Part shown: piece after piece, positions 1 to 64,000 of the stretch | How positions within the stretch are numbered: position 1 is the stretch's first letter | How the letters are laid out: every line of letters starts with the position of its first letter | Assembly (NCBI GenBank): GCA_028824125.1 | Contig: JAPPES010000025.1 | Coordinates: 1-64,000 of the forward strand | DNA length: 64,000 nucleotides | Direction of reading: 5' to 3' | DNA from: Candidatus Poribacteria bacterium | GTDB taxonomy: Bacteria > Poribacteria > WGA-4E > WGA-3G | Made by a program: the position numbers and the translations under genes | Notes under the pieces: model-generated | Database searches by the model: none | What the model was told of the DNA's origin: nothing | What the model saw: only the letters and a program-made list of their open reading frames with translations

Positions 1-296
1 ATTCTATCATAAAACAGAAACAATGTTGCTTTAATTCTAAATGCTACTATAAATAGTTTAACGCGAGCTTGACATAAGCAATTTTTTGTAGAGCAAACTT
101 TTCGTTTGCGTCACACGGATGCACAAACTAAAGTTTGTGCTACTATGTGGCATCTTAGATTACGTTATATAGTAAACTTTAGAATTAATTGGACATTAGG
201 ATCGGTTCGGTCAGAAAACCATAACTGTCAATTTAAGAAATATCTGTGTTTTTATAAACGCTTCTCAATAAGCATGATTATTGAGATTGTCTTATA

Positions 297-371
297 TTTA
301 GTCCCGTAGGGACGATATGTTTATAGAAAAACGCCATATACACCCTCTTTAGTCCCGTAGGGACGATATGT
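297..371 (+). repeat. Paired palindromic repeat (GTCCCGTAGGGAC type), copy A
   Basis: Two 24-bp units reading TTTAGTCCCGTAGGGACGAT plus ATGT start 51 bp apart. The core GTCCC-GTA-GGGAC can form a hairpin. The intervening sequence is nearly the same as in the copy near 32932-33005, so the whole pair moves as one block and the spacer is not unique as it would be in a CRISPR. This resembles a REP/BIME-type interspersed element. Confidence 0.8.
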
Positions 372-393
372 GCAGAACAAAGACATTAGATAA

Positions 394-467
394 ACATATC
401 GTCCCTACGGGACTAAAGAGACCTTGTTCGACATGATCTATAAACATATCGTCCCTACGGGACTGAA
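394..467 (-). repeat. Paired palindromic repeat (GTCCCGTAGGGAC type), inverted copy
   Basis: Two units in the opposite orientation to the pair at 297-371, starting 50 bp apart. The second differs by one base (GACTGAA for GACTAAA). Together with the first pair they form a large potential inverted structure around position 380. Confidence 0.8.
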
Positions 468-602
468 GACACTACTACAGCGGATTTATCCCTTAAATTG
501 ACACCTATGGATCGGTTCGGTCAGAAAACCGAAACTACCGCAGACACTGTAGCACAACCTAATAGGTTGTGCTACAAAATGTCCCTTTAATTCTAAATGT
601 CA

Positions 603-3600
603 CTATATATCCTCAATTTCAAGCGGTTGATCCATTTTCTGATTTTCTGCTTCTAATTTCTCACGACTTGCAATCACGCAAATTGGGGCTTTATCTTGAT
701 TTTCCTCAAGAACTTGAAGCAATGCACGTTTTACTTCTTTGGGGGTTGCGCGTCGGAGTTGTGCATATTTTTCTTCAACCACTTCACGTGTCTGCCCCTT
801 AACATAATGCCAGATGGCATCAGTTGAGGCTTGACTTGGGCGAACAGTTTGTAGATAATCTGACGATTTCGCAATAATTGCACGGTCAATATCTGTTTGT
901 GTCCATTCTGTCTGTTTAACATAGTCAATTGTATTAGCAAACACATTAAGTGTACGTGCGATGTGCGGATCACGCTCAGATCCTTGATAAATCAAGGATT
1001 CAAACGGGTTGTATGAGAAAGCAAAACCGTAAGCATTTCCTTTTAGTCTGATCTCAGGTCTCATGTAATCATTCCTAATGATATGTGACCCGATTGTTAA
1101 AAGGACCGAATCTGAATGTGAATAGTGTGGAGCTGGAATTATCTTTGTGCAATGTGCTATTGGAATAGGAGCGGCCAACCCATCACGGGGTGGTGTTTGA
1201 AAAGATTGAAAGTTAATTGGCGTTGGTAATATCGGTTCAGGACGCATTTCGTCAATCCAATTGGTTAATTGTCCACGAAACATAGCGAAAGCGGTGTCAG
1301 TACCAGTAAAACTGGCGGTTACTCGACATTGGGATAATAGAAAATTGCGAATCTTTTCTATATTACAGGCAAGTTCTTCATAGGAGTCATCAAAACTGTT
1401 GAGCAGCATTTCATTTGTGCGGAGACGTGGCAGTCCATAGACAATATCTTTGAGATAACCTCGTATTGAAAGTCTATTTGCAGCACGATGGTTGGCAGCA
1501 TGGGGCCAGTAATAATCCTGTTTAGACGTTACTGCCCGTTTGAGTATCTCGCGGAAACGTTTTTTATCGCGCGGGTTAACATTGAAAATCAGATCATGAA
1601 TGACGTTTAATGCATCTGCAATTTTTCCATCGAGTGCTTTGAGTTCAAACCGAACCCCAAAAACTGTGTGATCTGGCCCATGTGCGTGTGTTGTAAATGT
1701 CGGTGAACATCCTATGCCGCCGGTTGCTGCTGCTCTACGTTGTGCAATTTGTTCGTAATTCATCTTGCCAGCACCGAGTTTACTAATTGCATCGGTGTAA
1801 CATGACAGATACTGCCAAAGATGTTGCGGTAATCCCTGCAAGTCGAAATTGAGTGTAAGATAGTTCACACCGTTTGAAAAGATGTCATTTCTGAGTAGAG
1901 GACAACCTTTGACCGTTTCAACAGTAGTAGGAATTTGTAGAGGCTTATCATGTAGGTCAGAGACGCGCAGCTGCGGCAATTTTGCTAAATCCGCAGGTGA
2001 ATTGGGTTTTCCACTAAGATTTTCAAGTTCGATGGCATCAACAGCAATCTGTCTCAGCTGTTCATCTGAAAGTTGTGCGCGAATTGCTTTTAGGCGTTCA
2101 TTTTCCTTTGCATAAAGACTTGCCAGTTTACCTGGGGCAGGTTTAAGGATGGTGGTCAACCGATGTGGGTTGTCAAGAAGCCGCTCGCGAATCAACTCAT
2201 TGAAAATCTGTGGATTTTGCTCCCAACGTTGACGGACAGCAGATAAGTGTACCCCCATCTTTAAGAATAGTGTTGGGTCTTTTTCATATATCCATGTATT
2301 AAAGACACGCATCGCCATTTGAAACGGGAAGTTTGATGTAACTTCCTGATAGTCATAAGTGATCTGTTGGAATGCGGCTTCTACTTGTTCCTGGTTGATA
2401 TCTGCATTCGCAATTTGAGTCAATGTATTCATCACCAATTCCACAAAAGGTTCAACGCGATCTGCTTCACTTCCGACTAAACCGATGCTCCATGTCCTAT
2501 TCGGTCCCATCCTACCACCTAAGAAATTGTACCGTATGTTGATTCCAAGTTTGACATTAGTTATTGCTTTTCGGAGCGGTGAACTTTCATTGCCAAGCAA
2601 TATCCTGAGTAATAGTCTGAACATGATAGCCTCTTCAGGATCTGTTGCATCTCCGATGAGCCAACTCAACATCAAATAGGTCTTTTCATTTAGGGACTCG
2701 TCAGTCCCAATTGGATATGTATCCGTGACTATTCTCGGGGATTTCCACTTTGACTGACGTGTTGTTTCTTTTCTTAGAGGATGTTGCCGCCCATTTGTTT
2801 GTGTCTTTGGCATCCTCTCCAGTTTATCGGAAAGGAATGAGAGATATTCGTGTGTGGGTATATCTCCGTAGAAAAAGAAATAACTGTTGTGTGGATGATA
2901 GTATGTTTCGTGATAAAACTTTAACTTTTCGTACGTTAAATCAGGTATAACAAGTGGATTCCCAGCACCATTGTTAGTGTAGTGGGTATCCGGTAAGAGA
3001 TTATTCTTAACAGTTGTCCAAAGGCAGTATTCAGGATCCGTCAAGCCCATTTTCACTTCATTATAGACGATTCCGTTGATCTTTAAATTCTCTGTCGGTT
3101 GGTCTAGGTCAATTGGTTCAAGATGATGTGCTTCACGTTTAAAGGTCTCCTCAGTCAGAAGTGGATGAAAAACCGAATCAAAATGAATTTCTGCAATATT
3201 AAATAGGTCTTTCCTGACATTGTTTGAGGTGTAGTAGAATCCGTGATCAACACAGTTCATTGCATTCGTACTGTCATAGGACGCTAAGCTCATCTTCATA
3301 CTTTCAAATAACACACCTTTTACTGGATACTTACGAGAACCCATTGTAACGCAGTGTTCAAGGATATGGGGCAATCCTGTATCATCATAAGTTGGTGTTA
3401 TTGGACTGATTGAAAACAGGTTTCTGGAGTCGTCTGTCCAGAGATGCAGCAGTCGCGCTCCGCTATGTGGATGCAAGAGTTCTATTGCCACTGCCCGCAA
3501 TTCTTCAATAGGTGTGATGGCTTTAACTTCAAATCCGTGAAGTTTTTTCCCTTGTTGTAGATCAACGGGCGGGCGTGAGGACCCGCCACTATCAGCTGCG

Positions 3601-3614
3601 AGTTTTGAATCCAT
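603..3614 (-). CDS. Peptidase M16C (PreP/insulinase-like metalloprotease)
   Basis: About 1003 residues, the usual size of the M16C family (presequence protease, yeast Cym1 and bacterial relatives), zinc peptidases that degrade peptides inside a closed clam-shell chamber. The inverted zinc motif HxxEH is visible as HILEH at about residues 83-87, and the downstream acidic ligand fits the GIVYNEVKM segment, as is typical of this family. The rest shows the expected four-domain length without a signal peptide, so it is probably cytoplasmic. An in-frame ATG exists at 3665, but I chose 3614 because a strong GGAGG stands five bases upstream of it. The extra 17 codons would read into the inverted-repeat element at 3639-3774. 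The gene is transcribed alone and ends in TAG. Confidence 0.93.
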   Translation of the reverse strand: MDSKLAADSGGSSRPPVDLQQGKKLHGFEVKAITPIEELRAVAIELLHPHSGARLLHLWTDDSRNLFSISPITPTYDDTGLPHILEHCVTMGSRKYPVKGVLFESMKMSLASYDSTNAMNCVDHGFYYTSNNVRKDLFNIAEIHFDSVFHPLLTEETFKREAHHLEPIDLDQPTENLKINGIVYNEVKMGLTDPEYCLWTTVKNNLLPDTHYTNNGAGNPLVIPDLTYEKLKFYHETYYHPHNSYFFFYGDIPTHEYLSFLSDKLERMPKTQTNGRQHPLRKETTRQSKWKSPRIVTDTYPIGTDESLNEKTYLMLSWLIGDATDPEEAIMFRLLLRILLGNESSPLRKAITNVKLGINIRYNFLGGRMGPNRTWSIGLVGSEADRVEPFVELVMNTLTQIANADINQEQVEAAFQQITYDYQEVTSNFPFQMAMRVFNTWIYEKDPTLFLKMGVHLSAVRQRWEQNPQIFNELIRERLLDNPHRLTTILKPAPGKLASLYAKENERLKAIRAQLSDEQLRQIAVDAIELENLSGKPNSPADLAKLPQLRVSDLHDKPLQIPTTVETVKGCPLLRNDIFSNGVNYLTLNFDLQGLPQHLWQYLSCYTDAISKLGAGKMNYEQIAQRRAAATGGIGCSPTFTTHAHGPDHTVFGVRFELKALDGKIADALNVIHDLIFNVNPRDKKRFREILKRAVTSKQDYYWPHAANHRAANRLSIRGYLKDIVYGLPRLRTNEMLLNSFDDSYEELACNIEKIRNFLLSQCRVTASFTGTDTAFAMFRGQLTNWIDEMRPEPILPTPINFQSFQTPPRDGLAAPIPIAHCTKIIPAPHYSHSDSVLLTIGSHIIRNDYMRPEIRLKGNAYGFAFSYNPFESLIYQGSERDPHIARTLNVFANTIDYVKQTEWTQTDIDRAIIAKSSDYLQTVRPSQASTDAIWHYVKGQTREVVEEKYAQLRRATPKEVKRALLQVLEENQDKAPICVIASREKLEAENQKMDQPLEIEDI

Positions 3615-3638
3615 TTTGCCTCCAGTTTTTTTTTCTAA

Positions 3639-3774
3639 TACCATTTCTAAAAAATAAACTTTCATTATCAGATTTTGAGTTTACTCGTTGAAATGCAGAA
3701 TGTAAGAGGCGCAATGAATTGCGCGACTACAAACGTGTTATTTGTTAATGATGGTCTATCATTCAGAAATGGTA
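3639..3774. mobile_element. MITE-like element, ACCATTTCT/AGAAATGGT termini
   Basis: A 136-bp non-coding element bounded by TACCATTTCTAAA and TTCAGAAATGGTA as terminal inverted repeats. Inside lies the hairpin repeat GAGGCGCAATGAATTGCGCG (about 3706-3725). The same termini occur at 8711-8837 and 14289-14400 around a different internal hairpin, and the same internal hairpin recurs near 6130-6160 and, inverted, near 55010-55040. No transposase is encoded, so any movement would depend on one in trans. Confidence 0.75.
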
Positions 3775-3778
3775 TAAT

Positions 3779-5080
3779 TTATTTCTTTTCTAAGCTTGCA
3801 CAGACGAGTTCATTATCATTTCGCGCGAAGACGTGTTTGTAGGCAAATGCCGGGTGTGCCCAAGTAACACCACCTCTACGGTTCAACTGGCCACGAGTAG
3901 GTTCAATCAACTTTGCACGACTAATGATATTCAATCCTTTAGGTGAAAGTTCTGTGATGAGAAGTTCACCGTGCTCATTGAACATCCAAACTTTATCGGC
4001 ATTTTGGACAAAGTGGATATTGCTCCAGCGCGCTTTTCGGACAGCCGTAAGGTCTTCCCATATCCTGTCACCGTTGCGTGCATCAAGGCATCGGAGTTCA
4101 CCATAACTGTCTACACCGTAAATGTAATTGCCAATACGGACCGGTGTTGCCATCGTTGTATGGAGCGCCTCGGTGTTTTGCTCGTCTTTACCGCTGCGGT
4201 GCCAGCCAAGTTCTACAGCCAGCTTGTCCGGTGGTAACTTCAGCATCAATGAACCTTGAATGAAATGAGTCATAAACAGTTCGTTTTGGTCGAAAACAGG
4301 CGTAGCAATTGCAACCTCATAACGTTTCGGTGGAAGGGGAAAAAGCCAATGCACTGCGCCTGTTTGCGGATCAAGCGCGGCGATGTTACGACCAGTCCAG
4401 CAGATTAAGACCCGTTTGCCTGCCTGCGTAATTATGATCGGGGCAGAATAAGAGGCGTTATCGCTCAGCGCTTTCCACTTTTCCTCACCTGTTTTTCTGT
4501 CAAACGCAACAATACAAGCATCCGGTTTACCACCGATTTGAACAATCAGGTTATCTGCTTCCACAATAGGCGCACATGCGATCCCCCAGATCGGCATATT
4601 GATGTTATATTCGGTATTTAAATCTTTTTTCCACACAATGTTGCCAGTAACGGCATCAAAACAGTGCAGATGTCCCATTGCCCCCAAAGCGTAAGCGAAG
4701 CCATCGTGTACAGTGACATTTGCACGGGGCCCTGCTGTATATTGGATTGTGTATTCACAATCATAAGTATAAGACCATATTTCGTCACCTGTTTTCCAAT
4801 CAAAACAATGAACGCGTTCGACCTGTTTCGGTTTTGTGAGTCTATCGGTGACATAGACACGTCCATCGGCAACGCTCGGCCCACTATACCCGCTGCCAAC
4901 AGGAACACTCCATCGGATAGGAATTTGTGGTCCATCAAATTCTTCAATGATACCGGTTTCTTTCCAAACACCATCTCGGTTGTCCCCGCGCCATTGAGAC
5001 CAATCATCAGCAACGGTAAATTGTACCTGTCCAGATACTATAACAAAAAGAACAATAAATAAATATGTAAGTTGTTTCAT
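3779..5080 (-). CDS. Secreted PQQ-type beta-propeller repeat protein
   Basis: About 433 residues. It starts with a typical signal peptide (MKQLTYLFIVLFVIVSG, cleavage probably after VQFTVA) followed by DDWSQWRGDNRDG, the hallmark start of PQQ-like/outer-membrane-assembly-like propellers of planctomycete-type bacteria. Repeats of the form V..G..YV.....G.L.C.D..TG...W run along the protein, for example VHCFDWKTGDEIW, LHCFDAVTGNIVW, IVAFDRKTGEEKW and LRCLDARNGDRIW. It is probably a periplasmic scaffold, or a quinoprotein-fold protein without an enzyme activity that I can identify. The start at 5080 places the signal peptide at the N terminus. GAGGAG lies 13 bases upstream, a rather long spacing. 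Confidence 0.88.
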   Translation of the reverse strand: MKQLTYLFIVLFVIVSGQVQFTVADDWSQWRGDNRDGVWKETGIIEEFDGPQIPIRWSVPVGSGYSGPSVADGRVYVTDRLTKPKQVERVHCFDWKTGDEIWSYTYDCEYTIQYTAGPRANVTVHDGFAYALGAMGHLHCFDAVTGNIVWKKDLNTEYNINMPIWGIACAPIVEADNLIVQIGGKPDACIVAFDRKTGEEKWKALSDNASYSAPIIITQAGKRVLICWTGRNIAALDPQTGAVHWLFPLPPKRYEVAIATPVFDQNELFMTHFIQGSLMLKLPPDKLAVELGWHRSGKDEQNTEALHTTMATPVRIGNYIYGVDSYGELRCLDARNGDRIWEDLTAVRKARWSNIHFVQNADKVWMFNEHGELLITELSPKGLNIISRAKLIEPTRGQLNRRGGVTWAHPAFAYKHVFARNDNELVCASLEKK

Positions 5081-5157
5081 TGACTTTATAAAACTCCTCA
5101 AATAAGGTATAAGGTGTACGGGTGATAACACCGTTTGTTAGATTTCATAGTTCACGG

Positions 5158-5868
5158 TCAACTATTTTTCTCTGCTTGGAGACGTTCAAGTTCCGCTAAA
5201 ACTTTGCTAAGTTCAGCCTCAGCATTTTCAGCTCGTGCTTCAGCATTTTGCCTTGCGATATGTTCTTGTTCAGCTCGTGCTTCAGCTTTCCGTGCCCGTT
5301 CAGGTGGCGGCTGCAACCATTGCCGTGTCCCAGGATCGTACAAACGCAAAATACCATCGCGTTCTCCCAAATCCAAACCCAACACATTGGATGGAAGACG
5401 CGAATCCACAAAAGCTATTTCTTGATATGTCCCGTCAATAAGCCGAAAACCGATAAAATTCGGATATATTTCACCTTCCGGATCATAGATGTAGTATTCC
5501 TTAACTTTAAGCACCGCGGCATAAAGATCCTTTTTCTTTCCTATGTCATCTTTATAAGTACTTCTGCTTGATACTTCTAACACAAAATCGGGTGTTTTTC
5601 CCTCTTCCCAAATCAGATAGGTCCGTCTCCGTTTTTTAGCAACACCTTGAACTATAAAGACATCAGGTGATACCGACTTTTTCATATTTCCTTCTTCATA
5701 ATATATTAGAAGATTTCCTGAAACATAAACAGGATCGTTCCTAAAATGGTGTTGAAGCATCCAAATGAAATCCACCATTAGATCCCGATGTGTATCCGTT
5801 TCCGCCATAGGTTTACCGTCCGATTCCGGATAGACAAATGTCGGCGCAGACTGTATTTTTGGCTGCAT
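5158..5868 (-). CDS. Uma2 family endonuclease (DUF820) with coiled-coil tail
   Basis: About 236 residues. The core carries the PD-(D/E)xK nuclease pattern of Uma2/DUF820 proteins: a THRDLMVDFIWML helix, SPDVFIV, then PDFVLEVSSRSTYKDDIGKKKDLY with the acidic and lysine residues of the fold. The last 45 residues are an Ala/Glu/Arg-rich coiled coil (ARAEQEHIARQNAEARAEN), a tail often seen in cyanobacterial Uma2 proteins. The family is greatly expanded in some genomes and its biological role is unclear. Start 5868 has GGAG eight bases upstream; the longer ORF to 5904 lacks this. Confidence 0.9.
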   Translation of the reverse strand: MQPKIQSAPTFVYPESDGKPMAETDTHRDLMVDFIWMLQHHFRNDPVYVSGNLLIYYEEGNMKKSVSPDVFIVQGVAKKRRRTYLIWEEGKTPDFVLEVSSRSTYKDDIGKKKDLYAAVLKVKEYYIYDPEGEIYPNFIGFRLIDGTYQEIAFVDSRLPSNVLGLDLGERDGILRLYDPGTRQWLQPPPERARKAEARAEQEHIARQNAEARAENAEAELSKVLAELERLQAEKNS

Positions 5869-5904
5869 CGTGTCATCTCCAAATAATAGAGTACAAGGTA
5901 ACAA

Positions 5905-6312
5905 ATTTAAAATGGTAACTATTATGTAGTTTACCTTTTTTTGTGGTTTTTGTCAATGGAAATTGGCCAGACCTATCATTGGGGTGTGTAAAGTATTTGG
6001 CAAAAGGGTGAAAATCTGCTATTGCTGGACACCTGTCGCCTCGCTGGGGCTTATCAGGAGTGTTTATCACGTTCTTATACACATTTCGCCGCGTTGGAGC
6101 CACCACAAAGCATTGCAAACAGATAACATGAATGTAAGAGGCGCAATGAATTGCGCGACTACTAACGCGTTTCTTATTATTGATTGGCGATCTTTTAGAA
6201 AACGTATAACATGAATGTCCGAGGCTCAATGAATTGCGCTTGGTGAATATGCTTATGACATTCACATTAAACGCATGTTCTTTTAATAATGCCCCTTCAT
6301 TTAGAAATGGTA
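5905..6312. repeat. Non-coding region with two degenerate hairpin repeat families
   Basis: No gene is evident in this 408-bp stretch. At 6029-6051 and 6079-6101 there are two degenerate units related to the CGCCCCGCTGGGGC palindrome, 50 bp apart, the same spacing as the cleaner pair at 28306-28378. At about 6130-6160 and 6213-6240 lie two copies of the GGCGCAATGAATTGCGC hairpin, the second decayed. A right-hand terminus TTTAGAAATGGTATT sits at 6299-6313, directly at the stop of the terminase gene. The ORFs at 5873-6265 (minus) and 5963-6214 (plus) are repeat-derived. Confidence 0.65.
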
Positions 6313-8034
6313 TTACAATCTAACTTTGAATTCTTTTTGACGTTGGCGTGCGATGTCGCGTCGTTCTTTCCGTTCAGATTCATAAGTGGCAATGCGCAGT
6401 TGACATGCGCCTTCAAGGGCATCGGGGCCGTCATTGAAGTCCCCTATAGGATATAATTCCATCTGTTTTTGAAATTCAGTGGATAACTTTTTATGGAAAC
6501 CGAGCCAGTGGTTTCGGATAGGTGCTTGGAGTGCGTCTATGCGATCAAACTTGTTGCGTCGTCGAGTTATCCATTTTATGTTAAATTGCGTTGAATAGTT
6601 TCGTTTTTCTCGTTCTGCCTTGAAAGTGCGTTCTGCAACTTGCTTTTGTGCATCCCATGTGTCTTGGACAAACCCCTCAATACCGAGTCGGATTCTATAA
6701 TTTCTTGATTTGACGATGCTACGGACTTTGTCATGCATGTCAAAGCAAGCGCGGATTTGTGCTTCTATATTATCTCGAAATAGGTGTGCGTCGAGGACAT
6801 AACCGTGTGTTCCGCCAAGGAAGGATTGTGTATTTGCGTTTCGCCCTGGTGTAGGTGTCCACAAAACGCTGACGACTGCTGCATAAGCGTTATCAACGAT
6901 GTCTTTGCCACCTGCCCAGTCAAGGAATATAGAAGCTCCAGCTATGTCTGCCCAATGGACAAGAACTTTATCATCGCGTAGCAATCCTTCTGCTACGATG
7001 TCAAATTTCAATGCGTTTTTCATATCAAAGAGTGTCTGTGATGGATCATAAGTTTCGTTTTGGAATTCACGTAGGACTGGATAATAACCGACATCACATA
7101 TTTCTTTTCGTATGTCGTAGTATGTGATTTGTTCTTTCCAGAGATGTTTGATGTGTGGTTCTTGTGCTGTTTCAGCAAGATGTTGATTATAAAAAGCGTC
7201 TGCTTTCGTGATGCGTTCTGTGTCCTGAAGTGAAAGGTCGGTATATATCTGTTCCCATTGTTTCCACTGTTTTTCATGGGTTGGATGCCAGAGGTCCGCG
7301 GGTTCTTCTATAGCTCTGAATAGGTGTGTTGTCCACTGCGGTCGTTTTTGCAGGGTTGCTGCGATTGCTTCTGGATGCTTTAGGGTATCAATGTTGATAA
7401 AGTTTGTTGTGCGGTCGATTCTGCCTGCCTGCATCAAGTCTGAGTCGAACCACAATTGGTCTTTTGCCCGCACAGTTGGGTTTTTTAGTGTTTCTGGGTC
7501 GTCAAGGTCATCAGAAATAATGAGATCGGGGCGGTGGTTTTTGAACAATTCTCCACGTATCTGTGCGCCTCGTCCTTTGGCGGCTATGAGTTGGGTGCCG
7601 TTGTTACAACGTAGTCGGTTAACGGTTCCATTGCATTTTATATGTGTGAATCGTTTATCCGTTTCTATCTTGTGTTTGATGTCTCTGACTCGTGATTCAG
7701 CGACTGCATGTGTGCGTGAGAGAATAAGAATAAAATGATAGGGTTCTATGCTGAGTTTCCGGTAGCAGTTTTTGAAGTAGATTGCGTGGAGTGGTAGGAT
7801 AACTGCCATGCATGTTGATTTTCCACTGCCGCGTGGTGCGAGTATATTGATTCGTTTTGCTGTATCTCCGGGCAGCAGTGTACTGAAGATTTGATGATGA
7901 TGGTTGCCGAATGGCGCGCTCATATATTCCGAGCAAAATTTTTTGGCGAAGGCTTGGGGTGACCAGAAACAGAAAGCGGTTTTGCATGCTTCAATCCTCG
8001 AATTCGGAGAGGTTTCGAGGATTTGCTTCATCAT
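6313..8034 (-). CDS. Phage-type terminase large subunit (TerL-like)
   Basis: About 573 residues from the chosen start. The N-terminal half has an ATPase with Walker A APRGSGKST (about residues 66-74) and Walker B LIISDDLDD (about 171-179), followed by a C-terminal RNase H-like nuclease with DWAGGKDIVDN and further acidic positions. This is the packaging-motor architecture that cuts and translocates phage DNA. No capsid, portal or tail genes stand nearby, so the pair with the upstream gene looks like an orphan remnant or a co-opted module. Start 8034 (ATGATG) has GGGAG 12 bases upstream and overlaps the previous gene by 44 bp. An upstream ATG at 8103 and the full ORF to 8196 would overlap more and lack a clear ribosome site. 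Confidence 0.82.
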   Translation of the reverse strand: MMKQILETSPNSRIEACKTAFCFWSPQAFAKKFCSEYMSAPFGNHHHQIFSTLLPGDTAKRINILAPRGSGKSTCMAVILPLHAIYFKNCYRKLSIEPYHFILILSRTHAVAESRVRDIKHKIETDKRFTHIKCNGTVNRLRCNNGTQLIAAKGRGAQIRGELFKNHRPDLIISDDLDDPETLKNPTVRAKDQLWFDSDLMQAGRIDRTTNFINIDTLKHPEAIAATLQKRPQWTTHLFRAIEEPADLWHPTHEKQWKQWEQIYTDLSLQDTERITKADAFYNQHLAETAQEPHIKHLWKEQITYYDIRKEICDVGYYPVLREFQNETYDPSQTLFDMKNALKFDIVAEGLLRDDKVLVHWADIAGASIFLDWAGGKDIVDNAYAAVVSVLWTPTPGRNANTQSFLGGTHGYVLDAHLFRDNIEAQIRACFDMHDKVRSIVKSRNYRIRLGIEGFVQDTWDAQKQVAERTFKAEREKRNYSTQFNIKWITRRRNKFDRIDALQAPIRNHWLGFHKKLSTEFQKQMELYPIGDFNDGPDALEGACQLRIATYESERKERRDIARQRQKEFKVRL

Positions 8035-8605
8035 CGCTTTCTGTGTCTCCCATGGTTGCCGCTTCAGGACTTCTGTCGCTTTCAGTTCTGCTTTGGTTGG
8101 CATTGTATTGTTGGGCGAGGAGGTGGTGAGGGACGGTGCGGTCGATATACTCTCCATCCAGTTTGAGAACGATCGAAAGGATCTTAATGATTTCATCTGC
8201 TGATGCCTCCTTAATTTTTTCGGATAAGAGGGAAATAGCGGGAAGTTCTATGGCTGCGATTAAATTGTCTAAAGTGAGTTGTCGTCTGTTGATGCGTTGA
8301 TTCAGTTCTTTAATTTTCTTTCCTGCTAAAAACGTCTTTTGCTCTTCGATGTATTTGAAGTATTTCGAATCCGGTGGACAGTATTTTGGATAGTTCGGAT
8401 TGGCATCTCTGAATGCTTTTTTACACCAATCTCTGTCTTTTGGATTATCGGGTGATAGATCGTAGGTATCACATTTCTCTTTTAGATGAATTAACATCTG
8501 TCTGTTGACTTCCGCTATTGCTTGTTGTGTATCGCCTAATTGTGCTACAAGTGTGGCATAAAGCAGTTTTAGTTCTTCTGTGATACGGGGGCGTTTTTTG
8601 TTCAT
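7991..8605 (-). CDS. Unknown helical protein upstream of terminase (TerS-like position)
   Basis: About 204 residues with no clear family match that I can name. It is charged and largely helical. An N-terminal segment (RPRITEELKLLYATLVAQLG) might be DNA-binding, a middle part has cysteines (CDTYDLSP, DWCKKAF, KYCPPDSKYF), and the C terminus is acidic and low-complexity (DTESDDEANPRNLSEFED). Its place directly ahead of and overlapping a TerL-like gene suggests a small-terminase or adaptor role, but this rests on synteny alone. Start 8605 has GGAG eight bases upstream; the ORF extension to 8680 reads through the direct repeat at 8629-8706. Confidence 0.65.
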   Translation of the reverse strand: MNKKRPRITEELKLLYATLVAQLGDTQQAIAEVNRQMLIHLKEKCDTYDLSPDNPKDRDWCKKAFRDANPNYPKYCPPDSKYFKYIEEQKTFLAGKKIKELNQRINRRQLTLDNLIAAIELPAISLLSEKIKEASADEIIKILSIVLKLDGEYIDRTVPHHLLAQQYNANQSRTESDRSPEAATMGDTESDDEANPRNLSEFED

Positions 8606-8628
8606 TGTCGGTTCTCCTTCAAAAAAAA

Positions 8629-8706
8629 TGGCATGCTTGGATTTTACCACGCATGCCACCGCTAAAAAAATAGCACACATGATTTTACCATGCGTGCCAC
8701 CGCTTA
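8629..8706. promoter_or_regulatory. Imperfect tandem repeat upstream of the terminase pair
   Basis: Two units of about 36 bp, 8629-8666 and 8671-8706, share GATTTTACCA, GCGTGCCACCGCT-like and GCATGC-like phrases. They lie between the ribosome site of the 204-residue gene and the repeat element at 8711. Their position suggests operator sites or a leader element, but no binding factor can be named. Confidence 0.4.
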
Positions 8707-8710
8707 TTTA

Positions 8711-8837
8711 TGCCATTTCTAAAAAATTAAAGTCTCTTTAAATCGTAGTCTCGTTTAGATTCTTTTGTAGCGATTCTTTAGGACACAAACTAAAAGTTTG
8801 TGCTACAAAAAAGAGACATTATTAGTTAGAAATGGTA
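8711..8837. mobile_element. MITE-like element, ACCATTTCT/AGAAATGGT termini
   Basis: A 127-bp element starting TGCCATTTCTAAAAAATTAA and ending TTAGTTAGAAATGGTA, an inverted repeat of its start. Inside is the hairpin ACAAACTAAAAGTTTGTGCT (about 8779-8798). The same termini and internal hairpin occur at 14289-14400. Confidence 0.75.
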
Positions 8838-9121
8838 TTTCTATGTATTCGTGTAAAGTAAGTTTATTTTACTGCAAATATTATAACACAAGATAAGATA
8901 GAATGCAAATAAAAATGCACTTTGTCAGGGTTGTTTAGTTTTGGGATTTTCTGTGGTGTTTTATCACAAACGTTAAATTGGCATGGACACTGCCCAACTG
9001 GTATTTGCAATATGAGTAGGTCTTATGATAGGAGCGATCTCCGAATTGCGACTTTTCAGCTAAATTGGACAAATACCTGAGGCAGAATAGCGTAACATCA
9101 TGTTAATCCTTCCTAATTTGT

Positions 9122-9150
9122 TTGCCATTCTCACCCAAGCATGGTATAAT
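9122..9150 (+). promoter_or_regulatory. Sigma70-type promoter for FRG-TPR1/mod1
   Basis: TTGCCA (9122-9127) and TATAAT (9145-9150) are separated by 17 bp, close to the vegetative consensus. Transcription would begin near 9157, some 37 bases before the start codon. The segment GGTATAATTT is also found in front of mod2. Confidence 0.7.
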
Positions 9151-9193
9151 TTTGAAAGAAACCGTCTGCCCATCTAACGAGGAGTAGAGACAT

Positions 9194-10303
9194 TTGAAAA
9201 CGACGCACATCAAAACGTTAAATGAGTACATAGAATGGGTTGAATCTATAAATCCCAATTTAAAATCCGAATTATATTTATTTCGGGGTTTGTCAGATGA
9301 AAAATACCATATAGAAGCGTCCGCATGGAGAAGATTGCCAAGTACACATAACAGAAGCAGTAATGACGAATTTCTTGAAATTAATAGGGTTTTAATCAAA
9401 GAAGCACGGCTTCAGGGACATGACTACAAGAATGGAAGGAAACTGACGGATTTAGAAGTGCTTGCTGAACTTCAACACTTAGGTGCAGCAACTTGTCTGA
9501 TAGATTTTACTTATAGTGCCCAAATCGCCCTCTGGTTTGCTTGTCAATTTAATCACAATAGTTCCACAAATGGAAACGTTGGAGCAGTTCTTAATAACCC
9601 AAATACAATTGAAGAAATTACACCAAAGATGTTGGAAGTGAGAGATTTTGATTCTTTTTTCAACGCGCCAAGTAGAAAGATATGGCAACCTCAACTTTTT
9701 CGATGGCAACCGAGGCACTTGAATAATCGAATTGCTTCACAACACTCTGTCTTTTTGTTGGGAGGTAACCAAGTTATTCCACCAGATGAAGAATGTATCA
9801 TTGACGCAACTTGCAAAGAAGAAATACTAAAATCTTTAGATGTTTGCTCACATATCACCGGAAAGACGCTTTTTAACGATCTTGAAGGTTTCGCGAGTCA
9901 ACATGCACATAACAAACCTTTCCCAGTACCCAACTATCTTGTTCTTGGTCACCAAGCATATCAAAGACAGGAATACGAGGAAGCTATTATTAACTATGAA
10001 AAGGCAATTCGTTGGAATCCAAAAGATGCAAACCCGTATTTCTGGCGCGGACACGCGAGAGTCTCTATACAACAATATCAAGAAGCCATTGAGGACTTTG
10101 ACGAGGTATTCCGTATAGGAAGGGGTAATATGGTAAATGTATATCAGATTCGAGGTTATGCGAAATCGTGTCTTGGTCTTTCTAACGAAGCAAAGCAGGA
10201 TTATCAAAAAGGCTTACAATTGGCTCAGCAGGATAACAATCAAGAAAAAATTGAAAACTTTCAAAATGCCCTTCGTGAACTCAATTCTTACACCACTGTT
10301 TGA
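9194..10303 (+). CDS. FRG domain protein with C-terminal TPR repeats
   Basis: 369 residues. The N-terminal two thirds is an FRG domain: LYLFRGLSDEKYHIEASAWR gives the name motif, and LQHLGAATCLIDFTYSAQIA matches its second conserved block (H.G..T.L.DFT....AL.FA). Residues from about 250 on are two or three TPR units (YLVLGHQAYQRQEYEEAIIN and following). FRG proteins are common in phage-defence loci, but their biochemical role is not settled. It starts at a TTG preceded by GAGGAG at about eight bases. It lies 40 bp upstream of mod1 and is probably cotranscribed with it. Confidence 0.87.
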   Translation: MKTTHIKTLNEYIEWVESINPNLKSELYLFRGLSDEKYHIEASAWRRLPSTHNRSSNDEFLEINRVLIKEARLQGHDYKNGRKLTDLEVLAELQHLGAATCLIDFTYSAQIALWFACQFNHNSSTNGNVGAVLNNPNTIEEITPKMLEVRDFDSFFNAPSRKIWQPQLFRWQPRHLNNRIASQHSVFLLGGNQVIPPDEECIIDATCKEEILKSLDVCSHITGKTLFNDLEGFASQHAHNKPFPVPNYLVLGHQAYQRQEYEEAIINYEKAIRWNPKDANPYFWRGHARVSIQQYQEAIEDFDEVFRIGRGNMVNVYQIRGYAKSCLGLSNEAKQDYQKGLQLAQQDNNQEKIENFQNALRELNSYTTV

Positions 10304-10343
10304 CATAGATGAACAATAACACTGAAAATGGAAATAATTCCCC

Positions 10344-12011
10344 ATGTCAAAAGAAAACTTCAACGAAAAACTGATCGCACTTCTCAAAACCAACCCAGAC
10401 TTTACTGACGACTCAGACGAACTCATACCCGCTGCAGTCAAAGACCACGCATGGCAACTTGACCACAATCTCATCAGGTTACTCCTTACCGACGCCGAGA
10501 TAAAATCAACCTTCTTTAACGAGATTGATGGACATTGGGTTTTCAACTACAATACCTTTATTGACTACATCAACGAAAAGAACTTCCTTGCCAATTCCTA
10601 TACCCAGTTCCGCAACAAAATCGGTTTGAATATTGACGGTAAGTTTCTACGCGAACGCGGTGAAGTTTCGCTTGTGTGGCCCTACAAAGATTGCGTACTT
10701 GAAGGCGGACAAACGAAAGAAGAAGAGAAACGCAAAGAGATATTTTTCAATGAAATCCTTGCAAAAGACGAAATCAATCGGATTTTCGATCCGAAAGTGC
10801 TTACCAACTGGAAACGCCATACCGCCACTGGTGAACAGGATGTAACCGAAATCAAGCGCGACGACAACGGCACGATACGCGAAAACCTTATTATCAAGGG
10901 TAACAACCTCATTGCACTCCACACCCTTAAGCAGCAGTTCCGTGGGCAAGTCAAACTGATTTATATTGACCCACCATTTAACACTGGAAGCGATTCATTT
11001 GGCTATAACGACTATTTTAATCATTCCACTTGGTTGACGTTTATGAAAAATAGATTAGAAATCGCTAAAGAAATGTTAAGAGATGATGGATCGATCTATG
11101 TTCATCTTGATGCCAATGAAGTTCATTACTGCAAAGTATTGATGGATGAAATTTTTGGTAGAGACAATTTTCAGAGAGAAATTATTTGGCGTATTGGTTG
11201 GGTTTCAGGATACAAGACAGCAGTAAAGAATTGGGTCAGAAATCATGATACAATTCTATTTTATACAAATAAGAAATTATTTTTTAATAAAGAATATATT
11301 CCATACCCAGAAGACTATGAGCGCAGGGATGGAAGTTCCCCAGATGGTAAAGGACAGGCTATAGAAGATACTTGGAATTGCAATGAGTTAGACATACTTG
11401 ATTCTATTCAAATTATGAGTTTTGGCAAAGAAAAGACAGGTTTTCTTACCCAAAAGAATGAAAAATTATTAAGACGTATAATATATTCTGCTACAAATGA
11501 AGGTGATATTGTCCTTGATTTTACTGCAGGAAGTGGTACAACAAATGCAGTTGCTCACAAAATGAATAGACAATATATTGGAATTGAACAGTTAGAAAAA
11601 GGGATAAGATGTACAGTTCAACGTTTAAACAAAGTGATTGCTGGTGACAGATTTGGAATCTCTGAATCTGTGAATTGGCAAGGTGGAGGGAACTTTATCT
11701 ATTGCGAACTCATGCAATATAATCAAGCGTATATAGACAAAATCCGAACTGCAGATTCACCCGAGGAACTTGTTTCACTCTGGCAAGACATCGCCGAAAA
11801 CTCGTTCCTTAACTGGTATGTCAATGCAGAAACACCCGAAGATGCTATAGACGATTTCATTGCCATCGGTGACCTTGAAGCACAGAAACATCTGTTGGTA
11901 GAACTGCTGGATAAGAATCAACTCTATGTCAATCTCTCCGAAATGGCGGATGCGGATTTTGCGGTGAGTGGGCAAGATAAAGAACTGAATCATAAATTTT
12001 ACAATAAGTAA
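10344..12011 (+). CDS. Type III DNA methyltransferase (Mod subunit), copy 1
   Basis: 555 residues. It is a beta-class amino-methyltransferase: catalytic motif IV DPPF at residues 209-212 precedes the SAM-binding FTAGSGTT at 393-400. Such Mod subunits methylate adenine in an asymmetric site and guide the Res subunit. The first ~215 residues are about 88% identical to the second Mod at 14815, as are much of the last 90. The central part, where target recognition lies, is unrelated. Even the upstream GGAAATAATTCCCCATGTCA is shared. No res gene follows it, so it may use the Res at 21653 or act as a lone methyltransferase. It probably forms an operon with the FRG-TPR gene before it. Confidence 0.9.
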   Translation: MSKENFNEKLIALLKTNPDFTDDSDELIPAAVKDHAWQLDHNLIRLLLTDAEIKSTFFNEIDGHWVFNYNTFIDYINEKNFLANSYTQFRNKIGLNIDGKFLRERGEVSLVWPYKDCVLEGGQTKEEEKRKEIFFNEILAKDEINRIFDPKVLTNWKRHTATGEQDVTEIKRDDNGTIRENLIIKGNNLIALHTLKQQFRGQVKLIYIDPPFNTGSDSFGYNDYFNHSTWLTFMKNRLEIAKEMLRDDGSIYVHLDANEVHYCKVLMDEIFGRDNFQREIIWRIGWVSGYKTAVKNWVRNHDTILFYTNKKLFFNKEYIPYPEDYERRDGSSPDGKGQAIEDTWNCNELDILDSIQIMSFGKEKTGFLTQKNEKLLRRIIYSATNEGDIVLDFTAGSGTTNAVAHKMNRQYIGIEQLEKGIRCTVQRLNKVIAGDRFGISESVNWQGGGNFIYCELMQYNQAYIDKIRTADSPEELVSLWQDIAENSFLNWYVNAETPEDAIDDFIAIGDLEAQKHLLVELLDKNQLYVNLSEMADADFAVSGQDKELNHKFYNK

Positions 12012-12110
12012 TGATATAGGTGCAAAGTAAACTTATGCATAGCATATATCGAAAGAAATTTGAGAATCACTTTAACGATGTTAAAGTATCCACCAAGGAT
12101 AAGATGAAAA

Positions 12111-12236
12111 ATGCGTATGAATATTTTAGATATGAAAGGTAAATTAAGTTGGATTCTTTGTATACTAATTATTCTAATTGCCGGTATTATTATCTATAAA
12201 GATCAGTCAGAAATTCGTAAACTCAAAGACAGTTAA
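12111..12236 (+). CDS. Small single-span membrane protein (possibly frameshifted)
   Basis: A 41-residue ORF below the usual size cutoff: a short cytoplasmic start, one strongly hydrophobic helix (SWILCILIILIAGIIIY) and a charged tail DQSEIRKLKDS. AAGGA lies 11 bases upstream. The next ORF (12242-12424) continues in the -1 frame, and the joined reading around the junction (SEIRKLKDQLNDLEKR-like) would make a plausible coiled coil. The two may therefore be halves of one membrane-anchored protein of about 100 residues separated by a frameshift. Confidence 0.5.
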   Translation: MRMNILDMKGKLSWILCILIILIAGIIIYKDQSEIRKLKDS

Positions 12237-12241
12237 ATGAT

Positions 12242-12424
12242 TTGGAGAAACGGGACACATATAATATGCAAGTTTTTTTAAAATTTCCACCAGAGCTTGA
12301 GTCGGTTCGTAAATCTGACAAAGTGCCAAAGTTTTCCGAGTTAATGCAAATGACATCTGAGGAAATTAATAATTTAGCATCGAAAATTGCAACAGAATTT
12401 GAAATGCGCGACTGTCCCTGTTGA
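12242..12424 (+). CDS. Small hypothetical protein, possible 3' half of the 12111 gene
   Basis: 60 residues from a TTG, with no recognised family. It contains MQVFLKFPPELES and SELMQMTSEEINNLASKIAT. It has no good ribosome site, but it is open upstream in its own frame into the end of the 12111 gene, which supports a broken single gene. It converges on the FRG-TPR2 gene. Confidence 0.4.
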   Translation: MEKRDTYNMQVFLKFPPELESVRKSDKVPKFSELMQMTSEEINNLASKIATEFEMRDCPC

Positions 12425-12459
12425 TTCACCAATAATTATGCACATCCCTCAGTTAACTT

Positions 12460-14247
12460 TTACTTTTCAAAGTCAGGTGATAGATCAACTTCCCAGTTGT
12501 TCAACACCGGAGATAGATATATGTCAGCGTGCCGGTATAACACTGATACTGGCAACAAAAAACATGGGAGAGAGTCTCCAGTCAATTCTGGTTCCAATTC
12601 AATTGCTTCACTAAGGTCCTCCTCAGCCTTTTCAACATTACCTATTTTAAGATAAGCATTGTAGCGATTGTATAATGCTGCAACAATCCATTTGTGAGAA
12701 TATTGCTGTATATTTACTGCTTTGCTGATATTCTTAATAGCATATTTTAGATTACCGATTTTAGCGAAAAAAAGACCGAAATAATAAGATGCAGAAGCGA
12801 TATACCATTCTGTTTTCAGAATTTTTAATGCTTCATTAAAATCGTCAATAGCTTTTTCATATTCATTGATTTTAGTGTAAAAATGACCACGACAAAGGTA
12901 GACTGCAAAATTAGACTTTAGCATTATAGCACTTAACTTATCAAAACAATCAATAGCTTTTTCGTTCTTATTCATTTTTATGTAAATGTCACTAAGATTC
13001 AAATATGGCAAGAAATTGTGTTTTTCCAATTCTATTGCCTTGTTAAAGTCGGCAATTGCATGACCATCTTCACCTAATAGCATGTGCAGTTTGCCACGAC
13101 TATTGTATATTTCACTTGCTATTCTGTAGACTTCTTCATCGGAAGGTCTCCAACCTGAACGATCTTGAAAATCTGGTAAAATCCTAATTGCATGGTTGAA
13201 TACTTTGATTGCCGCATCATAGTCTTCACTATTTTGATGGGCATTACCAAGACTTAGATAGATTCGCTGTAATACTACATCATCCCGTATAAATAGTACT
13301 TGATCAGCTTTTTCAAAGTCAGCAATAGCGTGTTTATAGTCGCCAATTTTTGCGTAAACATTACCACGGCTGAGATAGGATTTGGCATTATATTGGCTTG
13401 CCTTGATAGCTTCATTAAAGTTGTCAATTGCTGATTCATTATCATCTATATACGCATGGACAATCCCGCGCCCTTGATAGGCTACGGCATAGTTTGAGTC
13501 CAATTTAATAGACTCACCAAATTTTTTCAAAGCTAAATCGTATTGGTCCTGAAGAATATAGTCATTGCCCTGTAGGTAATATGTAGTAGCCGCTAAGTAA
13601 ACACGTTGGAGTCTTATAACGCCGGCAAAATCCCCGTAGATAGTTTCAACGGATATACCGTGGTGCTTCAGCAGAAATTGTAGGACGTAACGTTTAAGGT
13701 TTTTCGGTATATTGACTATATTGACTCCTTCTTGCTTGATGTCAATGAAGCCTTCTTCAGGAATAACGAGTATACTTTTCTGAGCGATGATGCGATTATT
13801 TGTAGACTCAAGTTTCTTGATTTGACAATAATTGTGAACTCCCGGAAAACTCACTTTATCTTGTTCTAAAACAATAATCCTACCATTCTTGTCAGAAGAA
13901 CCATGACAAGCAAAGAAAAGAGCGATCAAATAGTCACTTGTAAAATCTATGCGGTTTGTAAGTCCTCCATAGTGTTGTACCATATCTGCAAATTCCGCTT
14001 CCTCTTCTTTGTCAGTAAATCTCCTATATTTTCTTAGAGAATTTTCTAGTAAACTCTGGATACCAAAAGGGTATCTAATTGGTAAATTTTCGTTGCGACA
14101 GAACCGATAAAGGTTTGAGGATACCTCCTTAAAGTGTTCTGACTCTCCTCGGTAAATATATGTTCCAACTGGCTTGCTTTCTACTAACTCACGAATCTCG
14201 TTAAGTTTTTCTAAAACAGCATTTAAATTGTCCATTTCGTTTCTCAT
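12460..14247 (-). CDS. FRG domain protein with long TPR array
   Basis: About 595 residues. The FRG domain occupies roughly the first 220 residues (GTYIYRGESEHFKEVSSNLY and HYGGLTNRIDFTSDYLIALF). About ten TPR units follow, for example YAVAYQGRGIVHAYIDDNES, AKSYLSRGNVYAKIGDYKHA and FAVYLCRGHFYTKINEYEKA. It is the second FRG-TPR protein of the island, placed in opposite orientation between the two mod genes, and a TPR platform suggests protein-protein contacts. The start is uncertain: TTG 14262, ATG 14247 and ATG 14238 are all in frame. Confidence 0.85.
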   Translation of the reverse strand: MRNEMDNLNAVLEKLNEIRELVESKPVGTYIYRGESEHFKEVSSNLYRFCRNENLPIRYPFGIQSLLENSLRKYRRFTDKEEEAEFADMVQHYGGLTNRIDFTSDYLIALFFACHGSSDKNGRIIVLEQDKVSFPGVHNYCQIKKLESTNNRIIAQKSILVIPEEGFIDIKQEGVNIVNIPKNLKRYVLQFLLKHHGISVETIYGDFAGVIRLQRVYLAATTYYLQGNDYILQDQYDLALKKFGESIKLDSNYAVAYQGRGIVHAYIDDNESAIDNFNEAIKASQYNAKSYLSRGNVYAKIGDYKHAIADFEKADQVLFIRDDVVLQRIYLSLGNAHQNSEDYDAAIKVFNHAIRILPDFQDRSGWRPSDEEVYRIASEIYNSRGKLHMLLGEDGHAIADFNKAIELEKHNFLPYLNLSDIYIKMNKNEKAIDCFDKLSAIMLKSNFAVYLCRGHFYTKINEYEKAIDDFNEALKILKTEWYIASASYYFGLFFAKIGNLKYAIKNISKAVNIQQYSHKWIVAALYNRYNAYLKIGNVEKAEEDLSEAIELEPELTGDSLPCFLLPVSVLYRHADIYLSPVLNNWEVDLSPDFEK

Positions 14248-14288
14248 ATAAATATTGACCAACTAAAGTCCTTCTCAGTAGCATCTTA

Positions 14289-14400
14289 TACCATTTCTAT
14301 TAATTATTCTGTCATTACCGATTGTAAGAAAAGAAACGGAGAACGGCACAAACTGAAAGTTTGTGCTACGATAAAGACGCATTTTCAATTAGAAATGGTA
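14289..14400. mobile_element. MITE-like element, ACCATTTCT/AGAAATGGT termini
   Basis: A 112-bp element with TACCATTTCTATTAATT at the left and its inverted match AATTAGAAATGGTA at the right. It carries the GCACAAACTGAAAGTTTGTGC hairpin (about 14346-14366). It stands between the divergent FRG-TPR2 and mod2 genes. Confidence 0.78.
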
Positions 14401-14814
14401 CTATAACGTTTCTAATTGTTATCGCATCACATCCAACTTGGGTAGTCGCAACTCTTTTATGTGCCATCTGGACTGACCTTCTTTTACTATAAAAGTCTTA
14501 CCTTATTGTTAAAAGCGAATTGCATGTATTACTAAAGGATAACACATTATACGATAAGTCTTCAATTGTATTTCACAGATTACATCCTATAATTCCTTGT
14601 TTTTTCTAACTTAAGTGTGGTATAATTTATGCTATTGTGTGTATATGGATTAGAGCATTATCCTATCAGTCATGCCGTAGATTTAGCATAGGGTGAAGTA
14701 TAGATATTGGAAAAATTCACCCAAGAAATAGACGACAGGTATAGCGATATAGATAACATTAGAATGTCTTGATCACCTTTTACTTCACCAACAACCTTTG
14801 GAAATAATTCCCCC
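14401..14814. other. Long leader/intergenic region upstream of mod2
   Basis: About 410 bp without a supportable gene. It contains a probable promoter at 14597-14626 and, just before the start codon, the sequence GGAAATAATTCCCCCATGTC shared with mod1. The transcript leader would be about 180 bases long. A 21-codon ORF from TTG 14707 to a TGA near 14772 lies in the leader, but nothing shows that it is translated. Confidence 0.55.
14597..14626 (+). promoter_or_regulatory. Probable promoter of the mod2-res operon
   Basis: TTGTTT (14597-14602) and TATAAT (14621-14626) with an 18-bp spacer. The -10 region sits in TGGTATAATTT, matching the context of the promoter at 9122-9150. Confidence 0.55.
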
Positions 14815-16476
14815 ATGTCAAAACAAAGCTTCAACGAAAAACTGATCGAACTTCTCAAAACCAACTCTGATTTTGTTGACGAATCAGACGAACTCCTGCC
14901 CGCTGCAGTCAAAGACCACGCATGGAAACTTGACCCGAATCTCATCAGGTTACTCCTTACCGATGCCGAGATAAAATCAACCTTTTTTAACGAAATTGAC
15001 AGACATTGGGTTTTCAATCACAACACCTTTATTGAGTACATCACCGCCAAAAACTTCCTCGCCAATTCCTATACCCAATTCCGTAACAAAATTGGCTTGA
15101 ACATTGACGGTAAGTTTCTGCGCGAACGCGGTGAAGTTTCACTCGTTTGGCCCTACAAAGACTGCGTGCTTGAAGGTGGACAGACAAAGGAAGAGGAAAA
15201 GCGTAAAGAGATTTTCTTCAACGAAATCCTTGCACAAGACGAAATCAATCGGATGTTTGATCCGAAAGTGCTGACTAACTGGAAACGCTATACCGCCGCA
15301 GGTGAACAGGACGTAACGGACATCCAACGAGACTATAATGGCACGATCCGCGAAAACCTTATCATCAAAGGGAATAATCTCATTGCACTCCATACTCTCA
15401 AACAGCAGTTCCGCGGACAGGTTAAACTGATTTATATCGATCCGCCGTATAATACAGGTGGAGAGGCAAATATTTTCACCTATAACAATACTTTCAATCA
15501 TTCCAGTTGGCTCACTTTTATGAAAAACAGGTTAGATGTAGCAAAATTACTTTTGAGAGATGATGGATTTATTGCTATTGCAATAGATCATTATGAGTTG
15601 TTTTATCTTGGGACATTGGCAGATGAAATTTTCGGAAGGGAAAACAGGTTAGGTATTATTACCATTGTAAACAGACCACAAGGAAGACAGTTTGCAAATT
15701 ATTTTAGTGTTACCAATGAGTATATGCTGGTCTACTCAAAGAATAAGGATGTAGCAATTTTTAATGAGGTTGTTTTAACAAGCGATAAATTAGAAGAATA
15801 TGATAAGGAGGATGATAAGGGGAAATTTAAATCAGTACCGTTGATGTATTCTCGGTTTGTTGAAGATAAAATGTCCAAAAATCCACAGCAGCACTTCTAT
15901 CCCATATATGTTAGCAAAGATTTAACAGAGATTACATTATCAAAGGTTGATGGATACTATGAAGTTTTGCCGATTAACAATAAAAGAAAGATATGTTGGA
16001 AAGTTAAGAAAGATTCTTTGAAGAAAAAATTAAAAGGAGATCATGAATATTTTGCAGAAAAGATGAAAAATGGAGCTGTGCAAATTTATGAGAAATATCG
16101 GGAAGGTAGGGGTGTCAAAATAAAAACACATTGGGAGGATAGCAGATACAATTCCACTGAGAATGGAACTGAACTTCTGAAAAGAGTATTAGGATATAAG
16201 CCAAAGTTTAGTTATCCTAAATCTCTCTATGCCGTGTTAGACACGCTGAAACTAATGACAGTGGAAAACGATATTGTGCTTGACTTTTTCGCTGGTTCTG
16301 GCACAACGGGGCATGCCGTATTAGAATTGAACAAACAGGATGGCGGTTCCCGTCAGTTTATCCTCGTAGAGCAATTAGACGAACATGTTGCAGTTTGCAA
16401 GGAACGACTTGAGAAGGTTATCAACCATGAAGGTATTCTAAGCGAAGATTTTTTCTCATGTGAATTGAAGGAATAG
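14815..16476 (+). CDS. Type III DNA methyltransferase (Mod), copy 2, ended by an in-frame amber codon
   Basis: 553 residues up to TAG. The beta-class methyltransferase motifs are complete: DPPY near residue 210 and DFFAGSGTTG near 490. The first ~215 residues are about 88% identical to the Mod at 10344, while the middle differs, implying another target sequence. The reading frame stays open after TAG at 16474-16476 and continues as the C-terminal segment at 16489-16773, which mod1 carries fused. The amber codon stands where mod1 has TAT for Tyr (CELMQYNQAY versus CELKE-stop-NQIY), so one base change explains it. The catalytic motifs precede the stop, so the shortened protein might still bind SAM but lacks about 100 residues. 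Confidence 0.88.
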   Translation: MSKQSFNEKLIELLKTNSDFVDESDELLPAAVKDHAWKLDPNLIRLLLTDAEIKSTFFNEIDRHWVFNHNTFIEYITAKNFLANSYTQFRNKIGLNIDGKFLRERGEVSLVWPYKDCVLEGGQTKEEEKRKEIFFNEILAQDEINRMFDPKVLTNWKRYTAAGEQDVTDIQRDYNGTIRENLIIKGNNLIALHTLKQQFRGQVKLIYIDPPYNTGGEANIFTYNNTFNHSSWLTFMKNRLDVAKLLLRDDGFIAIAIDHYELFYLGTLADEIFGRENRLGIITIVNRPQGRQFANYFSVTNEYMLVYSKNKDVAIFNEVVLTSDKLEEYDKEDDKGKFKSVPLMYSRFVEDKMSKNPQQHFYPIYVSKDLTEITLSKVDGYYEVLPINNKRKICWKVKKDSLKKKLKGDHEYFAEKMKNGAVQIYEKYREGRGVKIKTHWEDSRYNSTENGTELLKRVLGYKPKFSYPKSLYAVLDTLKLMTVENDIVLDFFAGSGTTGHAVLELNKQDGGSRQFILVEQLDEHVAVCKERLEKVINHEGILSEDFFSCELKE

Positions 16477-16488
16477 AACCAAATCTAT

Positions 16489-16773
16489 ATGGACAAAATC
16501 CAAGCTGCACAATCCTCCGAAGAACTCGTAGAACTCTGGAAAAACATCGCTGAAAACTCTTTCCTAAACTATTATGTCAATGCAGAATTGCCACAAGAAG
16601 CAGTAGACGATTTCAAAGATATTGATGACCTTGAATCACAGAAACATCTATTGGTAGAATTACTGGATAAAAATCAACTCTATGTCAACCTCTCCGAAAT
16701 AGAAGATACGGATTTTGGGGTGAGTGCGGAAGATAAGGTGTTGAATAAGAAGTTTTATGGACGCGGATTTTGA
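16489..16773 (+). pseudogene. C-terminal segment of Mod copy 2, cut off by TAG
   Basis: 94 residues (IDKI-like start, AENSFLNYYVNAELP, KHLLVELLDKNQLYVNLSE) closely match the last 94 residues of Mod copy 1. It is in frame with the preceding Mod part, separated by TAG and four codons. It could be restored by readthrough, translated separately from ATG 16489 (no good ribosome site), or be dead. Its final codons (KVLNKKFYG) are echoed at 18026-18058. Confidence 0.8.
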
Positions 16774-16833
16774 TCTAAGATGTTACTTAATTTGGAATGC
16801 AGGATAAATTAAATTCGAAAGAGGTAAAGTACC

Positions 16834-18036
16834 ATGCTTATCCGTCTTAATAAAGATAAAGTTGAACACATTGCAGGGTTCCTGCATAGTGTTACTTCTA
16901 ACAATCAGTGTAAAATAACGGTTACTGAGGGTTTAACTTCAGACGAGCCGAAATTTTACCGATACATAGAACAAATTTCAAATACTTATTTTAATTCTAC
17001 TGAACTAATAGCAAATGTGAACAACATTCATAGTTTTTTAATACTTATTCATAATGATCTCAGCGCAGATATTTATATCAATGATTTTATTGTAGAAACA
17101 CAAGTCCGACTCAAACGAAATTTAGAAAGTTTTGAACCAGGAACACTTATCATGAAAAGTGATATAACAGATATATATGATTTAAGTTTCCCTAACATAG
17201 AAATCCAAGATTCAGATAGTATTATCTGTTGCTTGAAGGTTGGCTGGAAATTCTTACTGTATTTTGATTTTCTGAGCCAAGATAGAATATCTAATATTAC
17301 CACAAGACAAAAAACACTGGCAAGGTTATACAGATATTTAAGTTTTGAAGAAGTGTTTCGAACTCTGGAATCAAAGGATTACTTTAAGGGAATGATCTCT
17401 GACGGTTGGTTTCCATTCGTAGAGATTTTAAGCAAAGACTATAAAAATTTAACACTTAATCATCAAAATGAAAAATCAGTTTCCGAAAATGAAGTAAAAG
17501 CATTGCTTGATAGATTCGACGAATCGCGTATAAAGAGAATGACAGACAAGTGGTGGGAACAGCCACTTTTTCAGGAAAAGCAGGAACTAATACAAGCTGG
17601 TATTGATGCATTTCTTGGTGGAACAAAAAGCGACTATATAAATTGTATTAAGACACTTTATTCAGAGATTGAAGGAATTATGCGTTCTTTATATCTTGAG
17701 GATAGTGGTGAGAGGACACGACATATACAAAAACTTATTGACCGTCTCATAGAAGTTGGAGAACGTAAAGTCGAAGACGATCAATCATTACTTTTACCTC
17801 AATATTTTTCGAGTTATCTTGTAGAAAATATTTTCAAAGAATTTGATCCTGAAACTGGTGAGGTTGACTTATCACGGCACACAGCTCTTCATGGTGTTGC
17901 TTTAGTAGAGGATTATAAACAAGCAAGGGCGTTACAAGCTCTCCTAACACTTGATCAGATTTATTTTTATTTGCCTACATTACCTAACGAAAATCAAAAG
18001 AATAATTCGGAAATAGAGGAAGAAAGTGTTGAATAA
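16834..18036 (+). CDS. Unknown 400-residue protein inside the type III operon (X)
   Basis: 400 residues, no family recognised. The first half is mixed alpha/beta (LIRLNKDKVEHIAGFLHSVT; IIC CLKVGWKFLLYFDF region). The C-terminal ~180 residues look helical and include LSRHTALHGVALVEDYKQAR, in which R-x4-H resembles the HEPN ribonuclease signature; this is suggestive only. GAGGT lies about nine bases upstream of the ATG. It sits between the Mod pieces and the 1208-residue gene, with 21 bp to the latter. Its last codons overlap a short echo of the mod 3' end, which suggests it was inserted between mod and the next gene. Confidence 0.75.
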   Translation: MLIRLNKDKVEHIAGFLHSVTSNNQCKITVTEGLTSDEPKFYRYIEQISNTYFNSTELIANVNNIHSFLILIHNDLSADIYINDFIVETQVRLKRNLESFEPGTLIMKSDITDIYDLSFPNIEIQDSDSIICCLKVGWKFLLYFDFLSQDRISNITTRQKTLARLYRYLSFEEVFRTLESKDYFKGMISDGWFPFVEILSKDYKNLTLNHQNEKSVSENEVKALLDRFDESRIKRMTDKWWEQPLFQEKQELIQAGIDAFLGGTKSDYINCIKTLYSEIEGIMRSLYLEDSGERTRHIQKLIDRLIEVGERKVEDDQSLLLPQYFSSYLVENIFKEFDPETGEVDLSRHTALHGVALVEDYKQARALQALLTLDQIYFYLPTLPNENQKNNSEIEEESVE

Positions 18037-18058
18037 AGCGTTTTATGGAGAATCATAA
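18026..18058 (+). repeat. Echo of the mod 3' end
   Basis: In the frame not used by the 400-residue gene, these bases read V-L-N-K-A-F-Y-G-E-S-stop, matching the end of Mod copy 2 (KVLNKKFYG). At the DNA level GTGTTGAATAA(A/G)..GTTTTATGGA is shared with 16738-16761, with 21 of 24 bases the same. It is most simply the true old end of a mod gene that once abutted the 1208-residue gene. Confidence 0.65.
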
Positions 18059-21000
18059 TGCAAGCATTTGAAAATCATAATGTTCCTAAACCATTGGTGT
18101 TAACCCTTAAGCAGCAAGAGGTATTAAATGCTTTAAGGCGTAAAGAGACCGAAGAATATCCTCTTAGTCAATGGTATTATGGTGCCCTCTGTGCATTGGA
18201 AAACCATTACAATCCAGATCGTGTCGCACAAGCAGCCCATTCACTACGAGAGTTACTTCAGAAATTACCAGAAGTTGTTCCTGAAAGCAGTGTCCGAGTA
18301 GTAGGTTCAGGAGATTCAAAAAAATCTAAATTTATGACCATGCGAAATAAAATAGACAATTTGCTTTCAAGATCCAAAGAACGTTATCCAGAAGGTTGGA
18401 AAGGAAACAAAATTGATGAACATTTAGCGAAGGCACTTACAGAAATAGAAGAATACCTTAAGCTTAATCAGCAGCCAAATCGGGGAGAACGAGTACAACA
18501 AGCAATAGCTTCCATTGACCCAATGTATAATCAATTACACAGTGGGATTCAAGAGGCAAAACGGGAAAAATTGTTGAAATTATGGAAAAGATTAGAAAAT
18601 TTCACTCACCATAACATCAACATGCACGTTACAGAGTTTAAAGAATGCTTGGATGAATTGGAAATCATAGTGTTTGATCTTCTTGCTCCGATTACTGCTC
18701 AAGATCAACAGGAAATCCAAACGATTTTAAACTATCCCAACAAGTCTGAGAGTGCTTTAAACCGCATGTTTTCACTCATTGAACGCAGAGGATCCAACTT
18801 CGCGTTCTTTTTTAAGCAAGTATCAGAAAATGCAGATGTCACGTGGTTACCTTTCCTTGAAAAAAGAGGATATTTTGCATTTCCGCCAAACGTGCAGATA
18901 ACTGATCATAACTCTATTATTTGCCCTTTCTGGTGGCCAATACGTTATCTTGAAAAAATCTCCAGTCAAGCATCAAATGAAGTCATTGAAATTGTACGAC
19001 AACTTCCTCAAACTGATAATCCAAGAGTCTATGAAGGAATCTTAGATATTGGGTTGCAACTTCACGGGGAACATTCAGTAAAACTAAAACCTAAGATGCT
19101 TGAATATGTTTTTTTGGAGCACTTCCGTTTGCATCATAGATTTGCAGATTTGTTAGCACATTGGACAAAGGCGAATCAAACGTCGGCAGTATTGGAACTT
19201 GCAGAAATACTAATTGCGTTTGCACCCGACCCGCAGTCAGATAAAAAACGTAAACAGCGTTTAGACAATGCAGACGATTGGCGTGAGATGATAGGAACAA
19301 CACTTTATCCTGTTCCTAAATGTAGTCACTGGGAATACGCAAATATAATGTCCAAAGGAATTCGTCCACTTATTGAAAAGGAACCTTTTAAAGTTGCTTG
19401 TCTTCTTATTGATACTACGGTAAACATGATTCGTTTGCGGACACATCGGGAAGAACTTGATAAAGAGGAAGACTATTCCGATGCATGGTGTAACCGCGTT
19501 CATGGGCAAGATAATGACCACGAAGATCCCGAAAAAACACTTGTTCATACGTTGACCTTTGCGTGTAAAAAGGTTTTTGAAAAATCTCCTGACAAAGTCG
19601 CTGCTTTAGATAAGGCTCTACGAAAACCATATTGGAATATTTTCAAGCGTATGCGCCATCACCTTTATGCCCAATACCCAAATGAGGAAACCAAACCGTG
19701 GATACGGAAACTAATTTTGACACATGAAGATTACAATGAATTGGAACACTCTTATGAATTTCAACAGATGATACGACGTGCTTGTGAACACTTTAGTGAT
19801 ACGTTACTTTCAGAATCAGAACGCACCCGTATTTTTGATACTATACTTGATGGTCCATCAAAAGAAAATCAACGACATTTGGTTGAAGATTGGTTTGGAG
19901 AAGAATTCACAGAAGAACGTTTCCAAGAAAGCAAGCAGCGTTTCCATTGGAGGCAGCTAAGACCTTTTGAATCTGTTCTATTTGGAAAATATGCAACTCG
20001 TTTCAAAGAAGTCCAAGATATAATGAATAAACCCATTTCCGATGATAATTATCCGCCATATAAAACTGAAGTTAGAAGCGGTAGGGTGTCTGAACGTAGT
20101 CCACGCACCCCGGAAGATCTTTCCAATCTTACGGATAAAGAGTTACTTGATTTTATTAACGACTGGGAGAAAGATGATGAGTCTTATGAAAATAATTCAT
20201 TTGTAAGGATTAATATTGAAGCACTTGCCAATGCATTTCAGTCTGTTTTCAAGGAGACTATTATTTCTGATGCTGACAGGTTAGATTTCTGGATAGACAA
20301 CCGTAGTCGGATCAAGAGACCAATTTATGTGCGTGCAATGATTAATGCAATGCAAGTGGACGTAAAAGCAAAAAATTTTAACAAACTTAACAAGTGGTTA
20401 AGCTTCAGTGAATGGGTGCTAACGCATTCTAACCGAGATCAGAAAGGTGACCATAAAGGAAGTGAGAAATCGCGTAAGCATCCGAACTGGTCCAGTAGTA
20501 GGCGAGCAGTATGTGACTTTATCGGCGCATGTTTAGAAAAGGATGTAGATGTTCCAATTTCTGAGCGCGGGCAATTAGCTGGACTTCTGGAATTGCTTTG
20601 CACACAATTTGATTATTATTTGGATGAGAATAAGCCAAAAATCTTGAATCGATATGATCCATTTACCGAGGGCATCAATAATACACGGAGTCTTGCCCTA
20701 CGACAACTGCTCAAATTCGGTTATTGGTTACGAAGGCACGATTCGGAGTGTGAAGTACTTGAGGTCATGACGATTCTTGAAAAACGCTTTGCGCAAGAAA
20801 CCGAGTATCCGTTGATACTGCCAGAATATGCCGTTCTTGCTGCAAGCTACCGTCAGATTTTTTACCTCAATGAGACATGGGCGGCTAAGCACAGATCAGA
20901 CTTTTTTCCACAAGAAAGGCTGCGTGTCTGGTTAACGGCATTTGAATGTTTTATCAATTATTGTCAACCGTTCAAACCTACCTTTGAAATTTTCCAAGAC

Positions 21001-21684
21001 GATTTTAATTTTGCCTTGCAAAATCTAAATGGTTTTGAAAATCACGAAATCTCCGGTAGGGGACCGGTTGATACTCTCGGACAACATCTGTTTACCTACT
21101 ACTTGTGGAGTATGTATCCACTCACAGGGGAAGAGAGCCTGCTCGAACGATTTTACCAGAAAACAGATGGAGAAAGGGAACATTGGGGTAATTTGTTCAG
21201 AAATATCGGGCATCGTCTACGAAACAGCGGAGAAACGTTAGATCAAGATATGAAAGACAGAGTAATTGCCTTTTTTGAATGGCGTTTTAAAATAGGAGAA
21301 CCGTCAGAACTGAAATATTTCACTGTCTGGCTGCAAGCCGAATGTCTGGACGTTGAATGGCGGTTGAACGCCTATTCCAAAGTTATAGATGTATCCGAAT
21401 TAGAAGATTGGGAAATTTATTCGAACTTAAAGGAATTATGTCAAATGCTTGCAAAACATACCGCTAAGGTTGTTGAGTGCTTTGCAAAGCTAACCGATGG
21501 TATTCGTGATAACATTTACATTCAGGCAGAGGAAGCGGAGACCATCCTAACAGCAGGTCGTAATAGCGGAGATGCTATTGTGCAAGAAAATGTAGAACGC
21601 GCCCTTGACAACCTACTCCGCGCTGGTAGATCGGAATTTTTGAAACTCGCGATTGGCAAAGACAAACAAGCTTTGGAGAAATGA
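18058..21684 (+). CDS. Unknown 1208-residue helical protein between mod and res (Y)
   Basis: 1208 residues with no family or catalytic motif that I recognise: no Walker boxes, no nuclease signature. Nearly the whole protein reads as alpha-helical with Trp/Tyr/Phe-rich amphipathic stretches, consistent with a solenoid (HEAT/TPR-like) scaffold or sensor. A charged, probably disordered stretch lies near residue 800 (HSNRDQKGDHKGSEKSRKHP). The stop codon overlaps an ATG (ATGA at 21681-21684), indicating translational coupling to res. Its fixed place between mod and res suggests it belongs to the restriction system, perhaps as a specificity, assembly or regulatory subunit. No signal peptide is seen. 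Confidence 0.8.
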   Translation: MQAFENHNVPKPLVLTLKQQEVLNALRRKETEEYPLSQWYYGALCALENHYNPDRVAQAAHSLRELLQKLPEVVPESSVRVVGSGDSKKSKFMTMRNKIDNLLSRSKERYPEGWKGNKIDEHLAKALTEIEEYLKLNQQPNRGERVQQAIASIDPMYNQLHSGIQEAKREKLLKLWKRLENFTHHNINMHVTEFKECLDELEIIVFDLLAPITAQDQQEIQTILNYPNKSESALNRMFSLIERRGSNFAFFFKQVSENADVTWLPFLEKRGYFAFPPNVQITDHNSIICPFWWPIRYLEKISSQASNEVIEIVRQLPQTDNPRVYEGILDIGLQLHGEHSVKLKPKMLEYVFLEHFRLHHRFADLLAHWTKANQTSAVLELAEILIAFAPDPQSDKKRKQRLDNADDWREMIGTTLYPVPKCSHWEYANIMSKGIRPLIEKEPFKVACLLIDTTVNMIRLRTHREELDKEEDYSDAWCNRVHGQDNDHEDPEKTLVHTLTFACKKVFEKSPDKVAALDKALRKPYWNIFKRMRHHLYAQYPNEETKPWIRKLILTHEDYNELEHSYEFQQMIRRACEHFSDTLLSESERTRIFDTILDGPSKENQRHLVEDWFGEEFTEERFQESKQRFHWRQLRPFESVLFGKYATRFKEVQDIMNKPISDDNYPPYKTEVRSGRVSERSPRTPEDLSNLTDKELLDFINDWEKDDESYENNSFVRINIEALANAFQSVFKETIISDADRLDFWIDNRSRIKRPIYVRAMINAMQVDVKAKNFNKLNKWLSFSEWVLTHSNRDQKGDHKGSEKSRKHPNWSSSRRAVCDFIGACLEKDVDVPISERGQLAGLLELLCTQFDYYLDENKPKILNRYDPFTEGINNTRSLALRQLLKFGYWLRRHDSECEVLEVMTILEKRFAQETEYPLILPEYAVLAASYRQIFYLNETWAAKHRSDFFPQERLRVWLTAFECFINYCQPFKPTFEIFQDDFNFALQNLNGFENHEISGRGPVDTLGQHLFTYYLWSMYPLTGEESLLERFYQKTDGEREHWGNLFRNIGHRLRNSGETLDQDMKDRVIAFFEWRFKIGEPSELKYFTVWLQAECLDVEWRLNAYSKVIDVSELEDWEIYSNLKELCQMLAKHTAKVVECFAKLTDGIRDNIYIQAEEAETILTAGRNSGDAIVQENVERALDNLLRAGRSEFLKLAIGKDKQALEK

Positions 21685-24256
21685 TGCCCGAAAAATTTTT
21701 ACACGAACAGTATTAGAAGAATTCGGACGGAGAACCCTCCGAGAGACCGAAGTTACGGCATCCATCAAGGATAACCTTAACTCTACTTTTGAACTCCGTG
21801 AATATCAAAAGGAAGCATTCGTGCGGTTTATCCTCTGTTTTGAAAACGACTTTGAGGAGAAGGAAACACCCCTGCACCTACTATTCAACATGGCAACCGG
21901 TAGTGGTAAGACGCTCATCATGGCAGGCTTGATTCTCTATCTTTACGAGCAGGGATACCGCAATTTCCTCTTTTTCGTTAATTCCACCAATATTATTGAA
22001 AAAACAAAAGACAACTTTCTCAATCCGCGCGCTGCGAAATACCTTTTCAGTCAAGACATCCGTTTTGAAGGTAAACCGGTTGCAGTGACGCAAGTAGAAA
22101 ATTTTGAAGGAGTCAACGAAAACGACATCAATATATGCTTCACGACTATTCAGCAACTCCACACCGATATGAATTCGGAAAAGGAGAACGCCTTAACCTA
22201 CGAAAATTTCGCTGAACAGGAAATTGTGTTGTTGGCAGATGAAGCACATCACATGAACGTTAGCACAAAGACACAAACAGGAATGGTGTTATTTGAAAGC
22301 TGGGAGAATACGGTAGAACATATCTTTAAGTCCAATAACGCTAATCTATTGTTGGAATTTACCGCCACCCACGATTACGAAACACCCGCGATGGTAGAAA
22401 AATATCGGAATAAGGTTATCAATCGTTATGATCTAATAAACTTTCGGAACGATAAGTTTTCAAAAGAGGTTGTGCTTGTACATTCGGATTTAGATCAACA
22501 ATCGCGTATTCTGCAAGCACTCATTCTCAATCAGTACAAGCAGCAGGTCGCGGCGAAAAATGGCATTAACCTAAAACCTGTCATTCTTTTCAAGGCGCAG
22601 AAGACAATCGCACAATCGGAAGAGAACAAGGTGAATTTTCACAAACTGATTGATGGATTAACCGATGGCCAAATTCAAGGCATTCGGAAATCACCACTTG
22701 GGATTGTTCAACAGGCATTCCGCTTCTTTGACGAGAACGGAATCAGCAACGAACAACTGGTCCGGCGTCTGAAATCTGAATTTCAGGAAACATACTGCCT
22801 CTCGGTTAATGATGAAGATGAAAAGAAGAACTATCAGATACAGGTAAACACCCTTGAAGATAAAGACAACCCGATCCGTGCTATCTTTGCCGTGCAAAAA
22901 CTTAACGAAGGATGGGACGTGCTAAACCTATTTGATATTGTCCGTTGTTATGAAACCCGTGACTCAGGGAAGGGAAAAATCGGAACAACGACTACATCCG
23001 AAGCACAACTTATCGGACGCGGTGCACGGTATTTTCCATTTGTCTTACCAGACTATCCAGATAGATTCCGTAGAAAATTTGATGAGGAGCTAAACCATGA
23101 ATTGCGCGTGTTAGAAGAACTTCATTACCATAGCATCCACGATTCGCGTTACATATCGGAAATTAGAACTGCACTCATTGACCAAGGTATGATGGATGAA
23201 CGAGGCGTTACCCGTGAGTTAAAATTAAAGGACAAATTCAAGAAAACCAAATTTTACAAATATGGTGTTATCTGGCTTAATGAACAGGTCCCGAAGGATT
23301 ATCAACATGTCCAATCTTTTGATGACCTTGCAAATCTAAGTGTGGTGCAGAAAAACTATGAGCATTACATCCCGACAGGTTCTGCAGGTGAAACTACAGC
23401 AATGACACAAAGCACAACACCGATGCAACAAAACGACGATGGGCGGGACATACCCGTTGTTGATATTGAACAGAATATTCTTAGAGCCGCAATCGCGCGC
23501 ACTCCGTTTTTCACCTTTGCATCGATCAAGAAATATTGTCCACACCTAACATCTATAAGTGAATTTATGACATCAGGGAACTATTTAGGTGGATTGGCTA
23601 TCACATTCAAGGGGGACCTATTAAATTTAGATGAGAATCGTTATGCAAAACTGTTGGCATGCCAAGGGTTGTTAAGTCAAATTGAAACCGAAATTCGAGA
23701 CCAAGTAACTGAATACCAAGGAACAAAACACTTTATACCGAAACAGGTGCATGATGTATTCAAAGATAAACTCTTGAAATTTGATGCACGAAACCCGCGT
23801 GCAACTATTGATCGGCAGTTTGAGGACAAAGATTGGTTTCCATTCAACTCCCTCTACGGCACAAGCGAAGAAAAAGCATTCGTAGATTTGCTCATCAGGA
23901 AGGTAAAGACATTAGCAGCACATTATGATGAAATCTATCTACTCCGTAACGAAATGCATTTTGCGATCTATAACTTCTCTGATGGACAAGCATTCTATCC
24001 AGATTTTGCACTATTCCTACAAGAAAAAGAAGGGAATTTCGTTTGTTATCAATTTTTCGTAGAACCGAAAGGTAAATTTCTTCAACCGGCTGACCAATGG
24101 AAAGAAAGATTCATGAAAGAAATAACTGCCGAATTTAAAGATCAACTCTTAACAGTTGATAGTAAAGAATTTCGCTTGATTGGTTTGCCATTCTATAATG
24201 AACAGAATGAAAATCCATTTTGGGATGCCCTCAACGCTGTATTAACAACCGTATAG
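21653..24256 (+). CDS. Type III restriction enzyme Res subunit (helicase-nuclease)
   Basis: 867 residues from TTG. It is a superfamily 2 helicase with LREYQKEAFVRF, Walker A ATGSGKT (81-87), DEAHH (196-200) and motif VI QLIGRGARYFPF. A C-terminal PD-(D/E)xK nuclease shows YPDFALFL (D784) and FFVEPKG (E804, K806). With Mod it should cleave unmodified DNA after ATP-driven translocation or sliding. The true start is doubtful. ATG 21681 overlaps the previous stop as ATGA with GGAG just upstream, but its frame stops after 11 codons (MMPEKFLHEQY). One extra base in the AAAAATTTTT tract at 21691-21700 would join it to this ORF as MMPEKIFTRTVLEEFG. Confidence 0.9.
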   Translation: MAKTNKLWRNDARKIFTRTVLEEFGRRTLRETEVTASIKDNLNSTFELREYQKEAFVRFILCFENDFEEKETPLHLLFNMATGSGKTLIMAGLILYLYEQGYRNFLFFVNSTNIIEKTKDNFLNPRAAKYLFSQDIRFEGKPVAVTQVENFEGVNENDINICFTTIQQLHTDMNSEKENALTYENFAEQEIVLLADEAHHMNVSTKTQTGMVLFESWENTVEHIFKSNNANLLLEFTATHDYETPAMVEKYRNKVINRYDLINFRNDKFSKEVVLVHSDLDQQSRILQALILNQYKQQVAAKNGINLKPVILFKAQKTIAQSEENKVNFHKLIDGLTDGQIQGIRKSPLGIVQQAFRFFDENGISNEQLVRRLKSEFQETYCLSVNDEDEKKNYQIQVNTLEDKDNPIRAIFAVQKLNEGWDVLNLFDIVRCYETRDSGKGKIGTTTTSEAQLIGRGARYFPFVLPDYPDRFRRKFDEELNHELRVLEELHYHSIHDSRYISEIRTALIDQGMMDERGVTRELKLKDKFKKTKFYKYGVIWLNEQVPKDYQHVQSFDDLANLSVVQKNYEHYIPTGSAGETTAMTQSTTPMQQNDDGRDIPVVDIEQNILRAAIARTPFFTFASIKKYCPHLTSISEFMTSGNYLGGLAITFKGDLLNLDENRYAKLLACQGLLSQIETEIRDQVTEYQGTKHFIPKQVHDVFKDKLLKFDARNPRATIDRQFEDKDWFPFNSLYGTSEEKAFVDLLIRKVKTLAAHYDEIYLLRNEMHFAIYNFSDGQAFYPDFALFLQEKEGNFVCYQFFVEPKGKFLQPADQWKERFMKEITAEFKDQLLTVDSKEFRLIGLPFYNEQNENPFWDALNAVLTTV

Positions 24257-24259
24257 ACA

Positions 24260-24457
24260 TTGACCACTTCCGCGCACAGATTCATCGATACCAACTACAC
24301 AGGAGAACATTTCACAATAGTTGAAAGTGATGTTCCTGAGAAAAAGGATGGTTTTGTTGAAGGGAAATACACGGTAACGTTACCGCGCCCTGATGTGCGC
24401 GTTGCTGTGAAGATTATTGATATGCTTGGAGAGGAAACGATTGTTGTTGAGGAATGA
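24260..24457 (+). CDS. Small protein downstream of res (Z)
   Basis: 65 residues from TTG, in frame with res and only three bases beyond its TAG. I do not recognise the family. The sequence ends VAVKIIDMLGEETIVVEE and also has RFIDTNYTGEHFTIVE. No ribosome site is visible, so it depends on coupling or on readthrough of the res TAG. A degenerate copy of its last codons and of the bases beyond occurs at 25728-25762. Confidence 0.55.
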   Translation: MTTSAHRFIDTNYTGEHFTIVESDVPEKKDGFVEGKYTVTLPRPDVRVAVKIIDMLGEETIVVEE

Positions 24458-24537
24458 TACCAAGTTCTTCAGACAACTCCTTACTTGAAGTATTCCTTAA
24501 TCATTTGATATGTTGTCACCGATGAGGAAATATATTT

Positions 24538-25671
24538 ATGAACAAAAAGCAAGATTTGCTGCCTCCAACAGATGCAACTTCCGAAGATGAAACAAATACA
24601 ACATTGGACGTTGTCACCGACCTTATATCAGATACCGCAATTCCTGCTCCAATTAGGCGTAATATGTTTAAAGCTTTCGACCGGTTTTGTTCTGCTTTAA
24701 TCGATGTGCCCGTTGGAGCTCTTGAGCGGAGGTCTGCCGAAAAACGGGCAGAATCGGAAGCACGGATTAAAATTGGAGAGGAAGTCACTGCCCAAATTAT
24801 TCAACAAATAAAGGTTGACCCCGAATTTCCACGGAGAGCGAGTAACACATTTGCAAAAAGAATACTTCGGGAACAGTTCAATCTTGAGAAAATTATGGGT
24901 TTTGCTACGGATATATTTAAGGAAAAGAAATACAATAATTCAGCAAATCAAGAAGTTGGTAATGAGTCGGAAAAGACAATAAGCGATGATTGGTTTAACA
25001 TTTTTGAGAAAGAGGCGAGTCAAAAAAGCTCCGAAGATGTGCAGCGGCGTTTCGCGCGTGTATTAGCGGGTGAAATTGAAAAACCCGAATCATATTCAAT
25101 ACGAACTCTGAACGTACTGGGGGAACTAAATCAAACGGCTGCGATCTTATTCGAAAGATTATGTTCTATGTGTATGGTACTCGATGAAGTGGGAGAACCA
25201 TTCAGAAATATAAAACTACCAACTGCCTGTACTGACGGTAGAATAGGATGGCGGTATTCTATGGAGATTTGGCAGCTACATATATTAATTGAGTATGGAT
25301 TGATTGTTTCAAGGCAAGAAACTTGGCTACCTGGCAATCATCATATAGAAAATGAGGAACAAAATTGTCGGCCTTTCTGGTATCAAGGCAAGTATTGGGG
25401 GCTACGTCGTCTGCCGGGATGGGAAGAGAAAGAAGAGATGCTTAAGATAGGTGGTATTTCTCTTTCTCAGGTTGGTAGGGAAATGTTTCATTTACTTAAG
25501 CAAGAACAGACAGATTCGTCCGATGAACATTTACTAATTGGGCATGCTAAAGCATTGCGCCAATTTTTTTCTGATCATAATTTACAAATGGCTGAAGTTC
25601 GACCTCAGAAGGAATTGATTACGATTACTGAAGGTGGATCTTTTTATCGTAATTATATTGAATGGCTCTGA
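24538..25671 (+). CDS. DUF2806-like protein
   Basis: 377 residues. The central block DDWFNIFEKEASQKSSEDVQ followed by RRFARVLAGEIEKPESYSIR matches what I remember of DUF2806, a family found near restriction and other defence genes, with no proven activity. The N-terminal region (about 20-120) is helical and charged. No catalytic motif is visible. GAGG lies about 12 bases before the ATG. It is followed by an echo of the 3' end of the 65-residue gene, suggesting it was inserted into the locus. Confidence 0.65.
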   Translation: MNKKQDLLPPTDATSEDETNTTLDVVTDLISDTAIPAPIRRNMFKAFDRFCSALIDVPVGALERRSAEKRAESEARIKIGEEVTAQIIQQIKVDPEFPRRASNTFAKRILREQFNLEKIMGFATDIFKEKKYNNSANQEVGNESEKTISDDWFNIFEKEASQKSSEDVQRRFARVLAGEIEKPESYSIRTLNVLGELNQTAAILFERLCSMCMVLDEVGEPFRNIKLPTACTDGRIGWRYSMEIWQLHILIEYGLIVSRQETWLPGNHHIENEEQNCRPFWYQGKYWGLRRLPGWEEKEEMLKIGGISLSQVGREMFHLLKQEQTDSSDEHLLIGHAKALRQFFSDHNLQMAEVRPQKELITITEGGSFYRNYIEWL

Positions 25672-25727
25672 AGGGTACAACGAGACAAACAATGCGGTAT
25701 TAAAACCTTCGCAAAAGATAGAGAATT

Positions 25728-25762
25728 GGCGAGGAGACGGTTGTTACGGAATGATACCAAGT
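25728..25762 (+). repeat. Echo of the 3' end of the 65-residue gene
   Basis: GGCGAGGAGACGGTTGTTAC followed by GGAATGATACCAAGT resembles 24428-24465, with GAATGATACCAAGT identical. In one frame it reads GEETVVTE-stop, against GEETIVVEE-stop in the gene. Confidence 0.6.
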
Positions 25763-25827
25763 CATCATAAAGACAGTGTAGTTCGTCTTAACATTAGTGT
25801 GATTTTTAGTTGATAAGGAGAAACTTC

Positions 25828-27021
25828 ATGTTAGAAAACCCGTTGATAGATCGACTCGTTCGTTTCTTTGAAGCTGAAGTGTTGAATCTTTACACAAGTA
25901 AACCTGACAAATACGAATTAGATATGGACTCTTTTGCAGGTGTAATAAAAACAACTGATTCCTACTTTTACAAACTTGATTCTTCTGATAAACAAGATGA
26001 AAACATCCAAATTCGTTTTGGCTATCACTGCAAAAAAGACGGCACACCATGCATAGCGGTTGTCTTGTCAGATTTCAATGAATTTTCAGAAAAAGAAAAG
26101 GAAAAATGGGCTCCATTTCTTGTTGATAAATCTTCCCTATCCCAAGAAGATAATCGATTTAAGATGTGGTACGATAGATATATTATAGGAAGTTGGGAAG
26201 TAAAAAATGGAGCTAGAAAGAGGTTAAGTAGCGTTATTCAAAATATTAATGCATGTTGCGAAACACTTGTGGATCTGCCTCTATATAGCGAAGTACCTGA
26301 CAACTCTATTGTTTATCCTATCTCACTTAATACCCATGCTTATGAAGACGCACATCAAAGACTATACGGCTTCTTAGTTGACTCGCTTTCAAGAGAATGT
26401 CTTCTGGAATTTGTGAATCTGAGAAATAAAACAATTCCTGATGCGAAAAACATGAGGCTTCCAACTTTATTGCGACATGTATTTTGTGAATTTGATAAAA
26501 ATTCCAAACTTCATACCTTACTTGCAGAAGTTAGTAAACAACGTTCAAAATCAAGTCATGGTGTTAGAGATGCAGCAGAAGAGTCAAATGCCTTTGAAAA
26601 TTTCAGAAATGATTTAGAAATTGCTGTTGAGGTCTATGAAGAGCTGCTTGAGTTAATAGAATCAGAATTTAATGTTTCATCTGAACATGAACTAAGGAGA
26701 CATGAAATTATGGAAGGTCTACCCAAAATTGTCGGAGATGTTGAATCACACTATTCAATTTGTAAGTCGAAAAAAATGGAAGGAAAGACAGTCGAAAAAG
26801 TGTGGTTTGGTATGCGTGAAGAAATTGAAAATGTTCACCAAAGCGAAGTTTTATACGTAGAGTTCAAAGAAGGCGAGATTCTGGCGATAGAATTAGGTGC
26901 AAATGCTTCAGATTTTCTACATACAGAAGGCATAAACCCAAATGAGCTTGATGTTTACTTTTGCCTTAAGTGGGTACCCGCCCCTTCTAACAGAAATGAA
27001 GATGAAGATAATTCCGACTAA
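25828..27021 (+). CDS. Unknown protein with HEPN-like motif
   Basis: 397 residues, no family recognised. A helical stretch contains LLAEVSKQRSKSSHGVRDAA, where R-S-K-S-S-H fits the R-x4-H motif of HEPN ribonucleases, with flanking helices (FENFRNDLEIAVEVYEELLE). This is inference from a short pattern. The C terminus is acidic. I chose ATG 25828 because AAGGAG stands seven bases upstream; the ORF track would start at a TTG at 25810. It lies in the defence island, downstream of the DUF2806-like gene. Confidence 0.65.
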   Translation: MLENPLIDRLVRFFEAEVLNLYTSKPDKYELDMDSFAGVIKTTDSYFYKLDSSDKQDENIQIRFGYHCKKDGTPCIAVVLSDFNEFSEKEKEKWAPFLVDKSSLSQEDNRFKMWYDRYIIGSWEVKNGARKRLSSVIQNINACCETLVDLPLYSEVPDNSIVYPISLNTHAYEDAHQRLYGFLVDSLSRECLLEFVNLRNKTIPDAKNMRLPTLLRHVFCEFDKNSKLHTLLAEVSKQRSKSSHGVRDAAEESNAFENFRNDLEIAVEVYEELLELIESEFNVSSEHELRRHEIMEGLPKIVGDVESHYSICKSKKMEGKTVEKVWFGMREEIENVHQSEVLYVEFKEGEILAIELGANASDFLHTEGINPNELDVYFCLKWVPAPSNRNEDEDNSD

Positions 27022-27093
27022 ATTGTATCATATAAAATTAGTTAACTGCCTCGTTTTTCTTGACACTTACGTGCTGATGGAGTACCCTAACAT

Positions 27094-27208
27094 CATAGTA
27101 AAACCCATAATTACCTTTACATTAGCGAGGTTAGGAAACCTCGTCAGCGGGGATGGTGTGGGGATTATTGTTCATTGAAATGTAAACATATTTTCGGATT
27201 TTACTATA
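27094..27208. mobile_element. MITE-like element with TATAGTAAAATCC termini, copy 1
   Basis: About 115 bp. It starts CATAGTAAAACCCATAATTA and ends TTTTCGGATTTTACTATA, an imperfect inverted repeat. The interior has the hairpin GCGAGGTTAGGAAACCTCGT and is highly similar to 29092-29207 in the same orientation. It encodes nothing credible. Confidence 0.8.
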
Positions 27209-27276
27209 AATACGCATCATGAGAATTCACCAAAATTCATAAGGGAGGCACTTGCTGAGCGGGTGATGATGCACCA

Positions 27277-27669
27277 ATGGTCAAAAAACTAAAGCATTTG
27301 GAACTGATTCAAAATGCCATCAACCGGTTGACGAACAGTTCATTTTTTCTAAAAGGATGGACGGTTATTTTCGTCGCGGCGGTATTAGGGTTTGCTACAA
27401 AAGATTCCGAACCGATGTATGTTTGGTTAGCAGCGATTCCGACCCTCTCTTTTTGGGCATTAGACGGTTTCTATCTAAATCAAGAACGGCTCTTTCGGCG
27501 ATTATACGATACCGTTAGAGAGACCGATGAAGATGAAATAGATTTCTCTATGAACACCACTCCATTTAAGAAGAAATGGGATTGGTTAAAATCCATTTTT
27601 TCTAAAACACTTCTACCTTTTTACGCCACAATCTTAATTGTTATTGGCATGGTTCGCTTTGGCAATTGA
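27277..27669 (+). CDS. Small membrane protein paired with TIR-like gene
   Basis: 130 residues with two hydrophobic helices at about 24-41 and 46-65, then a charged cytoplasmic stretch and a third at about 108-127. The family is not certain; small multi-span proteins of this sort are predicted membrane effectors next to TIR-like or nucleotide-signalling genes. An in-frame TGA shortly upstream fixes ATG 27277 as the earliest ATG start. The TIR-like gene follows 24 bases after its stop, so the two form an operon. Confidence 0.7.
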   Translation: MVKKLKHLELIQNAINRLTNSSFFLKGWTVIFVAAVLGFATKDSEPMYVWLAAIPTLSFWALDGFYLNQERLFRRLYDTVRETDEDEIDFSMNTTPFKKKWDWLKSIFSKTLLPFYATILIVIGMVRFGN

Positions 27670-27693
27670 TTGGATATAATCAGGGAGCGTAAT

Positions 27694-28191
27694 ATGGCGC
27701 GTAGAACTTTTTACAGTTTTCACTACAAACCGGACAATTGGCGTGCTGCCCAAGTTAGAAACATGGGAGTTATAGAAGGCAACCGCCCAGTTTCAGATAA
27801 CGATTGGGAACAAATCAAAAGAGGTGGAAATAAAGCAATTCAGGATTGGATTGATGGACAACTAAAAGGTAAATCTTGTACGATTGTCCTAATTGGCGCG
27901 AAGACTGCAAGAAGAAAGTGGATTGACTATGAAATCAAAAAGTCTTGGAACGATGGAAAAGGTGTTTTGGGTATCTATATCCATAATCTGTTAGACCGTG
28001 ATGGCTACAAGTCTGCAAAAGGCAAAAACCCATTCGCTCACTTTACTATGGAACGTGATGGAAAGAAACTTTCCAATATCGTCAAGGCTTATGATCCACC
28101 TTACACAAGCAGCAAATACGTCTATAACCATATCAAGAAAAACCTTACAACTTGGGTGGAAGATGCTATTTCAATTCGGAATAACTATTAA
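27694..28191 (+). CDS. TIR-like (MTH538/ThsB-like) domain protein
   Basis: 165 residues. RTFYSFHYKPDNWRAAQVRN, CTIVLIGAKTARRKWIDYEI and GKGVLGIYIHNL fit the MTH538 TIR-like fold found in ThsB of Thoeris anti-phage systems, where the TIR protein senses infection and makes an NAD-derived signal. The Glu of WIDYEI is in the place expected for the catalytic residue. Start 27694 has GGGAG six bases upstream. Its partner here is the small membrane protein rather than a SIR2 or Macro ThsA, so calling it a Thoeris variant is an inference. Confidence 0.82.
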   Translation: MARRTFYSFHYKPDNWRAAQVRNMGVIEGNRPVSDNDWEQIKRGGNKAIQDWIDGQLKGKSCTIVLIGAKTARRKWIDYEIKKSWNDGKGVLGIYIHNLLDRDGYKSAKGKNPFAHFTMERDGKKLSNIVKAYDPPYTSSKYVYNHIKKNLTTWVEDAISIRNNY

Positions 28192-28535
28192 TTTAAAGTT
28201 AAAGGCATCACATAATAATATACAAAACTTTGGACGATTTTAAGAATTTTTGTTTGATAGCATAGTTTATGGCAAACCGTAATATTAGAATCAGTTTTTA
28301 TTTTTACACATTTCGCCCCGCTGGGGCTTTGTCCGTGTGTATGTCTTGCTGCTATACACATTTCGCCCCGCTGGGGCTGCTCCAATATGCCTCTTTTTGC
28401 AAGTTAGGATCCTATACAAAACTCACAGAAAAATAGAAGAATACTTGAAAACTCAACATGGAACTCATAGAAATTGTCCAAACTTCAGAATAATATAGTA
28501 GATTGGCAGTGCACATTTGCAAGTCCGCATTTTTG
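28192..28535. repeat. Intergenic region with CGCCCCGCTGGGGC hairpin pair
   Basis: Between the convergent TIR-like genes. Two copies of ACACATTTCGCCCCGCTGGG plus GCT start at 28306 and 28356, 50 bp apart. The palindromic core GCCCC-GCT-GGGGC can form a hairpin on either strand and may end transcription from both sides. No gene is seen. Confidence 0.7.
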
Positions 28536-28925
28536 TTATTTCTTTAAACACTCAGTAATTTTTGCATCAATTTGTTTCCAATCCCACTTAATCTCATCAC
28601 CTGCCCCAGGGACAGCACCGCTTGTCCTTTTCTGCGGGCGAGTCTGGAACATCGCTTTACCTTCCTGACTCGCGAATGCTACTTCTTTTTTAACACCAGG
28701 CGCGTTATGAGTATCTTGTCCTAAAACGACAATCACAATATCCGAAAGTAAAATTTGCTTTTTTGCTTCCTTGAACCAACTATTATCATCCGGACGAAGT
28801 GTTTCTTTCAGGGAGTAATCTTTAATCTCATAGTCAGAGTACTTCTTGGCTTGCGCGTAGAAATTGGGCTGAAGTTCTCTATCTTTGTCAAACTCAAAAC
28901 TTAGAAAAACCTTAACTTTTGCCAT
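28536..28925 (-). CDS. TIR-like (MTH538/ThsB-like) domain protein, second
   Basis: 129 residues. It has VKVFLSFEFDKDRELQPNFY, a W-containing middle (DDNSWFKEAKKQILLSDIVI) and VVLGQDTHNAPGVKKEVAFA, the TIR-like nucleotide-binding pattern with a Glu in the expected place. It is shorter than and only distantly similar to the TIR-like protein at 27694. ATG 28925 has AAGGAG about seven bases upstream, which rules out the start at 28943. No partner gene is on its strand. Confidence 0.75.
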   Translation of the reverse strand: MAKVKVFLSFEFDKDRELQPNFYAQAKKYSDYEIKDYSLKETLRPDDNSWFKEAKKQILLSDIVIVVLGQDTHNAPGVKKEVAFASQEGKAMFQTRPQKRTSGAVPGAGDEIKWDWKQIDAKITECLKK

Positions 28926-29091
28926 ATTATACTTCTCCTTCATATTTTGAATATTTGCATCTTTATTTTCGGATAATTGCCCCTACCTTAAACCGCCAGT
29001 TTGCTTGTTGCTGGACATACTCTAAAAGATTGGACTACGCAAAACCGTAATGCTCTCATTCCAAATCGGCATTGGATGCCGAATGGACATT

Positions 29092-29207
29092 TATAGTAAA
29101 ATCCGTAATTACCTTTACATTAGCGAGGTTAGGAAACCTCGCCAGCGGGCGATGATGTGGGGATTGTTGTTCATTGAAATGTGAACATATTTTCGGATTC
29201 TACTATA
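29092..29207. mobile_element. MITE-like element with TATAGTAAAATCC termini, copy 2
   Basis: 116 bp with TATAGTAAAATCCGTAA at the left and TTTTCGGATTCTACTATA at the right as terminal inverted repeats, and the GCGAGGTTAGGAAACCTCGC hairpin inside. It is nearly identical to copy 1 at 27094-27208 and in the same orientation, so the two bracket the TIR genes. Confidence 0.82.
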
Positions 29208-29262
29208 ATGCCTATTCAGTATAACATGAAATTTAGAAATATTGAAGTGATAATGTTTATCC

Positions 29263-29291
29263 TTGACAATGTATAGCAAAAATAGTATACT
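29263..29291 (+). promoter_or_regulatory. Consensus sigma70 promoter for the SDR gene
   Basis: TTGACA (29263-29268), a 17-bp spacer and TATACT (29286-29291). Transcription would begin near 29298. Confidence 0.75.
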
Positions 29292-29358
29292 TAATCAAAT
29301 AAGGTAGATTTAGCATGTGAAAGGATTATGGGTAGTTTGCTGCTCATATAGTGATTGT

Positions 29359-30150
29359 ATGGACCTCGGACTTACGGACAAAATTGCAGTTGTAGGAGCC
29401 TCAAGTAAAGGGCTTGGAAAAGCAATTGCACTCGGTTTAGCACAAGAAGGTGCAAAGGTCACCATCTGTGCCAGAAATAGCAACACATTAGAGGCAACAG
29501 CGAAAGAAATTCGCAATCAAACGGGTTCCGAAGTATTAGCTGTACCGACAGATGTCAGTCAACCAGAGCAGGTTGAATCCCTGATAAACAAAGCGATAGC
29601 CCATTTTGGCGGTATTGATATTTTAGTTAATAATGCAGGTGGTCCCAGAGCGGGACGGTTTGATGATTTGTCTGCAGAAGATTATCTGAACGCTGTGCAT
29701 TTAAATCTGATGAGCACTATCAATCTCTGTCGTGCTGTTGTCCCTACGATGTGCGCACGTGGTGGTGGGCGGATTATCAACCTTACTTCTGTCTCTGTTA
29801 AACAACCTGTAGATGGACTGATGTTATCGAATATGGCGCGAACGGGTGTGATCGGGTTTGCCAAAACGCTTGCAACGGAACTTGCTCCTGACAAGATATT
29901 GGTCAATAACGTATGTCCTGGGATTATTTTTACAGATAGAATTAAGCAATTAGCAACAGTACGGGCGGAGGAAGCAGACATCTCGTTTGATGCAGCCCTT
30001 GAGAAAATGACAGCGGATATTCCTTTGGGTAGAATTGGGGATCCAGAAGAATTCGCCAATTTGGTCGTTTTTCTTGCCTCTGAACGCGCAAGTTACATTA
30101 CTGGTACAACGATTCAAGCAGATGGAGGCATGGTAAAATCCTTGCTTTAA
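29359..30150 (+). CDS. SDR family oxidoreductase (FabG-like, atypical active site)
   Basis: About 263 residues of Rossmann-fold short-chain dehydrogenase. The cofactor motif is VGASSKGLGKAIA, followed by NNAGGPRAG and a C-terminal SYITGTTIQADGG. Most SDRs have Ser, then YxxxK; here the aligned region is LTSVSVKQPVDGLMLSNMAR, with Leu and Ala in place of Tyr and Lys. A known divergent SDR branch also has LSNxxR here. The substrate cannot be told, and the usual proton-relay chemistry may be altered. GTG 29317 would add 14 residues without homology; the ATG at 29359 begins the normal domain. Confidence 0.85.
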   Translation: MDLGLTDKIAVVGASSKGLGKAIALGLAQEGAKVTICARNSNTLEATAKEIRNQTGSEVLAVPTDVSQPEQVESLINKAIAHFGGIDILVNNAGGPRAGRFDDLSAEDYLNAVHLNLMSTINLCRAVVPTMCARGGGRIINLTSVSVKQPVDGLMLSNMARTGVIGFAKTLATELAPDKILVNNVCPGIIFTDRIKQLATVRAEEADISFDAALEKMTADIPLGRIGDPEEFANLVVFLASERASYITGTTIQADGGMVKSLL

Positions 30151-30246
30151 TCGCATGTGATTATCAAAGGCAGAGACTTCAGATATTTTGACTTCTCTTT
30201 ACTGATTGCTGATAACTGACTGCCGATAGCCATTAAGTAATGCAAA

Positions 30247-30957
30247 ATGTTAGTATCTGTTATTATCCCCGCGTATAATGAAGAACAAACGATTCGACAG
30301 GTACTTGAAAATGTGCAGGCATTACCTCTTGAAAAACAGATTATTGTTGTCAATGATGGGTCAACTGATAAAACTTATGCGATCCTTGAGGAGCTGCGCA
30401 ACGATGAAAATCTAACTATCGTCCATTGCCAGGAGAATCGAGGTAAAGGCTTTGCGATTCGGAGTGGGATTCCGTCCGTTAAGGGAAATCTGGTTGTAAT
30501 TCAGGATGCGGACATGGAACTTTCTCCGAACGACATTTTGCCACTGGTTGAACCGTTAAAAAATAAAGAGGTTGAAGTTGTCTACGGTTCACGGTTTCTG
30601 AACGGTAGAGGAAATGCAAGTATCCACAACTATATTGCAAACCGGATCCTCGCAATGTACACCAATCTACTCTATGGATGCCGTATCACAGACGAGTCTA
30701 CGGGTTACAAAGCGTTTTCAAGCGATCTCATAAAAGAATTGAATTTGACATGTGAAGGATTTGAGTTTTGCCCTGAAGTCACAGCAAAGATTTTGCGTGC
30801 GGGCTATCAGATCCATGAAGTGCCAGTTTCCTATTTTCCGCGTACAAAAAAAGAGGGTAAAAAACTCCGCTTTTTGTCGGATGGATTATTCGCAGCATGG
30901 ACACTCTTAAAATATAGGTTTATTTCAAAGTCAAAAATTTTCAAAAACACAACATAA
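30247..30957 (+). CDS. Glycosyltransferase family 2 (dolichol-phosphate mannosyltransferase-like)
   Basis: 236 residues of GT-A fold. VSVIIPAYNEEQTIRQVL, VNDGSTDKT (from residue 36) and QDADME with the DxD metal site are clear. It resembles DPM1-type enzymes, which move a sugar from a nucleotide donor to a polyprenyl phosphate at the membrane, and it ends without a membrane anchor. It may be cotranscribed with the SDR gene 96 bp upstream, though their functions do not obviously connect. Confidence 0.9.
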   Translation: MLVSVIIPAYNEEQTIRQVLENVQALPLEKQIIVVNDGSTDKTYAILEELRNDENLTIVHCQENRGKGFAIRSGIPSVKGNLVVIQDADMELSPNDILPLVEPLKNKEVEVVYGSRFLNGRGNASIHNYIANRILAMYTNLLYGCRITDESTGYKAFSSDLIKELNLTCEGFEFCPEVTAKILRAGYQIHEVPVSYFPRTKKEGKKLRFLSDGLFAAWTLLKYRFISKSKIFKNTT

Positions 30958-31002
30958 GATGAATTGTGTTAATACCAATATTTGGAGGTTAAATTGTAAA
31001 TT

Positions 31003-32616
31003 ATGTATAAAAAAATAGTTTTTTCCATATTCCCCGTTTTACTTATGGTTGGCGTGCCATTTTTAGCGTTTGGTCACGATGAAGGGTCAACTTTATTAGA
31101 AGATGTCAACAAGGATGGCGAAGTAAATATCCAAGACCTTGTGTTAGTCGCTGCTGCACTCGGACAACCTGGTGACCGGACTGCTGATCAAAACCCGGAT
31201 GTCAATCGTGATGGACATGTTAATGTGCTTGATCTTGTTCGGGTATCAAACCGTTTTGGTGAAACGGAACAAGGAGATAACTCCACCTATCATGATATTC
31301 AGGATAATATCTTTGATAAGAGTTGTGCAAACAGTGCTTGTCATGCGCCACCTCAAAACTCAAGGGATTTGAATCTTACTTACGGTCAATCTTACCATGA
31401 TTTAGTCAATCGAGTTCCAAGTAACGCTGCAGCGGCAGCAGCTGGAATGAAGTTAATCGACCCCGGCAATCCAGATAACAGTTTTCTTTTAACAAAGTTG
31501 ATGGGACCAGAAGCACCAGAATTTGGGGGGCGCATGCCTTTTGGTATGGGACCACTTCACAAAGGGAAAATAGATGCAATCCGCACATGGATAGCCGCAG
31601 GAGCACCACAAGAAGGAAAAGTCCCTGGTATTGGCGATTTAGGTGTCCTCCGTGACCCCCAAGAAGTATTCAACCCACCGCCGCCACCAGCACCTGGACA
31701 AGGTTACCAACTACATTTGCCACCTTTCAAAATTGAGCCTGGTACTGAGCGTGAAATTTTCTACGCAACACAGATCAAGGATGAAAATGGGCAACCTGTA
31801 GAAGGGGATATTTTTATTAACAGAGTTGAAATCTTCTATCCATCTGGCAGTCATCACTTCATCGTGTATCGACTCACGGAGGAAGGTGTGGCAAACGGTG
31901 TTCAAAAGAGAGGAGTAGACCCCAGCATCGGCGTAAACCCGGAAGATGAATTCCGAGAACTTGACCCAGAAGACCCGCAGGTACTCGGTAATTTTGGTGT
32001 GGATAGACTTTTCGTAGTCGGAACACAGACCGATGATACGCTATTCCAGTTTCCCAAAGGTGTTGGATTACGACTCCCGGGTAATACTGTTTACGACTTG
32101 AACTCTCACTATATCAATCTTCTCGGTGATGAAACATTGATCGGGGAAACGTATGTCAATATCTACACAATTCCAGAAGAAGAAGTAAAGTACGAAGCTG
32201 TAGAGATTTTCGTTTCTAACCGGGGAATAAACGTCCCCCCCGGATTAACACGCGTTGCGAAATTAACATGGTATGTTGAAGATGAACTCAGAATACGCGG
32301 ACACGACCCGGATACGGCGTTGAACGTCTTCTTGCTTACATCTCACATGCACAGGCACGGTGAATTGTTTGAAATTTTTCAGAATTCAACAGACAATTTG
32401 CTCCATCGTAGTATCGCTTATGATGATGCCCCTATTGACCTCTTTGATCCAGTCCTTGTCTTAGGACCAGACGACGGTATTAGGTTCGAGTGTACACATA
32501 ATAACTACGATAAAAATGTCCCGCTCCAATTCGGGCTTACATCCGAAGATGAGATGTGTATTATCTTTGGGTATTATTATATTCCTGTTGAAAAGGCAGG
32601 AGATATAATTCAATAG
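31003..32616 (+). CDS. Secreted dockerin / haem / copper-monooxygenase-like protein
   Basis: 537 residues with an N-terminal signal peptide ending near LAFGHD. Next is a dockerin-like pair of calcium loops (DVNKDGEVNIQDLVLVAAAL and DVNRDGHVNVLDLVRVSNRF, about residues 35-85). A haem motif of unusual spacing, C108-x4-C-H114, opens a cytochrome-like domain. The C-terminal half has GSHHFIVYR (His284-His285) and SHMHRHGE (His448, 450, 452), which resemble the copper ligands of type II ascorbate-dependent monooxygenases. It is likely an extracytoplasmic redox protein with an unknown substrate. GGAGG lies about 14 bases upstream. Confidence 0.75.
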   Translation: MYKKIVFSIFPVLLMVGVPFLAFGHDEGSTLLEDVNKDGEVNIQDLVLVAAALGQPGDRTADQNPDVNRDGHVNVLDLVRVSNRFGETEQGDNSTYHDIQDNIFDKSCANSACHAPPQNSRDLNLTYGQSYHDLVNRVPSNAAAAAAGMKLIDPGNPDNSFLLTKLMGPEAPEFGGRMPFGMGPLHKGKIDAIRTWIAAGAPQEGKVPGIGDLGVLRDPQEVFNPPPPPAPGQGYQLHLPPFKIEPGTEREIFYATQIKDENGQPVEGDIFINRVEIFYPSGSHHFIVYRLTEEGVANGVQKRGVDPSIGVNPEDEFRELDPEDPQVLGNFGVDRLFVVGTQTDDTLFQFPKGVGLRLPGNTVYDLNSHYINLLGDETLIGETYVNIYTIPEEEVKYEAVEIFVSNRGINVPPGLTRVAKLTWYVEDELRIRGHDPDTALNVFLLTSHMHRHGELFEIFQNSTDNLLHRSIAYDDAPIDLFDPVLVLGPDDGIRFECTHNNYDKNVPLQFGLTSEDEMCIIFGYYYIPVEKAGDIIQ

Positions 32617-32624
32617 TTTCTTTG

Positions 32625-32702
32625 CGTTGGATTCAACGTTAAACATTTTCTCAAACTTCCAAGATTCCCCGTGTTTGCTGCCGTAGGCGCGGGGAATCTT
32701 GC
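32625..32702 (+). terminator. Terminator-like hairpin block, copy 1
   Basis: Shares the order AACGTTA..., TTCTCAAAC.TTCC, (A)TCCCCGTG, TGTAGGCGCGGGGAATC-like arm with 35628-35706. The inverted arms are TTCCCCG and CGGGGAA. It sits just after the stop of the dockerin gene. It lacks a long T run, so termination is not certain. Confidence 0.5.
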
Positions 32703-32931
32703 ATAACGTTTTGCTACGATAGGGAGTTGTGCTAAATAACTATTTGTCCAATATTGTTTCACAATTACATGACGTTTTGTTAGTTTTATCATTGGTTGAC
32801 TCGCTAAACATTTATTATATGTAGAACGGACGGAATAGATCCAAAACTCTCCCGCTTGCGGGGGAATAAAGAGGGTTGTAAATTTAGGGATTTCAAACAT
32901 AGCATACTGAAATTACTTACCGAGTAAACCA

Positions 32932-33005
32932 TTTAGTCCCGTAGGGACGATATGTTTATAGAAAACGTCATATACACCCTCTTTAGTCCCGTAGGGACGA
33001 TATGT
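32932..33005 (+). repeat. Paired palindromic repeat (GTCCCGTAGGGAC type), copy B
   Basis: Two 24-bp units 50 bp apart. Both units and the spacer TTATAGAAAACGTCATATAC (then ACCCTC) match the pair at 297-371 with only a few differences. Confidence 0.8.
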
Positions 33006-33108
33006 TTTTTCTCCAATATGTGTAAAAATCACAAAAATAAAAAGTTAACTAACACAAGTCGTAAGCTTACCAAAAACTAAAAACTTGTCCTAATGGAGGT
33101 CACATAAA

Positions 33109-35559
33109 ATGGCTTTCAAATTCACTTACAGTCCAATTGATGGAGAGGGGAATATTAAGCCCAAAACCCACTTAAATATAGATATTGATGGTATTGAATC
33201 CATTAATGATATATTCAAGTTGTACATTGTGAAAAAGGTTGGATTTTGGAGGGGATACAAAGATGGTAAACCAGTAGATTCGATCGGGGTGAGACTTGGC
33301 ATGAGATATTCTCAAATTGAGGCACTCCGTAGGAGTTCTGAATGGCATGAAGCGGTAGATGCTTACTCTCAAGACGAAGCAGTTCGAAATAAGCTCAAGC
33401 TGGATCCTTCAGGTCGAAAACAGAGCAGTAAAAATTTCGAAGTTTATGCTGAACTTCCTGAAGGTTTGCGTGCAATCGGAGATACGTCAAAAATAGAACC
33501 TGAAATTAGGCAACTTGACGATGATACATTTGAATATAAATGGACGGTGCCAGTAGAGAAGTATACACTCTCTGAAAACGAAGAATGTTTGAAGGAATAC
33601 CTTAACGTTCTTAATCCATCTCAGTTGCGAGCAGTAACGCAATCTCCCGGCGTATTGCTTATCTTAGCCGGTCCAGGTTCAGGCAAAACACGTGTGTTAA
33701 CGACACGGATTGCTCATTTAGTGAAGCAGCAGGACATAAAGCCGAACCGTTGTCGCGCAATCACCTTCACACGCGCCGCAACTACCGAAATGAGAGAACG
33801 CCTATCAAGATTAGGTGTAGAGGGTGTTCTTGTTTCAACAATCCATGGACTTGCACGGGAGATCATCGACAAATTTTACCGCTCACATCCCGATTTGATG
33901 CAAATGTGTTCAGCTGCAAAACGCACAGCTCCGCTTTGTTGGATTGATGGCATGGACGAATCTCGGTATCCTATATTTAAAACACTTAACGGAGATACAT
34001 ATCCGGTAACACCAGAGAACTGTTTGTACTTAGCACTTGGTCATGTTGTCTATTTAGCGAAGCAAGGATTAGATAAAACTAAAACATCGTTTTCATTTTC
34101 TTGGCAGCGTTCCTTACAAAACACCAAAGAGTTAAAGTTGATAGACGAACTATTGAATACTGCCAAAACGGCAACGCAACGCCGCTTTTGGGAGCGGTTG
34201 GCATCGTATGTAAGTCTTTTTCATCTAAAAAAATATGTGAAAAATGTCCTGGGACACTCAATTCGTGCTTCGCTGGATCCAGAAGATCTCTCCGAGATAC
34301 ATAAAATTCTATCGCTTTTTTTAGAACAGTATTCAATGGAATTCCAAGATTTTCTGGATTCAGTTGCGTTAATCTACAAAAGTTTGATCGAAACAAAGGG
34401 ACTTATTGATTACACCGGACAGCTGCTATGGGTACACAAAATCTTACAACACGATGAAGAATCACTTGCCAAAGCACAAGATTTATACGAAGCTTATTTC
34501 GTTGATGAATTCCAAGACACGGACCTCGTTCAGTTTGACACGCTCAGACTCCTTTCAGAACAATACCGGAATATAACAGTTGTTGGCGACCCCAATCAGG
34601 CAATTTACGGCTTCCGTGGCGCGGATGACAATGGCATACGAGGTCGTTTTCAGGAAACATTTCCGGATGCAAACAAAGTCTCTTTAGAAGTCAATTATCG
34701 CTCTACACAGCAGATCATTGATGCGTCTTACGCAGTAGTAGCAGATTATCAACATGACGATTGGGTACGATGTAGAGGCGAGAAAGAAGGATCTTTAGTC
34801 CGCTTTATTCAAAGATTAAACGAGATTGAATCTTATCCTTTTAATTTTACTGTGTTAACACGTACAAACAAAGGTGCGAAAGAAATTGGACTACTGTTAC
34901 AACAAGATGGTGTCCTCTATAAAATGTGCACGCGCGATAACCCACGCCCACATCTCGGAATTCCGAGTTGGCGTGTGATACCTGTGGTAGATATCTTACG
35001 CGCTGCTGAGGATTTTGATGATGTGCAACGGATCTTAGCAGCAATTCAACATGTTAAAGGTGTGGGTAAAAAAACAATGACGCGTTTTAGAAAAGATCCC
35101 GCTGCTATGTGGATGAACCCTAACACGACAGAAGTTGTTGCATGGTTGGCAAAAGGAATACCTTCCGTTTCAGAGATATACACATCAAAAAAACTAAAAC
35201 TCTATATTGATTATCTGAAACAGAAGGAGAAAGATGCCGAAACGGAATATCTCACAAAAATTTTAGATCAATTCGCAAACTGTCCAACCTATGCTGACCT
35301 GTTAGCAAAAGCATCCGTGGAAATTCGAACAATTCATTCTGCAAAAGGACTGGAATTCCCAGTTGTCGTCGTTGACCTCAAAGGATTCAAACCGTGGGAT
35401 CATTCTGATGAAGAACTCGCGGAAGAATGTCGTGTACTCTATGTCGCAATGTCTCGTGCAGAACAAGAACTCTATTTACTCGGAAGCAACCCACAAAACT
35501 TTCCAAATCTGGAGACTCTGGAAGTTTTTATAAGAACACAACAAGAAACAATCCTATAG
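33109..35559 (+). CDS. UvrD/Rep-family DNA helicase with extra N-terminal domain
   Basis: 816 residues. Superfamily 1 helicase motifs are present: NPSQLRAV (Q-like), Walker A AGPGSGKT (187-194), TFTRAATTEMRERL (Ia), VDEFQDTD (465-472), VGDPNQAIYGFRGAD, EVNYRST, IRTIHSAKGLEFPVV and the motif VI region LYVAMSRAEQELY. The enzyme should unwind DNA 3' to 5' in repair or replication. About 165 residues before the first motif form an unfamiliar domain (WRGYKDGKPVDSIGVRLGMR) not usual for UvrD or PcrA. GGAGGT stands eight bases before the ATG. Similar hairpin blocks flank the gene at 32625 and 35628. Confidence 0.9.
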   Translation: MAFKFTYSPIDGEGNIKPKTHLNIDIDGIESINDIFKLYIVKKVGFWRGYKDGKPVDSIGVRLGMRYSQIEALRRSSEWHEAVDAYSQDEAVRNKLKLDPSGRKQSSKNFEVYAELPEGLRAIGDTSKIEPEIRQLDDDTFEYKWTVPVEKYTLSENEECLKEYLNVLNPSQLRAVTQSPGVLLILAGPGSGKTRVLTTRIAHLVKQQDIKPNRCRAITFTRAATTEMRERLSRLGVEGVLVSTIHGLAREIIDKFYRSHPDLMQMCSAAKRTAPLCWIDGMDESRYPIFKTLNGDTYPVTPENCLYLALGHVVYLAKQGLDKTKTSFSFSWQRSLQNTKELKLIDELLNTAKTATQRRFWERLASYVSLFHLKKYVKNVLGHSIRASLDPEDLSEIHKILSLFLEQYSMEFQDFLDSVALIYKSLIETKGLIDYTGQLLWVHKILQHDEESLAKAQDLYEAYFVDEFQDTDLVQFDTLRLLSEQYRNITVVGDPNQAIYGFRGADDNGIRGRFQETFPDANKVSLEVNYRSTQQIIDASYAVVADYQHDDWVRCRGEKEGSLVRFIQRLNEIESYPFNFTVLTRTNKGAKEIGLLLQQDGVLYKMCTRDNPRPHLGIPSWRVIPVVDILRAAEDFDDVQRILAAIQHVKGVGKKTMTRFRKDPAAMWMNPNTTEVVAWLAKGIPSVSEIYTSKKLKLYIDYLKQKEKDAETEYLTKILDQFANCPTYADLLAKASVEIRTIHSAKGLEFPVVVVDLKGFKPWDHSDEELAEECRVLYVAMSRAEQELYLLGSNPQNFPNLETLEVFIRTQQETIL

Positions 35560-35627
35560 ATAAAGAAAATATCTTATAGATAAAATTTTGGATTATCCCG
35601 CTAAAAGATAAGAGGTACTATCTTTAC

Positions 35628-35706
35628 TTCGCATTGGCTGAACGTTAGATGTCTTCTCAAACCTTCCTAACATCCCCGTGCCTGCGCTGTAGGTGCGGGG
35701 AATCCT
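35628..35706 (+). terminator. Terminator-like hairpin block, copy 2
   Basis: Contains CATCCCCGTGCCTGCGCTGT followed by AGGTGCGGGGAATCC, a stem of CCCCG/CGGGG type, and upstream TTCTCAAACCTTCC as in copy 1 at 32625-32702. It lies between the helicase stop and the next gene's ATG at 35720, so it could also affect expression of that gene. Confidence 0.5.
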
Positions 35707-35719
35707 ATGTAGAAACAGC

Positions 35720-37600
35720 ATGACTACTACTCCTACTAAAAAAGAAAACTTCTTGGAATCTCTAAAGCATCGTGTCTTAGTGTGCGACGGTGCTATCGGA
35801 ACGGAACTGCGGAAATATATCCCGGAAAATCTGCCTTGTGTAGATGCATGTAATATTTCTGATGAACAGGCAGAGAAAGTTGTGGAAACTCACCGCGCTT
35901 ACGCTCATGCAGGTGCTGATGTAATTCAAACCAATACCTATCAGGCAAATAGAGAGGCATTGGCAGTTCACGGGTTAGCTGATCAAGTAGAAGCGATTAA
36001 CCGCGCAGGAGTGAGATTAGCACGGAGGGGAGCAGGTGAGTCATGTTATATTGCTGGATCGGTCGGGCAAATTCCATTTTACACGGAAGACGCAACTGAA
36101 ACAAACACTGAACCGTCAACTAAAAAAATGCGTCAGCTTTTCAAACAACAGATGGATGCACTTGTTGATGAAGGTGTTGATCTGCTTTTGTTAGAGACAT
36201 TTGTATCTCTTAAGCAAGCAGAAGTTGCTACAAAGCAAGCACTTACTTACGACATACCTGTTATTGTAGAGATAAGCGGAATTTCAGGAGGAACTGTTGG
36301 CACTGGTCTGGATGTCCGTGTCTTTGCCCAAGAATTGGAACAACTCGGTGCACATGCAGTCGGCATCAACTGTAGAGGGCCACATGATCTTGTGCAAGCG
36401 ATGGAACTTCTTGCACCTGTCATCAGAACCCCGCTTGTTGTGCAACCGAACGCAGGAAATCCAAGAGTTGAGCAGGGAGAAATCGCTGTTTCATATACCG
36501 TCGGTGCAGATGTTTTCACCGACTATGTTCACAAGTTAATCAATCTTGGCGCGAACATGATTGGCGGTTGTTGCGGGACAACACCAGAATATACTGCCAA
36601 AATTCGCCAAGCGGTTACAGGTAAAAAACCTGTTAAGCGATATCCCCGTATCTTTGTTCTGCCTAAACGTTCAGCAACACATAAATCACAAAGAGATAAC
36701 CCCGTTCAGCAGGTATTTGAAACCCGGGAACGTATTGTGAGCGTTGAAGCGCGGGCAAATACGTTTCCACAATTACGGGCATTACTCAAGGAAGCAAAAG
36801 TGCTCGCTGCACTGGGAGTTGACCTATTTGATGTCACTGACAATTCCGGTGCTGCAGTGAATATCGGGGCAGTCGGCACAGCATTTCGACTTCAGCAAGT
36901 AACCCACATCCCGACACTTATCCATTGGACAACTCGTTCGCGTAATCTTATCAGCATGCAGTCACATCTGTTAGAAGCAGAGGCATTGGGGATTCGCGGG
37001 ATAGTCGCATTATCAGGCGACCATCCCAAGGCGGGGCCGTATGAAGCAGCAAGCCTCGTGCCGGACGTTCGCGGTGCCGTCCAACTCATGAAGCTTATCT
37101 CTCGACTGAATCAAGGAGAACTTGCCGACGGTTCGTCAATTGGCGAGCCATGTGGATTCTACTATGGCGGTGGATTCACGATTGCAGAAAATCTCGATCC
37201 TCACGTCAAACATCTCACAAATAAGGTTGCAGAAGGTGCGAAGTTTGCCTATACCCAACCCGTGTGGACTTTTGAAGATATCGAGCGCGCACAGAAAGCA
37301 ACTGAACATCTTGGCATAAAAATCCTTTACGGTATCCTACCTTTGACAAGCTTCCGCAGTGCCTCCTACTTACGTGATAATTTAGGGCTTTACATTCCAC
37401 AGTTTATCGTAGACAAATTCCGCGACCTTGGTGATACTGCAGGAAACGAACTCGGTATGCAGTTAACCCTCAACCTCGTTCGCGAAATCCGCAATCAAGA
37501 TACAATTCCAATTGATGGAATTTACCTTATTCCACCTGCGCGTCTGAATTGGAAAAACAGGCGCGGTGTCATCTCAGAAATCGTTGAAACCTACCGTTAG
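35720..37600 (+). CDS. Homocysteine S-methyltransferase / methylenetetrahydrofolate reductase fusion
   Basis: About 626 residues. The N-terminal half is a homocysteine S-methyltransferase: VLVCDGAIGTELRKY, a Cys in GINCRGP, and the zinc-binding MIGGCCGTTPEY (Cys284-Cys285). From about residue 310 the second half is an MTHFR-like TIM barrel (SVEARANTFPQLRALLKEAK, ALSGDHPK, FAYTQPVW). Together they couple 5-methyl-THF supply with methionine synthesis. This fusion is known from Firmicutes and other bacteria. I chose ATG 35720 because the nine codons before it lie in the hairpin block and precede the conserved domain. Confidence 0.9.
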   Translation: MTTTPTKKENFLESLKHRVLVCDGAIGTELRKYIPENLPCVDACNISDEQAEKVVETHRAYAHAGADVIQTNTYQANREALAVHGLADQVEAINRAGVRLARRGAGESCYIAGSVGQIPFYTEDATETNTEPSTKKMRQLFKQQMDALVDEGVDLLLLETFVSLKQAEVATKQALTYDIPVIVEISGISGGTVGTGLDVRVFAQELEQLGAHAVGINCRGPHDLVQAMELLAPVIRTPLVVQPNAGNPRVEQGEIAVSYTVGADVFTDYVHKLINLGANMIGGCCGTTPEYTAKIRQAVTGKKPVKRYPRIFVLPKRSATHKSQRDNPVQQVFETRERIVSVEARANTFPQLRALLKEAKVLAALGVDLFDVTDNSGAAVNIGAVGTAFRLQQVTHIPTLIHWTTRSRNLISMQSHLLEAEALGIRGIVALSGDHPKAGPYEAASLVPDVRGAVQLMKLISRLNQGELADGSSIGEPCGFYYGGGFTIAENLDPHVKHLTNKVAEGAKFAYTQPVWTFEDIERAQKATEHLGIKILYGILPLTSFRSASYLRDNLGLYIPQFIVDKFRDLGDTAGNELGMQLTLNLVREIRNQDTIPIDGIYLIPPARLNWKNRRGVISEIVETYR

Positions 37601-37629
37601 CGATTATACCGAAATCCTATTTGGATACT

Positions 37630-39558
37630 ATGAACACTCAGAGAAATCCAATCTCATCTACACGCATCACAGGACGTTCACTTCTCTTAGGTGTCTTGCT
37701 GATTCCTGTCAATGTCTATTGGATGACGATAGTAGAGGTTAAGTACTATTCTCTTGACGGTTCATGTCTGCCCCTTTTTATTCAACCGATTTTCATAATG
37801 TTTGTATGTGTCGTTGCAAACTTAATTTTACAACGTTTTGCACCACAACACAGGCTGCACCAAGGTGAGTTGCTCACTGTTTACATTATGGTTGCGATCT
37901 CCTGCACGTTTGCAGGACACGACACCATGCAAAATATGTTTGGGAGTATCGCACATCCTTTTCGATTCGCAACAGAAGAGAATGAGTGGCAGACACTCTT
38001 TTTTCGGTACCTACCTTCGTGGCTTATCATTTCTGATCCCCAGAGTTTGCAAGGGTTTTATGAAGGAGAATCTACCTTCTATACCAATCATAACTTTGCC
38101 GTTTGGGCAAAACCGCTCTTGTTCTGGGGACTTTTCTTTCTCATCATGATGTTTATGATGCTTTGCATCAACACGCTTGTGCGGAAGCGGTGGGCAGAGC
38201 AGGAGAAGTTGGCATATCCCATTATCCAACTGCCGCTACGGCTTTCGGAAGAGGGTGGCACTCGCTTACTGAAAAATCGGATGATGTGGGCAGGATTCAG
38301 TATCGCTGTAATCATAGGGGTGATAAACGGAGTTAACTATCTATTTCCGCAGTTTCCACAGATACCTTATATCAAACGGACATCCGTGTTTTATAATATC
38401 TTCACGGAACGACCCTGGAGCGCAATCCGTGGAACACGTATCTCTGTGTATCCGTTTGCTGTAGGATTAGCATTTTTTCTTCCACTTGATCTCTCGTTTT
38501 CATGCTGGTTCTTCTTTGTTGTGCGGTTAGCAGAATTTGTGATTGCCGCAGCACTCGGCACTCGATATTTTCCTGCTCTAAACGAACAGGCTTACGGTGC
38601 GTGGGTTGCATTATTCCTACTTGCAATTTGGGTTACACGTCGTCACCTGAAAGAAGTCCTAAAAAAGGCTCTGGGTTTAAAATCACACATTGATGATTCA
38701 GATGAACCGATGCCGTATCGTGCTGCTTTGTTAGGAATTATTGGTTCGCTTATTGCGCTCGGTGTTTTTGCGAATATAGCAGGGATGGCGTTATGGATAG
38801 CGGGCATTTTCTTTGCAATCTATTTTCTAATCTCTTTTGCGATAACACGTGTACGTGCGGAACTCGGCACACCGCATGAAATCTACTATGTCAACCCACA
38901 TGACATGTTGGCAATGATTGGCGGCACTCGGCAGTTTGACACAAGCAGCCTCACAATCATGTCGCTTTTCTATTGGTTCAATCGCGGTTATCGGAATCAC
39001 CCAATGCCAAATCAAATTGAAGCGTTTAAGCTCGCAGAATCAACTGGTATGGGAAACAGACGTTTATGGATAGCGATGCTAATTGCAATTGTGATAGGGA
39101 TTTTAACAACTTTTTGGGCAAATCTTGACATCACTTTTCGTAACGGTGCGGTTGCAAAGGCAGGTGGATTCAAGTGGTGGGTTGGTAGAGCGTCGTTTGG
39201 TCGGCTGCAGGGATGGTTACATAATCCGACTGAACCGAATGTCATCGGCATCGGATTTATGGGTATCGGTGCTTTACTAACGTTTGTGATGATGTATATG
39301 CGGATGCATTTCTTGTGGTGGCCCTTTCATCCCGCGGGTTATGCGCTTGCCATCAGTTTTGCGATGGATTATTTTTGGTTCGCGTTTTTCGTGGCGTGGT
39401 TTCTAAAGTTCATGATTTTACGGCACGGAGGTTTGAGACTACATCGACGCGTAGCACCGCTATTTTTAGGATTGATTTTAGGTGATTATGTGATTGGGAG
39501 TACGTGGGCAATTATTGGGCCTGTGTCCGGTTTGCGCACTTACAAAATATTTATCTAA
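37630..39558 (+). CDS. Large polytopic membrane protein (DUF6785/DUF6784-like)
   Basis: About 642 residues with around 12 hydrophobic segments, for example LLLGVLLIPVNVYWMTIVEV, IFIMFVCVVANLILQRF, ALLGIIGSLIALGVFANIAG and LWIAMLIAIVIGILTTFW. The order of segments and the HQGELLTVYIMVAISC and AEQEKLAYPIIQLPLRL stretches match what I recall of DUF6785/6784 proteins, found mainly in Poribacteria- and Planctomycetes-like genomes and remotely like oligopeptide transporters. Substrate unknown. It ends four bases inside the convergent WD40 gene. TTG 37621 is an alternative start. Confidence 0.72.
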   Translation: MNTQRNPISSTRITGRSLLLGVLLIPVNVYWMTIVEVKYYSLDGSCLPLFIQPIFIMFVCVVANLILQRFAPQHRLHQGELLTVYIMVAISCTFAGHDTMQNMFGSIAHPFRFATEENEWQTLFFRYLPSWLIISDPQSLQGFYEGESTFYTNHNFAVWAKPLLFWGLFFLIMMFMMLCINTLVRKRWAEQEKLAYPIIQLPLRLSEEGGTRLLKNRMMWAGFSIAVIIGVINGVNYLFPQFPQIPYIKRTSVFYNIFTERPWSAIRGTRISVYPFAVGLAFFLPLDLSFSCWFFFVVRLAEFVIAAALGTRYFPALNEQAYGAWVALFLLAIWVTRRHLKEVLKKALGLKSHIDDSDEPMPYRAALLGIIGSLIALGVFANIAGMALWIAGIFFAIYFLISFAITRVRAELGTPHEIYYVNPHDMLAMIGGTRQFDTSSLTIMSLFYWFNRGYRNHPMPNQIEAFKLAESTGMGNRRLWIAMLIAIVIGILTTFWANLDITFRNGAVAKAGGFKWWVGRASFGRLQGWLHNPTEPNVIGIGFMGIGALLTFVMMYMRMHFLWWPFHPAGYALAISFAMDYFWFAFFVAWFLKFMILRHGGLRLHRRVAPLFLGLILGDYVIGSTWAIIGPVSGLRTYKIFI

Positions 39559-41825
39559 CGGCGCTGTGTTTCAATTTTTCTTTGGAGTTTGCCAGTCTCT
39601 ACATCCCACAGATGAAACGATCTTATCTCCCGATCCGTGCTAATCAGGCTGTCGCCACTTGGTAAAAATGCAAAACCCTTAATAATTTGCCTTGCCGCTT
39701 TAATGGTTGCTCGGTGTGTGCCAGTTCTCAATTTCCACAAATGAAGCGTAAAACTATCTTCCTGGGTAACTAATGTTCTCCCATCAGGAGACAAAACAAT
39801 CTGTGAGTATTCATCCGTAATTGTGTTACGGAGTGTTCCTGTTTTTGTGTTCCATAGACGAATAGTTTTATCCCAACTCCCACTGACCAATGTATGTCCA
39901 TCAGTTGTAAACTCAAGGTAGTTAATCAAGGTAGTATGTCCTAACAATGTAGCTTTGTGTTTACCGGTTTCAGTATCCCACAAACGGATAGTATCATCCC
40001 AACTTGCACTCGCCAATGTTTTTTCATCTGGAGAAAACGTGATGAGATTAATCCGATCTGTATGTCCTTTATATATGGCTTTGGGTTGATTGTTCTGTAA
40101 TGTTGATGACATGTCCCATAATATAATTGTGTTATCTTGACTTGCACTTGCGAGCAAGTCTCCATCAGATGAGAATTCAACAGTATGAACACCTGCGGTA
40201 TGTCCTTTAAGTGTAGTCTTGTGCTTTCCAGTTTTCGCGTCCCACAGACGGATTGTGCTATCCCGACTACCACTCACTAAAGTTTGTCCATCTGGAGAAA
40301 ACGCAAGTGAATCAATCCAAAACGTATGCCCAGAAAGGGTTGCCTTGAGTTTGCCGTTTCTTGTGTCCCACAAGCGAATCTGGTTGTTATTCCAACCGTT
40401 TCCGCTTGCAAGCGTCTTGCCATCAGGTGATAGTGCTACAGAATAGACTTGTGCAGCTTCGTCTTTAAGTGTTATCTTGTGTTTTCCCGTGTCTGCATTC
40501 CATACAGCAATATCATTTTTACTTATGCTGATAAGTAATTTGCCATCTCGGGAAAAATACGCTGATTTAACAGGTGATTTATAAAAGACTGGTGTTTCAT
40601 GCGCTTTACTGAGGCGAGAACCTGTACGCCGTATTTTCTTGATGTTGATATTACCAGATATCAGTTTATCTTTAGGTAGTTGCATGAAGACTATCACATA
40701 TTCCCAGCCACTAAATGAATCTTGATCGATACAAATTACAGTACTCATATCTGCGGAAAAAACAACTGGAGGCAAATACCCGATCGGGGGTTTATGATCT
40801 CTCCAATCTACCCCTAACGTTAACTTATGCTTACCAGTTTTTACATCCCATATTTGTATTTTGGGCCAATGGTCCTCACTCATACTCGCAATCTTTTTCC
40901 CATCCGGTGAAAATGCAATTGAAGTAACGCCTGCGACAAATATATTTGGTTTTGAAAGGGTTTTAAGACGTTTTCCTTCGCGTACGTCCCACAACAAAAT
41001 TTCTTGGTAACTGCCACCAGCAAGCGTTCTACCGTCCGGTGAAAACGCAATAGATTCAACACTCCCTCTATGTCCTGCAAGCGTCCTTAGTCTTTTCCCC
41101 GTGTGTGGATCCCACAACAGTATTTCCTGAAATCCTGTACTTGCAAGTATCTGTCCATCGGGCGAAAAAACAACTGAAAACACGAAATCTGTATGTCCTT
41201 TAAGTGTTTTTAGGAGTTGACCAGTCTGTACGTCCCATAAAAGTATTTTCTGAAATCCTGCCGTTGCAATCGTCTTGCCATCCGGTGAAAACGCAAATGA
41301 TGAACCGGAGTCTATTTTGAGAATCTTTAGTAGTTGACCAGTCTGTACGTCCCATAACCGGATATTATTATCGGAGTCTTCACTTGCAAGTATTTTCCCA
41401 TCGGGAGAAAACATAATGGAACTTATATATTCGGTATGCCCAAAAATCGATAACAAATTTTCACCAGTACTTGGATTCCAAAATTGTATCTCTTCATTTC
41501 GGCTATTCACGCTCGCTAACATCTTACCGTCTGGAGAAAACGCAACTGTATTGTACCAGCCTCCAAAAGGATGTGAATCATCTTTCAGTGTAAGCCGTTT
41601 TTCATAAGTGTGTACATCATATAACCAGATTTCATCAGAAGCCGCTACTGCAAATCGGTTTCCATCAGGAGAATACACGAAATCTTTTATTTTAGAACTA
41701 TCAAGTATAGAAAGAGCATCAGCAATTTTAGGTAAACAGAATAGGACGTGTAGAAATATGAACATCGTGAGTATGGGCACACACCATAAATGGCGTGATT
41801 CAAAGTTGTTCTTATATTTTCGCAT
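39555..41825 (-). CDS. Secreted WD40 repeat protein (last of the five-gene operon)
   Basis: 756 residues. A long signal/anchor (PILTMFIFLHVLFCLPKIAD) leads to about 14 WD40 repeats of the pattern AFSPDGKTLASGS...IRLWD.KTG....L.GHT, enough for two seven-bladed propellers. Its role is unknown; such proteins usually bind other proteins or ligands. GGAGG is 11 bases upstream, and the gene starts 26 bp after the stop of the preceding gene. Its end overlaps that of the convergent membrane-protein gene by four bases. Confidence 0.88.
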   Translation of the reverse strand: MRKYKNNFESRHLWCVPILTMFIFLHVLFCLPKIADALSILDSSKIKDFVYSPDGNRFAVAASDEIWLYDVHTYEKRLTLKDDSHPFGGWYNTVAFSPDGKMLASVNSRNEEIQFWNPSTGENLLSIFGHTEYISSIMFSPDGKILASEDSDNNIRLWDVQTGQLLKILKIDSGSSFAFSPDGKTIATAGFQKILLWDVQTGQLLKTLKGHTDFVFSVVFSPDGQILASTGFQEILLWDPHTGKRLRTLAGHRGSVESIAFSPDGRTLAGGSYQEILLWDVREGKRLKTLSKPNIFVAGVTSIAFSPDGKKIASMSEDHWPKIQIWDVKTGKHKLTLGVDWRDHKPPIGYLPPVVFSADMSTVICIDQDSFSGWEYVIVFMQLPKDKLISGNINIKKIRRTGSRLSKAHETPVFYKSPVKSAYFSRDGKLLISISKNDIAVWNADTGKHKITLKDEAAQVYSVALSPDGKTLASGNGWNNNQIRLWDTRNGKLKATLSGHTFWIDSLAFSPDGQTLVSGSRDSTIRLWDAKTGKHKTTLKGHTAGVHTVEFSSDGDLLASASQDNTIILWDMSSTLQNNQPKAIYKGHTDRINLITFSPDEKTLASASWDDTIRLWDTETGKHKATLLGHTTLINYLEFTTDGHTLVSGSWDKTIRLWNTKTGTLRNTITDEYSQIVLSPDGRTLVTQEDSFTLHLWKLRTGTHRATIKAARQIIKGFAFLPSGDSLISTDREIRSFHLWDVETGKLQRKIETQRR

Positions 41826-41851
41826 TTGTGTTTAGTCCTCCTTTTAACTTA

Positions 41852-43969
41852 TTACTTACGTAGGGGTGTCATCAAATCAGTTAATTCCCATAGCAGAATA
41901 GTACTGCCAGCACTCGCCATCGTTTTTCCATCTGGAGAGAATACAACAGAATCAACCTGTTCAGAGTGTCCCTCAAGCATCAATTTGGATTCCCACGTCT
42001 TTGTATCCACAAACAGAATTGTGTCCCCTATTATACTTACTAATGTTTTTCCGTTTGGTAAAAATGCAACTGGTTGGTCCCCAAACAGTGTCTTATGTTT
42101 TCCAGTTTTTGTATCCCACAAACGAGTTGTTCCAAGCCAACTTGAGGTTGCTACGGTTTCACCATCTGGAAAAAAGACAATTGAAGCGATCACTTTTGTA
42201 TGTCCAATCAGTGTTGCCTTGAGTTCATAAGTGTTAGTATCCCACAAACGAACTGTCTCATCATCACTGGCACTTGCCAGAATACCCTCGTCCGGTGAGA
42301 ATTCAATGAGATCGATACCAGAAGTATGTCCTTTCAGTGTTGCCATAAGTTCACCAGTATTTGCATTCCATAATGGAATGTCTTTATCTCCCAAACCAAC
42401 CAATGTTTTACTATCAGGGAAAAATACTAAGGAATTAATATAGTAGGGCTCGGTATTGAGTGTTATTTTCTGTTCACCTGTGACCACATCCCACAATTCA
42501 AGCGTCCGACCAGTACTCACTCCGTTACTTACCAATGTTTTCCCATCTGGTGAAAGGACGAGTAATTCCCTACCTCTCCTATAATTTGTAGTAATAGTCC
42601 GTTCCACTTCTCCAGTTTCTGTGTCCCACACATTAACAGAGGAAGGTTTTTGCCAATTTTTAAAGCCTCCTGCTACCGTTTTACCATCTGAAGATACAGC
42701 AAAAATATCTCCCGAGAATGTTCTAATCCGTTTTCCAGTTTCTGTATCCCACAACTGCACTGGAGTATGGTTACCCCAGGAGGCAAGTGTTTTTCCATCG
42801 TGAATGAACATCACAGATGAACCGGTTGATATATGTTCCTCATTGATGGAGACATGCTTATCGCTGTCAATATCCCAGATTCCCAAATCATTTGCAAGTT
42901 TTTTACCATTAGGAGAAAACATCAACGGTCTGTATTTTGATTTATAATCTGTGAGTGTTTTTACCTGTTTTCTTGTTTTCATATCCCACAACAAGATTTT
43001 GTCCTGCTCCGTACTTGCGTACAAACTCCAATCCGGAGAGATGTGTAAACGTTCCTTAAGCTCCCAGATCAGCTTTCCCGTTCTAACGTTCCACAATTTC
43101 GTCTCAGAATCGCTTATACTAACTACAGTCCGCTTATCCGGAGAAAACGCCACAGAATTGTCTTCAGGTTGTCCCCCTTTTAATGTCCCTTTGAACGTAC
43201 GTATATGTTTTCCGGTTTTTGTGTTCCATAATCGAATTTTACCGTCATCAGTTAGACTAACGAGTATACGACTATCCGGTGAAAACGCAACAGAATACAC
43301 TGCATCTCTATAACTGATAGTCTTTGAATGCCCTTTGAGTATATGTATCTGTTTACCAGTTTTTGCGTTCCACAGGCGAACTGTCCCATCAATACTCCCA
43401 CTCGCCAGCATACTATTATCTGGCGAGAAGGCAATCGTGTTTACACCTTTTGTATGTCCTTTGAGGAAAAACTTGTTTTTACCAGTATCTGAGGCCCACA
43501 AGACGACCGTCCTATCTTCGCTTGCGCTCGCAAGCGTTTGCCCATCAGAAGAAAATGCTATATGTGTAATCTTTCGCGTGTGCCCTTTCAGCGATGTTTT
43601 ATATTTTCCAAGGTTGGATGTTTCTGACATATCCCATAGAATTATATGATCTATCGAATCATTCACACCGACAAGTGTTTTGCCATCTGGTGAAAAGGCT
43701 AATATCTTGACATGCGTGGCATGCTCTGTCAGTAGTGCAAGTTCTTCATAAGTTCGGGCATCGTATAACCAAATCCCAATAGAACTTGGAATTACGATCA
43801 TTGTGCTATCCGGTGAAAACACAATATCGCCTATAGTATAACCTTTTCCGAAGCGAGCAATGGCACCTTCAGGTAAACTCCAACGTGTGTAGTCTAAATT
43901 TGCGTCTTGCGCTTGTGCCAAACCGCTTGAAACATAAAATATCATTAGAATTGGAATTAAAAATTTCAT
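41852..43969 (-). CDS. Secreted WD40 repeat protein (fourth in the operon)
   Basis: 705 residues, a signal peptide (MKFLIPILMIFYVSSGLAQA) and about 13-14 WD40 repeats. The first blade is the family variant SPDSTMIVIPSSIGIWLYDA. The ribosome site, signal peptide and first ~20 codons are almost identical in DNA to those of the first gene in the operon (48249-50414), over about 65 bp, pointing to recent duplication or gene conversion of the 5' end. It starts nine bases after the preceding stop. Confidence 0.88.
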   Translation of the reverse strand: MKFLIPILMIFYVSSGLAQAQDANLDYTRWSLPEGAIARFGKGYTIGDIVFSPDSTMIVIPSSIGIWLYDARTYEELALLTEHATHVKILAFSPDGKTLVGVNDSIDHIILWDMSETSNLGKYKTSLKGHTRKITHIAFSSDGQTLASASEDRTVVLWASDTGKNKFFLKGHTKGVNTIAFSPDNSMLASGSIDGTVRLWNAKTGKQIHILKGHSKTISYRDAVYSVAFSPDSRILVSLTDDGKIRLWNTKTGKHIRTFKGTLKGGQPEDNSVAFSPDKRTVVSISDSETKLWNVRTGKLIWELKERLHISPDWSLYASTEQDKILLWDMKTRKQVKTLTDYKSKYRPLMFSPNGKKLANDLGIWDIDSDKHVSINEEHISTGSSVMFIHDGKTLASWGNHTPVQLWDTETGKRIRTFSGDIFAVSSDGKTVAGGFKNWQKPSSVNVWDTETGEVERTITTNYRRGRELLVLSPDGKTLVSNGVSTGRTLELWDVVTGEQKITLNTEPYYINSLVFFPDSKTLVGLGDKDIPLWNANTGELMATLKGHTSGIDLIEFSPDEGILASASDDETVRLWDTNTYELKATLIGHTKVIASIVFFPDGETVATSSWLGTTRLWDTKTGKHKTLFGDQPVAFLPNGKTLVSIIGDTILFVDTKTWESKLMLEGHSEQVDSVVFSPDGKTMASAGSTILLWELTDLMTPLRK

Positions 43970-43978
43970 CTGTTTACC

Positions 43979-45991
43979 TCATTTTTCTGAAAGGTCCCAA
44001 AAAAGAATTGTCCCGTTTCCGCTACTACTTGCCAAAGTTTTTCCATCAGGCGAGAATGCAACAGCATAAACGGGGTGGAGATGTCCTTCAAAAGTAGCGA
44101 TGGTTTGTGCCGTGTGAATGTCCCACAATCGGACGGTTTTGTCCTTACATCCACTTGCGATTGTTTTCCCGTCGGGCGAGAACGTTATAGATAACACTTC
44201 TGTAGAATGTCCTGCAAACGCTGCTATCTCTTTTCCAGTTTTAGCATTCCACAATTGAATTGTGGTGTCAGGATATTTGTTATACTCATTTTTTGGTCTA
44301 CCGTTGCCGGCAGCGATTATTTTCCCATCGGGCGAAAACGCAATACTAGTGATAACTCCTTTTTGACTTACCAATCCCAGTTTTTGGTTGCCAGTATGAA
44401 TGTCCCAGAAACGGATTGTCTGGTCTATACTTCCACTTGCGATTGTTTCTCCATCGGGCGAAAACGCTACACTGGTAACTTTATCAGAATGTCCTGTAAT
44501 CGTCCTTATGTGTTCTCCAGTTAGCGCATTCCATAAACGAATTGTGATAGGTTTCCTATTGCCGCCAGAAGATTGGTGGGAGCTTCCACTTACAATTGTT
44601 TTCCCATCAGGTGAAAACGCAATACATTGAACTCTATTAAGATGTCCTGTAAGTATAGTAATAGGGACACCTGTGTGAGTAGACGAAAGGAATATATCTT
44701 CATTATACCTACTTGCCACTATCTTACCATCAGGTGATACTGCAGCAGGATAGATACTTCCGAACTTTCCTGTCAGCAGCGCTTGCGACTTACCCGTACT
44801 TATATCCCATAACTGACCACTGCCTATTAATGTTTTGCTATCAGGTGAAAATGCCAAAAACTCATTACTATAACCATAGATAGACCAATATACACCTGTG
44901 TTATAACCTGATATAGTTGCTTTCACCTCGCCTGTTTTTGTATCATAAAGCTGAATAGTCCCATTAGACAGCCCACATGCAAGCTGCAGACTATCAGGAG
45001 AAAAAGCCAATGATGTAGGACAAAAAATATTGATTGGTTGCATGACTATTGATTTTCCTGTTTCCAAATTCCATAACTGAATAATTCCGTCTTCAGTTGC
45101 CCGTGCATACATTTTTGTCGTTGTAGATGATACCCTGTACTTGTCAAAAATTGGTTTAGTAAGGTTTACTTCGGTGTGTTCAAGCGTTTTTATATTCCAA
45201 AACCGAACTGTTTCGGGCAAGTGTCCTGTGATAATCTCTGTATCAGACAAAAATTCTAACAAATTCACTCTCTTTGTATGCCCCGTCTCAAGCGTTTTTG
45301 TTTTTCGTTTGAATTCTATATCCTTGAATAAGATTTTTGTTTTTCGTATTGATGCCGCATTCCAGAATATGATTGAAGTGCCTTTTTTGTCGACAGTTGC
45401 AAATATGTTCCCATCAGGCGAGAATGCGAATATTGGTGAAATCTGTTTATCGGTGAAAGTTCCTTTGGGTTCGTCTTTTTGGATATCCCATAACTGAATA
45501 CTTGAGCCTTTATCATATCCATGAGAATAATAACATACAAGCGTTTCTCCATCAGGCGAGAATGCCATAGAACTGATGCTGAATGAACGCCCAGGATTTT
45601 CTTTCAGTTTTGCTTTTATAGTCCCTGTGTCTATGTCCCAAAACAGAATTCTGGGTGCTGATGAGGAATAACCCATTTCTGAGCGTTCACTAACAAGTAT
45701 TCTCCCGTCTGGTGAGAATACTATATTGTCAAAAACTATTGGCATCAGGTTTTCCACATTTCCTGTCAGCAATCTGATCTCTTGATAGGTTTGTGTATCA
45801 TAGAGCCAGATACCAATTGAACTTGCGACGGCAAGCTGCTTACTGTCTGGTGAAAATTCGATATCAATTACACTGCCTTTTCCAAGACGCATTATCGCGT
45901 CCTTTGGTAGGAACCATTGTTGATAATCATCCGCCCACCCAACTTGCCAAAATGAAAGTATAGTGATAAGAAGTAGAAGAATATGTCTCAT
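43979..45991 (-). CDS. Secreted WD40 repeat protein (third in the operon)
   Basis: About 670 residues, a signal peptide (MRHILLLLITILSFWQVGWA) then DDYQQWFLPKDAIMRLGKGS and about 13 WD40 repeats. ATG 45991 overlaps the upstream gene's TGA as ATGA and has AAAGGAG about eight bases before it, so I preferred it to the ATG at 46015. Several blades are less regular and show longer loops than in the neighbours. Confidence 0.88.
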   Translation of the reverse strand: MRHILLLLITILSFWQVGWADDYQQWFLPKDAIMRLGKGSVIDIEFSPDSKQLAVASSIGIWLYDTQTYQEIRLLTGNVENLMPIVFDNIVFSPDGRILVSERSEMGYSSSAPRILFWDIDTGTIKAKLKENPGRSFSISSMAFSPDGETLVCYYSHGYDKGSSIQLWDIQKDEPKGTFTDKQISPIFAFSPDGNIFATVDKKGTSIIFWNAASIRKTKILFKDIEFKRKTKTLETGHTKRVNLLEFLSDTEIITGHLPETVRFWNIKTLEHTEVNLTKPIFDKYRVSSTTTKMYARATEDGIIQLWNLETGKSIVMQPINIFCPTSLAFSPDSLQLACGLSNGTIQLYDTKTGEVKATISGYNTGVYWSIYGYSNEFLAFSPDSKTLIGSGQLWDISTGKSQALLTGKFGSIYPAAVSPDGKIVASRYNEDIFLSSTHTGVPITILTGHLNRVQCIAFSPDGKTIVSGSSHQSSGGNRKPITIRLWNALTGEHIRTITGHSDKVTSVAFSPDGETIASGSIDQTIRFWDIHTGNQKLGLVSQKGVITSIAFSPDGKIIAAGNGRPKNEYNKYPDTTIQLWNAKTGKEIAAFAGHSTEVLSITFSPDGKTIASGCKDKTVRLWDIHTAQTIATFEGHLHPVYAVAFSPDGKTLASSSGNGTILFWDLSEK

Positions 45992-48210
45992 TTGCTTTTC
46001 TCCTTTAGTCTCCATAAGAGAATTGTGCCATCTATTCCTTTAGTAGTAAGTGTTTTACTATCCTCCGAGAAAACGATAGACCGGACAGGATTATAAGCAG
46101 AGAAGGATGTCTTAAGTTTACCCGTGTTTAGGTCCCACAACAAGACCTTTGCGTCCTCACCGCCACTTGCAAACGTTTGTCCGTCTGGTGAGAAGGCTAT
46201 TGGCGAATCCGGGTCATATTCGTCAAGTGTCGTAATAAGTTCTCCGGTTTCCAAATCCCAGAAACGCATTGTGTTATCATCACTCCCACTGACAAGTGTT
46301 TTCCCATTCGGTGTAAACAATGTTCGTGTAATTCGCCCTTTATGTTCTTTTAGAATGAATTTTTGTTGTCCGGTTTGTGTATCCCAAATCCAAATTCTGT
46401 TATCACCTTTATCCTCATACAATGCTTTTGCATAACCGACCAAAGCACCCCCATCTGGAGAAAATCGAAGTAAAAAACTTAATCTTTCTGGACTAATAAA
46501 GGTAGCTTTACGTCTACCTGTTTTTACATCCCATAAAATAGCATGCCTATACGAAATGCTGGCAACGTTGTTTCCATCAGGTGAAAATATCACAGAACGA
46601 ACTTCCCATGGATGTCCCATAAGTAAGAACTTCGGATAGCCGGTTTCTGTGCTCCACAGCTGGACCATTTCCGTGTCTTTCGCAGCCGTGGCAAGTAATT
46701 TACTATCGGGTGAGAATACATAGAGGAGACTTTGATGTCTTTTATCTTTCGTATAGGCTGCGACCTGTTTCGCAGTTTCTGTATTCCATAGGTAGATTGT
46801 TTTATCTGCTTCTATTGCGAGAAACTGTCCATTCGGTGAAAACTTCATAGAATAGAACCTTTTGAAATCTTCAGAAAGTGTTCCTTTGTGGGTGTCTGTT
46901 TCAATATCCCACAACACCACAGATTTGTCATCTTTAATTGCCAACGTTTTCCCGTCTGGAGAGTACTTTAACACTAACTTTTGTTTTTGGGGAGATGGTG
47001 AAGAGAGAGAGTAAAGAAGTGCTAGTGAAGAATGAAAACCTTTCAGAAACGGTTTTTGATGCCCAGTTTCCACATCCAACAATGTGTATGTTCCATCGTC
47101 ATTCTCATAGATTTCCTTTTTACCATCAGGAAAAACACTTATAGGTTTAGATTTAGATTTAACGCGTTGCTTTGCAAGGTCTACTTTCAATTCACCTATG
47201 TTTGTGTTCCAAATATGAATTGCGTTATTCATGTTAATACTTGCCAATGTTTCATTATCCGGTGAAAAGGCTAACATGTGAACGAGGGTGGGTGTTTCGA
47301 TTGTCCGTAAATGTTTCCCAGTTTTAGCAGCCCACAACCGAATTGAAGAATCTGAATTCCAATGGGTGTATGATGCGCCACTTGCAATTGTTTTGCCATC
47401 CGCAGAAAATACAACTGTTGTGACCCTGCCACTATGCCCAGTAAGTGTCACTTTATGGTGTGTTGTCTTTGTGTCCCACAATCGAATAGTGGTGTCTCTA
47501 CTTCCACTTGCGAGGATTGTGCCATCTGGAGAAAACGCTAATGCAAGGACAGAGCCAGGCTCCGTTATGTCGCTGGGAGCTAAGTCGTGTCCAACAAGAG
47601 AAGCGGTCTGTTTCTTCTTTTTTGTTGAAAGAAGCTTGACAGTGCCGTCAAAATCCCCAGCTGCAACTGTTTCGTTATCCGGTGAATAAGCTAATGAAAC
47701 GATACGGTTAAACTTCCCTTTTATGTTCGCTATAGGTTTGTGTGTGTTGAGATTCCACAAACGGATAACCTTTTCGTCTGAGCTGACACTTACTAACGTT
47801 TGACTATCTCCTGATATGACGATGTCTGTTACCTCGTTCTGATGTTCTGTCAGCACAGCGATGTTTTTTGTGGTCTGAGGGTCCCAAAGCCTAATCGTCC
47901 CGTCACTGCTACCACTTGCTAATATTTTGCCATCAGCGGAGTATTCCACTGACCGCACGCTATCTGTATGTCCAGTGAGTAGTGATAGCGGTTTGTAGGT
48001 ATCTGTATCGTAAAGCCAGATACCGATAGACGCAGCTAAAGCAAGTTGCTTTCCATCAGGAGAATATGCAATATCGTTGAATGTGCCGTCTCCGATTCGC
48101 GAAATTGCGTTCTCAGGCAACCCTATTTGTGTCTCGTTCTGGCCGAAACTGTTTAATAAAAAAAGCGATACCAATAACCACGAAATCATTAAAAAGCGAA
48201 AATGTTTCAT
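45988..48210 (-). CDS. Secreted WD40 repeat protein (second in the operon)
   Basis: About 740 residues with a signal peptide (MKHFRFLMISWLLVSLFLLN) and about 14 WD40 repeats, including the shared first-blade motif SIGIWLYDTDTYKPLSLLTG. I chose ATG 48210, which has GGAG nine bases upstream and places the signal peptide first; the longer ORF to 48252 would add a charged leader. Its stop overlaps the next start. Confidence 0.88.
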   Translation of the reverse strand: MKHFRFLMISWLLVSLFLLNSFGQNETQIGLPENAISRIGDGTFNDIAYSPDGKQLALAASIGIWLYDTDTYKPLSLLTGHTDSVRSVEYSADGKILASGSSDGTIRLWDPQTTKNIAVLTEHQNEVTDIVISGDSQTLVSVSSDEKVIRLWNLNTHKPIANIKGKFNRIVSLAYSPDNETVAAGDFDGTVKLLSTKKKKQTASLVGHDLAPSDITEPGSVLALAFSPDGTILASGSRDTTIRLWDTKTTHHKVTLTGHSGRVTTVVFSADGKTIASGASYTHWNSDSSIRLWAAKTGKHLRTIETPTLVHMLAFSPDNETLASINMNNAIHIWNTNIGELKVDLAKQRVKSKSKPISVFPDGKKEIYENDDGTYTLLDVETGHQKPFLKGFHSSLALLYSLSSPSPQKQKLVLKYSPDGKTLAIKDDKSVVLWDIETDTHKGTLSEDFKRFYSMKFSPNGQFLAIEADKTIYLWNTETAKQVAAYTKDKRHQSLLYVFSPDSKLLATAAKDTEMVQLWSTETGYPKFLLMGHPWEVRSVIFSPDGNNVASISYRHAILWDVKTGRRKATFISPERLSFLLRFSPDGGALVGYAKALYEDKGDNRIWIWDTQTGQQKFILKEHKGRITRTLFTPNGKTLVSGSDDNTMRFWDLETGELITTLDEYDPDSPIAFSPDGQTFASGGEDAKVLLWDLNTGKLKTSFSAYNPVRSIVFSEDSKTLTTKGIDGTILLWRLKEKSK

Positions 48211-48248
48211 CCGATTTTTCTCCTTAAGTAGGTTGCGAATGTCGGTCA

Positions 48249-50414
48249 TCACTTAGAATACTTGGTAAGATCCCAAAACAAGATCGTGCCATCCTCATGT
48301 CCACTTGCTAATGTTTTGCCATCTCTTGAAATAGAAAATGACTCTATCCGATTCGCGTTATTTGTGAATGTAGCACTTAGCGAACCTGTCTTCATATTCC
48401 ACATGAGAATTGATTTGCGTTCTTCATCAAAAGATACGAGAACATTTCCATCCGGCGAAAATTGTGCTAACCACAAATGTCTGATGTCTCCTGCAAACGT
48501 GGTGCGGATCGTTCCTGTTGCCACATCCCACAGTAGGGTTGAATTATCGTCCTGTCCGCCATTACTTACAAGCGTTTTCCCATCCGGAGAAAAGTTGATA
48601 TCGGTGATAAATCCGTCATCAAATTTAAGAGTGCTGTGGAGAACCCCTGTTTCCGTATCCCATAACGGAACTCTACCATCATCACCGACACCAGCTAAAA
48701 TGTCGCCACTCGGCGATAGCATCATAGATGTGATCTTTTCTGTCTCTTTTGTGAGCATATCTTTCAATTCTCCGGTAATAAGATCCCATAACTGAACTGT
48801 CCAACTTGTGCTAAGCGTTGCAAGCGTTTTTCTGTTAGGAAGGAAGATGACATTGCGGGCACCTCCGGTTTGCAATGTGATAGTATGCGTTATTGTCCTG
48901 GAGAGAAGATCACAGACAAAGATTTTTTTATCTTTTTCACTATAACTCGCCAGCAGCCGGCTGTCAGGAGAAAATGTCAGATACCTATATTCTTCTGTTG
49001 CTGTCCCTGGCAGTGTCATTTTTAGGGTTGCGGTTTCCGTATTCCAGACCTGAATCGGTTGTTTGTAAGGTCTTGTTGCATACATTTTTCCGTTGGGAGA
49101 AAATGTAGGGTAATTACTTTCTCGAATTGTGATGCGAGGTTTTCCTGTTTTCACATCAAGTAAGAAAACCTTACTATAAGTCCTGCTGACAAGCGTTTTC
49201 CCATCAGGTAAATACTGCACTGAGCGTCCCATTTCACTATGTCCAGTGAAGATCGTTTTGAGTTGTCCCGTTTGGACATCCCACACCTTGATTTGATCGC
49301 CATTATGTGCAGCGAATGTGTTCCCATCGTCCGAGAAAATAGGTGAATAAATAGACCTTGTCTGCCAGCTGAAGTTTGCTTTTGGCTGCTCCTTTTTTAT
49401 GTCCCAAAACCAGATCTGCTGAAATCTGTAATCCGTACTGCTCTGACTAACAAGTATGTCCCCCTTAGGTGAGAACAGAGTCATGCTCACACGCCCCATT
49501 TGATCTGTAAGCGTTGTCTGTGGTTTTCTCGTGTTCACATCCCACAGTTGTATTTCGTTTTCCTTCCGTTCACTTGCAAGCGTTTTTCCATCAGGCGACA
49601 ACGCAACGGTATTAAATCCAGTTCTCTCCTTGAGATTGAGATCCGTGATACGTTTTCCTGTTTTTGTATCCCACAACCGAATTCCTTGTTTTATATGCCA
49701 ACTGACAAGAATACTTGCATCAGGTGATAACGCACCAGATATAACTCTACCAAATCGATTGAATCTTTCTATTTTATCGGGTAGTTCCACTCTAAATGTC
49801 CCGAGTCGTTCACCTGTTTTCGCGTCCCATAACATGTTTTTTTGCCAACCATTACTCGCCAACATACCCCCATCCTGCGCGAATGTTATAGAATGAACAC
49901 CACCTGTATGCCCACCAAGTGTTGCTTTGAGTTGTCGTGTCTTTAAATCCCACAACCGGATTGTATCGTCGTAACTCCCACTCGCAAGCGTTTCTTCATC
50001 GGGCAAGAACTGTAGTAAAGTGATCCCGCCGACATGTCCGGTAAGTGTCACTTCGTGTTTTCCTGTTCCCGTGTCCCACAACCGAATAGTTGTGTCCGCG
50101 CTCCCAGTCGCAAGTATTTTGCCATCTGTAGAGAATGCTACGGAAGTAACCGTATCTGTATGTCCTGTAAGAAGCGCGAGTTCTTTAGATGTGTCGGTAT
50201 CATAGATCCATACGCCTATAGTCGTTGCTACAGCCAGCTGGGTTCCATCCGGTGAAAGTGCTATACTATTACCCCATGCTATAGTACTTTTGCCAAGACG
50301 TGCTTTAGCACCGTCAGGTAAACCCAAGTATGTATAGCCAGTATCTACTTTTTGCGCTTGTGTAAAACCGCTTGAAACATAAAATATCATTAGAATTGGA
50401 ATTAAAAATTTCAT
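48249..50414 (-). CDS. Secreted WD40 repeat protein (first in the operon)
   Basis: 721 residues, a signal peptide (MKFLIPILMIFYVSSGFTQA), GLPDGAKARLGKSTI, then about 13-14 WD40 repeats (for example IRLWDTGTGKHEVTLTGHVG). It is the promoter-proximal member of the operon, with a promoter candidate at 50487-50515. The GAGGTAAACAG ribosome site and signal-peptide DNA are shared with the gene at 41852-43969. Confidence 0.88.
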   Translation of the reverse strand: MKFLIPILMIFYVSSGFTQAQKVDTGYTYLGLPDGAKARLGKSTIAWGNSIALSPDGTQLAVATTIGVWIYDTDTSKELALLTGHTDTVTSVAFSTDGKILATGSADTTIRLWDTGTGKHEVTLTGHVGGITLLQFLPDEETLASGSYDDTIRLWDLKTRQLKATLGGHTGGVHSITFAQDGGMLASNGWQKNMLWDAKTGERLGTFRVELPDKIERFNRFGRVISGALSPDASILVSWHIKQGIRLWDTKTGKRITDLNLKERTGFNTVALSPDGKTLASERKENEIQLWDVNTRKPQTTLTDQMGRVSMTLFSPKGDILVSQSSTDYRFQQIWFWDIKKEQPKANFSWQTRSIYSPIFSDDGNTFAAHNGDQIKVWDVQTGQLKTIFTGHSEMGRSVQYLPDGKTLVSRTYSKVFLLDVKTGKPRITIRESNYPTFSPNGKMYATRPYKQPIQVWNTETATLKMTLPGTATEEYRYLTFSPDSRLLASYSEKDKKIFVCDLLSRTITHTITLQTGGARNVIFLPNRKTLATLSTSWTVQLWDLITGELKDMLTKETEKITSMMLSPSGDILAGVGDDGRVPLWDTETGVLHSTLKFDDGFITDINFSPDGKTLVSNGGQDDNSTLLWDVATGTIRTTFAGDIRHLWLAQFSPDGNVLVSFDEERKSILMWNMKTGSLSATFTNNANRIESFSISRDGKTLASGHEDGTILFWDLTKYSK

Positions 50415-50486
50415 CTGTTTACCTCTGTACTAACTGTTAAGGCAAGAACATTTGAAGTGGAATTAAGGGACATCTTTTATAATCTC

Positions 50487-50515
50487 ATATTATCAAATCA
50501 ACAATCTTTTTGCAA
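50487..50515 (-). promoter_or_regulatory. Probable promoter of the WD40 operon
   Basis: On the minus strand TTGCAA (50515-50510), a 17-bp spacer and TAATAT (50492-50487), 73 bases before the ATG at 50414. The two elements match the vegetative consensus at four and about four positions. Confidence 0.45.
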
Positions 50516-50536
50516 TACAATCTCTATCGCCAAGAC

Positions 50537-50564
50537 TTGACAAACAGTGCTGTTTTCTGATAAC
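50537..50564 (+). promoter_or_regulatory. Probable promoter of the enolase-superfamily gene
   Basis: TTGACA at 50537-50542 and GATAAC at 50559-50564 with a 16-bp spacer. The -35 is consensus, the -10 is weak. Confidence 0.4.
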
Positions 50565-50661
50565 CTTGATGAGCAATGTAATCCAATATTATTGAACTAA
50601 CCGGAAAAAATATAAGCCTCGGATGTTTATATTCAATGGAGATTTAAGGAGCTGCGACATT

Positions 50662-51675
50662 ATGAAAATTACAAACATAGAATACCGTACCGTTTCCATC
50701 CCGTTTCTTCCAGCGATACAGGAACATTGGGGAATGGTTTATCCAACTACTTTAGTCTGGGTGCACACAGATGAAGGAATAACAGGTTTAGGCGAAAGCA
50801 ATGCTGTGCATAGCGATATTACAGAGCAAGCGGAACAGATTGCTGAAAGATATGTCGGCAAGAATATATGGGATTTTGATTTTGCCGACGAAGGATTCAC
50901 CTTCCAAAGTGCATTTTATGACATAGCTGGACAAGCGTTAGGCGTGCCAGCGCATAAGTTAATCGGGCGAAAACATAGGGATAACGTTGAACTTGCCTAT
51001 TGGTCGCCACCGATGCCGCCCGAAGCAACAGCGGCAGAAGCAGAACGCGCCGCTCATTTAGGTTTTAGAGTTCATAAACTCAAAGCTCGAAGTGCAAATA
51101 TCGTTGAAACTGCTCGTTTAATCAAAGAAGCATGCGGTCCTGATTTCGAAATTCGTGTTGACCCTAACACTGAATTTGGAGACTTGGAAACAGGGATACG
51201 GCTTGCAAATGAATTGCTACCGTATAACATTGAAGTCTATGAAGACCCAATCAAATTTGAAGATTTATCTTGGTACCGTGAACTTAGAGAACATACAGAT
51301 GTGCCTGTCGCAAGGCATGTAGGTGGTCTGCAAGAGATATTAAAAAACATCCGTGCAGATGCTGTGGATGCAATAAACACACAAGGTAATGTCTCAGGAC
51401 TCCGCAAGAGTGCAGCTATAGCCGAAGCAGCAGATATGCCAATTTGGGTGCAGTGCTTCGCGTTCGGTTGTTGTGTTGCTTCTACCTTCGCTGCCCACCT
51501 GGTAGCCACAATTCCAAACTGTACGATGCCAATTGACGAATTGCCCCACATTCGCGTTGACGATCTATCTGGTGGTAGTATGAATCTCACTAACGGTGCG
51601 ATCCATTTGTCAGACGAACCGGGATTGGGTATTCATCTGGACATGGATGCTGTTGAGCGATATAGAATTAAGTAA
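50662..51675 (+). CDS. Mandelate racemase/muconate-lactonizing (enolase superfamily) enzyme
   Basis: About 337 residues. The N-terminal capping domain and a TIM barrel are seen. Visible metal-site residues are the Asp of RVDPNTE and the Glu of YEDPI; a base-like Lys is in HKLKARS. The third usual acidic ligand, expected after PVAR, is not evident: the sequence reads PVARHVGGLQEI. The enzyme probably acts on a sugar acid or a related hydroxyacid; the substrate cannot be fixed. I chose ATG 50662 with AAGGAG about nine bases upstream, rather than ATG 50623. Confidence 0.85.
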   Translation: MKITNIEYRTVSIPFLPAIQEHWGMVYPTTLVWVHTDEGITGLGESNAVHSDITEQAEQIAERYVGKNIWDFDFADEGFTFQSAFYDIAGQALGVPAHKLIGRKHRDNVELAYWSPPMPPEATAAEAERAAHLGFRVHKLKARSANIVETARLIKEACGPDFEIRVDPNTEFGDLETGIRLANELLPYNIEVYEDPIKFEDLSWYRELREHTDVPVARHVGGLQEILKNIRADAVDAINTQGNVSGLRKSAAIAEAADMPIWVQCFAFGCCVASTFAAHLVATIPNCTMPIDELPHIRVDDLSGGSMNLTNGAIHLSDEPGLGIHLDMDAVERYRIK

Positions 51676-51695
51676 GCAATATCTAACATTAGAGC

Positions 51696-52547
51696 CTAAA
51701 AATCTGATTTCAAAGTTGCCCACGTGATTGGCAACTTATTGTTCGGTTCCACGCTGTATCCGATTTTAGATGCAAAGTTCTGGATTACTTCAGCTTCTGT
51801 GAGGACACGATTGTAAATACGGACTTCATCAATGGTTCCTTTAAAGAAGCTCGTTTGATTACCGTGTTTTCCTTCGGCACCGAGGATGAAAGGTATCTCA
51901 AATGGCACAAAGGTTGCAGGTTGTCTCAATGGTAATGTCCCAAAACTAAACAGTTTACCGTCAATATAAACACAGTCCTGTAACATTTTCCTTTTGGCTG
52001 GAGTGTCTCCAATAACAATTTCATTTGTATATACGAGATGATGCCATTTACCATCAGATATCGTTGTCGGTTTTAGATCTCTAATATAGCCGTGACATCT
52101 AGCGCCTACTTTATGTGCAATAATATGTCGAATCTGATCTTTTGTTCCCTTCATTCCAGAATTGATAACAAATTCCCAACGCATACATGTATCACGAATT
52201 CTAAAGAGAATCATCGGATCGTTCTTATGACCGACATTGATCCAGGCTTCAAATGTTGATGAACCGAGTTGGCTCCCAAAATCTCCAAGATTAGTCAGAT
52301 TAACATAATCGTCCAATCCATCAAATTCTAAGGCTTCGCCAACCTTTCCAGGGACCATTTTAGGATTTCCGCCACTTGTCCCATCATTTTCACCCCAAAC
52401 ATCTTTGATCTTGTTGTTCCTAATATGTTGTTTGTCAAACGGCCAATAACTCACAAGTCCATCAGTGACAAAGGTGTTTGCTAAAACTTGTAGCGTCAAC
52501 GTTATGCTAACTATCATGCATGTTAAGAAAATGGTCAATCTTCTCAT
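51696..52547 (-). CDS. Secreted LamG (concanavalin-like lectin) domain protein
   Basis: 283 residues. A signal peptide (LTIFLTCMIVSITLTLQVLA) is followed by GLVSYWPFDKQHIRNNKIKD and the LamG jelly-roll with EFDGLDDYVNL, FEAWINVGHK, WHHLVYTNE and GTIDEVRIYNRVLTEAEVIQ. Such domains bind carbohydrates or cell-surface glycans, and are abundant in sponge-associated and marine bacteria. AGGAG lies eight bases upstream. Confidence 0.88.
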   Translation of the reverse strand: MRRLTIFLTCMIVSITLTLQVLANTFVTDGLVSYWPFDKQHIRNNKIKDVWGENDGTSGGNPKMVPGKVGEALEFDGLDDYVNLTNLGDFGSQLGSSTFEAWINVGHKNDPMILFRIRDTCMRWEFVINSGMKGTKDQIRHIIAHKVGARCHGYIRDLKPTTISDGKWHHLVYTNEIVIGDTPAKRKMLQDCVYIDGKLFSFGTLPLRQPATFVPFEIPFILGAEGKHGNQTSFFKGTIDEVRIYNRVLTEAEVIQNFASKIGYSVEPNNKLPITWATLKSDF

Positions 52548-52770
52548 TTTAATACTCCTATTATCAGTTCACATATATAAAATTGTGTTTACTGAAGAAT
52601 CATGAGCAATTTTTATGCCAACACAAAAACCTTGATATAAGCAGATTCTGCAATCCTAAAGTAAAAAAAACTGAACAAAAAATGAACAGTTTTGTAAGTA
52701 CTGCACAATTTGGGGCATTTCGCTTTAGATAAAAGATAGCAATTTGTAATTTGCTTTATAGGAGAAAGTT

Positions 52771-53556
52771 TTAAACTGAATCCAAGTCATTTAGAATACG
52801 TTTCACAACCTGTTTCTGTTGCCCACAAATCGCTGGCTGTTCCAATTCGTAAACCTCATCCGAGATCAAATGTTTATGTTCCTCTTTAGGCAAGGCACCG
52901 TGCGATCCGTTATCAATGTATCGGTTGAAAATAGTAAAGCGAGGATAATTTTCTGTCCAACGTCTGGCACCGTGGTAGAGTGCTTCTGTGAAGATAACAC
53001 AATCACCAGCATTGACGGGAACATTGCTTACTGTGGGGGGACCGTCATAAATTGACAGATTATCAGGTGGGTCAAAGTTTCGTTTATGGCTTCCGGGCAG
53101 GCAGACAAAACCGGTTCCTTCAGGGACATCAACTAAAGATGTGCCAGCATTGATGAATCCAGCGTGCGGTTCACCATTTTCCACGCCGTAATCCTGCCCA
53201 GACGCATGAAAGTTGATGTCATCAGAGGTTGTATAGTTTTTGGTCAAGGCGCAGTCTACAAGGCAAGGTGCTGCTCGCGTTAGTGCAATAACGACGCGCA
53301 TAATCTCAAGATTAAGCACTAATCGCTGGAAAACTGCATCACCGTATTGGACATTATTTATCCAGTGCGCAATCGTTGAAGAATAGGGACTATTGCGCGA
53401 AGTAGAAGTAAGAGGTGGGGGCAATTCTTCTAACGTCATGTCGTGCCAAAGATTGCCCAATTCTATCATTAGTTGGATATCTTCGGACGGTACGATATTG
53501 CGAAGAATGATAAATCCGTGATGATCAAAAAACCATTTCTCTTCAGGTGTTAGCAT
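52771..53556 (-). CDS. Phytanoyl-CoA dioxygenase family protein (PhyH)
   Basis: About 261 residues of the Fe(II)/2-oxoglutarate double-stranded beta-helix. The usual GTGFVCLPGSHKRNF and the distal His in GDCVIFTEALYHGARRW are clear, as is the Arg of FTIFNRY for 2-oxoglutarate. Substrate unknown. It overlaps the nucleotidyltransferase-fold gene upstream by 14 bp and is likely cotranscribed. ATG 53556 has AAAGGA just upstream; the TTG at 53571 is less likely. Confidence 0.87.
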   Translation of the reverse strand: MLTPEEKWFFDHHGFIILRNIVPSEDIQLMIELGNLWHDMTLEELPPPLTSTSRNSPYSSTIAHWINNVQYGDAVFQRLVLNLEIMRVVIALTRAAPCLVDCALTKNYTTSDDINFHASGQDYGVENGEPHAGFINAGTSLVDVPEGTGFVCLPGSHKRNFDPPDNLSIYDGPPTVSNVPVNAGDCVIFTEALYHGARRWTENYPRFTIFNRYIDNGSHGALPKEEHKHLISDEVYELEQPAICGQQKQVVKRILNDLDSV

Positions 53557-54136
53557 GCGAATTCCTTTCAATCCAGGCGTTGAATTCTTCTAAAGATTTA
53601 ACCTTTCCCTTAAGTACTGCGCGGTAGATCGCCATACTATTATAGACATCTCCCCGATAGTCGGGGCGTTGAGATACAGCGTGTTTGATACGAAGGATTG
53701 CAGTGCGATCTGCCTGCTGCAGCTGGTTGTGCAACACATCAAAGTCAGCCATGTGTGTTTCATAATCTGTTTCGCCATATCCCCATAGGTCTATCTTCCA
53801 TTCCCGTTCCGCATAGCAAAGCCGAATACCCCAATAAAGCCCGTGATCAAACCCTGGAAAATTACGAATAAAGTGATTTGAATACGACATTTTTGTAACG
53901 TGAAACTTTGTTGCGATTCTGCTCCCAATTTCAAAGAAGAGTTCAACATCCTGCTCATCCGGCAATATCAGGCTAATGTCAATATCACGCCATGTCATTG
54001 TATCCAACGTATAACTACCGATAACCCGTGTTGTCCCGAAAGATTTTAACATTGGCAGCAAACCTTCGTGATTAAGCAGATTGCTTGCTTCGTTCCTTAG
54101 TGAACGTGAATGTATAATAATCTCTTTGTCGGTCAT
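53543..54136 (-). CDS. Nucleotidyltransferase-fold protein
   Basis: About 197 residues. RVIGSYTLDTMTWRDIDISL fits the GS...D.D core of the polymerase-beta nucleotidyltransferase fold, with ERE WKIDLW giving a possible third acidic strand. The family is otherwise unfamiliar; it may transfer a nucleotide to a small molecule or protein. AGGGG is about seven bases before ATG 54136. It overlaps the next PhyH gene. Confidence 0.6.
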   Translation of the reverse strand: MTDKEIIIHSRSLRNEASNLLNHEGLLPMLKSFGTTRVIGSYTLDTMTWRDIDISLILPDEQDVELFFEIGSRIATKFHVTKMSYSNHFIRNFPGFDHGLYWGIRLCYAEREWKIDLWGYGETDYETHMADFDVLHNQLQQADRTAILRIKHAVSQRPDYRGDVYNSMAIYRAVLKGKVKSLEEFNAWIERNSHANT

Positions 54137-54180
54137 CAATAACCCCTATGGAAATGAGTACCCCTTTTCAATTATACACT

Positions 54181-54912
54181 TTACGCAACGTACGGGTCAG
54201 GATTCCTCACAACTTCTGCAAGAAGTGTATCTACATACGTCTTTATGCTAGACAAACGACAGTCTGAATCTCCGACTGTACCGCGTCTTAAGTTGCCAAG
54301 CGCATCCCAGAATGCACCAAGTTCAGGACGATTTAATCCAATAAAGTTAGCTTCAGCGTTTTCGTCGAGACGTTTATTCCAATAGATAACTTCAACAAGA
54401 TGAATATAAGTTGAAGTTTGATAATCCACACCGATCATGAGGAGTTTTGCATCTGCTTTATACGCACGGAACATTGGGGAGTGTGTGCCGTAAGTCTTGC
54501 CCCAAGGTGGGTAATCCCACGGAGATTGATAACCATCACATCGGAGATGATCGGAGACAAACGCCTCCGCGCCTTTCCCGCGTGCAGCAACAGAATGCGA
54601 ATAGTGATCGGAACGATAGGTGCCGGGCATCTGTCGAAAAAACTCTGTCAACCACCCTACAGTGGAAGGTGTCTTATCAACATCCCAGGATCCCACACGT
54701 TCTTCTCGACTTGGTAGAAGGTTGAATGAGGGCATCAATATCAATCCCTCTTCTCCAATAACCGTTTCAAGTGCAGAGATTACTGTGCCTGCCCCGCCTT
54801 CAACCTGTCCTAAACTCTTGAAAGAGGAATGGATAAAAAGCGTCCCTGCTTTTTCAATGCCCAGATCGGAAAAATCTTGGATAAGTTTTTCGCGTGTATA
54901 CGGAGTTTTCAT
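54181..54912 (-). CDS. AAC(3)-family aminoglycoside N-acetyltransferase-like protein
   Basis: About 243 residues. TLFIHSSFKSLGQVEGGAGT, GLILMPSFN, RSDHYSHSVAARGKGAEAFV with the conserved His-Ser pair, and the C-terminal fold match the Antibiotic_NAT family. Its real acceptor may be a cell metabolite and not an antibiotic. No clear ribosome site is seen; GTG 54918 is the alternative start. It stands 45 bp upstream of the nucleotidyltransferase gene in the same direction. Confidence 0.85.
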   Translation of the reverse strand: MKTPYTREKLIQDFSDLGIEKAGTLFIHSSFKSLGQVEGGAGTVISALETVIGEEGLILMPSFNLLPSREERVGSWDVDKTPSTVGWLTEFFRQMPGTYRSDHYSHSVAARGKGAEAFVSDHLRCDGYQSPWDYPPWGKTYGTHSPMFRAYKADAKLLMIGVDYQTSTYIHLVEVIYWNKRLDENAEANFIGLNRPELGAFWDALGNLRRGTVGDSDCRLSSIKTYVDTLLAEVVRNPDPYVA

Positions 54913-54959
54913 TTTCACATGTCAAGGTCACAAAAGACAAAAAGAGTAATGAATTGGTA

Positions 54960-55092
54960 ATCTCATTTCTGAATGATGGTTTTTCATTTACAAAACATGT
55001 GTTTGTAGTCGCGCAATTCATTGCGCCTCTTACATTTTTCATTTCTGTGTGAAATTATAATCTCATAATGGAATTTTATATACCTGAAATGG
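54960..55092. mobile_element. MITE-like element with GCGCAATTCATTGCGC hairpin (inverted copy)
   Basis: In reverse it reads like the element at 3639-3774: GTAAGAGGCGCAATGAATTG CGCGACTACAAAC, then ...CATCATTCAGAAATG. The hairpin is at about 55008-55036. A terminal GAAATGGTATAA stands at 55085-55096; the left end CTCATTTCTGAATG is decayed. It separates the ankyrin and acetyltransferase genes. Confidence 0.6.
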
Positions 55093-55098
55093 TATAAA

Positions 55099-64000: not shown

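Follow-up and report, generated by a model that had tools for sequence, protein, structure and literature searches.

In the 64,000-nucleotide stretch of DNA from a Poribacterial sponge symbiont analysed here (hereafter the window; it is contig C161 in an assembly of 162 contigs totalling 5.59 Mb), a type III restriction-modification (R-M) operon holds two additional genes, X and Y, between mod and res. Judged by its match to the Dsr1 model of PADLOC, the C-terminal solenoid of Y is homologous to the C-terminal helical region of DSR1, and among Y relatives the domain in front of this solenoid is exchanged, being either fused to it or encoded by a separate gene. Our preferred reading, to which we assign a probability of roughly 0.6, is that the type III operon serves as a carrier, with Y a self-contained DSR1-like anti-phage module and X an independent second cargo, together supplying a suicidal second layer of defence. 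In this setting, immune modules that can be swapped seem to be carried by restriction operons.

Layout of the operon

The operon is part of a defence-like island at 9-29 kb comprising two FRG-domain proteins (PADLOC PDC-S15), mod1, mod2, X, Y, res, a DUF2806 protein and two ThsB-type TIR proteins (operon features in Table 1). The order mod2, X, Y, res, Z, given in a preliminary description of this DNA, stands with two corrections. An in-frame TAG at positions 16474-16476 splits mod2, the last 94 residues resuming as a separate ORF, and Z is a methylase remnant: its residues 8-64 are 77% identical to the end of an N6_N4_Mtase-containing ORF at locus L050. As it matches only the last ~60 residues of that longer DNA methylase ORF, Z was discarded as a subunit of the system. 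The other long Mod ORFs in the relatives read span 611-680 aa without a stop, the exceptions being mod1 (555 aa) and one of 561 aa. Assignment to type III R-M follows from Mod, split by the TAG in mod2, matching both the N6_N4_Mtase and the type III Mod N-terminal domain, and from Res matching the ResIII helicase family as well as the PADLOC REase_III model (2.2e-138).

In relatives, res starts at an ATG overlapping the Y stop, an arrangement seen in six of them (L050, L051, L052, L057, L061 and L062) and equivalent to position 21684 of the window. The ATGA overlap previously reported between Y and res is indeed present at 21681-21684; its ATG is not in the res frame. Just past 21684 the window is one nucleotide shorter than L062, which puts a start at 21684 out of frame with the listed res ORF, and the latter is therefore read from an upstream TTG (21653). 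The missing nucleotide may reflect either a real frameshift or an assembly error. Since both mod2 and the res start look damaged, the operon in the window may be decaying.

Table 1 Features of the mod-res operon in the window.
Feature	Position	Strand	Description	Match
mod2	14815-16476	+	Type III methylase, 553 aa; ORF ended by in-frame TAG	PF01555, 124.6 bits; PF12564, 71.3 bits
mod2c	16489-16773	+	Last 94 residues of Mod as own ORF	Aligns with the C-termini of mod1 and of the Mods of relatives
X	16834-18036	+	Cargo protein, 400 aa; C-terminal R-x4-H (SRHxxxHG), HEPN-like by motif only	
Y, N-terminal domain	18058-18750	+	Residues ~1-231, pP_pnuc_1-like, predicted effector; contains AHSLREL and FTHH	PF18165
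Y, C-terminal solenoid	18712-21684	+	Residues ~219-1208, helical, DSR1-like, predicted sensor	PADLOC Dsr1 PDLC04166
res	21653-24256	+	Type III restriction/helicase subunit, 867 aa as read from TTG	PF04851, 108.6 bits
Z	24260-24457	+	65 aa; remaining 3' end of a different DNA methylase gene	Likeness to L050 ORF

The C-terminal part of Y is a DSR1-like solenoid

In DSR1, a SIR2 NADase forms the N-terminus, and the trigger sensed is a phage protein. Residues 219-1037 of Y matched positions 296-1062 of the PADLOC Dsr1 model PDLC04166 (E = 1.8e-15), and distant relatives were likewise matched by the Dsr1 model in PADLOC (L041, 3.5e-29; L143, 1.3e-16; L042, 9.9e-12; L032, 1.7e-6). The short Y proteins of L050 and L062 gave no PADLOC match; they are 64% and 54-55% identical to the window Y, and it is this identity only that ties both to Dsr1.

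AlphaFold2 modelling of Y from 22 sequences (mean pLDDT 76.9) yielded a poor N-terminus followed, from about residue 220, by a helical solenoid mostly at 80-95 pLDDT with some lower stretches. Its fold matches were of the HEAT/ARM type, that is, generic helical repeats pointing to no specific relative. None of the solved DSR proteins matched Y by sequence, and searches of the whole protein against Pfam, NCBIfam and PDB sequences found little. Y had been described as a large helical protein with no recognisable motif: the helical part of this statement is borne out by the model, the second part is superseded by the Dsr1 match and qualified by a borderline N-terminal match to PF18165. Poribacteria account for 19 of 26 Y relatives from named records, and six of 400 Chloroflexota genomes, two starting ones included, had a Y match at E 1e-20.

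The domain in front of the solenoid is exchanged

No SIR2 family was matched in Pfam by Y or by its residues 1-281. Scanned alone, the latter matched PF18165 (pP_pnuc_1) at 28.8 bits, over the curated cut-off of 26.3; in whole-protein scans, the window Y scored 24.7 bits, under this cut-off, and the Y of L144 27.9 bits. Residues conserved in this N-terminal domain include H61, R64, E65, H184 and H185.

In Poribacterial genomes, 15 of the 21 intact near-family copies are short Ys of 947-992 aa. Twelve of these are preceded by a small gene, c2 (~212 aa where complete), with a 29-base overlap in 12 of 12; of the remaining three, two lie on contig edges and one (L061) is without c2 in view. Profile alignment of c2 with the Y N-terminal family (hhalign) gave 95.4% at E = 1.8e-8 over 205 columns, an earlier comparison with other rows having given 70.4% at 3.9e-5 over 69 columns. 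Among the six c2 proteins scanned for PF18165 (L050, L062, L054, L040, L141 and L136), only L141 scored, at 18.6 bits and below the cut-off. In three Chloroflexota loci (L163-L165), a separate gene of 235-240 aa resembles the Y N-terminus at 27-28% identity (E = 4e-13 to 2e-27 in single comparisons), with PF18165 scores of 16.8-20.6 bits, below the cut-off.

Other relatives have other domains at this place. The Y relative of L143 (Latescibacteria) has PIN_12 as its N-terminus (83.4 bits), and in L042 a SIR2 gene (PF13289, 37.6 bits), whose product was matched by the Dsr1 models PDLC04167 and PDLC02183, overlaps the gene of a Dsr1-like solenoid. The pP_pnuc_1, PIN_12 and SIR2 cases thus give the solenoid three or more types of N-terminal partner, either on the same chain or encoded apart.

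In L162 (7988-17294), a type I operon of Chloroflexota, HsdR is encoded together with a 240-aa protein, a protein kinase and a relative of Y. This relative was recognised by the Y profile; its N-terminus contains AHLLREIES and had no Pfam match.

The mod-res junction is a recurrent slot with changing cargo

A search of 84 Poribacterial genomes found res in 47, at 67 distinct places (70 rows). Sixty of these were read, leaving out G066:C48, G066:C1, G056:C85, G056:C9, G077:C74, G058:C22 and G051:C41. A mod gene was in view upstream at 43 of the 60 loci, the window included; among the 17 without it, L099, L102, L108 and L113 had ~8 kb or more of upstream sequence in view, and L108 and L113 have mod after res. 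In 34 of the 43 loci, mod and res are separated by one or more ORFs of ≥110 aa, which argues that the arrangement is more than chance; some of these 34 hold only transposase-like or unnamed ORFs. mod and res lie within 60 nt of each other at seven of the 43 loci, four of which show a 23-nt overlap.

By a hand count, Y, X, a 463-aa family or RmrA/RmrT, alone or combined, occur at 28 of the 43 loci. The most frequent cargo was the 463-aa family (12 loci), followed by Y (11), c2, RmrA and RmrT-like genes (5 each), YhgA-transposase-like genes (4), X and DUF3800 (3 each) and others seen once or twice. The Y count includes L045, L046 and L058, where mod, Y or res is broken. The labels RmrA, DUF4411, DUF3800 and transposase derive from one scanned member each plus BLAST clustering. 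For the RmrA/DUF4411 pair, the L092 genes were scanned with PADLOC, which named RmrA alone, and the other loci were joined by clustering; DUF4411 we take to be RmrT.

In five relatives, the mod-res slot that X and Y fill in the window is taken by RmrA-like and DUF4411 genes. Alike in position, their products are unrelated to X and Y, and the slot thus takes different modules. The 463-aa family (for example L100:7712-9103, L111:6727-8250 and L117:9385-10773) has an R-x4-H motif near the C-terminus in 13 of 13 members spanning the site (15 aligned), and the two members scanned (L100 and L111) had no Pfam or PADLOC match. Cargo changes between closely similar res genes: L062, with c2 and Y as cargo, has a res 90% identical to the window's, and the broken res of L117 is 92% like the window's over residues 54-442, its cargo being a 463-aa protein, DUF3800, RmrA and RmrT.

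X carries a conserved R-x4-H motif

The C-terminal R-x4-H pattern noted earlier in X proved conserved, being present in all seven X-family rows that span the site (alignment A1, 8 aligned; R348 and H353 in X) and in the more distant L076 and L077. By this motif only, X is a candidate HEPN protein. X had no family in Pfam, PADLOC or NCBIfam at usable E-values, and no profile match in Pfam, in the PDB or to the 463-aa R-x4-H family. Neither X nor Y had an ABC-ATPase or PrrC family among its matches (Pfam, PADLOC, NCBIfam).

Compared with its relative in L074 (4077-5342), X of the window is identical at 131 of 140 positions over residues 241-380, as against 44 of 98 (residues 1-100), 46 of 87 (101-190) and 27 of 50 (191-240) in the front part. 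The protein looks as if a constant, putative effector end had been joined to a diversified front. X relatives lie between mod and res without Y in L074 and L075 (genomes G073 and G047), with no mod or res labelled nearby in L076 and L077, and on eight plasmid records at 26-32% identity, five of which were viewed (rhizobial and Rubrobacter plasmids).

Linkage of Y to restriction genes and competing explanations

We placed 28 intact near-family copies on a Y tree, leaving out broken, edge or most distant copies (L034-L040, L058, L147, L031, L032 and L162-L165), and labelled their context by hand, using 'none' where the neighbours scanned included neither a mod/res match nor an R-M operon. Eighteen show linkage to R-M genes (type I, II-like or III), seven are without recognised R-M, two lie on contig edges and one sits behind a DUF1156 protein. 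Because of the seven copies without a recognised R-M operon, the link to the carrier is not obligatory. One copy labelled 'none' (L033) has an Eco57I-type methylase on the opposite strand adjoining c2, and in L053 a contig edge lies just upstream. Type I neighbours of Y relatives comprise HsdS (L139), hsdR-hsdM-hsdS (L143), hsdR-hsdM with two small ORFs (L040) and the operon opening with HsdR (L162); further R-M neighbours are a methylase with an HNH domain (L141 and L142) and mod-res (L144). Among the few neighbours scanned in L136, L164, L041 and L042 there was no R-M gene. 

One alternative is that the Mod-Res complex holds Y and X in check and lets them go once restriction is inhibited or evaded by a phage, as EcoprrI does with PrrC. 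PrrC is embedded in ecoprrI and released by T4 Stp (PMC12707154), and R-M-linked HEPN families, at least 16 clades, have been proposed to act as PrrC does (Anantharaman et al. 2013, PMC3710099). Y occupies the same kind of position inside an R-M operon, its stop overlaps the res start in the six relatives above, and the linkage recurs across types I, II-like and III. Yet three different R-M types would then have to hold one solenoid family that is also found alone, seven of the 28 near-family copies being without a recognised R-M operon, and Y and res identities show a weak correlation over 11 loci (r = 0.385, a value reached in 223 of 5000 permutations). We regard such guarding as unlikely. 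The original proposal that Mod, X, Y and Res form one expanded restriction or abortive-infection complex is in keeping with a single tight operon and with X and Y both being present in the window; the idea of a combined defence locus is partly supported, the complex itself we consider very improbable.

Alternatively, the mod-res gap might simply be a place where insertions are tolerated, in genomes with many mobile elements, X and Y having no present defence role. Transposase-like ORFs do occur in the slot at several loci, several Y copies are broken (L034, L036, L058 and L039), the window has damage in mod2 and at the res start, and on the Y tree the type III context shows next to no clustering: this label changes eight times, with well-supported branches requiring at least seven of the changes (a count as low arose in 45 of 500 shuffles). 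Against such hitchhiking, Y ORFs remain long and intact at 50-65% identity with conserved overlaps, and RmrA/RmrT and R-x4-H families are among the recurring cargo. We judge it rather improbable, and prefer the reading of the operon as a carrier of independent defence modules.

A proposed layered defence

Under the carrier reading, the Y solenoid would recognise a product made during infection, most likely a phage protein. The pP_pnuc_1-like domain, at the position of the SIR2 NADase in DSR1, is the predicted effector and would stop the cell, probably by attacking nucleic acid. X would probably be an R-x4-H (HEPN-type) RNase with a sensor half of its own at the N-terminus. As X and Y point in the same direction as mod and res and are tightly spaced, they are probably co-transcribed, and a phage escaping restriction would meet a suicidal second layer. 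The simplest account would be a layered defence in which restriction acts first and is backed by a suicide module of DSR1 type and an RNase-like gene, one operon switching on all of them.

More broadly, and at somewhat less than even odds, the DSR1-type solenoid may be a general sensor chassis whose effector is swapped (SIR2, PIN or pP_pnuc_1-like; fused or in an overlapping gene), the pP_pnuc_1-like domain representing a new class of effector in DSR-type immunity. R-M operons, and most of all the Poribacterial type III mod-res junction, would then be a standing exchange site at which modules turn over while the restriction genes stay. If so, DSR-type immunity would reach beyond NAD+ depletion, with one sensor scaffold and interchangeable effectors, and type III systems would gain a parallel to PrrC in type I operons. 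Reading between mod and res would offer a simple route to further defence genes, the 463-aa R-x4-H family being already visible there.

Relation to known systems

Defences genetically embedded in immune systems are reportedly the subject of a 2024 preprint by Payne et al. Like DSR1, Y consists of an N-terminal domain followed by a large helical C-terminal part matching the Dsr1 model; unlike DSR1, it is without SIR2, has a pP_pnuc_1-like N-terminus instead (a separate small gene in relatives) and is carried in R-M operons. DSR2 is described as sensing the tail tube and depleting NAD+, and a HEPN system as being activated by tail proteins (PMC11087260).

PrrC in EcoprrI, a type IC R-M system, is a suicidal accessory gene within an R-M operon (PMC12707154), a position matched by Y in the window and in relatives. 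PrrC differs in being an ABC-ATPase/HEPN anticodon nuclease in a type I system (PMC3710099), whereas Y is a helical solenoid with another N-terminus in a type III system. The passages of PMC3710099 on R-M-linked HEPN genes do not name a DSR1-type solenoid; exchangeable mod-res cargo is what we find here in Poribacteria. Judged by titles and the opening of abstracts, a search confined to open PMC text, with preprints outside it, found no paper on genes between mod and res.

Further features of the island and genome

FRG-TPR proteins at 9194-10303 and 12460-14262 flank mod1, and in genome G044 (L046) a relative of the first precedes broken mod, Y and a res fragment. mod1 (10344-12011) and mod2 (14815-16773) are identical at 197 of 225 positions over mod1 residues 1-225 and at 65 of 95 at the C-terminus, with a diverged middle (57 of 154 over residues 226-380; 33 of 70 over 381-460); they resemble two specificities on one frame, as by exchange of a putative target-recognition part. 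The genes for the two ThsB-type TIR proteins (27670-28191, 100.4 bits; 28536-28943, 34.2 bits) face each other less than 400 bp apart. Elsewhere in the same genome as the window, L045 (G000:C160:1-9200) holds a second, degenerate arrangement consisting of a mod end, c2, a short Y and res in pieces.
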